DNA of 28,464 nt from a virus. This document shows, one piece after another, positions 1 through 28,464 of this stretch. The notes below the pieces were generated by a model. It made no database searches and had not been told where the DNA came from. It saw only the letters and a list, made by a program, of their open reading frames with translations. The translations under genes and the position numbers were made by a program. Within the stretch, counting starts at the first letter, position 1; each line of letters starts with the position of its first letter. The stretch is from positions 1 to 28,464 of IMG/VR virus record IMGVR_UViG_3300018412_000037, one strand, 5' to 3'.

Positions 1-116
1 AATGCTGCGAGCGGATTGCCGGTCAAAGGCCATCAAGTTTGGATTTGGCATCGTCTGAACCACGTTTCATGAACTGGGATAATGATAGGGCTTTGTTGAT
101 TTTATTGCAATCAGGG

Positions 117-145
117 TTGGCAGTGTGCATTTGTTGCTCTATGAT
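117..145 (+). promoter_or_regulatory. Sigma70-like promoter of the rightward two-gene cassette
   Basis: A -35 box TTGGCA (117-122) and a -10 box TATGAT (140-145) are separated by exactly 17 bases. Transcription would begin near 152, about 22 bases before the ATG at 174, which has its own AGGAG ribosome site. The promoter faces rightward, against the neighbouring structural genes, so the two genes downstream probably have independent expression. Bases 1-116 show no gene that I can support; the reading frame open there has no start with a ribosome site. Confidence 0.7.
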
Positions 146-173
146 TCTTGAGTTAATTACACAGGAGAGTGAA

Positions 174-998
174 ATGAAAATCAGCAAATCAAAGCAAGAA
201 TTGGCCCAAATCATCAGCGAGAATGGTGGGTGGCGTGATGGTGTTGAGTTTTTCGCGTCAACTTGCAACGGAATTGTTATTGGATCTAAGAGTAAGCCAA
301 AATACACATCAAAATATGGATGGGTGGCAGCTGGAGGTTTTATTGATGACAGGATTGAGTTGCATTCTTACCTGAAAAACTGGCACCAAACCATCCTGTC
401 CCGCGCCGAATACCTCCACCTTTACCCAGCGCCGGATGCTGATGGGTGGATTGAGTGGGGTGGTGGTGAGTGTCCAGTCGAGAGGGGAACGTTGGTTGAT
501 GTTATATGGAGGGATGGAACAGAACGAGCAGGAATCAAGGCGCTCCACATAGGGGGTGCTGGTCATAAGTTCTGGGTTGCAGATGGAATGGTCAACGACA
601 TCATCGCCTACCGCCTGCACAAGCCGGAGCAAGCGAAGCCTGAATTCTGCGAGTCGGTGATGCGGGCTACTCCAGAACCTAGCGACAAACCAACCATCGA
701 GCAACTGGCCGCCGACTACCGCAACGCCAAGGACTACGCCTGCCGCAAGCAGCAAGAGGCTGATGATGCCAAGGCTGATGTTGGGGCCAAGCTGAAAGCG
801 CTTGAGCTTACTGGCGAGGCGCTTGGCCTGCTTGTTTCACCAATCACCTCAAAGCAGGAGCCTGAGCTGGTAGCCTCCAAATTCACTGGCAAGTTTCATA
901 GCGCAAAACACGGGAATCAGCCAATCAGCCTGGACATGGTTTGCGATGGATGTGGCAAGCGGCTCGGGCATCATGTCGGGTTTGAATGCCGCCCATAA
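174..998 (+). CDS. Phage hypothetical protein of the WGGGxCPV/DIIAYR type
   Basis: A 274-residue protein. The frame is open from upstream, but I chose the ATG at 174 because AGGAGAG lies just before it and the promoter at 117-145 would start transcription after the earlier ATG. The middle part (about residues 90-147) has the pattern DGWIEWGGGECPV...VDVIWRDG...NDIIAYRLH. This pattern recurs in accessory proteins of many gammaproteobacterial phages, where its function is unknown. Residues 66-85 (KNWHQTILSRAEYLHLYP) also belong to a recurrent phage segment. A charged, probably helical stretch follows (about 173-220). The C-terminus has Cys257, Cys260 and Cys272, which could form a small metal site. 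With the next gene it forms a rightward cassette between its own promoter and terminator. Function unknown; probably a moron. Confidence 0.75.
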   Translation: MKISKSKQELAQIISENGGWRDGVEFFASTCNGIVIGSKSKPKYTSKYGWVAAGGFIDDRIELHSYLKNWHQTILSRAEYLHLYPAPDADGWIEWGGGECPVERGTLVDVIWRDGTERAGIKALHIGGAGHKFWVADGMVNDIIAYRLHKPEQAKPEFCESVMRATPEPSDKPTIEQLAADYRNAKDYACRKQQEADDAKADVGAKLKALELTGEALGLLVSPITSKQEPELVASKFTGKFHSAKHGNQPISLDMVCDGCGKRLGHHVGFECRP

Positions 999-1013
999 CA
1001 ACAAGGTGATAGC

Positions 1014-1211
1014 ATGAAAAAGCCAGTTAAGATGCACGGTCACTTCCTGAAGGGAAGTGACATGCAGAACACAAGGCACACAAAATCAGAGGCAAGGTCT
1101 ATTGCTGTGAAGTCAGCAAAGCGGGCTGGCGTTTGGCCTCTGGTGATTGAGTGCTTTGATGCTGGAGAGTACTACGTTGTTAGCTCGCACACGGTAGGTC
1201 ACAGACCATAA
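1014..1211 (+). CDS. Small hypothetical phage protein
   Basis: A 65-residue basic protein starting 15 bases after the previous gene. The ATG at 1014 has AAGGTGAT upstream. A second ATG at 1062 also has a good site (GGAAGTGAC) and would give 49 residues starting MQNTRHTKSEARS, so the true start is uncertain. The segment KSEARSIAVKSAKRAGVWPLVIECFDAGEYYVV suggests one helix followed by short strands. I do not recognise a domain. It is the last gene of the cassette and stops directly before a strong terminator, so it is probably co-transcribed with the gene at 174. Confidence 0.6.
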   Translation: MKKPVKMHGHFLKGSDMQNTRHTKSEARSIAVKSAKRAGVWPLVIECFDAGEYYVVSSHTVGHRP

Positions 1212-1214
1212 AAC

Positions 1215-1238
1215 AAAGCCCCATCAAGGGGCTTTTCC
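1215..1238. terminator. Bidirectional rho-independent terminator
   Basis: The perfect hairpin AAAGCCCC-ATCAA-GGGGCTTT (1215-1235) is followed by T residues on the plus strand. On the minus strand the same stem is followed by TTTGTTTT. It can end the rightward cassette and also the leftward transcript of the HNH gene that stops at 1268. Confidence 0.8.
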
Positions 1239-1267
1239 CTTTGCATCAAAACGGCAGCACGCTCTTG

Positions 1268-1702
1268 CTAAGGCATGTCGGGCCAATACCTATTACCTTT
1301 TGCGAAATTTTCTGCCGCCGTTATTATTCTCAGGTTGTGATGGACATTTAACCCGCACACCAAATCAGATCTTAGCGGAATGATATGATCAACGTGCACC
1401 CCATCCATTACAGCAGCCGCTGCGTAAATCTTTTTTATTTCATCTAGGTTGGCCCATGTAGGGGTTGCGTTTACCTCTGCGGCTCTGCGCTTTACTTTTG
1501 CTAGCGCAGCCTTATCTGGGTTTGCTCTCCTCCAGTCCCTTGCTCTCTTGTTGTTGCGCCCCCTGTTCAGTATGGAGTATTCCCTTAACCATTCTGAGTT
1601 TTTTGCTCTCCATAGCTTTATGCTTTCCGCGATCTTTTCTTTATTGGATGGATCGGAGCGATGTTTTTGATATGGCGCAATCCCTGATGCAGCTTGAACC
1701 AT
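1268..1702 (-). CDS. HNH endonuclease, C-terminal catalytic part of a split gene
   Basis: A 144-residue protein with a basic helical linker (about residues 18-75) and an HNH nuclease core: HVDHIIPL at 103-110, then LVCGLNVHHNLRII at 115-127 with the Asn/His pair typical of the family. HNH proteins with this linker usually begin with a CxxC...CxxC zinc ribbon, which is missing here. A zinc ribbon with that pattern is encoded in the same reading frame just upstream (1751-1912) but is cut off by TAG at 1751-1753 and TAA at 1736-1738. The ATG at 1702 has a weak site (GGAAAAGG very close to the start). Such free-standing HNH genes are often mobile or homing elements inserted between phage structural genes. 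Nuclease identity is confident; whether this half is expressed alone is not. Confidence 0.75.
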   Translation of the reverse strand: MVQAASGIAPYQKHRSDPSNKEKIAESIKLWRAKNSEWLREYSILNRGRNNKRARDWRRANPDKAALAKVKRRAAEVNATPTWANLDEIKKIYAAAAVMDGVHVDHIIPLRSDLVCGLNVHHNLRIITAAENFAKGNRYWPDMP

Positions 1703-1750
1703 TACCTTTTCCGATATGGTTTCCTTGTTGTTTTTTTAATAATTTTTTGA

Positions 1751-1912
1751 CTAGTCTCGGTGCTTTTGCGCGCCATCTGGAGTCGCCCTGCGCCTGTCCC
1801 TGTCTACTTTGTCGCAAGACTTGCATGTAAACCTCAACCCATCTTTCTTTTGCTTGTCTTTGCAAAAATCAGAGAGTGGCTTTTCTTCTGAGCATTTTGT
1901 GCATTTCTTCAT
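1751..1912 (-). pseudogene. Zinc-ribbon N-terminal part of the split HNH endonuclease
   Basis: A 53-codon reading frame starting MKKCTKCSEEKPLSDF, with Cys4-x2-Cys7 and later Cys30-x2-Cys33. This is the usual N-terminal zinc ribbon of phage HNH endonucleases. It ends at TAG (1751-1753), is in frame with the HNH gene at 1702, and is separated from it by 48 bases holding a second stop (TAA, 1736-1738). Its last residues, QKHRD, resemble QKHRSD at residues 12-17 of the downstream part, and the two are exactly 99 bases apart. Joining them there would rebuild a normal-looking HNH protein. I therefore see a disrupted gene. A functional two-cistron pair is the alternative, since a start is available for each part. 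Confidence 0.6.
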
Positions 1913-1927
1913 GGCTGTCTATTCCAT

Positions 1928-1995
1928 ATCGTCTATTGGAGTGATGCGGAAATTTGATAGACGATCAAACTTGTCGGGAGCTACCCTATCCGCAT
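1928..1995 (-). other. Interleaved inverted repeats, possible RNA pseudoknot
   Basis: In the 93-base gap between the minor head gene and the zinc-ribbon frame, a perfect 9-base inverted repeat (ATCGTCTAT 1928-1936 with ATAGACGAT 1957-1965) is interleaved with a 7-base one (ATGCGGA 1944-1950 with TCCGCAT 1989-1995). The interleaved order on the leftward transcript is that of an H-type pseudoknot. A competing local palindrome (TTTGAT-N5-ATCAAA on the minus strand) overlaps the first repeat. Whether it acts as RNA, as an operator or not at all cannot be decided here. Confidence 0.4.
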
Positions 1996-2005
1996 GTAAA
2001 TTATA

Positions 2006-2782
2006 TCAGAAAGGAAGGATTGATCTACTTGTGCAGCGACAGCCAGGTTTTTGACCGGGCTTGATGTGTTCACCATCAATCAAGCATCCCTTTGCTATCT
2101 TGTACCGCTTTCCACTAGCTGCTACGTGTGATTTTCGTGGCTCTTTTCCTCCATGTGAGTGCATCCATTCCGCCTCTTCTATTCCGATCTCTGCTCTCCT
2201 AGCGTCCACTGTGTCAGCGTTTAGTTTGTTGCATTGGTCTCGCGCAATGAAAGCGGCCCTTCGGTGGGTAACGCCATACCTATACTGCAACTCTTCGGTT
2301 ATGGTTGCTAAGTCCCTGCCGGATGAGTACCCCCTCATAACTATGCCTTCCACCTGGGTGAAATACTGCTGGGGTATCGACTTTATGAGTGCCACATTCT
2401 CCACCACGGCAGCCTTGGCAACGTCCTGCATGGCGCGGGTCATCTTGAAATCAACGGCCCAGCCTGCGTCCTTGAGCGCATTCTGAAACGAGTTGTCAGT
2501 GGCCTTTATGGCGCCAGAGGTGAACCGCTTGGCGATGTCGTCGGCCATGTCGTTGAACTTGGCTATCCAGCGGCGTGACACCTCGCGCACCCTGGCGGCC
2601 ATCTCTGCGGCAGGGAGGGCGTCCTCGGCGATCTCGGGAGGCGCCTGCCGGTACTGTGCCGCCAGCCAGTATTCGGCGGAGTTGCTCATCTCCTTGATGA
2701 GCTCCTCTAGTGCGCGTCGATAACGGGCCTCAACTCCACGATTCGAGTGGATGGCTCGGACTGTTTTGGGTTTTTGGGCCAT
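2006..2782 (-). CDS. Minor head protein, SPP1 gp7 / Mu gpF family
   Basis: A 258-residue protein placed directly after the portal gene (TAATG overlap at 2782-2784), which is the standard position of the Mu F-like/SPP1 gp7 head morphogenesis protein. The N-terminal two thirds look helical. The C-terminal module (about residues 160-255) has the family pattern: RAAFIARDQCNKLN, then WMHSHGGKEPRKSHVAASGKRY, then the closing PGCRCTSRSILPF, where the His, Cys and Arg-rich end are characteristic. In relatives a few copies sit inside the capsid near the portal and take part in assembly or DNA ejection. Length is within the usual range. The start follows from the stop-start overlap with the portal gene. 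Confidence 0.85.
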   Translation of the reverse strand: MAQKPKTVRAIHSNRGVEARYRRALEELIKEMSNSAEYWLAAQYRQAPPEIAEDALPAAEMAARVREVSRRWIAKFNDMADDIAKRFTSGAIKATDNSFQNALKDAGWAVDFKMTRAMQDVAKAAVVENVALIKSIPQQYFTQVEGIVMRGYSSGRDLATITEELQYRYGVTHRRAAFIARDQCNKLNADTVDARRAEIGIEEAEWMHSHGGKEPRKSHVAASGKRYKIAKGCLIDGEHIKPGQKPGCRCTSRSILPF

Positions 2783-4332
2783 TACTGGCCCCCCTCACCC
2801 GGCAGTATATCCGGATCCGGCTCGGAGGGATCTGCGCCATCATCATCAAACATCCCCGGCTGCACAATCTCCAGATCCCCATCGATGTTATCCCAACCAG
2901 AGTCCGGGTCGTCTGACAACTGCTGTCGAGCCTCGCTCGGGTCAATGACACTGTTCGCGATGTAGATCTGCGCCTCCTGGGCCTTGTTGAAGCGGATCTC
3001 GCTCTCCTCCTTGGCGCTGGTCTGCCACAGCGACTTGAACTTGAAGGTGATCGCGTCGTCAATCTCGCCCCACTTGCTGAGCTGGATGACTTTCAGCATG
3101 GTGTCCAGTGGGCTGAAATAGTAAGACTGCTGCACCGAGCTGATGTCGTCATAGAAGGAGCGGATCTCCCCCTCGCTGCTCGCGTTCAGGCCAGACGGAC
3201 TGATACCGGTGAGCTTGATTGCTGGGATCTTTGACACCGAGCACATGTGCTCTTGTGACTGGCTTTGCAGGTCGGCTAGGCCAGACAGCGGGGTGTTGAC
3301 TTGAACGATGTCCTCAGTCTCATTGTCCATCACCCCCATACCCAGGTTGCTCTGCATGTTGACGTACATCTCGATCCGGTCGAATACGTCTCCACCCTCG
3401 CCACCATTCAGCACCTGGGCCATATTGGTCTTGAGGAAGGTTCGGGAGAACTTGTCTACCAGGTCACTGACGGATTGCCGGGTTCGCAGCCAGTTTTCCA
3501 CGTAGGGCTGTGCCAGCTGGGACATTGATATACCAGAGAAGTTATATGCCGGCTTGAGCATGTCCGGCAGTGGGCGGGTGATGATGGTCAGCAGGCGCGA
3601 GGCGTGCATTTCCCGCCCCAATACCCACAAGGTGCTGGGCTTATAGAAGTCCGGCGCGGTCGGGTCGAGCGCGTTGTAGGCGCTGGGGCTAGTCCACATC
3701 GGCTCAATGTTGGAGAACCCAGTCAGGCTGCCCTTCTTGATGGTGCGGGGATCCAGTATCAGTGGCACCGACACGTCAGCCCCCTTGATGTTTATCGAGA
3801 TCTGGCCCCGACCAAAGAAGCAGTCATGCTCGGCAGCCTTCTGGATGATCCCCATGACTCCGTAATACTCGCAAGCCTCCTCAAGCTCCTTGATCTTTTC
3901 GGCCATCTCCTTGGCCTTGGTGCGGTCCTTGCTGGTTATCTCTATGCCTTCCCGAGTTAGCTCGGTACTCAAGGTGGAAGCAAAAGCCCTGTACTCCGGA
4001 CGAGTGGCGAGCGCCGCAAGGTTCTGGTATCCGGGGAACGGCTGAATGTTGGCCGCATACAGGCCACCAGCCGCCGAATTGAGAAACTGGTATGTCGGAC
4101 CACAGAGGGAATCCATGGCCACTGCCGGGGTGGTGCCGGCAGGGACAACGCCGGGCATGAGTTGTGGTGGTGCCCACTTGATGGCAGCGTCACTGTCCCG
4201 CCTCTCCATGGACTTCATCACGGCGCGGCGCATGGCGAGCTTGCGGGCCTTCTGCCGCTCCTCGGCGATAGCGGCAGCTGCCGCCTTGATGGCGGCTTGC
4301 TGCTTGGTCTTCTTTCTGTCAAATGGCCACAT
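2782..4332 (-). CDS. Portal protein (DUF1073-type)
   Basis: A 516-residue protein in the portal position between the large terminase and the minor head protein. The start at 4332 has GAGGAG upstream. A basic, alanine-rich N-terminus (residues 1-45) is followed by the core typical of DUF1073 portals, with stretches such as ALATRPEYRAFASTLSTELTREG, YGVMGIIQKAAEHDCFFGRGQI, ILDPRTI, and IPAIKLTGISPSGLNASSEGE near residue 370. The C-terminus is acidic and proline-rich. Portals form the dodecameric ring at one capsid vertex through which DNA is packaged and the tail attaches. The family entry was renamed after anti-CBASS protein Acb1 because some members carry that domain, but I see no paired HxT/HxS catalytic motifs here, so I call a plain portal. 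Confidence 0.85.
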   Translation of the reverse strand: MWPFDRKKTKQQAAIKAAAAAIAEERQKARKLAMRRAVMKSMERRDSDAAIKWAPPQLMPGVVPAGTTPAVAMDSLCGPTYQFLNSAAGGLYAANIQPFPGYQNLAALATRPEYRAFASTLSTELTREGIEITSKDRTKAKEMAEKIKELEEACEYYGVMGIIQKAAEHDCFFGRGQISINIKGADVSVPLILDPRTIKKGSLTGFSNIEPMWTSPSAYNALDPTAPDFYKPSTLWVLGREMHASRLLTIITRPLPDMLKPAYNFSGISMSQLAQPYVENWLRTRQSVSDLVDKFSRTFLKTNMAQVLNGGEGGDVFDRIEMYVNMQSNLGMGVMDNETEDIVQVNTPLSGLADLQSQSQEHMCSVSKIPAIKLTGISPSGLNASSEGEIRSFYDDISSVQQSYYFSPLDTMLKVIQLSKWGEIDDAITFKFKSLWQTSAKEESEIRFNKAQEAQIYIANSVIDPSEARQQLSDDPDSGWDNIDGDLEIVQPGMFDDDGADPSEPDPDILPGEGGQ

Positions 4333-4377
4333 GGGCGCTCCTCATGTCTGTTGGGGCTGGCGCCCAGTGAATGCTGG

Positions 4378-5844
4378 CTAACGCCTGCCCATAGGATACC
4401 GCATGGCGCGGGCCTTGGCTTCTGCCGAGATCTTGATCTTGCCGCGCACCGGGTACAGATGGCGGACGGCCTGGGTCATCGAGTCCACCTGATCGTCATT
4501 CGCTCCGAACGGGAATGATGACAGCTCATCAGTGAGCCTTGTCACCCATGGCGCGACGTCCTTGTGTGGCAAGATGATGTTTCCGGCCTCCCACAGGTAG
4601 GTGATGGCATGGGCGCGGGCCAACTTAGAACCGTCGGGCTCAACCGGCAGCAGTCCTGGCACCTCCATCTTGAGGGAGTCGATGATTGCCGGGCCGTTTG
4701 CCTTGTCCTCTATCAGCACTGCGCGGATGTCGTCGCGTGACGCCTTGAGCGCAACCACGGCCTTCTTGGTGTTGGTGAAGCTCATGCGGTCGCGCACCTG
4801 GTCTAGCAAGTAGCAATTGGCATCCTTGCGCCCCCACACTTGGCCAACTACGTAGTCAGAGCCGTCGGTGTCTTTGAATGTGCAGTCCCAGGAGCAGATC
4901 ACTTGATCGAACTTCTCGGGCAAGTCTTTGGGCAAGTAGAAGCGCTGGCCGTGATCAAGGAACACAGAGCCACCCTTGGCGCTCGGTCTCTGCTGGAACT
5001 GGCCGGCAACGGCATGGCTACCCATCAGCTTTTTGTCACGCTCGACAACGTGCGCCGGGAACCGATCTGGGAACAGCAGCTCTCCCTCTTCATTGCGCCA
5101 GTCCTCCCAGCCGATCGAGGTCTTGCAGTGCCTGTCGCGCTCGTACTCCATGGGCAAGCACAGGTGCTCGTATCCATAGTCGTCGGACAGAATGATGCCT
5201 GATACGTCATTCTCGTTCAGGCGCTGCATGACGATCACGATAGCGGAGTGCTCAGGACTGACCAAGCGGGTCGGCAGGGTTTCCTTGAATATCCGCTCAG
5301 CCTCTATCAGGGCGGCCGGGCTGTGGGCATCCTCGGCGCTGTGAGGGTCATCCCATATAACCCGGTCGCCACGGCGGCCAGTCATCGAGCGAACGGCGCA
5401 AGCCTGCCGGAAGCCGGTCTTGTCGTTCTCAAAGCTCAGCTTCTGGTTGTTGTCCCGCATCAGGTTGGTCGGCCACAGATTCTGATACCACGGATCCGTC
5501 ACTAGGCGCCGCATCTTGGTTGAGTCACGAACAGATAGGCTCTGCTCGTGGGACGCACCGATCACCCTGTTGGTGGGGATACCTTTCGACCCCCACTCCC
5601 AGGCAGGCCAGTACACAGACACCAGGGATGATTTGGACGTGCCGGGGGGGATGTTGATCAGCAGGCGGTTGATCTGCCCCTTGGTAACTGCCTCCAGGTG
5701 CAGACATACCGCATCCATGTGAGGACCCCACACCAGCGGCATACCGGGATCCAGTATCTGCCATGCTCGGCGCACGAAGTTGGCCAGGGAGCGGGAGCAA
5801 TATTCCCGCTCTATCTGGTCGAGCACATCAGGAGTCAGCAGCAT
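4378..5844 (-). CDS. terL: Terminase large subunit (packaging ATPase/nuclease)
   Basis: A 488-residue protein with both expected domains. The ATPase part has a Walker A-like loop PPGTSKS (66-72), an acidic Walker B-type site VIWDD (162-166) and a coupling motif region near VIVMQR (203-208). The RNase H-fold nuclease part has acidic residues at SWD (Asp320), IED (Glu379/Asp380) and NDDQVDS (Asp450/451), spaced as in TIGR01630/Terminase_6-like proteins. It cuts concatemeric DNA and drives it into the prohead through the portal. The start at 5844 lies inside the end of the small-subunit gene (17-base overlap) and has AAGGCGCGAG upstream, consistent with translational coupling. Whether packaging is cos or pac type cannot be told from this. 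Confidence 0.95.
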   Translation of the reverse strand: MLLTPDVLDQIEREYCSRSLANFVRRAWQILDPGMPLVWGPHMDAVCLHLEAVTKGQINRLLINIPPGTSKSSLVSVYWPAWEWGSKGIPTNRVIGASHEQSLSVRDSTKMRRLVTDPWYQNLWPTNLMRDNNQKLSFENDKTGFRQACAVRSMTGRRGDRVIWDDPHSAEDAHSPAALIEAERIFKETLPTRLVSPEHSAIVIVMQRLNENDVSGIILSDDYGYEHLCLPMEYERDRHCKTSIGWEDWRNEEGELLFPDRFPAHVVERDKKLMGSHAVAGQFQQRPSAKGGSVFLDHGQRFYLPKDLPEKFDQVICSWDCTFKDTDGSDYVVGQVWGRKDANCYLLDQVRDRMSFTNTKKAVVALKASRDDIRAVLIEDKANGPAIIDSLKMEVPGLLPVEPDGSKLARAHAITYLWEAGNIILPHKDVAPWVTRLTDELSSFPFGANDDQVDSMTQAVRHLYPVRGKIKISAEAKARAMRYPMGRR

Positions 5845-6427
5845 CTCGCGCCTTGAGGATTTCGGCCATTGCGGAGTCTGACAGTTCGCCGATGTTGATG
5901 GTTCCCTTGGGGGTCATGCTGCCGTCGCTTGACGTATGATCAAGTTGCTCTTTGAATGCCCCAACCCGAACGTGCTTGCCGATAAGCTCCAGATTCTTCA
6001 CCTTGTCCGGCCACTTGATCTTCTTGAGGATGTTCTCGGTGGTGGTCTCGTCGTAATTGGTGATGGTGGTGTTGATGTCCAGCCCGCTCAGGGTGGTTCT
6101 CCAGCACTTGGGCCACTCGCTGATAGGCTTCAGGGCGCCATCCTCTTTCAGGATGTCCATCACGTCCATCTGGTCAATCTCGACCAGGCGGCGCAGTACG
6201 TAATCGGCGTCAATTTGCAGGCGCTGCTCACGCTCGGCCATGAGCTCGTTTATGCGGGCTTGGATATGTGGCTTCTGGTGCAACTCGCTTGCGCGCCGGT
6301 CAACTGTGTTTGGCTTCATTCTTTCTGTATCGCGGGATGCCATGTAGGCCTGGCGCTGGTTCAGCAGCTCGACGTACTTTCGGCAGTACAGCTCTTCTTT
6401 CTCGGTTAGCTTCTTCATCATCGTCAT
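5828..6427 (-). CDS. terS: Terminase small subunit (Terminase_2 type)
   Basis: A 199-residue protein directly upstream of and overlapping terL. The N-terminal region reads LTEKEELYCRKYVELLNQRQAYMAS...VDRRASELHQKPHIQARINELMAERE (about residues 7-70). This is the helix-turn-helix-like DNA-binding pattern of the Terminase_2 family, in which a crowded-helix segment is followed by a short helix ending in 'I..RI.EL'. The rest is a predicted oligomerisation region and a flexible C-terminus that would contact TerL. It recognises the phage packaging site. Several ATGs are near the start (6427, 6421, 6418); AGGAA upstream favours 6427, but I cannot exclude the later ones. It is the first gene after the 6493-6510 terminator, so it probably opens the late head transcript. 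Confidence 0.9.
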   Translation of the reverse strand: MTMMKKLTEKEELYCRKYVELLNQRQAYMASRDTERMKPNTVDRRASELHQKPHIQARINELMAEREQRLQIDADYVLRRLVEIDQMDVMDILKEDGALKPISEWPKCWRTTLSGLDINTTITNYDETTTENILKKIKWPDKVKNLELIGKHVRVGAFKEQLDHTSSDGSMTPKGTINIGELSDSAMAEILKARDAADS

Positions 6428-6462
6428 CTAGCCGTTTCCTAGCCACGTCAATCGGTAATGTC

Positions 6463-6490
6463 AATATACCACTTTTCGCGCCGCAATAAA
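6463..6490 (-). promoter_or_regulatory. Candidate leftward promoter for terminase and head genes
   Basis: On the minus strand, TTTATT (6490-6485) and TATATT (6468-6463) are spaced by 16 bases, with transcription expected near 6456, upstream of the terS start at 6427. A direct repeat of ATTGAC, 12 bases apart, lies between the -10 box and the gene and could be an activator site. The -35 box is weak and overlaps the T tract of the preceding terminator, so the call is tentative. Readthrough from upstream is the alternative. Confidence 0.35.
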
Positions 6491-6510
6491 AAAGCCCTCC
6501 GAAGAGGGCT
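6486..6510 (-). terminator. Rho-independent terminator with UUCG loop
   Basis: On the minus strand AGCCCTC-TTCG-GAGGGCT is followed by TTTTTATT. The perfect 7-base stem, the very stable UUCG tetraloop and the T tract make this a strong terminator. It ends the leftward small-gene block at 6542 before the terminase genes, so head gene expression needs a new promoter or antitermination past this point. Confidence 0.85.
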
Positions 6511-6541
6511 AAATCAGCGGGATCTGTGGTTGGCATTGGCA

Positions 6542-6829
6542 TCACTGGCCGTAGTGTAGCAAATCATCCATCTGCTGCGCCACCCGCTTGCGAGCCTCGG
6601 CATCCGCCACGCGATCATTCCAGCGTTGCAAAGCTTCGGCCTGCTCCTTGGCTTCCAGCTCAGCCCTGGTGAAGGGGCGGCACTCCACACCAATCAGCAC
6701 GTTGTGAATTTCGCAGACATCGCCGCCGTGCTGTGCCTGATAGGCTGCGATCTTCTCGTCCTTGTACTTCTGCCAGTGCGGGCCTACGCCAATCACCAGT
6801 ACCACCATCACCGCCAGGATCATGCGCAT
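6542..6829 (-). CDS. Small exported or membrane-anchored hypothetical protein
   Basis: A 95-residue protein with a hydrophobic N-terminus (MRMILAVMVVLVIGVG, residues 1-16), which could be a signal anchor, followed by a charged soluble part. Cys39 and Cys51 flank a short segment (CEIHNVLIGVEC) and could form a disulfide in the periplasm. The C-terminal half (about 53-92) is rich in Glu, Ala, Gln and Arg and looks like a long helix. The start has GAGGGGTGA upstream and lies 3 bases after the stop of the preceding membrane gene. The topology recalls Rz-like spanins, but it sits far from the lysis genes and no Rz1 partner is nested in it, so I leave the function open. Confidence 0.65.
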   Translation of the reverse strand: MRMILAVMVVLVIGVGPHWQKYKDEKIAAYQAQHGGDVCEIHNVLIGVECRPFTRAELEAKEQAEALQRWNDRVADAEARKRVAQQMDDLLHYGQ

Positions 6830-6832
6830 GTG

Positions 6833-6994
6833 TCACCCCTCACCAGAAATAGCGGCGACAACGTGAGAAAACCCCATGGTTATCCACATTCCGACAAGCA
6901 GGATGGCTGACTCGGTAGATTCACCGAAGAGGGCGCTAACAGCGGCACCACACCCAAGAGATATTGCCCCAATCGCAAGCCAGTTGGTTTTCAT
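6833..6994 (-). CDS. 53-residue membrane protein
   Basis: A short gene encoding MKTNWLAIGAISLGCGAAVS followed by LFGESTESAILLVGMWITMGFSHVVAAISGEG. Two hydrophobic segments (about residues 5-22 and 30-49) are joined by a polar ESTES turn, which suggests a small hairpin inner-membrane protein. A strong site (GGAGATGAGGC) precedes the ATG, and ATGA overlap with the stop of the upstream gene (6991) and a 3-base gap to the next start (6829) mark it as a real member of this operon. No family recognised. Holin-like accessory or superinfection functions are possible, but nothing in the sequence decides. Confidence 0.65.
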   Translation of the reverse strand: MKTNWLAIGAISLGCGAAVSALFGESTESAILLVGMWITMGFSHVVAAISGEG

Positions 6995-7185
6995 GCCTCA
7001 TCTCCATCACTCATTTCAACTGTAAACGCCCGATAGGTCGTCATCACCAGCGCCAGATCTGCCGGATCCGGCTTATCCACCGCCAGGGCCTTGCCCATAA
7101 GTTTGACGCTGTAGCCGCGATCCTGCAGGTAGTAGGCTCCGTGCTGGGCGTCGCAGCAGGTGAGGAACTCTAGCTTTACTTGCAC
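6991..7185 (-). CDS. Small hypothetical phage protein
   Basis: A 64-residue protein. The start at 7185 lies within the end of the upstream gene (10-base overlap) with GAGGCC just ahead, and its TGA overlaps the ATG of the 53-residue membrane gene. Residues 10-20 (CCDAQHGAYYL) carry a Cys pair and His. The C-terminal half contains DPADLALVMTTYRAFTVEM and ends acidic. There is no signal or membrane segment and no recognised domain. The tight packing supports that it is translated. Confidence 0.55.
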   Translation of the reverse strand: MQVKLEFLTCCDAQHGAYYLQDRGYSVKLMGKALAVDKPDPADLALVMTTYRAFTVEMSDGDEA

Positions 7186-7463
7186 TGCATGGCCTCGTCG
7201 ATGTGGCGCTCAATCATTGCGGAGTTATCCGGAGCTGGCCCTTCAAAATAAAGATCCCAGTCAACTCCATACCTACCTACACCAAGCTGACTATTCTCCT
7301 TAATCCACCGATACCGCGCAGCGTCTTTTTCTGCCGCAGCGAGCTTATTCATCAGACCAAGGAGTTGCTCGTATCTTACTGGTGTGGATATTGATTCCAT
7401 ACCATCATCGCACCATTTCTTTAGTATCGCCTTAGCATCATCAATCTTATCCAAATCAATCAT
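7176..7463 (-). CDS. Hypothetical phage protein with RYRWIKE motif
   Basis: A 95-residue acidic protein with an excellent ribosome site (GGAGGAGTGAGAG) before the ATG at 7463. The middle contains LAAAEKDAARYRWIKEN (about residues 41-57), and the end reads MIERHIDEAMQ. This helix-RYRW-linker-'IDxAI' layout is common in small phage accessory proteins of Proteobacteria whose role is not known. It overlaps the next gene by 10 bases and follows the upstream stop by 3 bases. Confidence 0.65.
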   Translation of the reverse strand: MIDLDKIDDAKAILKKWCDDGMESISTPVRYEQLLGLMNKLAAAEKDAARYRWIKENSQLGVGRYGVDWDLYFEGPAPDNSAMIERHIDEAMQCK

Positions 7464-7466
7464 CTC

Positions 7467-7742
7467 TCACTCCTCCAACACCACTTGCCCACCCGCCATC
7501 TCCTCCAGCATGCGCCGCAGATGATGCAGGCACCCCGCCGGGAATGGCTGCTTGGCCAGCCCTTTGAAAATCAGATAAACCCGCTTATGATCCACCAGGC
7601 CAGGCAACTGCCTGTTGACGCAGCGGCGAATTGCCGTGTTTACCTTCCCGGCTCGGTGTACCTCGGCGCACAGCTCGACCGTGACCAGCGCAGACAGGTA
7701 GGAGCATGCCTCGGCGTCGCGGGATGTGTAGGTTGTGATCAC
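7467..7742 (-). CDS. Hypothetical phage protein
   Basis: A 91-residue protein beginning at GTG (7742), whose TGA-containing overlap (GTGA) with the ANR gene implies translational coupling; GAGAGGTAG lies upstream. The sequence is mixed helical, with YLSALVTVELCAEVHRAGKVNTAIRRCVNRQLPG in the N-terminal half and a C-terminal HHLRRMLEEMAGGQVVLEE. I recognise no domain. Three cysteines are scattered rather than in a metal-site pattern. It belongs to the leftward block driven by the promoter at 8313-8341. Confidence 0.6.
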   Translation of the reverse strand: MITTYTSRDAEACSYLSALVTVELCAEVHRAGKVNTAIRRCVNRQLPGLVDHKRVYLIFKGLAKQPFPAGCLHHLRRMLEEMAGGQVVLEE

Positions 7743-7921
7743 TGAGCTACCTCTCGAGCAAAGCGCGACTCACAGAACCCGGCGCGAGCATTGCACCATT
7801 CGCGGTTCTGCTCCTTTGTGCAGTAAGCACCAGCCAGGCGCCATGCTGTGGCGGCCTCTTTGGCTTTACCTTGGTTTTCCATCTGCGCCGCTTCCGCTGC
7901 GAACTCGTTGAATGCTTTCAT
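7739..7921 (-). CDS. ANR-family-like small transcriptional regulator
   Basis: A 60-residue protein matching the pattern of ANR proteins (AraC-negative regulators related to PerC). The sequence FNEFAAEAAQMENQGKAKEAATAWRLAG covers residues 4-31, and CTKEQNREWCNARAGFC follows at 34-50. The Glu-x-x-Gly-x-x-x-x-Ala-x-x-x-Trp and NR-x-W-C-x-x-R-A-x-F-C signatures are the family marks. Known ANR proteins in enteric pathogens bind AraC-like activators and reduce virulence gene expression; phage-borne copies could affect host regulation. The ATG has GGAGAG upstream. Assignment rests on motif memory, not on a search. Confidence 0.65.
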   Translation of the reverse strand: MKAFNEFAAEAAQMENQGKAKEAATAWRLAGAYCTKEQNREWCNARAGFCESRFAREVAQ

Positions 7922-7966
7922 GGTTATCTCTCCGTGTTGGTTGTGCTGCCAAGTGCAGTGGCGTCC

Positions 7967-8284
7967 CTACAGGGCAGCCTTGATGTCGTCGATTGCCTTG
8001 CTTATGGCGGCAAGCTCATCTTCATTGAAGGTCAGGTGCTCTTTCCAGTTGCCATAGTAGCGCCCGATCCTGCGATGGACCCTAGACAGTTTTACTTGGC
8101 TGACCCCGGCAACGTCGCAGATCGCAGATACTCGAATGCCGCAATCTATCGCCGCGCGCACCCGATCCATGACTGGCTCAACGCGCTTAGCATCCTCCTC
8201 CATTCTCTCCTTGTAGAAATTTCCGGTTCCAGCAGGGCGACCTGGGCGGCGCTTAACCTTCTGTGCTTGGGTGTTTTGGCTCAT
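7967..8284 (-). CDS. DNA-binding protein with AT-hook-like N-terminus and helix-turn-helix
   Basis: A 105-residue protein. I chose the ATG at 8284 because AAGGGG lies upstream and the longer frame would start within the promoter. Residues 10-19 (KVKRRPGRPA) match an AT-hook core (basic residues around Gly-Arg-Pro). The middle (about 43-72) reads IDCGIRVSAICDVAGVSQVKLSRVHRRIG, a convincing helix-turn-helix. The C-terminus is acidic and helical. It is the first gene behind the promoter at 8313-8341 and could regulate that promoter or the small genes that follow. Family name not recognised. Confidence 0.65.
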   Translation of the reverse strand: MSQNTQAQKVKRRPGRPAGTGNFYKERMEEDAKRVEPVMDRVRAAIDCGIRVSAICDVAGVSQVKLSRVHRRIGRYYGNWKEHLTFNEDELAAISKAIDDIKAAL

Positions 8285-8312
8285 TCTTTGCCCCTTCTGT
8301 TTTGGTGAGGCA

Positions 8313-8341
8313 ATTATCACAAAAAAACAATTGCGTGTAAA
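8313..8341 (-). promoter_or_regulatory. Sigma70-like leftward promoter
   Basis: On the minus strand, TTTACA (8341-8336) and GATAAT (8318-8313) are separated by 17 bases, an excellent promoter match. Transcription would start near 8306, with the gene at 8284 next. A short CAATT...AATTG inverted repeat spans the -10 region and could be an operator half-site pair. The gap 8285-8414 otherwise holds nothing I can identify. The promoter implies that the small-gene block 6542-8284 can be expressed separately from the nin-like block upstream. Confidence 0.7.
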
Positions 8342-8414
8342 GTTAATGCGTCCCCCGATCCGCTTGGCCAGCAGCGAACCCTCCTAGATCATGGAGTCGC
8401 AAATTTCCTAAATC

Positions 8415-8990
8415 TCATAAATGATAATCATCACAAATACTCTGTAATTTTTTCAGTTTTGCTTTGTACTCAACCTCGATCGCTTGGTAGTCCTCGCGGC
8501 GGTATCTCTTTGGCTCATGCGTGCCTTCTAACCACTCGACGCGCTCAAGGCCTATTTTGGCTATCAGCGCCGGTCGGTAGGCTGTCAGATTTCCGGACAG
8601 ATGCGAGTTGCAAGGGGCGCATTGTAGGTGGCAGTTGTCAGGCTCGAATCGCAGCTCTGGATTGCTTCCTGCTGGGCGGTAGTGGCCAGCATGGTTCTGG
8701 CCTTGGTGATGGCGGCCGCAGCTAATGCACGGCTGCCCTCCATCCCTAGCGCGAACCCAGGCATTGAACGAGGCTTGCGCCTTCTTCATCCAGTACCCTG
8801 TCGGTTTCACGTCAAGCTTTCGCTGGCGTGACTCCGACCTTGCTTTGCGCTCTCGAACCTTGGCTGACCTCTCCCGTGCAAACTCTATCGCGTGAGCGTG
8901 ACAGCAGAACCAACCAGCAGGAACCTTAACCCCTGATTCTGCTGGCTTGTACTCTGCGCATTGCTTGCACTTTCGGGTGCTATTCGCCAT
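8415..8990 (-). CDS. ninG: NinG/Rap recombination protein
   Basis: A 191-residue protein of the NinG (Rap) family of lambdoid phages. Starting from the ATG at 8990 (AGGA upstream), it has an N-terminal zinc-binding pattern (Cys8, Cys11, Cys29/30), a basic helical linker (about 38-70), and an HNH-like C-terminal core with Cys88-x2-Cys91, GQNHAGHYRPAG (97-108) and CHLQCAPCNSH (120-130). Lambda Rap binds branched DNA and promotes RecBCD-dependent recombination of phage DNA with plasmids or prophages. The gene overlaps the phosphatase gene upstream by 11 bases, as in lambda, where ninG and ninI are also in one operon. Confidence 0.9.
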   Translation of the reverse strand: MANSTRKCKQCAEYKPAESGVKVPAGWFCCHAHAIEFARERSAKVRERKARSESRQRKLDVKPTGYWMKKAQASFNAWVRARDGGQPCISCGRHHQGQNHAGHYRPAGSNPELRFEPDNCHLQCAPCNSHLSGNLTAYRPALIAKIGLERVEWLEGTHEPKRYRREDYQAIEVEYKAKLKKLQSICDDYHL

Positions 8991-9711
8991 CTTTCTTATC
9001 CTGCTGGATATCCATGCTGGCGACCATAGAGCCAAGGTCTAGGAATGTGAAATATCCACCATCATTTGGCCTCCACCCCATAGTGTCTATGTGAATTACA
9101 TTCCATAGAGCAACTGGCTTCCTCAGTGGTGTGTGGCCAACTACCAGAGCGCGAATCCCATCAACACCCGACTGATCGCTGGTCTCTATGCGCTTGCGAG
9201 ACCACATGCACGCATTCATAACTAGCTTTAAGTCTTTGCCACTTGAGTGTCCAGATAATGCCTGCCGAAGTTGATCCCATGAAGGGTATGGGCAATCTGC
9301 ATGAACAAGACCAACCAATCCCTCATCAGTATCAATCTCGATAGCAACTGGAAGATCCCTAAATCTTGCCGCAAAATCACCCTTCTCAAAATCAGTAAGA
9401 GATGAAAACCACACTCCTCCATTTTGAATCCAGTTTCCAATATCGCACGTGTCATGACGACACACGTAATCATCGTGATTGCCACGCACTGGATGGAACC
9501 ACGGCTTATCCAGCCAGGCCAGCACCTGCTCACACTCCGGGCCACGGTCAACCAAGTCCCCCACAGAGAACAGCCGATCGCATTCAGGGTTGAATCCAAG
9601 GCGGTCCAATGCTTCCTGCAGCCTGGTGAAATGGCCATGGATATCTCCAACGGCAAAATCACGGCCAGCAGTATTGATTGTGAAGTGCTTTATCATCTTT
9701 AAATTATTCAT
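8980..9711 (-). CDS. ninI: Serine/threonine protein phosphatase (NinI-like)
   Basis: A 243-residue metallophosphatase of the PPP family, as in lambda NinI (PP-lambda). All active-site motifs are present: GDIHG (22-26), GDLVDRG (51-57), GNHD (77-80), a metal-binding His in LVHADCPYP (His137) and VGHTPL (191-196, His193). These residues hold two metal ions, usually Mn2+, and remove phosphate from Ser/Thr (and sometimes Tyr or His). Length is close to the lambda enzyme, slightly longer. The start at 9711 overlaps the antirepressor gene by 8 bases; an internal ATG six codons in is a possible alternative. Its phage target is unknown. Confidence 0.92.
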   Translation of the reverse strand: MNNLKMIKHFTINTAGRDFAVGDIHGHFTRLQEALDRLGFNPECDRLFSVGDLVDRGPECEQVLAWLDKPWFHPVRGNHDDYVCRHDTCDIGNWIQNGGVWFSSLTDFEKGDFAARFRDLPVAIEIDTDEGLVGLVHADCPYPSWDQLRQALSGHSSGKDLKLVMNACMWSRKRIETSDQSGVDGIRALVVGHTPLRKPVALWNVIHIDTMGWRPNDGGYFTFLDLGSMVASMDIQQDKKDGE

Positions 9712-10423
9712 GATCGCTACCCATCAGTTTCTTTGCTTCATGCTTGGCCAGCTCACCAGCCATCCACTCAACTCCTTTCGGTGTGAACTTGGCCTGTGAG
9801 TAGGCGTGTGAGCTATCACCATGCTCTGCCATTCCAGCCTTAACCACGAACCGACCGGCGTCGATGTGATCGGCGTACGGGGGCATAACCCCAGCCAGCC
9901 GATACATAACCTTGTTGCCGATCAAGAACTCGCGCAGATCTGTCTCTTTTACCTTGAGCAGCTTTGCTACTTGGCGGAATCCGAGATTGCCGGTTGACTC
10001 GACATAGCGATCTACGAACTCAGCCTTTGGCGCGGCAATGGCAAGTTGCGCCTGTGATTGCTCAAGCTCCATTGCCAGGCGGCCTGCCTCAAGCAGTGCG
10101 GCGGCGTAGGTTTGCGGCACTTGTGGCTTTTGCATGGCCTTCAGCTTATCCAGAACATTGCGGCGCACGGACTTTGACTCCCTCATCCCAACCAGCATCA
10201 TCTGGTCAAGCGTAAGATCGTAATATGCGCTCTCAGTTTGGTTGCTATTTAACCGGAATTTTTTTCCGGTTTCGTCCAAGTCCAGCTCATCCTGAACCTT
10301 TAGCAGAAACTTGCGTGGCTCATGTACTGACTCACCTGCATTTGAGCGCTCATTGTTAACAATCTCAAGCAACTCTAGGCTGCTCATGGTCATTTCGGAT
10401 GACATTGCGATCAGGTTATTCAT
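9704..10423 (-). CDS. Rha/KilAC-type phage antirepressor
   Basis: A 239-residue protein with two domains. The N-terminal half (about 12-100) carries the Rha-like pattern SAYYDLTLDQMMLVGMRESKSVRRNVLDKLKAMQ. The C-terminal half (about 128-230) is the KilAC/ANT domain: APKAEFVDRYVES..., GFRQVAKLLKVKETDLREFLI, then RFVVKAGM...SQAKFTPKGVEWM. Such proteins are antirepressors or lytic-phase regulators in phages such as P22 and phi80. Start at 10423 chosen for AGGGG upstream; the frame opens slightly earlier. No phage repressor or integrase is visible in the window, so its partner is either outside, is the XRE protein at 15114, or is a host or prophage protein. Confidence 0.85.
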   Translation of the reverse strand: MNNLIAMSSEMTMSSLELLEIVNNERSNAGESVHEPRKFLLKVQDELDLDETGKKFRLNSNQTESAYYDLTLDQMMLVGMRESKSVRRNVLDKLKAMQKPQVPQTYAAALLEAGRLAMELEQSQAQLAIAAPKAEFVDRYVESTGNLGFRQVAKLLKVKETDLREFLIGNKVMYRLAGVMPPYADHIDAGRFVVKAGMAEHGDSSHAYSQAKFTPKGVEWMAGELAKHEAKKLMGSDHE

Positions 10424-10670
10424 AGCTAACCCCTGCATCATCTAGGCTATCAATAATATTCAACCGATAACTATCCTGCTCTTCGTTGCAGCATCGCGGC
10501 ATTTGAACGCACAGCGTGGCGCGTGATTCCTGCCAAGACTCCCACGCAAGCTGGACTCTAGGGTGGCCGTAAGCTCCTTCAATAATGATTCCGCAGTTTG
10601 TTTCAGCTGGTTTAAGCGTGTAACCGCGCTTGCAGCACCAAGCCTCAAACTCTTCCCGCATCTTGTCCAT
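10416..10670 (-). CDS. Phage hypothetical protein with W-x2-W-x2-SR motif
   Basis: An 84-residue protein. The ATG at 10670 has GGAG at the right distance, and the reading frame continues upstream only through a terminator hairpin, so the longer version is unlikely. The sequence MREEFEAWCCKRGYTL...YGHPRVQLAWESWQESRATLCVQMP is the pattern seen in many short phage proteins in which an N-terminal 'FExW' helix is followed by 'xxWxxWxxSR'. Function unknown. Its 3' end overlaps the antirepressor gene by 8 bases. Its own expression may be set by the leader hairpins at 10684-10782. Confidence 0.7.
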   Translation of the reverse strand: MDKMREEFEAWCCKRGYTLKPAETNCGIIIEGAYGHPRVQLAWESWQESRATLCVQMPRCCNEEQDSYRLNIIDSLDDAGVSYE

Positions 10671-10683
10671 GTAAATCTCCAGA

Positions 10684-10731
10684 AATAAAAAACCCCACAA
10701 GTGGCTGGTGCAAGCAGCCAATTGCGGGGTT
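10684..10731 (-). terminator. Strong leader terminator or attenuator
   Basis: On the minus strand a long hairpin is formed by AACCCCGCAA...GGCTG (10731 downward) and CAGCC...TTGTGGGGTT, with a 7-base loop at 10708-10714, a single mismatch and one G-U pair. It is followed by TTTTTTATTT (10690-10681). The ribosome site of the gene at 10670 begins right behind it. It lies between two genes of one operon, so it would lower expression of the antirepressor and everything downstream unless overcome. Confidence 0.8.
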
Positions 10732-10742
10732 AGGTTTTGCAA

Positions 10743-10782
10743 CCTTTGGTCTGTATCCATCTTGCACATGGCAGACCAAAGG
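10743..10782 (-). repeat. Perfect 11-base inverted repeat in the leader
   Basis: CCTTTGGTCTG (10743-10753) and CAGACCAAAGG (10772-10782) are exact reverse complements separated by 18 bases. It sits just upstream of the terminator hairpin on the leftward transcript and just downstream of the candidate promoter. It could be an operator or a first RNA stem of a two-hairpin regulatory leader. Confidence 0.6.
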
Positions 10783-10794
10783 CAACTGGTATGA

Positions 10795-10823
10795 ATCCTA
10801 TCTCAAACCCTGCCATCCTGCAA
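10795..10823 (-). promoter_or_regulatory. Candidate leftward promoter before the leader hairpins
   Basis: On the minus strand TTGCAG (10823-10818) and TAGGAT (10800-10795) are separated by 17 bases. Both boxes are imperfect. Transcription near 10788 would start just before the 11-base inverted repeat and the terminator hairpin, which gives the leader a sensible layout. It overlaps the end of the gene at 10803. Confidence 0.4.
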
Positions 10824-11018
10824 CCTAAGCATAAATGATTTTATGAGCAGAGGACTCAGGCCGTTATTTCTCGCCTCTCGATTTACGGCCTCAGAAACGC
10901 GCCGTGCGCATTCGGCCTCATTGCCGCGCCTATGCCATTCCATCTTGCCCAGCTCTGCAACCAACCTCTTCGCAAGCAGCCTGGCGGCGATCCGATCTTG
11001 TTCGGTGAGTGGCTTCAT
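10803..11018 (-). CDS. Hypothetical phage protein, helical and basic
   Basis: A 71-residue protein. I chose the ATG at 11018 because it forms an ATGA overlap with the stop of the 28-residue membrane gene and has GGGGTGGGG upstream; the longer frame would cross that gene. The sequence MKPLTEQDRIAARLLAKRLVAEL...NEAECARRVSEAVNREARNNG is mostly helix, ending in LLIKSFMLRLQDGRV. No domain recognised. It may be a small DNA-binding or adaptor protein, but this is inference from charge and size only. Confidence 0.55.
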   Translation of the reverse strand: MKPLTEQDRIAARLLAKRLVAELGKMEWHRRGNEAECARRVSEAVNREARNNGLSPLLIKSFMLRLQDGRV

Positions 11019-11101
11019 GCCCCACCCCATACGTTCAGTGCCACCAGGAATGACACCGAACCAAAAACAAAAATAAATGCAGCGCCAATTATCACCTTCA
11101 T
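11015..11101 (-). CDS. 28-residue single-span membrane peptide
   Basis: A very short gene, MKVIIGAAFIFVFGSVSFLV followed by ALNVWGGA, almost entirely hydrophobic and able to span the membrane once. Evidence that it is translated: a strong GGAGGAG site before the ATG, an ATGA overlap with the end of ninB upstream, and another ATGA overlap with the next gene. Such junctions on both sides are unlikely for a chance frame. No homologue recognised. It could be a small membrane regulator or simply keep translation coupled across the junction. Confidence 0.6.
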   Translation of the reverse strand: MKVIIGAAFIFVFGSVSFLVALNVWGGA

Positions 11102-11541
11102 AATCCCAACTCCTCCTTCCTGAGTCTGTCGTACTCACACTCTTCGGGGATTGTCAGCAGCAGCCCGTAGTTCAGCGCCCAGTGATATACCATATCCAGG
11201 TACAACTTGAACTCCCCAACATCCAGCCCTGAAGTTCCGCGCAGGGTACTACGCCTCGTTGAAACCCCGGTGATCACGTCAGTATCCATCACATCTTCGT
11301 GACCAAGGTACGTGTGGCACATCGCATCGTGAACCCATTGCACGGTGGCGAAATCCTTTCCTTTCGATTTAAGCCAGTCACTAATCTCTCGATACCACAT
11401 CCACGAAAGGCTGTTCTGACTCAAGCTCCTGGATTTCTTCCCGGACAGCTTTACCTGGACAGGCCCATCAGCCAGCATCGCCGTTACCTTGGCGATAAGC
11501 TCCTGAGTGTCGAGCCCGTCGATGATGGTTATCGTTGTCAT
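11098..11541 (-). CDS. ninB: NinB-family recombination protein
   Basis: A 147-residue protein with the NinB pattern: VQVKLSGKKSRSLSQNSLSWMWYREISDWL (about residues 28-57), a His-rich middle (VHDAMCHTYLG), and a C-terminal LDMVYHWALNYGLLLTIPEECEYDRL. In lambda, NinB (Orf) works with SSB in the Red recombination pathway and can replace RecFOR. RecT, an exonuclease and an SSB are encoded on the other strand of this phage, so a complete recombination set is present. The ATG at 11541 has GGTGGAG upstream and overlaps the upstream stop (ATGA). Confidence 0.85.
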   Translation of the reverse strand: MTTITIIDGLDTQELIAKVTAMLADGPVQVKLSGKKSRSLSQNSLSWMWYREISDWLKSKGKDFATVQWVHDAMCHTYLGHEDVMDTDVITGVSTRRSTLRGTSGLDVGEFKLYLDMVYHWALNYGLLLTIPEECEYDRLRKEELGL

Positions 11542-11912
11542 TGCTCCACCTTGAAGTGCCACAGGTATCCGGCGCTTTCCCTTTCACCCTTGCAGGCTGC
11601 GTATGCTGTCTGATAGTTGAACCCAGCATTCACAACCTCGCGCCTTCCGCAGAACTCGTACCGCTCACCACGAGACCCTTCCATGTTGCTTACGGCCACC
11701 ATGACTCGCCGCTTGTTCTGGCGCAGGACTATTCCAAATCGACGCGCCCGCTTTGCGTAACCGCTAATTGTCCCGAGAGAGATCCCGAACTCATCAGCGC
11801 AAGCCTGCAAGCCCTTGCCGGATTCCAGCGCTTCGTATATCTGCTTTCCTCTCGGGCTTACCCAGGTTCCGCAAAACTCGAGATACCCTGGTTTTCTTGC
11901 GTGCTTGCTCAT
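11538..11912 (-). CDS. Helix-turn-helix hypothetical protein
   Basis: A 124-residue protein. Residues 33-60 (GKGLQACADEFGISLGTISGYAKRARRFG) form a plausible helix-turn-helix. The N-terminus has FCGTWVSPRGKQIYEAL, and the C-terminal part holds RRVMVAVSNMEGSRGERYEFCG and CKGERESAGYLWHF, which may be a small beta-rich module. It is coupled to both neighbours by ATGA overlaps. Probably a DNA-binding regulator or packaging/replication accessory; no named family recognised. Confidence 0.65.
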   Translation of the reverse strand: MSKHARKPGYLEFCGTWVSPRGKQIYEALESGKGLQACADEFGISLGTISGYAKRARRFGIVLRQNKRRVMVAVSNMEGSRGERYEFCGRREVVNAGFNYQTAYAACKGERESAGYLWHFKVEQ

Positions 11913-12277
11913 GGCTTCACCATGTATTTTCTAACGGTGCTGCGCTGGCACTTCAGGATTTCAGCCGCCAGGGTAACGTTGTTGTTGGTTTGCATGACTT
12001 GACTGACAGCCTCCATGTAAGCCTCTGTTAGCATTTCCTTTGCCGTACTGTTACCAACGTCTAGGCATACCACGTCAAATGGTTTGTAGGTGCGATTGCT
12101 TGCGTCATTAAGCCATTTGCGCATTGTCCACCTGTTTATCTGAAGCAGCTCACTGGCGGCGGTCTGGTTTCCGTGACAAGCAATCAGCGCGGTATTGATT
12201 GCCGTCTGCATGACATCAGCCTTGATGTCGTCCAGCGTCGCGCCATCAGCCAAGCGCATCTCGATATGCTTTTTCAT
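11909..12277 (-). CDS. Protein with two Fis-like helix-turn-helix units
   Basis: A 122-residue protein in which the same motif occurs twice. Residues 25-56 read TAINTALIACHGNQTAASELL...RWTMRKWL, and residues 88-119 read MEAVSQVMQTNNNVTLAAEILKCQRSTVRKYM. Both follow the Fis/HTH_8 pattern (helix, 'GN-x-T-x-AA-x-x-L', then 'RxTxRK'). Fis binds as a dimer; a tandem copy in one chain would mimic that. GGAGATGG precedes the ATG and the gene overlaps both neighbours by 4 bases. It may regulate phage promoters or shape DNA at the replication origin; the latter is inference. Confidence 0.7.
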   Translation of the reverse strand: MKKHIEMRLADGATLDDIKADVMQTAINTALIACHGNQTAASELLQINRWTMRKWLNDASNRTYKPFDVVCLDVGNSTAKEMLTEAYMEAVSQVMQTNNNVTLAAEILKCQRSTVRKYMVKP

Positions 12278-12618
12278 TCCATCTCCTTGCCAATCTGAGC
12301 CGCTGCGCGGGTGATTGCGCGGCGGGTTCTATCAAGCCGCTCGCTTTCGTCATCAAATATTTCGCTTAGGCCGATATGGGTCTCGTCGTTGAATACTGTT
12401 CTGGCGTAAACGAAACTCTTCATGCCAATCGCGTCATGGCTTACGTCGATGCATAACTTCACAGCCAGCCGCAGCGCCTGCCCGTCATCATCAAGAGGGC
12501 GCCACTCTTCACGCCCTGTTTCAGGGTCGTCGTAGTAATATGCGCCGGCGCTTCTTCTCCACTCAATTTCAACTCCAGCCGCCTTAGCCGCCAACTCTAA
12601 CATTTCACGATCTGTCAT
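12274..12618 (-). CDS. Phage hypothetical protein with W-x-P-L-x-D-D-G motif
   Basis: A 114-residue protein from the ATG at 12618 (GAAGGTGG upstream; ATGA overlap with the previous gene). The segment REEWRPLDDDGQALRLAVKLCID (about residues 37-59) is the mark of a widespread family of short phage proteins in which a Trp-x-Pro-Leu-x-Asp-Asp-Gly turn precedes a helix; its function is not known. The C-terminus is helical and charged (RLDRTRRAITRAAAQIGKEME). It sits among DNA-binding proteins in the early block. Confidence 0.7.
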   Translation of the reverse strand: MTDREMLELAAKAAGVEIEWRRSAGAYYYDDPETGREEWRPLDDDGQALRLAVKLCIDVSHDAIGMKSFVYARTVFNDETHIGLSEIFDDESERLDRTRRAITRAAAQIGKEME

Positions 12619-13112
12619 TTTGCCACCTTCTCCCACGTGTACCCTGCGTAACTGCTGATTGTCCCGTTTACTGCCTTGCTCACCATGCTGGATGGAAATC
12701 CTTCCTCGTGCGCATGACTGAGTGATCTAAACCTCACCACCCCTAGCGTTTCGCTGGTTCCGACATGCTCGTAAGACTCCGGCTCATAGGGTGGAAGCAA
12801 ACCCTTCTTGCGCATCGTCGCAACAAGGCTCCTGAGTGACGATACAAGCATTCCTGTGCGCCTAGCCATGTCATCGTATTGGATTGACTCTCCAATGCTG
12901 TCTATGAGCATCTGGCGAGCTATATCGGTCTTTGTGCAACCCTTCTTGCGTGGAGTTGGTATCAATCCAGCAGCCCGCATCCGATAGGTGATTACTCTCA
13001 CTGCCACACTATCAAGACCTGTTGCAATCTCGATCTCCTTGTAGCGGCCTGTTGGGTCAACCATCTTTGCGATCATGCCTCTGGCAATTGCTGTTGCTTG
13101 TCCGCGCTCCAT
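12615..13112 (-). CDS. Winged-helix protein with a C-terminal NUMOD1-like motif
   Basis: A 165-residue protein with two similar helix-turn-helix-like units. The first, residues 17-57, contains RYKEIEIATGLDSVAVRVITYRMRAAGLIP; the second, 71-108, contains QYDDMARRTGMLVSSLRSLVATMRKKGLLPP. The C-terminal part (127-162) reads VRFRSLSHAHEEGFPSSMVSKAVNG...YAGYTWEKV. This resembles the NUMOD1/IENR1 DNA-binding motif of homing endonucleases ('S.xxA...S.I.kxxxG....a.GY.W'). No nuclease motif is present. It may have been derived from a homing endonuclease or a regulator that took up its DNA-binding part. The ATG at 13112 has GGGGGTGAT upstream. Domain calls are by eye. Confidence 0.65.
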   Translation of the reverse strand: MERGQATAIARGMIAKMVDPTGRYKEIEIATGLDSVAVRVITYRMRAAGLIPTPRKKGCTKTDIARQMLIDSIGESIQYDDMARRTGMLVSSLRSLVATMRKKGLLPPYEPESYEHVGTSETLGVVRFRSLSHAHEEGFPSSMVSKAVNGTISSYAGYTWEKVAK

Positions 13113-13113
13113 A

Positions 13114-13341
13114 TCACCCCCTGTTGATTGCCATAACCTGCGGAGGACGAACTATCTCGCCGGTTGCCATAGCTTGCACTCCGCGACCGTTGAACATCAG
13201 GCCGTCACCGCCCCAAATTCCTGGCGATACCTTAGTGAGTGGACCTCCAAGGTCAGACTCAGGCTGCCCCGTGAATCCAACTATCACCACATTTCCAAGC
13301 GGATCGAAGTCGTTCCCCATGAATGCTTGCTTACTGCCCAT
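13114..13341 (-). CDS. Hypothetical phage protein
   Basis: A 75-residue glycine-rich protein with an excellent site (GGAGGAAAG) before the ATG at 13341. It starts within the end of the helicase-loader-like gene (11-base overlap) and ends 2 bases before the next start. The sequence VVIVGFTGQPESDLGGPLTKVSPGIWGGDGLMFNGRGVQAM suggests a small beta fold. No domain or motif recognised. Gene packing is the main support. Confidence 0.55.
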   Translation of the reverse strand: MGSKQAFMGNDFDPLGNVVIVGFTGQPESDLGGPLTKVSPGIWGGDGLMFNGRGVQAMATGEIVRPPQVMAINRG

Positions 13342-13912
13342 TATCTTTCCTCCACTTCGTAACGCCTAGCGCCAACTTATCCAGCGCAACCGGCCCGGCC
13401 TGCTTAACTTCGCTCATCTCGATACGACCAGGAAGCGAGCTTGGTAGCGCCTCTAGAGGTGTCCGCTCGAATGCTTCGTACATCCGGATGAACTCCTTTC
13501 GCTTCCACTCCATCTTGCTGGTTTCGGTTTGGCAGATGGATTGCCACCCGCCCATTGCCTTCACGGTTGCCAGCGCCTGCTTGTCTTCCAGCTTCAGCGT
13601 TCCGTAGCTGCCAATGCGGCGAATGTCTCGCTCGATGCAGGCCCAGGCTATGGCAGCCCGGTCTTCAATGGCTGCATCCTGCTGCTTAGTGGTTCCAGTC
13701 ATCTGCTTGATTAGGTCGGCAGGCTTAGGAAAGAACTGGCCGCTATCAGGATTCTGCATGTGGGCCATCATGGCCTCCTGAACCTGCTCGATACTGACGT
13801 TTGCCAGGGCGGAGAAGTAGATTGCCGCCATTGGCTTAGTAACCTCTCTCCCGTACACCTCGCCAGCCGCCATCATCAAATCAAAAAACGCTCGCTTATC
13901 TTCATTCTTCAT
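13331..13912 (-). CDS. Helicase-loader-like replication protein (DUF6475/P-like)
   Basis: A 193-residue protein following the replication initiator (11-base overlap). The N-terminal part reads FFDLMMAAGEVYGREVTKPMAAIYFSALANVSIEQVQEAMMAHMQNPDSGQFFPKPADLI (about residues 9-68). The middle has AWACIERDIRRIGSYGTLKLEDKQALATVKAMGGWQSICQ, then WKRKEFIRMYEAF. This is the layout of phage proteins found beside replication initiators and thought to load the host DnaB helicase, as lambda P does. Position next to an initiator supports this. I assign the role by pattern and context, not by catalytic residues. Confidence 0.7.
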   Translation of the reverse strand: MKNEDKRAFFDLMMAAGEVYGREVTKPMAAIYFSALANVSIEQVQEAMMAHMQNPDSGQFFPKPADLIKQMTGTTKQQDAAIEDRAAIAWACIERDIRRIGSYGTLKLEDKQALATVKAMGGWQSICQTETSKMEWKRKEFIRMYEAFERTPLEALPSSLPGRIEMSEVKQAGPVALDKLALGVTKWRKDNGQ

Positions 13913-14753
13913 TCAGCCACCCCGCTAGGTTCTGCGCATTCTTGCGCGATATTGCACTCAGGCCAGCCAGTGGGCCTTGCGTTGCCTTGGCTGCCGTCAG
14001 GTAGCCGTTGAACTTCCCAGCCTGAAACAGCGTCTCTGGGCGTAGGTACTGAGCCATCTTCGGGTCATGCAGCCACTCGCCAACTTTGAACCGAACTACC
14101 GCCATCAGGTCATCAACACTGTGCCCATCACTCAGCCTTCCGCTGATGTTGCTTGCGTGGCTCTTGGTGCTGGCCTTGTACTTTGAGCCAGTCATCGAGT
14201 TCAGAAGGTCGATTACCTGTTTCACCCTGTCGTCGATAACCGCAGGTTTCGACATGGGATCTTTATTCTTTTCTCTTATCTCTTCTTGTCTAATCTGATC
14301 TAATCTAATCTTATCTTGCATGACAAAATCAGGATTTTGCTTGATTACGTCATGACTCTCATCTTCTTTTGTGTCTTGAATTGCAACAACTCCCCCTGAT
14401 TTGCTTTTAAGGCCGTTTATTATTGCTCTCATTGCTGGGTTGCTAGTCATTGACTGGTCAAGCCTCTTTGCAAGCTTCATGCAGGTGACAACACCATCAG
14501 CGTTTTCAAAGAGGCCAACGGTGACAAAGTACCGCATCATCTCCTCAACCTTCTGCGCTGTGCTTCCCGTGTTTCTTGCGATTATTCTCGCGTCATGCTC
14601 AAGGCTAAATGTGATGTTGTCAGCCTCTACGTTTCCAGCTATCAGCTCTATGCAGTACCAGTAAAGCCCGTAGCCCTCTAGGCCATAGTCGAGCAAAACA
14701 TTCTGAAGCTTGCTGTCTGCGCTTGCGTTAGCGTCATGCTTGAACCACTTCAT
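13902..14753 (-). CDS. Phage replication initiator (Lin1244-like N-term, Phg_2220_C C-term)
   Basis: A 283-residue replisome organiser. The N-terminus (1-95) begins MKWFKHDANASADSKLQNVLLDYGLEGYGLYWYCIELI, typical of the Lin1244/Lin1753 (DUF4373) DNA-binding domain. A low-complexity linker (147-162, DKIRLDQIRQEEIREK) follows. The C-terminus (about 176-253) is the conserved phage domain with VIDLLNSMTGSKYKAS, ISGRLSDGHSVDDLMAVVRFKVGEWL and YLRPETLFQAGKFNGYL. Such proteins bind an origin, often within their own gene, and recruit the helicase loader encoded next. The gene joins the HNH gene upstream by an ATGA overlap. The start is convincing because the family begins with exactly this MKWFKHD stretch. 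Confidence 0.88.
   Translation of the reverse strand: MKWFKHDANASADSKLQNVLLDYGLEGYGLYWYCIELIAGNVEADNITFSLEHDARIIARNTGSTAQKVEEMMRYFVTVGLFENADGVVTCMKLAKRLDQSMTSNPAMRAIINGLKSKSGGVVAIQDTKEDESHDVIKQNPDFVMQDKIRLDQIRQEEIREKNKDPMSKPAVIDDRVKQVIDLLNSMTGSKYKASTKSHASNISGRLSDGHSVDDLMAVVRFKVGEWLHDPKMAQYLRPETLFQAGKFNGYLTAAKATQGPLAGLSAISRKNAQNLAGWLNEE
14261..14320 (-). other. Candidate replication origin within the initiator gene
   Basis: An AT-rich pyrimidine-purine stretch in the linker of the initiator gene contains repeated TCTAATC (14288-14294, 14299-14305 and an overlapping TCTAATC at 14304-14310) with related TCTTATC copies at 14274 and 14310. Initiator genes of lambdoid and similar phages often hold iterons and an AT-rich unwinding region in exactly this inter-domain place. 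The encoded DKIRLDQIR repeat is common in this family, so the DNA repeat may simply reflect the protein linker. Confidence 0.4.
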
Positions 14754-14974
14754 TTGATTCTCGCCCCCTTTGAGCTATTGCACGATCTGCACATGGTTTG
14801 AAGGTTTGATATTGAATTCGTGCCGCCTTTTGATTGCGGATGCATGTGGTCTATAGTTAGATCAGAGTCTGTTCCGCATGAGATGCACTTATACCCATCA
14901 CGCTTAAAAACATCCCACCTAACCTTCCCGCTTATGCTTGTGCAAGGAGCGAATTTTGCTGATCTCGCCCCCAC
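14750..14974 (-). CDS. Small HNH endonuclease
   Basis: A 74-residue protein that is little more than an HNH core: VRWDVFKRDGYKCISCG (18-34, with Cys30-x2-Cys33), LTIDHMHPQSKGGTNSISNLQTMCRSCNSSKG (39-70, with the His-x-x-Pro and Cys62-x2-Cys65). It starts at GTG (14974) with AGGAG unusually close, overlapping the upstream gene by 43 bases, and ends in an ATGA overlap with the initiator gene. Lack of extra DNA-binding domains suggests a nickase-like or packaging-associated HNH rather than a homing enzyme, but this cannot be decided. An alternative start further in was not found. Confidence 0.75.
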   Translation of the reverse strand: MGARSAKFAPCTSISGKVRWDVFKRDGYKCISCGTDSDLTIDHMHPQSKGGTNSISNLQTMCRSCNSSKGARIK

Positions 14975-15117
14975 CTCTCCTGCCCTCCGTGCCAGCTCTC
15001 ATAGGCATCAGCAACAACGCTCGCGCACCCATCACAAACGCATACACCGTAACAGCCTAGATTTTTTATTATCTCCTCATCGTTAAGCGGGTTGCTGCAC
15101 AGCTTGCACTCGCTCAT
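14932..15117 (-). CDS. Small putative zinc-binding protein
   Basis: A 61-residue protein with Cys4-x2-Cys7 near the start and a second cluster (CYGVCVCDGC, residues 22-31), enough ligands for a zinc ribbon. The C-terminal half (VVADAYESWHGGQERWGRDQQ) is polar. GGAGGATG precedes the ATG, and the ATGA overlap with the XRE gene marks it as the second gene of the leftward early operon. Small cysteine-rich proteins of this kind are frequent in early phage operons and often bind DNA or host RNA polymerase; no specific function can be given here. Confidence 0.65.
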   Translation of the reverse strand: MSECKLCSNPLNDEEIIKNLGCYGVCVCDGCASVVADAYESWHGGQERWGRDQQNSLLAQA

Positions 15118-15320
15118 TTTGCATCCTCCCCCAGCGCCACCAGCTCGGACACCTTCATGCCCAGGGCGTCAGCGGCTCGCTTCATTGTGTCGGTTGTTGC
15201 GCTACTTGCTCTGCACATTGAATAGACAGTCTCAACAGACAAGCCCATGCAATCTGCCAGTTCTTTTTTTGTTTTTTCCTTCATTGCTAGCGCTACCAGC
15301 AAGGCTTTACCAGTGTTCAT
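15114..15320 (-). CDS. XRE-family helix-turn-helix regulator (Cro/CI-like position)
   Basis: A 68-residue protein with a helix-turn-helix: KKELADCMGLSVETVYSMCRASSATTDTMKRAADALGMKVSELVAL (residues 18-63). The layout (turn at MGLS, recognition helix VETVYSMCR, final 'L-G-x-x-x-x-E-L') is that of XRE/Cro-type regulators. The gene is the first after the leftward early promoter and has a strong GGAGGGG site. It is too short for a CI-type repressor with a cleavage domain, so it could be a Cro-like protein acting on the divergent promoters at 15451-15541. Confidence 0.8.
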   Translation of the reverse strand: MNTGKALLVALAMKEKTKKELADCMGLSVETVYSMCRASSATTDTMKRAADALGMKVSELVALGEDAK

Positions 15321-15352
15321 TACTTCCCCTCCAATGTGTTGTCATCATAAAA

Positions 15353-15444
15353 GGCCGACCATCCGGCACTTTAGGATGAGGCCCCGCAGAGCCCCACATT
15401 TACTATCCATATTGTTAAAGAGCGCGGCACGTTCGCCGTTGATG
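15353..15444 (-). promoter_or_regulatory. Leftward leader with boxA and hairpin (nut-like)
   Basis: On the minus strand the transcript would begin at about 15444 with CATCAACGGC, reach GCTCTTTAACAAT (15423-15411), which matches the rRNA antiterminator boxA core, and then form a hairpin (GGCC-x-CATCC ... GGATG-x3-GGCC, 15383-15353). The first 34 bases nearly repeat those of the rightward leader. It lies between the promoter and the XRE gene. No protein-coding frame is present. Confidence 0.7.
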
Positions 15445-15450
15445 TAGCCA

Positions 15451-15479
15451 ACTTTAATGATGACGACTGTCACTGTCAA
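15451..15479 (-). promoter_or_regulatory. Leftward early promoter (pL-like)
   Basis: On the minus strand a consensus TTGACA (15479-15474) is followed after 17 bases by TAAAGT (15456-15451). It would drive the XRE, replication and nin-like genes. The spacer contains TGACAGTGACAGTCGTCA, with repeated TGAC/GTCA half-sites that could be operators. Confidence 0.8.
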
Positions 15480-15513
15480 TGGGTTTTTTATCACAAAAAC
15501 CTTTAATATGTTC

Positions 15514-15541
15514 TTGACCTCCCCCTCCATCATGCTAAGAT
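15514..15541 (+). promoter_or_regulatory. Rightward early promoter (pR-like)
   Basis: TTGACC (15514-15519) and TAAGAT (15536-15541) are separated by 16 bases. The start would be near 15548, exactly where the shared leader sequence CATCAACGGC begins. It would drive the RecT-exonuclease-SSB operon. Confidence 0.7.
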
Positions 15542-15547
15542 TCATCC

Positions 15548-15645
15548 CATCAACGGCAAGCGCCGAGCTCTTTAACAATCAGGTGAATAGGTAAGGTGGG
15601 CAAGTGCCACCATTTACCCCACAGGGTCGGGATCCGGTCTTGTGG
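15548..15645 (+). promoter_or_regulatory. Rightward leader with boxA and two hairpins (nut/put-like)
   Basis: The leader starts with CATCAACGGC (15548), reaches boxA GCTCTTTAACAAT (15567-15579), then forms a hairpin GGTAAGGTGG/CCACC-AT-TTACC (15590-15618, 7-base loop) and a second weaker one CCACA...TGTGG (15619-15645). A boxA followed by structured RNA at the head of an early operon is the arrangement of lambda nut sites, and two adjacent stems recall HK022 put sites. The first gene starts at 15671. Confidence 0.7.
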
Positions 15646-15670
15646 AGTGAATAACAAACGGGAGATAAGC

Positions 15671-15790
15671 ATGAAAGACTACGTTAACGCACCTAAGCCG
15701 ACACAGGCTCCGTGGTGGATGGCGCACAGCCAGGAGATTAAGTTCTGGTCGCTGATTGCGACGATGATTCTTGTTGGGGGTTTGGCATGA
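15671..15790 (+). CDS. 39-residue single-span membrane peptide
   Basis: The first gene of the rightward early operon: MKDYVNAPKPTQAPWWMAHS followed by QEIKFWSLIATMILVGGLA. A polar, proline-rich N-terminus is followed by one hydrophobic segment at the C-terminus (about 24-39). GGGAGATAAGC precedes the ATG at 15671, and the stop overlaps the next start (ATGA). The frame opens earlier at 15596, but that would start inside the leader hairpin. No family recognised. Early tail-anchored peptides of this kind sometimes alter host membrane functions or block superinfection, but nothing here specifies it. Confidence 0.65.
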   Translation: MKDYVNAPKPTQAPWWMAHSQEIKFWSLIATMILVGGLA

Positions 15791-16131
15791 GCAACCGCAA
15801 GTCGCAGTTCCAGCAAGACTGGTTAGCCGACAACTGGGACAGGTTCGTGGCTGAAGGTATCGAGGATTCACATGGCCGGTTGCTGACAGTATCCGACGCG
15901 CTTGAGCTAACCAAGCTGGAAGGAGACCAGATTGACGCAGCATTTCGCCTGGGAGCCTGCGCCACTCACGAAGCTATCGAGATTATCGCCAAGGCATTCC
16001 TGCTGGATGTGGCAGTGGGTACGCTGTGGGATGAGCATTTGGCAGCAGAAGAGGAAATGGGCCGCCAGATGCTTTGGGACCTGGCTGAGCAAGCATTTGA
16101 AAATCACGATTTGAAGGAGTCGGCGCGATGA
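15787..16131 (+). CDS. Acidic hypothetical phage protein
   Basis: A 114-residue acidic, mostly helical protein beginning MSNRKSQFQQDWLADNWDRFVAEGIED. It lies between the membrane peptide and RecT and is coupled to both by 4-base overlaps. The long C-terminal part (FLLDVAVGTLWDEHLAAEEEMGRQMLWDLAEQAFENHD) is helical and negatively charged, which fits a protein-interaction partner or a DNA mimic. That is inference from composition only. Position before the recombinase suggests a recombination accessory role. No domain recognised. Confidence 0.65.
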   Translation: MSNRKSQFQQDWLADNWDRFVAEGIEDSHGRLLTVSDALELTKLEGDQIDAAFRLGACATHEAIEIIAKAFLLDVAVGTLWDEHLAAEEEMGRQMLWDLAEQAFENHDLKESAR

Positions 16132-17006
16132 GTGGGTTTGATGTTGTTGGTTTTGTTGGAAGTCAGGTTGGCCTGTTTAATCAGGCCCTTTCTGACCAGT
16201 CGATAACGTGGCAGAAAGAACAGCAGTTCGCCATTCAGGCATTTCAGAAGAATGATTACCTTGCCAAGGTGGCAATGGCAAACCCTAGCAGTGCGCAGAA
16301 TGCGATCATCAACGTGGCTGCCATTGGCATCACGCTGAACCCTTCGGCAAAGCTGGCCTACTTGGTGCCTCGCGATGGCGGCGTGCATCTTGACATCAGC
16401 TACATGGGCTTGCTTCACCTTGCTCAGGTGTCTGGGGCTATTCAGTGGGGTCAGTGCAAGCTGGTTTGCGCCAATGACACCTACGAGTCGAACGGCCTTG
16501 ATAGCGCACCAACCCACAAATACAATGCCTTCGGAGACCGAGGCTCCGTTGTCGGCGGGTACTGCACTGTAAAAACCGCGCAGGGTGACTACCTGACTGA
16601 GGAAATGAGCGTTGATGAGATCAATGCCATCATGCAGCGAAGCCAGAGCTTCAAGTCAGGTAAGTCGTCGCCATGGAAAACTGATTGGTCTGAGATGGCG
16701 CGCAAGACTATCGTCAAGCGTGGCTCCAAATACTGGCCTCGCTGTGAGCGTCTTGATAACGCCATTCATCACCTGAACACTGATGGTGCAGAGGGACTAG
16801 CTGATGACTCGTCCGTGCAGAAAGAAATAATCATAAACCCTATCGAGTCGATAAAGGCGGCCATATCAAGCAAAGGTCGCACAGAAGAGCAGTTTTTTGC
16901 GTGGTTCAGTAGCGCCCGAAAGCTTCCAGAGCCAATCCATTCATTCGATGTGATGACCGAGGAAGAGTTGCAGTGGGCAGCCCGCAAGATGGAGGCTACC
17001 AAGTGA
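16128..17006 (+). CDS. recT: RecT-family single-strand annealing protein
   Basis: A 292-residue RecT protein. Typical stretches are ANPSSAQNAIINVAAIGITLNPSAKLAYLVPRDGGVHLDISYMGLLHLAQVSGAI (about residues 51-105), CKLVCANDTYES with APTHKYNAFGDRGSVVGGYC, and SPWKTDWSEMARKTIVKRGSKYWP (about 181-204). RecT binds single-stranded DNA and pairs complementary strands. It works with the exonuclease encoded directly downstream, whose GTG start overlaps the RecT stop, as in the Rac prophage RecE/RecT and lambda Exo/Bet pairs. The C-terminal 60 residues (MTEEELQWAARKME) are charged and may contact the exonuclease or SSB. The start at ATG 16128 overlaps the upstream stop. Confidence 0.93.
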   Translation: MSGFDVVGFVGSQVGLFNQALSDQSITWQKEQQFAIQAFQKNDYLAKVAMANPSSAQNAIINVAAIGITLNPSAKLAYLVPRDGGVHLDISYMGLLHLAQVSGAIQWGQCKLVCANDTYESNGLDSAPTHKYNAFGDRGSVVGGYCTVKTAQGDYLTEEMSVDEINAIMQRSQSFKSGKSSPWKTDWSEMARKTIVKRGSKYWPRCERLDNAIHHLNTDGAEGLADDSSVQKEIIINPIESIKAAISSKGRTEEQFFAWFSSARKLPEPIHSFDVMTEEELQWAARKMEATK

Positions 17007-17812
17007 TCTACACCAACTCAATCACCGGCGTGAATACGTTCAAGATCGCACAAGGTACGGATGAATGGTTGCGCCATCGAGCTGGGTGCATCACCGCGTC
17101 GCGGATTAGCGATGTACTGATGCGAGATAGGCAGGCGCCATTTCCTGATGATCTTGAGATCGAGGCGCTTGATAAGCGCGGCGAGAATCGAGTTGTTTTC
17201 GCTGGGAAAGAGTTCATAGGCACAAAGGCAAAGTGCATCGAATTTGTTCGAGGAATGCTTCCAATGATTACGCCAGACGGCAAGTCTGGCTACATGAATG
17301 AGTTGATCGCTCAAGTTCGCACTGGGTTAATTCAGGAGTCTGTTAAGTTCAAGCAAGCAGAGTATGGTCACGAGCATGAGCCTCTAGCGCGTGAGGCCTA
17401 CGAGGCTCGAGAGTTTGAAGTGGTTGAGACGTGTGGCTTAGTCTACCGGGATGCAACCATGCGCTGCGCTGTGAGCCCTGACGGGCTTACCGATGACAGA
17501 GGGATCGAGATTAAGTGCCCGTTCACCAGTGCGGTTCATGTCGATACGCTAATCAACGGAAAGATAAAGCCCGAGTATCATGCCCAATATCAATTTGGGA
17601 TGTGGGTAACTGGCCTAAAGCGTTGGGACTTCGTATCGTTCGACCCGCGAATGAGAGGTCGGCCAGAGAATCGCCTGGTTGTGATCCCGCAGTATCGTGA
17701 TGAGGAAGTAATGGCGCGATTTGATGAAGAAATTCCGAAGTTTTGCGCGGAAATGGACGAGGCGCTTGAGCGTCTTGGTTTTAAGTTTGGTCAACAGTGG
17801 GAGAAGATTTAA
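17003..17812 (+). CDS. YqaJ/lambda-Exo-type recombination exonuclease
   Basis: A 269-residue nuclease. I chose the GTG at 17003 (GGAGG at the right distance, GTGA overlap with the RecT stop); the frame is open further upstream inside recT. It has the N-terminal EWLRHRAGCITASR motif (21-34), AEYGHEHEPLAREAYE (119-134), and the catalytic PD-(D/E)xK centre with Asp160 (SPDGL) and Glu169-x-Lys171 (IEIKCP), followed by YHAQYQFGMWVTG (192-204). Such enzymes degrade one strand of double-stranded ends to give the substrate for RecT. The stretch at about 45-115 is longer than in lambda Exo (226 residues). Confidence 0.92.
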   Translation: MIYTNSITGVNTFKIAQGTDEWLRHRAGCITASRISDVLMRDRQAPFPDDLEIEALDKRGENRVVFAGKEFIGTKAKCIEFVRGMLPMITPDGKSGYMNELIAQVRTGLIQESVKFKQAEYGHEHEPLAREAYEAREFEVVETCGLVYRDATMRCAVSPDGLTDDRGIEIKCPFTSAVHVDTLINGKIKPEYHAQYQFGMWVTGLKRWDFVSFDPRMRGRPENRLVVIPQYRDEEVMARFDEEIPKFCAEMDEALERLGFKFGQQWEKI

Positions 17813-18294
17813 TGGGTATCAATGTTTTCACAGCGTCAGGCCGTTGCGGACAGGACATGGAAGTAAAGTACACAAGCAACGGAAAGGCAATCGGCCAATT
17901 CAACCTGCCAGTTGAGACCGGATATGGCGACAACAAAAAAACCAGCTGGGTCACATGCAAGGTATTTGGCGAGCGAGCAGAGAAGCTGGCTCAGTACGTC
18001 ACCAAGGGCTCTCCGGTGACAGTTACAGGCGCATTCCAGCTCGATGAGTGGGAGAAGGACGGCGTTAAACACTCGCGCCCGTGCATCCTGGTGAATGACA
18101 TTCAGCTGCCACCGCAGCAGCAAGGCGGCCAGCAAGCACCACAAGGCCAGCAGCAACAGCAGCGGCAGCCACAACAACAACAGGCTCCGCAGAATAACGG
18201 ATACCAGCAAGCTAGAAGCCAGCCAGTTCAGCAGCAACAGGCTCCGCAATACAACGAACCGCCGATGGACTTTGACGACGCCATCCCGTTTTAG
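17812..18294 (+). CDS. ssb: Single-stranded DNA-binding protein
   Basis: A 160-residue SSB. The ATG at 17812 overlaps the exonuclease stop (TAATG). The OB fold covers about residues 1-100 with KAIGQFNLPVETGYGDNKKTSWVTCKVFGERAEKLAQYVTKGSPVTVTG, somewhat diverged from bacterial SSB. The linker (101-148) is very rich in Gln and Pro, and the last residues MDFDDAIPF are the acidic tip that contacts host partners such as RecO, PriA or exonucleases. It would coat DNA for the RecT/Exo system and for phage replication. NinB on the other strand is known in lambda to bind SSB. Confidence 0.93.
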   Translation: MGINVFTASGRCGQDMEVKYTSNGKAIGQFNLPVETGYGDNKKTSWVTCKVFGERAEKLAQYVTKGSPVTVTGAFQLDEWEKDGVKHSRPCILVNDIQLPPQQQGGQQAPQGQQQQQRQPQQQQAPQNNGYQQARSQPVQQQQAPQYNEPPMDFDDAIPF

Positions 18295-18319
18295 GGCTGG
18301 ATTTTTTAAAATGTAAAGC

Positions 18320-18404
18320 GGCTCGCGGTGTTCAACCGGTAGCCATGCAACAGAACGCAAAATAATACACAAAGCGCCTTGCTATTTATTGCGGGGCGTT
18401 TTAC
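18320..18404 (+). terminator. Intergenic hairpins, likely terminator behind ssb
   Basis: Between ssb and the next gene there are two hairpins. The first is GGCT..CGGT-N5-ACCG..AGCC (18320-18344). The second is AAAGCGCC...GGCGTTTT (18371-18402), with four T residues at its end. The second resembles a moderate rho-independent terminator and may lower expression of the genes that follow, unless antitermination from the boxA leader is active. No gene is seen in 18295-18437. Confidence 0.5.
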
Positions 18405-18437
18405 ATTGAGGGGGTCAACAACGCAGGAGATAGAGTG

Positions 18438-18656
18438 ATGAGGAATGCAGATTTGCCAGCAATGCCAGTTGAGCTTAGCGGGTTCGGATTGTATGAGCCG
18501 ATTGCTTACACAGGGCTAACCAAGCGCGAGATGATGGCAATGCACATGATGGCAGCCAGAATTTCGATACATGGAGCACCAGACGATGAATTCGACGCAA
18601 AGCGGGCTGTTGCAGCCACCGACGCACTCCTTGCCAAACTGGAGAAATCACAATGA
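18438..18656 (+). CDS. Phage hypothetical protein with TGLTKREMMA motif
   Basis: A 72-residue protein from ATG 18438, 8 bases behind AGGAG; a GTG three bases earlier is possible. The sequence PIAYTGLTKREMMAMHMMAARI...AVAATDALLAKLEK is a pattern very common in short phage proteins: 'GLTKRE-x-x-A-x-x-x-x-x' helix and a final 'A-x-x-AD-x-LL-x-x-L' helix. Function unknown. It is the first gene after the intergenic hairpins. Confidence 0.75.
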   Translation: MRNADLPAMPVELSGFGLYEPIAYTGLTKREMMAMHMMAARISIHGAPDDEFDAKRAVAATDALLAKLEKSQ

Positions 18657-18805
18657 AAACCTACCGCATCAGCGGCACCAACCGCCGCACCGGGAGATTT
18701 GAAACCGCCAACGTGCAGGGCGCAACGCCGGAGCAGGCTCGCCAACTTATGGGTATGACCCACTGCCGCATGGTGGTGTTGGATAAGCGCGGGGTGGAGC
18801 TGTGA
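18653..18805 (+). CDS. 50-residue hypothetical protein
   Basis: A short gene coding MKTYRISGTNRRTGRFETAN, then VQGATPEQARQLMGMTHCRM and VVLDKRGVEL. It is coupled at both ends: the ATG overlaps the previous stop (ATGA) and its TGA overlaps the GTG of the next gene. The strand-helix-strand look (TYRISG, TPEQARQLM, RMVVLD) suggests a small folded beta-alpha-beta unit. No family named; similar small proteins occur in phages of enteric bacteria. Confidence 0.65.
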   Translation: MKTYRISGTNRRTGRFETANVQGATPEQARQLMGMTHCRMVVLDKRGVEL

Positions 18806-19260
18806 GCCAATTTGTTGAAGTGAAGACCGCCGAACTGGTTGGACCTGCGCTGGATTGGGCAATGGCAGACGCCGAAGGGCTTAAAAATAAGCGGGTAGTT
18901 GATAACAGCCTAGGTGGCAAGGTCGTACTCATCGTCAATGATGGTCAGCGCAAACCGCTCAGCTCTGGCAGGCGTTACTCCAAGGTTGAGACCACTTGGG
19001 GCTGGTTTGGCCTTGTAAAGGAAATGCGCGAAATCGTACTAGGTTGGGCATACGAACCAACGCTGTGCTGGGCCAATCTGCGCGAATACTTGGTTAGTTT
19101 GACAGCCCCACAAGCTGAAGGTGAAGAATGGACAGCGCACATTTCTGGCGTGTCAATGCGCGGAGATGACATTGGTCCGGCCGTATGCCGCGCCATCGTT
19201 GCCGCCAAACTGGGCGACGTGGTGAAGGTGCCTGTGGAGCTGGTGGGGGTGGCGGCATGA
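18802..19260 (+). CDS. NinX-like phage protein (DUF2591)
   Basis: A 152-residue protein starting at GTG (18802, GTGA overlap). The N-terminal KTAELVGPALDWAMADAEG (8-26) is the hallmark of DUF2591/NinX proteins, which are found in lambdoid phages and prophages. The middle has YSKVETTWGWFGLVKEMRE with an unusual Trp-rich stretch, and the C-terminus ends GDDIGPAVCRAIVAAKLGDVVKVPVEL, also typical. Function unknown even in the best studied phages. With NinB, NinG and NinI on the opposite strand, this phage carries much of a nin set, but in two operons. Confidence 0.8.
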   Translation: MSQFVEVKTAELVGPALDWAMADAEGLKNKRVVDNSLGGKVVLIVNDGQRKPLSSGRRYSKVETTWGWFGLVKEMREIVLGWAYEPTLCWANLREYLVSLTAPQAEGEEWTAHISGVSMRGDDIGPAVCRAIVAAKLGDVVKVPVELVGVAA

Positions 19261-19460
19261 CCTTCGAACTACGCCCATCCAGCAGCGAAGCATTCTCCGA
19301 GCGCCTGCGTAGTGCCGAGGCCCGCCGAAATCAGGAACTGGCCAACCCATGCCGCCGCTCGCGTGCCACCGATATGGCAGCCGCAAAGCGCCGCTGGGAT
19401 CTGGAAGAGCAGCAAGAGATGCGCAGAATTGCGCGCCAACACAAGGAGATATGGGAATGA
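19257..19460 (+). CDS. Small basic hypothetical protein
   Basis: A 67-residue protein from ATG 19257 (ATGA overlap with the previous stop). It is strongly basic and helical: FSERLRSAEARRNQELANPCRRSRATDMAAAKRRWDLEEQQEMRRIARQHKEIWE. A nucleic-acid-binding coiled helix is possible. No domain recognised. Its stop overlaps the start of the next gene. Confidence 0.55.
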   Translation: MTFELRPSSSEAFSERLRSAEARRNQELANPCRRSRATDMAAAKRRWDLEEQQEMRRIARQHKEIWE

Positions 19461-19918
19461 ACGACAAGCAACAACTGGCGGCAATGGGTGCCCAATACCG
19501 CCTGACAGAAGAACAAGCAAAGGGCCTTGCCGAGCGGATGCCGCAAACCGGTGCCCTGCAGGTCATTGATGATGAACCCCTGTGCATGGCAAAGCGCATC
19601 GAGGGGCTGGAGGCGCTGGTGCGGGTGATGGCGAGCGCGCTATCTGATGCTGTGCCGCACGTTGCGCTGTCCGTCACCATGGGTCTTGCGGACAACAGTA
19701 TCATTAATCGCTTCAACGTCATCCTTGATGGACAGCTTTCTGAGGATGGTGTGACTCCTGCGCCTATCGTGCCGATTGGCTGGAAGCTAGTGCCGGTGGA
19801 GCCGACACTGAGGATGCTATTCTGTGGTGGAGAGCATATCGGAGGTAGCAACGAACTGCCGATTGAGTGCTGGTACGATATGCTCGCAGTTGCCCCGTCA
19901 CCGGACTGCGCCAAATGA
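19457..19918 (+). CDS. Phage hypothetical protein with GWKLVPVEPT motif
   Basis: A 153-residue protein from ATG 19457 (ATGA overlap, GGAGATAT upstream). The C-terminal part, GWKLVPVEPTLRMLFCGGEH...ECWYDMLAVAPSP (about residues 107-148), is a module that recurs at the end of many phage early proteins, where 'GWKLVPxEPT' and 'YxxMLxAxPxP' are nearly fixed. The middle has a helical IEGLEALVRVMASAL. Function unknown. Confidence 0.75.
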   Translation: MNDKQQLAAMGAQYRLTEEQAKGLAERMPQTGALQVIDDEPLCMAKRIEGLEALVRVMASALSDAVPHVALSVTMGLADNSIINRFNVILDGQLSEDGVTPAPIVPIGWKLVPVEPTLRMLFCGGEHIGGSNELPIECWYDMLAVAPSPDCAK

Positions 19919-20151
19919 CCTTCGTAGAATCCCTTGCCAGCGCCAAGGCTCAATACCAGCAACAAAGGGCGGCCCATGTCGCCGCCCTGTCGCCGGAGCT
20001 TCTGGAAGCCATCCAGCGCAACGCAGAGAAGCCAAGACCGACCGGCCGCCGTATCACTATCGAGCGGGAGCGGTGGGCCGTGGTTTACCGGTCTCAGTGT
20101 CCGTATGTTGGATTTACCACAATAACAAGCAAGAAAAACGGGAGCCTATGA
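19915..20151 (+). CDS. Small hypothetical phage protein
   Basis: A 78-residue protein from ATG 19915 (ATGA overlap). The N-terminal half is helical (FVESLASAKAQYQQQRAAHVAALSPELLEAIQRNAE) and the C-terminal half looks beta (RRITIERERWAVVYRSQCPYVGFTTIT). No named domain. It ends 1 base before the methyltransferase start. Confidence 0.55.
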   Translation: MTFVESLASAKAQYQQQRAAHVAALSPELLEAIQRNAEKPRPTGRRITIERERWAVVYRSQCPYVGFTTITSKKNGSL

Positions 20152-20152
20152 C

Positions 20153-20698
20153 ATGGCAATCTTGATCAAAAGCAACACGCCCGATAGTGACAAGGATTTC
20201 TGGGCGACCACCTGGCAGGCTTTCAGCGATGCGGAGGTGCTTTACGGTCGCAAATTCCAGGTGGACGTGGCGGCCGAAGCCAGTACCGCGAAATGCCTGA
20301 GCTACTTCGTGCGCCCTGGCGATAGCGATCCGGTGGCCTCCGGGGTTGATGCGATGCTGATGGAGTGGCCAGCCGACTGGTGGTGTAACCCTCCGTTCAC
20401 CATGAAGTCAGAATTCATTGCAGAGGCTCGCCATGCGCAAGCGGCTGGCAACCCGGGCATGATGCTTCTACCTTATGAGCCGCTGACAAAGTGGTGGCGC
20501 AACCTCCTGGCTGATGAAGTGGTCATCTATGAGCCGGATGGCCGATACCAGTTCATGGAGCGTGACGGCAAGACAACCAAAACAGGGGCGAATTTCGGGT
20601 GCGCCTTGGTGCTGTTCCCGGCACACAAGATTGGCAAGTCTATTCGCGTTCCGTTTGAGCGCGGGTTTTCAACGAAATCAGGAGATCAAGAACAATGA
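20153..20698 (+). CDS. Phage DNA N6-adenine methyltransferase
   Basis: A 181-residue protein of the phage Dam family (PF05869 type). Family features are the N-terminal DFWATTWQAFSDAEVLYGRKFQVDVAAEASTAKC (about residues 15-48), the catalytic WWCNPPF (76-82), which corresponds to the (D/N)PP(Y/F) motif, and GMMLLPYEPLTKWW with VIYEPDGRYQFM further on. It would methylate adenine in phage (and host) DNA, commonly at GATC in relatives, giving protection from restriction or affecting packaging and regulation. The actual target site cannot be read from the sequence. Its last bases overlap the next gene. Confidence 0.88.
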   Translation: MAILIKSNTPDSDKDFWATTWQAFSDAEVLYGRKFQVDVAAEASTAKCLSYFVRPGDSDPVASGVDAMLMEWPADWWCNPPFTMKSEFIAEARHAQAAGNPGMMLLPYEPLTKWWRNLLADEVVIYEPDGRYQFMERDGKTTKTGANFGCALVLFPAHKIGKSIRVPFERGFSTKSGDQEQ

Positions 20699-21012
20699 CC
20701 ATCATCTACGTGGCCGGCCCAATATCCGGCATCAAAGACCACAACCGCCCGCTGTTCAATATGGTCGCCGCTGAGCTGGCAGATCAGGGTCACAGTGTGC
20801 TGAACCCGGCAACACTGCCAGACGGACTTAGCCAGGGCCAGTACATGCAGATCTGCCTGCCGATGGTGGCGGTGGCCGACGAGCTGGTCATGCTGCCGGG
20901 TTGGGAGCAATCTGAGGGGGCCTATATCGAGTTTTGCCTGGCCAAGAAGTCAGGCAAGACGATTCGGGAGCTGGGCGGGCGCATTTTGCATCAGGGGGAA
21001 GGCAATGAGTAA
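20695..21012 (+). CDS. DUF4406 protein (nucleoside 2-deoxyribosyltransferase-like)
   Basis: A 105-residue protein: IIYVAGPISGIKDHNRPLFNMVAAELADQGHSVLNPATLPDG in the N-terminal half and VADELVMLPGWEQSEGAYIEFCLAKKSGKTI (about residues 60-90). The AGP-(M/I)-S/T-G start, the NP in the middle, and 'LPGWExSxGAxxExxxA' are the DUF4406 pattern, a small relative of nucleoside 2-deoxyribosyltransferases. Such proteins may act on nucleosides or nucleotides. Next to a DNA methyltransferase it may take part in nucleotide metabolism or DNA modification, which is inference. Confidence 0.85.
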   Translation: MTIIYVAGPISGIKDHNRPLFNMVAAELADQGHSVLNPATLPDGLSQGQYMQICLPMVAVADELVMLPGWEQSEGAYIEFCLAKKSGKTIRELGGRILHQGEGNE

Positions 21013-21568
21013 CAAAACAGATCTGGACTGGCTGGCGCGGAATGTGCATGTGTGGCCAGAAGGTAGGCGCGAGGTTTTGGTTTGCTGTACACGAAATGTG
21101 GATACGCTAATTTGGAGCTCCGTCTTATCGGATGCAGGCTGGATAACCAAAGACCAGTGGCTCGCCCGCCGCGCAGAGTTGGCTAGTCAGTTCAAGCCAC
21201 TCACCAGCATTGAAGACAATCAGGAGCAGGTTATGACCCAGCAAAAGGACATGAAGCAGGATAACAAATGGTTCGAGCGCGGGGAGCTGCCGCCGGTGGG
21301 GACGGTGTGCTTGTATGTGGTATCAGATCGCCTCTCTGCTGAGGTTGAGATAACCGCGCACGCCAAGTTCGGCCTGTGCTTTGTTGAAGTTGGCAAGTCC
21401 GGCGAAAATTACGTGTCGAAAACAGCGGAACTGCACCGATTCCGCCCCGTCCGCACCGAGAGGGATGTGCTTCTTTCCATAATCGTTGAAGAAATGAATC
21501 GTTACGACACGGATGGGAAATTGGCCGACGCCATCCTGGCCGCCGGGTTCTCGCTGAGGGACAAATGA
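21005..21568 (+). CDS. Phage hypothetical protein, W-x2-RGELPPVGTVC type
   Basis: A 187-residue protein that appears to have two parts. The N-terminus (about 1-60) reads DLDWLARNVHVWPEGRREVLVCC...GWITKDQWLARRAEL, a small module found in many phage proteins. The C-terminus (about 88-187) begins WFERGELPPVGTVCLYVVSD, includes EVEITAHAKFGLCFV, ends with a 'FRPVRTERD' stretch and a helical tail, also a recurrent phage module. Both modules are found separately elsewhere; here they are joined by a Gln- and Asp-rich linker. Function unknown. It overlaps the DUF4406 gene by 8 bases. Confidence 0.75.
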   Translation: MSNKTDLDWLARNVHVWPEGRREVLVCCTRNVDTLIWSSVLSDAGWITKDQWLARRAELASQFKPLTSIEDNQEQVMTQQKDMKQDNKWFERGELPPVGTVCLYVVSDRLSAEVEITAHAKFGLCFVEVGKSGENYVSKTAELHRFRPVRTERDVLLSIIVEEMNRYDTDGKLADAILAAGFSLRDK

Positions 21569-21798
21569 TGCACCGCTACCACGCCCCGCTGCCGAACTGG
21601 TCTCCGTGGTGGCTGGTAATGGCGTGGTGCGCAATCATCGTCATCATTGGCGGGTCGCTATACCAGGGCTCGCCGCACCATGAGGCCGGCGTGCGCCACG
21701 CGCTGCCGGATCCCTACGTCCCGCAGTGTTACGCAACCGAGTGGCGAAGCGGCCAGTATTGCGAGTTTCGGCCAGCCAATCGGAGCCAAGGTAATTAA
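21565..21798 (+). CDS. Small membrane protein
   Basis: A 77-residue protein with one clear membrane segment (WWLVMAWCAIIVIIGGSLY, about residues 15-33) after a short N-terminus, and a C-terminal polar part with Cys55 and Cys66 that would lie in the periplasm if the usual orientation applies. The start overlaps the previous stop (ATGA). It is the last gene of the rightward early operon, directly ahead of the promoter at 21813. It could take part in lysis control, but no signature is present. Confidence 0.6.
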   Translation: MMHRYHAPLPNWSPWWLVMAWCAIIVIIGGSLYQGSPHHEAGVRHALPDPYVPQCYATEWRSGQYCEFRPANRSQGN

Positions 21799-21812
21799 AA
21801 CAAGAGCTAGCG

Positions 21813-21841
21813 TTGACAAAAACAACCGAGTGACATAGCAT
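21813..21841 (+). promoter_or_regulatory. Strong sigma70-like promoter for a short RNA
   Basis: A consensus TTGACA (21813-21818) is followed after 17 bases by TAGCAT (21836-21841). Transcription would begin near 21848. There is no gene between here and the terminator at 21922. Confidence 0.75.
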
Positions 21842-21847
21842 GAAGTT

Positions 21848-21947
21848 GCTGATATGTGTTATCCGTTCCTGCTGTTGTGCCATTGCTCTTTGATTGCGTG
21901 TTATCTCCTGTGATAAGTGAAAGCCCCTCGGTGAGGGGCTTTTTTTA
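21848..21947 (+). ncRNA. Short untranslated RNA or late leader ahead of lysis genes
   Basis: A transcript of about 100 bases is predicted from the promoter at 21813-21841 to the terminator at 21922-21947. No reading frame with a ribosome site lies within it; the ATG at 21840 overlaps the -10 box and would not be transcribed. A small stem (TTATC-N6-GATAA, 21901-21916) precedes the terminator. The layout matches the lambda pR'-6S RNA-tR' region, where Q protein lets polymerase run into lysis genes. A free regulatory small RNA is the alternative. No Q protein was recognised in the window. Confidence 0.5.
21922..21947 (+). terminator. Strong rho-independent terminator
   Basis: AGCCCCTC-GGT-GAGGGGCT (21922-21940) is a perfect 8-base stem followed by seven T residues. 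It ends the short RNA and also any readthrough from the early operon before the lysis genes. Confidence 0.88.
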
Positions 21948-22036
21948 TTGGCCTTTCTCGCCATGTCGTCACGGCATCTTTGGCAGCGGCAAGTCAAGGA
22001 ACCCGTTGTACATAGCCAGGGTGGCGGAAATGGTCT

Positions 22037-22124
22037 GGGGTTGGTGTCAGTAGGCTCTTCAACCCCAATTGACTCTTGCCGGGTTTAGAATGTCAAGTTG
22101 TTGTGCGATAATCCCAATAACAAC
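22037..22124 (+). promoter_or_regulatory. Possible lysis-gene promoter with inverted repeats
   Basis: In the 190-base gap before the first lysis-region gene there is an inverted repeat GGGGTTG/CAACCCC (22037-22066, 16-base spacer). Further on, an extended -10-like TGCGATAAT (22104-22112) sits between AGTTGTT and AACAACT half-sites (22096-22125). A start near 22119 would suit the gene at 22141. The -35 side is weak (TTTAGA), so activation by a phage protein bound at the repeats is possible. No gene is seen in 21951-22140. Confidence 0.4.
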
Positions 22125-22140
22125 TCGACGAGGACGAGAG

Positions 22141-22587
22141 ATGACGCCGACCCCGCCAAGCCATGACCCGCAAGGAGCTTACCAGCTTGGCAGGATGGCC
22201 GAAGCCCTTTCACAGAACACCGTCACCTTGACCAAGTTGGTCGAAGCGGTGGATGAAAACTCTCGCAGCACAGCCAGGCTTGCCAACAGGCAGGACAGGA
22301 TGGAGCAGACCATTGAGCAGATCCAGGCAGACCAGCGCAAGATGATCAACATCAACATGACCGGCCAATCAACCGAGGCCGACGTGCGCAAGAAGTTTGA
22401 GTGGCTTGATCGCAAATACCAGGAAGAGGTGAGCGCCAACGGCGTGAGGGACCACGGCAAGAAGGTGCTCTATGGCGCTATCCTGATCGCGTTATTCTGG
22501 TTCATGTTCGCCCTCGTCAAAGATGCAGCCGTTGCAGAAGTTGCAACACAACTTCGAAATCAAACCGAAGTTCGCAATAAGGGGTGA
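22141..22587 (+). CDS. Coiled-coil membrane protein in the lysis region
   Basis: A 148-residue protein from ATG 22141 (GAGGACGAGAG upstream; the frame opens earlier but without a site). The N-terminal two thirds are a long helical region (about residues 12-95: LGRMAEALSQNTVTLTKLVEAVDEN..., then RQDRMEQTIEQIQADQRK) with heptad-like spacing. One membrane segment follows (VLYGAILIALFWFMFALV, about 109-126) and a short charged tail. The topology suggests a membrane-anchored coiled coil. It could be a holin partner, an antiholin or a host-range factor; position before the endolysin-like gene points to lysis. Not identified by family. Confidence 0.65.
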   Translation: MTPTPPSHDPQGAYQLGRMAEALSQNTVTLTKLVEAVDENSRSTARLANRQDRMEQTIEQIQADQRKMININMTGQSTEADVRKKFEWLDRKYQEEVSANGVRDHGKKVLYGAILIALFWFMFALVKDAAVAEVATQLRNQTEVRNKG

Positions 22588-22589
22588 CC

Positions 22590-22718
22590 ATGAAGAAATG
22601 CCAATGCGAAAGCTGCAGAAGAAAGCAGCGCCAAGATAACATGGCGGCTTTTGGCTGGGGATACCAGCCGGCATGCCACGGCGACAAGCCCCGCAACCCA
22701 CCACCCAAAAAGCCTTAA
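22590..22718 (+). CDS. 42-residue cysteine-rich peptide
   Basis: A short gene, MKKCQCESCRRKQRQDNMAA then FGWGYQPACHGDKPRNPPPKKP. Cys4, Cys6, Cys9 and Cys29 could bind zinc, and the C-terminus is basic and proline-rich. AGGGGTGA precedes the ATG at 22590, two bases after the previous stop, and the next gene follows after 9 bases. It has no signal peptide or lipobox, so it is not an Rz1-type lipoprotein. Function unknown. Confidence 0.55.
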   Translation: MKKCQCESCRRKQRQDNMAAFGWGYQPACHGDKPRNPPPKKP

Positions 22719-22727
22719 GGAACCCCA

Positions 22728-23225
22728 ATGCAACCACTAGCCACCGCGCAGCGCTGCGCATCAATCATAGAATACGCCATCAACCCCGCCATGGCTCTGC
22801 TGCCCCCCAAGATGACCAGCGACAAGGCCACCGTGATGCTTCTCGCTATCGGCCTGCAAGAAAGCCGCCTGACCCACCGCAAGCAGATCGGAGGTCCCGC
22901 CAAGTCATTCCTGCAGTTCGAGTCTGGCGGAGGCGTGAAAGGGGTGATGACCCACTCAGCATCCGTCGCATCAGCACAAAGCCTGTGCCAGGCCCTGGCT
23001 GTGCCATTCGATCGCGAGTCCATATTCCAGGCCATGGAGTTCAACGACGTGCTGGCGTTCGGGCTTGGGCGTCTCCTGCTCTACACCGACCCGAAGGCCC
23101 TGCCTGAAATAGGTGACGCTCAGGCGGCGTGGGACCTGTATCAGCGGGTGTGGAGACCTGGCAAACCGCACCGCCAGACCTGGGATGAACTCTACACCGT
23201 AGCATGCAAGGCGGTGACATCATGA
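22728..23225 (+). CDS. Putative endolysin (lysozyme/transglycosylase-like)
   Basis: A 165-residue protein. Residues 34-75 (ATVMLLAIGLQESRLTHRKQIGGPAKSFLQFESGGGVKGVMTH) have the fold signature of a lysozyme-like or lytic transglycosylase domain: a helix ending in the catalytic-type Glu45 (GLQES), then the GGPA-x-SFLQFE-x-GGGV stretch. The C-terminal part (LAFGLGRLLLYTDPKALP...AWDLYQRVWRPGKPH) is also conserved in similar phage proteins encoded beside holins. It would cut peptidoglycan at lysis. It lacks a signal peptide, so it needs the holin encoded next (ATGA overlap). The enzymatic type is inferred. Confidence 0.75.
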   Translation: MQPLATAQRCASIIEYAINPAMALLPPKMTSDKATVMLLAIGLQESRLTHRKQIGGPAKSFLQFESGGGVKGVMTHSASVASAQSLCQALAVPFDRESIFQAMEFNDVLAFGLGRLLLYTDPKALPEIGDAQAAWDLYQRVWRPGKPHRQTWDELYTVACKAVTS

Positions 23226-23722
23226 ACTGGATGGACATAGGCAAGCAGGCAATCCAGATGGGGGCGCCAATCCTTGGCGGCGCTCTTGGCGGCCCGGCAG
23301 GTGCAGCGGTGGGGGCATGGGTGGCGGGCCAGTTCGGCGTTACTGATCCAACCCCCACTAACATCATGGCGGCCATCAAGGCGGATCCAGAGGCGGCGCT
23401 AAAACTGCGGGAGGTTGAGCTGCGTCACCAGGAGCGCCTGACGGAAATGGAGGTCGAGCGCTTTCGCATTGAGACCATTGATGTGCAGGACGCCCGCAAG
23501 GCCCACCAGCATCACTGGATGCCATCCGTCATCACGATGGTGATGTGCGCCATGTTCGGCTGCATCGTTGGCGCACTGTTCATCTGGGCTATCCCAGGAG
23601 AGAACAAGGACATCGTGGTTTACATGGCGGGGCAGGTGTCCGGCCTGCTGGCCAGTTGCGTCGTGTACTGGGTTGGCTCGACCAGGGCGAGTGCAAATAA
23701 AGACTCGTTGATACGACGATGA
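23222..23722 (+). CDS. Holin, 3-TM family (GTA_holin_3TM-like)
   Basis: A 166-residue protein from ATG 23222, overlapping the endolysin stop. It has a glycine-rich hydrophobic first segment (about 13-36, GAPILGGALGGPAGAAVGAWVAGQ), a charged helical middle (LKLREVELRHQERLTEMEVERF) and two clear membrane segments (about 101-124 and 131-152). This matches the 'holin of 3TMs' family first defined in gene transfer agents. It would form the membrane lesion that releases the endolysin. The gene ends the rightward lysis operon just before a terminator. Confidence 0.8.
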   Translation: MNWMDIGKQAIQMGAPILGGALGGPAGAAVGAWVAGQFGVTDPTPTNIMAAIKADPEAALKLREVELRHQERLTEMEVERFRIETIDVQDARKAHQHHWMPSVITMVMCAMFGCIVGALFIWAIPGENKDIVVYMAGQVSGLLASCVVYWVGSTRASANKDSLIRR

Positions 23723-23728
23723 AAAATA

Positions 23729-23752
23729 AAGCCCCTGTGAAGTGGCTTTTTC
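23729..23752 (+). terminator. Terminator of the lysis operon
   Basis: AAAGCC...GGCTTT (23729-23750) with an imperfect inner part is followed by T residues. It lies just after the holin stop at 23722 and faces the oppositely oriented terminator at 23830-23854, separating the converging lysis and tail transcripts. Confidence 0.65.
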
Positions 23753-23829
23753 GCTCATCGAACACGGCTTTTGTCTACGTGTTGGGATGTAGACGAAAAA
23801 CAACATCATAACGCATTCTTAGTTGCAAA

Positions 23830-23854
23830 AAAGAAACCCAGCAGAAGCTGGGTT
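23830..23854 (-). terminator. Terminator of the tail/baseplate transcript
   Basis: On the minus strand AACCCAGC-TTCT-GCTGGGTT (23854-23835) has a perfect 8-base stem followed by TCTTTTTT. It lies directly behind the stop of the small membrane gene (23859) and would end the leftward structural transcript. The gap 23755-23829 shows nothing else. Confidence 0.85.
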
Positions 23855-23858
23855 GTTG

Positions 23859-24152
23859 TCATGTGGGCATCAGATAGAGCGCCAGGCACGCCACCACCGG
23901 AACAAGCCAGTCCAACAGACTGCCAACGTCCCACACCACAGGGTCAAATCCTCCCCACCACGGCATGTTGGCTCGCTTGCCGTAGCCGAACTTGGCGATC
24001 CAGCGGTATTCAGCCTGGGTGTGCTCGCGGGCAATGAACCAGAGGCAGCCCAGAGCGCCGCCCGTGAACCAATCACCGGACGCCAACCCCACTGCACATT
24101 GAAGCGCGACGGCTGCAATGGCGTGATAGAGAGGGGATTTGTCTATCTGCAT
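23859..24152 (-). CDS. Conserved small phage membrane protein
   Basis: A 97-residue protein from ATG 24152 (weak GGGTT site; the frame opens at 24206 but inside the tailspike gene). Hydrophobic segments lie at about residues 9-24 and 78-94, and a short hydrophobic one at 28-38. The central motif REHTQAEYRWIAKFGYGKRANMPWWGGFDPVVWD (about 41-74) is a strongly conserved block of a phage protein often found next to tail fibre genes, where its role is unknown; I recognise the block but no name. It is the last gene of the tail transcript. Confidence 0.75.
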   Translation of the reverse strand: MQIDKSPLYHAIAAVALQCAVGLASGDWFTGGALGCLWFIAREHTQAEYRWIAKFGYGKRANMPWWGGFDPVVWDVGSLLDWLVPVVACLALYLMPT

Positions 24153-24168
24153 ATGAACCCATTTTGAT

Positions 24169-26070
24169 TTATGACTGCACATCAAGAACAGATGTCCCCA
24201 TGGCAATAAAGCTAAATCTCACATTCCTTGCCACTGTATTGCCTTTAATTACAAAGGTGCAGGTGGAGCTGTTGCTCGTAGGGAAATCATACCTGATATA
24301 CAAATTGTCAGTTCCTGTTCCTTGGGCGGCTTGTAGCATCGCAACAGGCCATGTGTATGTAGGCTCAAAATACCCAGCAGGAACAGGGATTGTTACAGTC
24401 TGGTTTCCTGTCGCATCCAGAGCAATGACAACAGCCTTACTAATTACAGAATCTTGGAACCCGATGCTAGTATCTCCAGGGTCGCCCTCCATTACCAGCA
24501 CTACGCTGTTATAGGTATTTCCTGATGACTTTACGCCGGCTACACCAGGGGTGGGGCCATATACACTATGCAGATTGCGGAAGGAGTTACCAGCTACCGA
24601 AATCCTGTTAAAAGCCCCGGTGAAATTAAATACACGATTAAGCGGATCTGATGCTGTAAGACTGCTACCGCTAAACATACAACCGGTAAAATCTAGCATC
24701 TCACCAGTCGAGATTGTAAAGTGCGGGCCTGCTGGGCCATTTGCCCTACGGAAATCACATCCAGTAAACCGCCACAGCAAGAACTGCCCTGATGAGCAGT
24801 CGGCGACATGCTGAATGACATCGAAATGCACCCCGCTCATAGAGCCCGCTCCGGCTTGCCCATCAATCTTGATAGCAGCAGTAGAGCATCCAACTATCTC
24901 TCCCATTGAGAAGTAGAAAGACTCCGCTTGTTTCGATCCTGTTGTTTTTACATACAACGCGATACTCGTCCGCAAGATATAAAAATCAGAAACAGTCAGC
25001 GTTCTTATGGAGGATACGCGCGGATCTATACTCTCTACGTATATGGCAATAACATCGGTGTCGTTTTGTGCCGCCATGATTCCATTATTGAAGGAAGTGG
25101 CTCGTAGGTGCATTCCGCCATTGTGCAGAGACCGCAAGAACGTCCTCCAGTACCCACCTCCAGACTGGATTATCCTTACCTCACTAAGATAAAGCGTATC
25201 TTCTGCGCCGTTTACCTGAGGATTGCTCGCTGTGAGTTTAGCCTCAATCTTGATAGCGGTTCCCACTAAAGGAACATCAGTGGTGATGGATAATTTAGAG
25301 AATGAGAATGCGCGATTGTATGAAGTCGTATGCTTTAGATCGAACAGCACCCCCCCAGTTACCGCTGGACTGTACTTTATAAAAGTTGCAGCGGGGCCAT
25401 CCCCGACAAAAGATATGAACTTGTCATCGCAAAGCAAAGTTGACGTTATCAGATATGTGCCAGCAGGGACATAGATGCCGCCGGATAGCGAAAAGTTATT
25501 TATTGCAGCTTGAAACGCGGCCGTGTCATCAGTAGCTCCATCACCCTTGGCTCCAAAATCTTTGACACTTACTGATTCTCGCATCTTGTCTTGAGCGGTG
25601 CGCGGCACGGCGCCATCACCATTCTGCTCGAACCCGACTATATCTGACCCACCAGGATCTGCCAGATCCTCCTTAAGCCCAATATCAAACGTACCCCAGC
25701 TAGAAGGATCTGTATCAGGGTCAGTAAAGTTGCTATCCACCTTACTCTGCCACAGAGTCACCCCATCACTACCAAGCACCATTGCGCCCTTGGGGTATCC
25801 GCCAATCGCTGCAGCCATCGCAGCATCAAACGTGGGCTGCCCGCCCGCCTGCATGTAGCGCAAGATGTTGGTGACTTCGTAGAAAATGCCATTGAAGTCT
25901 TGGCCAAATGGAGGGATCCCTCCGGCCTCTTTGGCCGTCATGTTGATGGCGGAGAAACCCTGATCGAAGCCCGCGCGACCAGTTGCCGGGTTCGCTGCTG
26001 GCGGGATGGGGTTCTTGAGACCGGACTCGGCCCATGGGGTAATTATTTTGCCAGGTTCAGATACCGACAT
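24169..26070 (-). CDS. Tailspike/tail fibre with pectate-lyase-like beta-helix
   Basis: A 633-residue receptor-binding protein from ATG 26070 (GGAG upstream). The N-terminus (about 1-130) has the tail-attachment pattern [33 protein letters not shown]...GYPKGAMV. From about residue 167 the sequence [26 protein letters not shown] marks a pectate_lyase_3-type beta-helix, which continues to about 510 with repeating short strands. The C-terminal part (about 520-633) is a beta-rich domain. Spikes of this type trimerise and often degrade or bind surface polysaccharide such as O-antigen or capsule. Catalytic residues cannot be assigned by eye. Host specificity therefore probably lies in the capsule or O-antigen. 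Confidence 0.85.
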
Positions 26071-26710
26071 TGAAGAGATCTCCATTATTTAACAGGGTGC
26101 CTTGGCCAAAAGGCTCGGATCCGGCCCCGGCTTCATTGAAACCAAATAGCCCATCGGGGGCGGTTAACACGGTGGCGAGCACGCCACCAGGGCGAGGCAA
26201 GGTGTCTTTTGACAGCACCGACCTTTCCCATGATTCTAACGGAAACTCGAAGACGTAGCGAATGGCCATGCCTTGCAGGTCATTGACCCAGCACCGGCCT
26301 CGGCCCGGGAACAGGTTCTTTAGAACCCCGTTCAAGCTGCTCATGGTCGAGTCGCTGATGTTGGCCAGCGCCTTGGTCAGGATGAGCGTGCGAAATGCCG
26401 GGTCAGCCAGCTTGAAAACGTCCGTCTCGGGTGCACCAGGGTACAGCGTGCCAAACCCGAATGTCTGCCATGACTGGGTTTCGGTAGGCGTGCTGAAGCC
26501 AACGTAATCGCCAACAGTCACCCGCAGATATCTGCCGTCCTCTATGGCTACTATGCGGCCCCAGATATCCAGCCCGAACCCCTGCGCGGTATCGACGTTC
26601 CACACCACGTTGTAAAACTCATCCACCCACGATGCGGAGAAGTATTCCGTGTTGTAGGTGATCAGCTGCTTGATGCGGGGCGAGGCCGCATACTGCCTCA
26701 TGGAGATCAT
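26057..26710 (-). CDS. DUF2612 baseplate/tail protein
   Basis: A 217-residue protein between the baseplate J-like protein and the tailspike. Residues 12-60 ([45 protein letters not shown]) and the following '[12 protein letters not shown]' are typical of the DUF2612 family of myovirus tail proteins, thought to lie between baseplate wedge and fibre, in the position of P2 gpI. The C-terminus ends [24 protein letters not shown], a motif seen in relatives. It starts with an ATGA overlap and overlaps the tailspike start by 14 bases. Confidence 0.85.
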
Positions 26711-27921
26711 ACCAGCACCACCTCAATATCATCAGCTGACACAGTGGGCGCCTGGTCTATGCCGACAAGCACAGAGTCCTGATCTGCCAGCGTGGTACCG
26801 ACACGAACAGTCAGCACCTGCACTGAATTGGCTATCTGGGCAATTGGGCCGTAGTAGCTTGATGAATATACCTCCCCGCCGATGCGCGCACGCTGGAAGC
26901 CGTTCAGGCCGTTGAACGTGTCGATCACCGACTGCTTAACCAGGTCAGTAATATTGAACGGCAGGGATGAGGAGTTGCGCAGCGTTACCTTAAACAGGAT
27001 CGGAAGCGATGCCGGGCGTTCCCATGAGATCGAATACTCAGGGTATGGAAAGCCGACATCATTTTCGGTGTCCTGCACGATCACGGTGGTATTGCCGGTC
27101 AGGTTGCAGCCGCCATCCTTCTTGAGGAAGATTGCCTTTGCCACAGCCTCGTCGGTTCCACCTACTGCGGCGATGTAGACGCAGTGGGCGGGGATCTCGT
27201 AATTGGTTGGGCCAACGATTACGGGAGTACCAAGGAAGTTGTCATAGGCGTAAACATCAATCACCCCAGGCACATCCCACACCGACCCCCGGATGGCTGC
27301 CGCCGACCCGTGGGCGTTCTTGGCCACTGACGCAAAGCGGCGCGCCTCGAACTCCGCTCGCGACTCGACGTTGGTGCCAGTCACTGCTGCGCCTGCGTTA
27401 TTGATGGCGTCCCAGCCCAATGATGCCTGAGCGATCCGGTTCAACTCCCCAATGCCGAGCTGCACGGGGCCTGGGGTGGTGCATGCAAACTCAACCGTGG
27501 CCACGCCGCCGATCGGGAATGTCACCGAACCGCTGGATGCCCAGTAAAGACCGCTCACGTCCCGAGCCAGAGCGCCAGCAGGCAGTATTGCTCCGGGCTG
27601 ACCAGTGACGGTGGCAAGCACCACGGAAGCGGTCGCCCCTTTTCGGGTCAGGAAGTAGATCCGCCCGATAGCGTCCTGAAAGCGCCCCTCACTGGTTGCC
27701 GGGTCTACGCCAGCAACCACAGATGACACTGCGGCGTTTGCGTCGGTGATGTTCTGGGTCAGGTTGTCGGCAAGGTGGGCCTGCGGCGTGGCGCTGCTGG
27801 TAACGTTGAGATTGCCGCCGAATGCCACGTTGTAGTCAGTGAGCACCCCGGTACGAATGGCCGTAGCCTGCGGCACCGTGACGCCTTGGTAAGTGATCGT
27901 GAGCTTGGGCACGTTAGACAT
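26707..27921 (-). CDS. Baseplate J/gp47-like protein
   Basis: A 404-residue protein of the baseplate J family (PF04865 type). Family features are the N-terminal LTDYNVAFGGNLNVTSSATPQAHLADNLTQ, DPATSEGRFQDAIGRIYFLTRKGATAS (about 72-99), LPAGALARDVSGLYWAS, TNVESRAEFEARRFASVAKNAHGSAAAIRGSVWDVPGVIDVYAYDN (about 181-227), and IPAHCVYIAAVGGTDEAVAKAI. It forms the wedge of the baseplate in contractile phages. Its presence shows that the phage is a myovirus. It overlaps the neighbour upstream by 8 bases and the DUF2612 gene by 4. Confidence 0.92.
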   Translation of the reverse strand: MSNVPKLTITYQGVTVPQATAIRTGVLTDYNVAFGGNLNVTSSATPQAHLADNLTQNITDANAAVSSVVAGVDPATSEGRFQDAIGRIYFLTRKGATASVVLATVTGQPGAILPAGALARDVSGLYWASSGSVTFPIGGVATVEFACTTPGPVQLGIGELNRIAQASLGWDAINNAGAAVTGTNVESRAEFEARRFASVAKNAHGSAAAIRGSVWDVPGVIDVYAYDNFLGTPVIVGPTNYEIPAHCVYIAAVGGTDEAVAKAIFLKKDGGCNLTGNTTVIVQDTENDVGFPYPEYSISWERPASLPILFKVTLRNSSSLPFNITDLVKQSVIDTFNGLNGFQRARIGGEVYSSSYYGPIAQIANSVQVLTVRVGTTLADQDSVLVGIDQAPTVSADDIEVVLV

Positions 27922-28258
27922 TGATTTGGGTCCCGTCTGTCAAGGTGACTTGAATTTGCCCTGTCACGCCTCGGGCCTGGTCATAGATAAGCACGGGAGT
28001 TGCCGATGCCACATCAGGGACGCGCAAAGCCTCCTGCTGATACCATGCCGCTAGGGTGGCCTGTGCCGGTCGCTGACCAAGCACAGATTGCTCGTAGGGG
28101 ATGCCGTCATCGGTGTTGTAGGGGGCTTCACCACGCCACAGTAGCGACTGGCTGGCCACATCCTGCGCCACAGAGTAGGCGGACGAAGACAACGCAATAC
28201 CGCCAGAGGCATCAACATCCAGATCCCACGTCGTCGGATTCAGAAAAATCGTGTCCAT
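27914..28258 (-). CDS. Baseplate wedge protein (gp25/gpW-like position)
   Basis: A 114-residue protein directly upstream of the J-like gene. It reads DTIFLNPTTWDLDVDASGGIALSSSAYSVAQDVASQSLLWRGEAPYNTDDGIPYEQSVLGQ, matching short baseplate proteins in which an initial 'DxxxDxxG' strand region is followed by a helix and a 'W-x-GE-x-x-x-x-x-x-GIPY' turn. These take the place of T4 gp25/P2 gpW in many phages. The start at 28258 overlaps the previous stop (TGATG). Function assigned mainly from order and pattern. Confidence 0.7.
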   Translation of the reverse strand: MDTIFLNPTTWDLDVDASGGIALSSSAYSVAQDVASQSLLWRGEAPYNTDDGIPYEQSVLGQRPAQATLAAWYQQEALRVPDVASATPVLIYDQARGVTGQIQVTLTDGTQINV

Positions 28259-28464
28259 CAGTTCGCCTTCGTCAGTGTGGTGAGGTGAGCCGCCGTCATC
28301 TCTTGGCTGGGAGCTGGGCCGCCGCCGTGAGTGTGGCTGTTGAACAGCTCCACGAAACGCTCGTCCACCAGCTTGCGCACATCGGCGCCAGTGTCACCCA
28401 GTTTAACACCGGATGTGTTGTGAACCAAAATCCCACCTTCGGTGATCTGGACGTAGCTGGTCGG
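28258..28464 (-). CDS. C-terminal end of a baseplate spike/gpV-like protein (partial)
   Basis: The last 68 residues of a gene that continues beyond the right edge. The sequence is PTSYVQITEGGILVHNTSGV, then KLGDTGADVRKLVDERFVEL and FNSHTHGGGPAPSQEMTAAHLTTLTKAN. The beta-rich start, the 'G-x-x-x-L-x-D' turn and the closing 'FNSHTHGG...xP...M...HLTT' stretch are common at the end of phage baseplate assembly V or Gp138-type spike proteins. Its place ahead of a gp25-like and a J-like gene agrees. The rest of the protein cannot be seen. Confidence 0.65.
   Translation of the reverse strand, partial: PTSYVQITEGGILVHNTSGVKLGDTGADVRKLVDERFVELFNSHTHGGGPAPSQEMTAAHLTTLTKAN

Follow-up and report, generated by a model that had tools for sequence, protein, structure and literature searches.

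The divergent early region and its two leaders

The window analysed here, the whole IMG/VR record IMGVR_UViG_3300018412_000037 with its 28,464 bases, is related to the Aeromonas phages 4_4512, vB_AsaM-56 (hereafter 56), and 2_D05. Two promoters pointing apart are located within positions 15320-15671. First in the left arm is the gene of a lone Cro-like HTH regulator (15114..15320, minus strand), followed by an HNH gene, replication genes, and NinB, and the right arm carries RecT, an exonuclease, SSB, and Dam. The early region combines this lone regulator with an antirepressor-type gene (9704-10441). A CI-like repressor was not noticed in the interval between the two promoters, either in the window or in the related phages that were read. 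The annotation of 2_D05 shows two tandem copies of a ~2.7-kb block that contains NinG and a number of small genes (L006, 407-5387), the second methylase copy being short.

The leftward promoter is sigma-70-like (TTGACA-17-TAAAGT; 15451..15479, minus strand), as is the rightward one (TTGACC-16-TAAGAT with TG before the -10; 15514..15541, plus strand), which is conserved in 56, 2_D05, 4_4512, L014, and L019. Overall, the divergent-promoter region of the window is not enriched in promoter-like sites, and the start sites of both early transcripts are predictions. The initial annotation had described two divergent early promoters, each with a matching leader right at its predicted start, and this was confirmed by a left leader of 34 nt (CATCAACGGCGAACGTGCCGCGCTCTTTAACAAT; 15444-15411, minus strand) and a right leader of 32 nt (CATCAACGGCAAGCGCCGAGCTCTTTAACAAT; 15548-15579, plus strand), matching each other in blastn with 85% identity (E 4.6e-5).

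Each predicted transcript opens with CATCAACGGC, present at 15435..15444 on the minus strand (also in 4_4512 and L019) and at 15548..15557 on the plus strand (in all near relatives). This motif leads into a CGGC..GCCG hairpin standing in place of the rRNA boxB, with the form CGGC-GAACGT-GCCG on the left (15425..15438, minus strand) and CGGC-AAGC-GCCG on the right (15554..15565, plus strand), and then into the boxA GCTCTTTAACAAT, followed by ATGGAT on the left (15411..15423, minus strand) and by CAGGT on the right (15567..15579, plus strand). Both copies fit exactly the gamma-proteobacterial consensus GYTCTTTAANA (PMC5725501). No other match to GCTCTTTAACAAT occurs in the window, even when two mismatches are allowed; shuffled windows held on average 0.48 matches with up to two mismatches, and 9 of 100 shuffles reached two or more. 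The assignment of the shared leader end to an rRNA-type boxA was thereby substantiated, with two exact paired copies and no others in the window.

The first ATG follows 90 nt (left) and 91 nt (right) after the end of boxA. Folding confirmed hairpins after boxA on both sides, as had been proposed, but the whole leaders fold only modestly more stably than shuffles (z -1.7 to -2.2). Left hairpin 1 (GGGGCTC-TGCG-GGGCCTC; 15379..15394, minus strand) recurs in 4_4512 and L019, where the changes are of the wobble type, and left hairpin 2 (15343..15378, minus strand) is kept in position with diverged sequence. On the right, hairpin 1 (GGTGGGCAAGTGCCACC; 15595..15611, plus strand) is followed directly by hairpin 2 (15612..15652, plus strand). 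The first downstream hairpins of the two sides differ in stem and loop (TGCG versus AAGT) and start at least ~15 nt past boxA.

Conservation of the leader elements among relatives

Judged from the compared sequences, the leader is built of layers of different age: CATCRA appears as the most widespread layer, the hairpin is common to the nearer relatives, and boxA is patchy. In most Vibrio, Pseudomonas, and Shewanella phages with a related regulator, at least one of the two promoters has CATCRA where its transcript is predicted to start, as a rule with neither hairpin nor boxA; the motif is absent in HU1 and D65. The HTH protein of the window does not align pairwise with that of L298, and the two are linked via intermediates, e.g., phage AF. 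The right leaders of 56, 2_D05, 4_4512, L014, and L019 have the right promoter of the window, then CATCAACGGC-AGG-GCCG and a ribosome-binding site, and none of them contains boxA. Vibrio phage 1.158.O and related contigs read CATCAACGGC-ACAGA-GCCG, and the distant contig L028 reads CATCAACGGC-ATGTC-GCCG. The shared leader sequence described at first stands, but CATCAACGGC is a feature separate from the boxA leader, since relatives carry it without boxA.

These distributions bear on the reading that the shared start is a DNA-level feature, i.e., an operator of the Cro-like protein or a favoured initial transcribed sequence, combined with a stabilising 5' hairpin and a boxA of little consequence. 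The frequency of CATCRA among phages with a related regulator, usually lacking boxA, and the several close relatives without boxA speak for it. However, across the nearer relatives the stem is invariant and the loop ranges from 3 to 6 nt, which suits an RNA hairpin better than an operator dyad of fixed spacing; CGGC..GCCG as an operator was rejected on this variable arm spacing. As the stem never varies, covariation support for the hairpin is absent. A DNA-level feature furthermore leaves unexplained the two exact boxA copies, the left-leader conservation, the extended element in Klebsiella T7-like leaders, and the boxA in phage AF, and we consider it rather unlikely.

The boxA itself occurs on both sides in the window, only on the left in 4_4512 and L019, and only on the right in Pseudomonas phage AF, whereas 56, 2_D05, and L014 lack it in both leaders while retaining the operons and equivalent terminators. 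Phage 4_4512 and contig L019 retain the whole left block, with one change in the boxA of L019 (GCTCTTTAGCAAT). Between window and 4_4512, identity on the left amounts to 43% in the promoter, 94% in hairpin plus boxA, 84% in the linker and hairpin 1, 50% beyond hairpin 1, and 63% over the first part of the HTH gene. On the right, a segment of ~89 nt hosting boxA and both downstream hairpins (15566..15654, ends approximate, plus strand) is missing from 4_4512, the flanks on both sides of it aligning to this phage. The AF regulator is 41.5% identical to that of the window, and GTTCTTTAACAAC lies in a long right leader, which we regard as an independent occurrence of boxA.

Among the relatives, only the window and the near-identical contig L007 carry boxA on both sides; divergent boxA leaders with separations of 406 and 581 bases also occur in L176, an unrelated contig. 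The left boxA is conserved in some of the relatives. Lack of boxA conservation in relatives, named in the initial annotation as an argument against its own proposal, is found in 56, 2_D05, and L014 but not in 4_4512 and L019. This conservation is based on three distinct left leaders, few sequences of the Aeromonas phage group carrying boxA. No pair of exact boxA copies pointing apart at the window's spacing was found when IMG/VR was scanned, and a scan by the leader pattern gave a near-identical contig as its only match. The genome contigs matching hairpin plus boxA belong to unrelated bacteria, and these matches were considered fortuitous; those in L008 and L009 lie inside ORFs, and L010 and L011 were judged by sequence alone. 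Searches for leader homologues in plasmids and for an Rfam match to the leaders were negative.

Both operons contain internal terminators, as the initial annotation had stated: a strong intrinsic one inside the left operon before the KilAC/ANT gene (10684..10731, minus strand; stretch z -5.5, stem-loop then TTTTTTATTT) and a weaker terminator-like hairpin after SSB (18371..18402, plus strand), the latter with the same sequence in 56. That antitermination would have to pass them, as was assumed there, does not follow. Equivalents are present in the boxA-less phages 56 and 2_D05, so that boxA is not obligatory for passing these sites and they are not the sole reason for its presence; the idea that it exists to pass them was rejected. 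Just upstream of a small gene and the KilAC/ANT antirepressor gene, a second strong hairpin precedes the left intrinsic terminator (10684-10790, minus strand). This arrangement is kept with different sequence in 56 (L005, ~6650-6760) and 2_D05 (L006, ~8000-8145), which suggests a regulated attenuator.

Comparison with rRNA, lambda, and HK022 antitermination

The layout of the leaders had been likened to lambda nut or HK022 put sites. This has to be corrected to the layout of rRNA operons with hairpin, boxA, and NTGGA, the lambda nut site being boxA followed by boxB. The main target of rRNA-type complexes is Rho-dependent termination. Bacterial rRNA antiterminators (with NusA, NusB, S10, NusG, SuhB, and S4) are arranged boxB-boxA-boxC, the reverse of lambda nut (PMC6614801), and boxA is necessary and sufficient to recruit the factors (PMC10250234). 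With SuhB, the rRNA-type complex delays Rho, and intrinsic termination is also lowered in vitro (PMC6614801). In the Salmonella rRNA operon, the 16S leader consists of a hairpin and then GCTCTTTAACAATTTATC, and the 16S-23S spacer of a hairpin and then GCTCTTTAAAAATCTGGATC. The left leader of the window, a hairpin and then GCTCTTTAACAATATGGATAG, resembles the spacer form of this Salmonella operon, the rRNA operon used for comparison.

Shared with the rRNA antiterminator are the exact boxA, the hairpin directly upstream of it, the downstream ATNTGGA as in the 16S-23S spacer, and the absence of an evident phage protein. In contrast to it, the window leaders drive protein-coding early operons and run on into further hairpins, and their boxC is only approximate. 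Of boxC (UCUGUGUGGG), 4_4512 and L019 have the exact core GTGTGGG, to which the window shows one mismatch in the left leader and two in the right; as a general feature of phage leaders, boxC was rejected for lack of enrichment.

A lambda-like nut site would consist of boxA, a following boxB-like hairpin, and an unrecognised phage RNA-binding protein. As with nutL/nutR and N, paired boxA leaders sit on two divergent early operons and hairpins lie downstream of boxA in both. N proteins are short and quick to diverge, so that one could be missed. The early proteins scanned gave no match to an N family, bearing out the reported absence of an N-like protein, and contained only weak arginine-rich stretches, none in a convincing small early protein. 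Unlike in lambda, boxA is of the rRNA type and the hairpin common to both leaders sits before it; the downstream ones are dissimilar between the sides and begin at a distance from boxA. We consider this reading unlikely.

In HK022, put acts at the two early promoters, with putL and putR similar in sequence; each comprises two stem-loops of ~70 nt, boxA not being mentioned in the put paper, and acts directly on the zinc-binding domain of beta-prime, independently of Nus factors (PMC9378689). The window shares leaders on both early operons, two hairpins in each near the promoter, and apparently no trans-acting phage protein, so that two hairpins modifying the polymerase directly, with boxA secondary, would account for the layout without any protein. 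Yet left and right hairpins are not alike, as opposed to putL and putR (PMC9378689), the conserved part here is a boxA, and an Rfam match is missing, which makes a put-like RNA very unlikely.

Binding of Nus factors for another purpose has a precedent in suhB of E. coli and a Citrobacter toxin gene, both repressed by the Nus complex via a boxA near the start codon (PMC5725501). As in the window, these are non-rRNA boxA sites in a 5' UTR, and the copies in the window could conceivably repress or tune their first genes or regulate the leader RNA. The published sites were sought within 50 nt of the start codon, whereas the boxA copies of the window end ~90 nt upstream in long leaders; the long operons and the position at the 5' end also fit antitermination better. 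Such a function is improbable here.

We therefore favour the reading that both leaders are probably host-only antitermination signals of the rRNA type (NusB/S10/SuhB). It builds on the elements themselves, their position, their conservation pattern, the match to host rRNA, and the recurrence in many phages, all directly observed; the boxA-less relatives, conservation over three leaders, the action of rRNA-type complexes chiefly on termination by Rho, and the inexact boxC of the window count against it. Nus binding, antitermination, and Rho as its main target are what we infer for both arms. Once RNA polymerase leaves either promoter, hairpin and boxA would emerge within ~35 nt, boxA would be bound by host NusB-S10 (NusE), and NusA, NusG, and SuhB would join. 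The bound polymerase would thereby turn into a processive, Rho-resistant form as on rRNA operons, allowing transcription of the untranslated leaders and the long early operons in both directions without a phage N protein. Within the Aeromonas group, the leaders that carry boxA are longer, structured, and untranslated, a setting in which shielding the transcript from Rho would presumably be most useful.

A wider class of phage boxA leaders

A boxA at the very 5' end had been regarded as a peculiarity of this region; it turned out to be typical of a widespread class of phage leaders. Viral contigs were surveyed for a -35, a -10, and GCTCTTTAACA within 35 nt, a pattern whose sample includes chance matches. 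It was present in at least 119 viral stretches, and a control 11-mer of identical dinucleotide content gave 42. Among the matches listed, with duplicates removed, the next base after boxA is A in 90 of 107 cases (control 17 of 33). The 28-nt stretch upstream of boxA has a folding energy of -4 kcal/mol or below in 56% of the matches listed versus 21% of shuffles (control 9% versus 12%). A purine occupies the fourth position after GCTCTTTAACAA in 70 of 75 cases and NTGGA follows boxA 12 times versus ~1 in shuffles, both again among the matches listed. None of these four properties was part of the search pattern.

One member of the class is the early leader of Przondovirus (Klebsiella T7-like phages): 322 records match the 117-nt leader, and in K11 it is annotated with a host RNA polymerase promoter. 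Across ten divergent Przondovirus leaders, selected by whole-leader homology, boxA and ATGGATT are invariant, and the interval between promoter and boxA varies with indels. Further members are Vectrevirus with several copies, Pseudomonas phage Njord and its relatives, and leaders of phage tRNA clusters. As in the window, the early host-polymerase leaders of Przondovirus and the SP6-like Vectrevirus have a promoter followed by GCTCTTTAACAAT, and GCTCTTTAACAATATGGAT is common to Przondovirus and the left leader of the window. In contrast to the window, their early regions are one-directional and their later genes are served by an own polymerase.

The SP6-like Escherichia phage K1E (L062) has four CTCTTTAACAAT boxA copies in its early region (minus strand, near 4018, 3259, 3101, and 2521), several of them between small genes. 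In L129 and L149, boxA lies ~23 nt before a RelE/ParE-type-looking toxin gene, like the Citrobacter toxin boxA (PMC5725501). Promoter plus boxA leaders also precede phage tRNA clusters in L086, L090, L093, L094, L121, and L163, as in stable-RNA operons. Apart from nut systems, phage leaders with an rRNA-type boxA were not found described in the open-access literature; most subscription papers lay outside this search, so that the novelty of these leaders is uncertain.

On this basis, we tentatively propose that several kinds of phages (T7-like, SP6-like, lambda-like, and others) may repeatedly have adopted the hairpin-boxA-NTGGA element of their hosts as N-free antitermination at the 5' end of host-polymerase transcripts, with the window phage using it on both early arms in place of nutL/nutR. 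If true, a lambda-like early region would gain processive antitermination from the host rRNA machinery alone, without N. It would also account for the escape from Rho of early transcripts made by the host polymerase in many phages, provide boxA with a clear role beyond rRNA operons, and lead to the prediction that phages with boxA leaders are restricted by nusB or suhB mutants.
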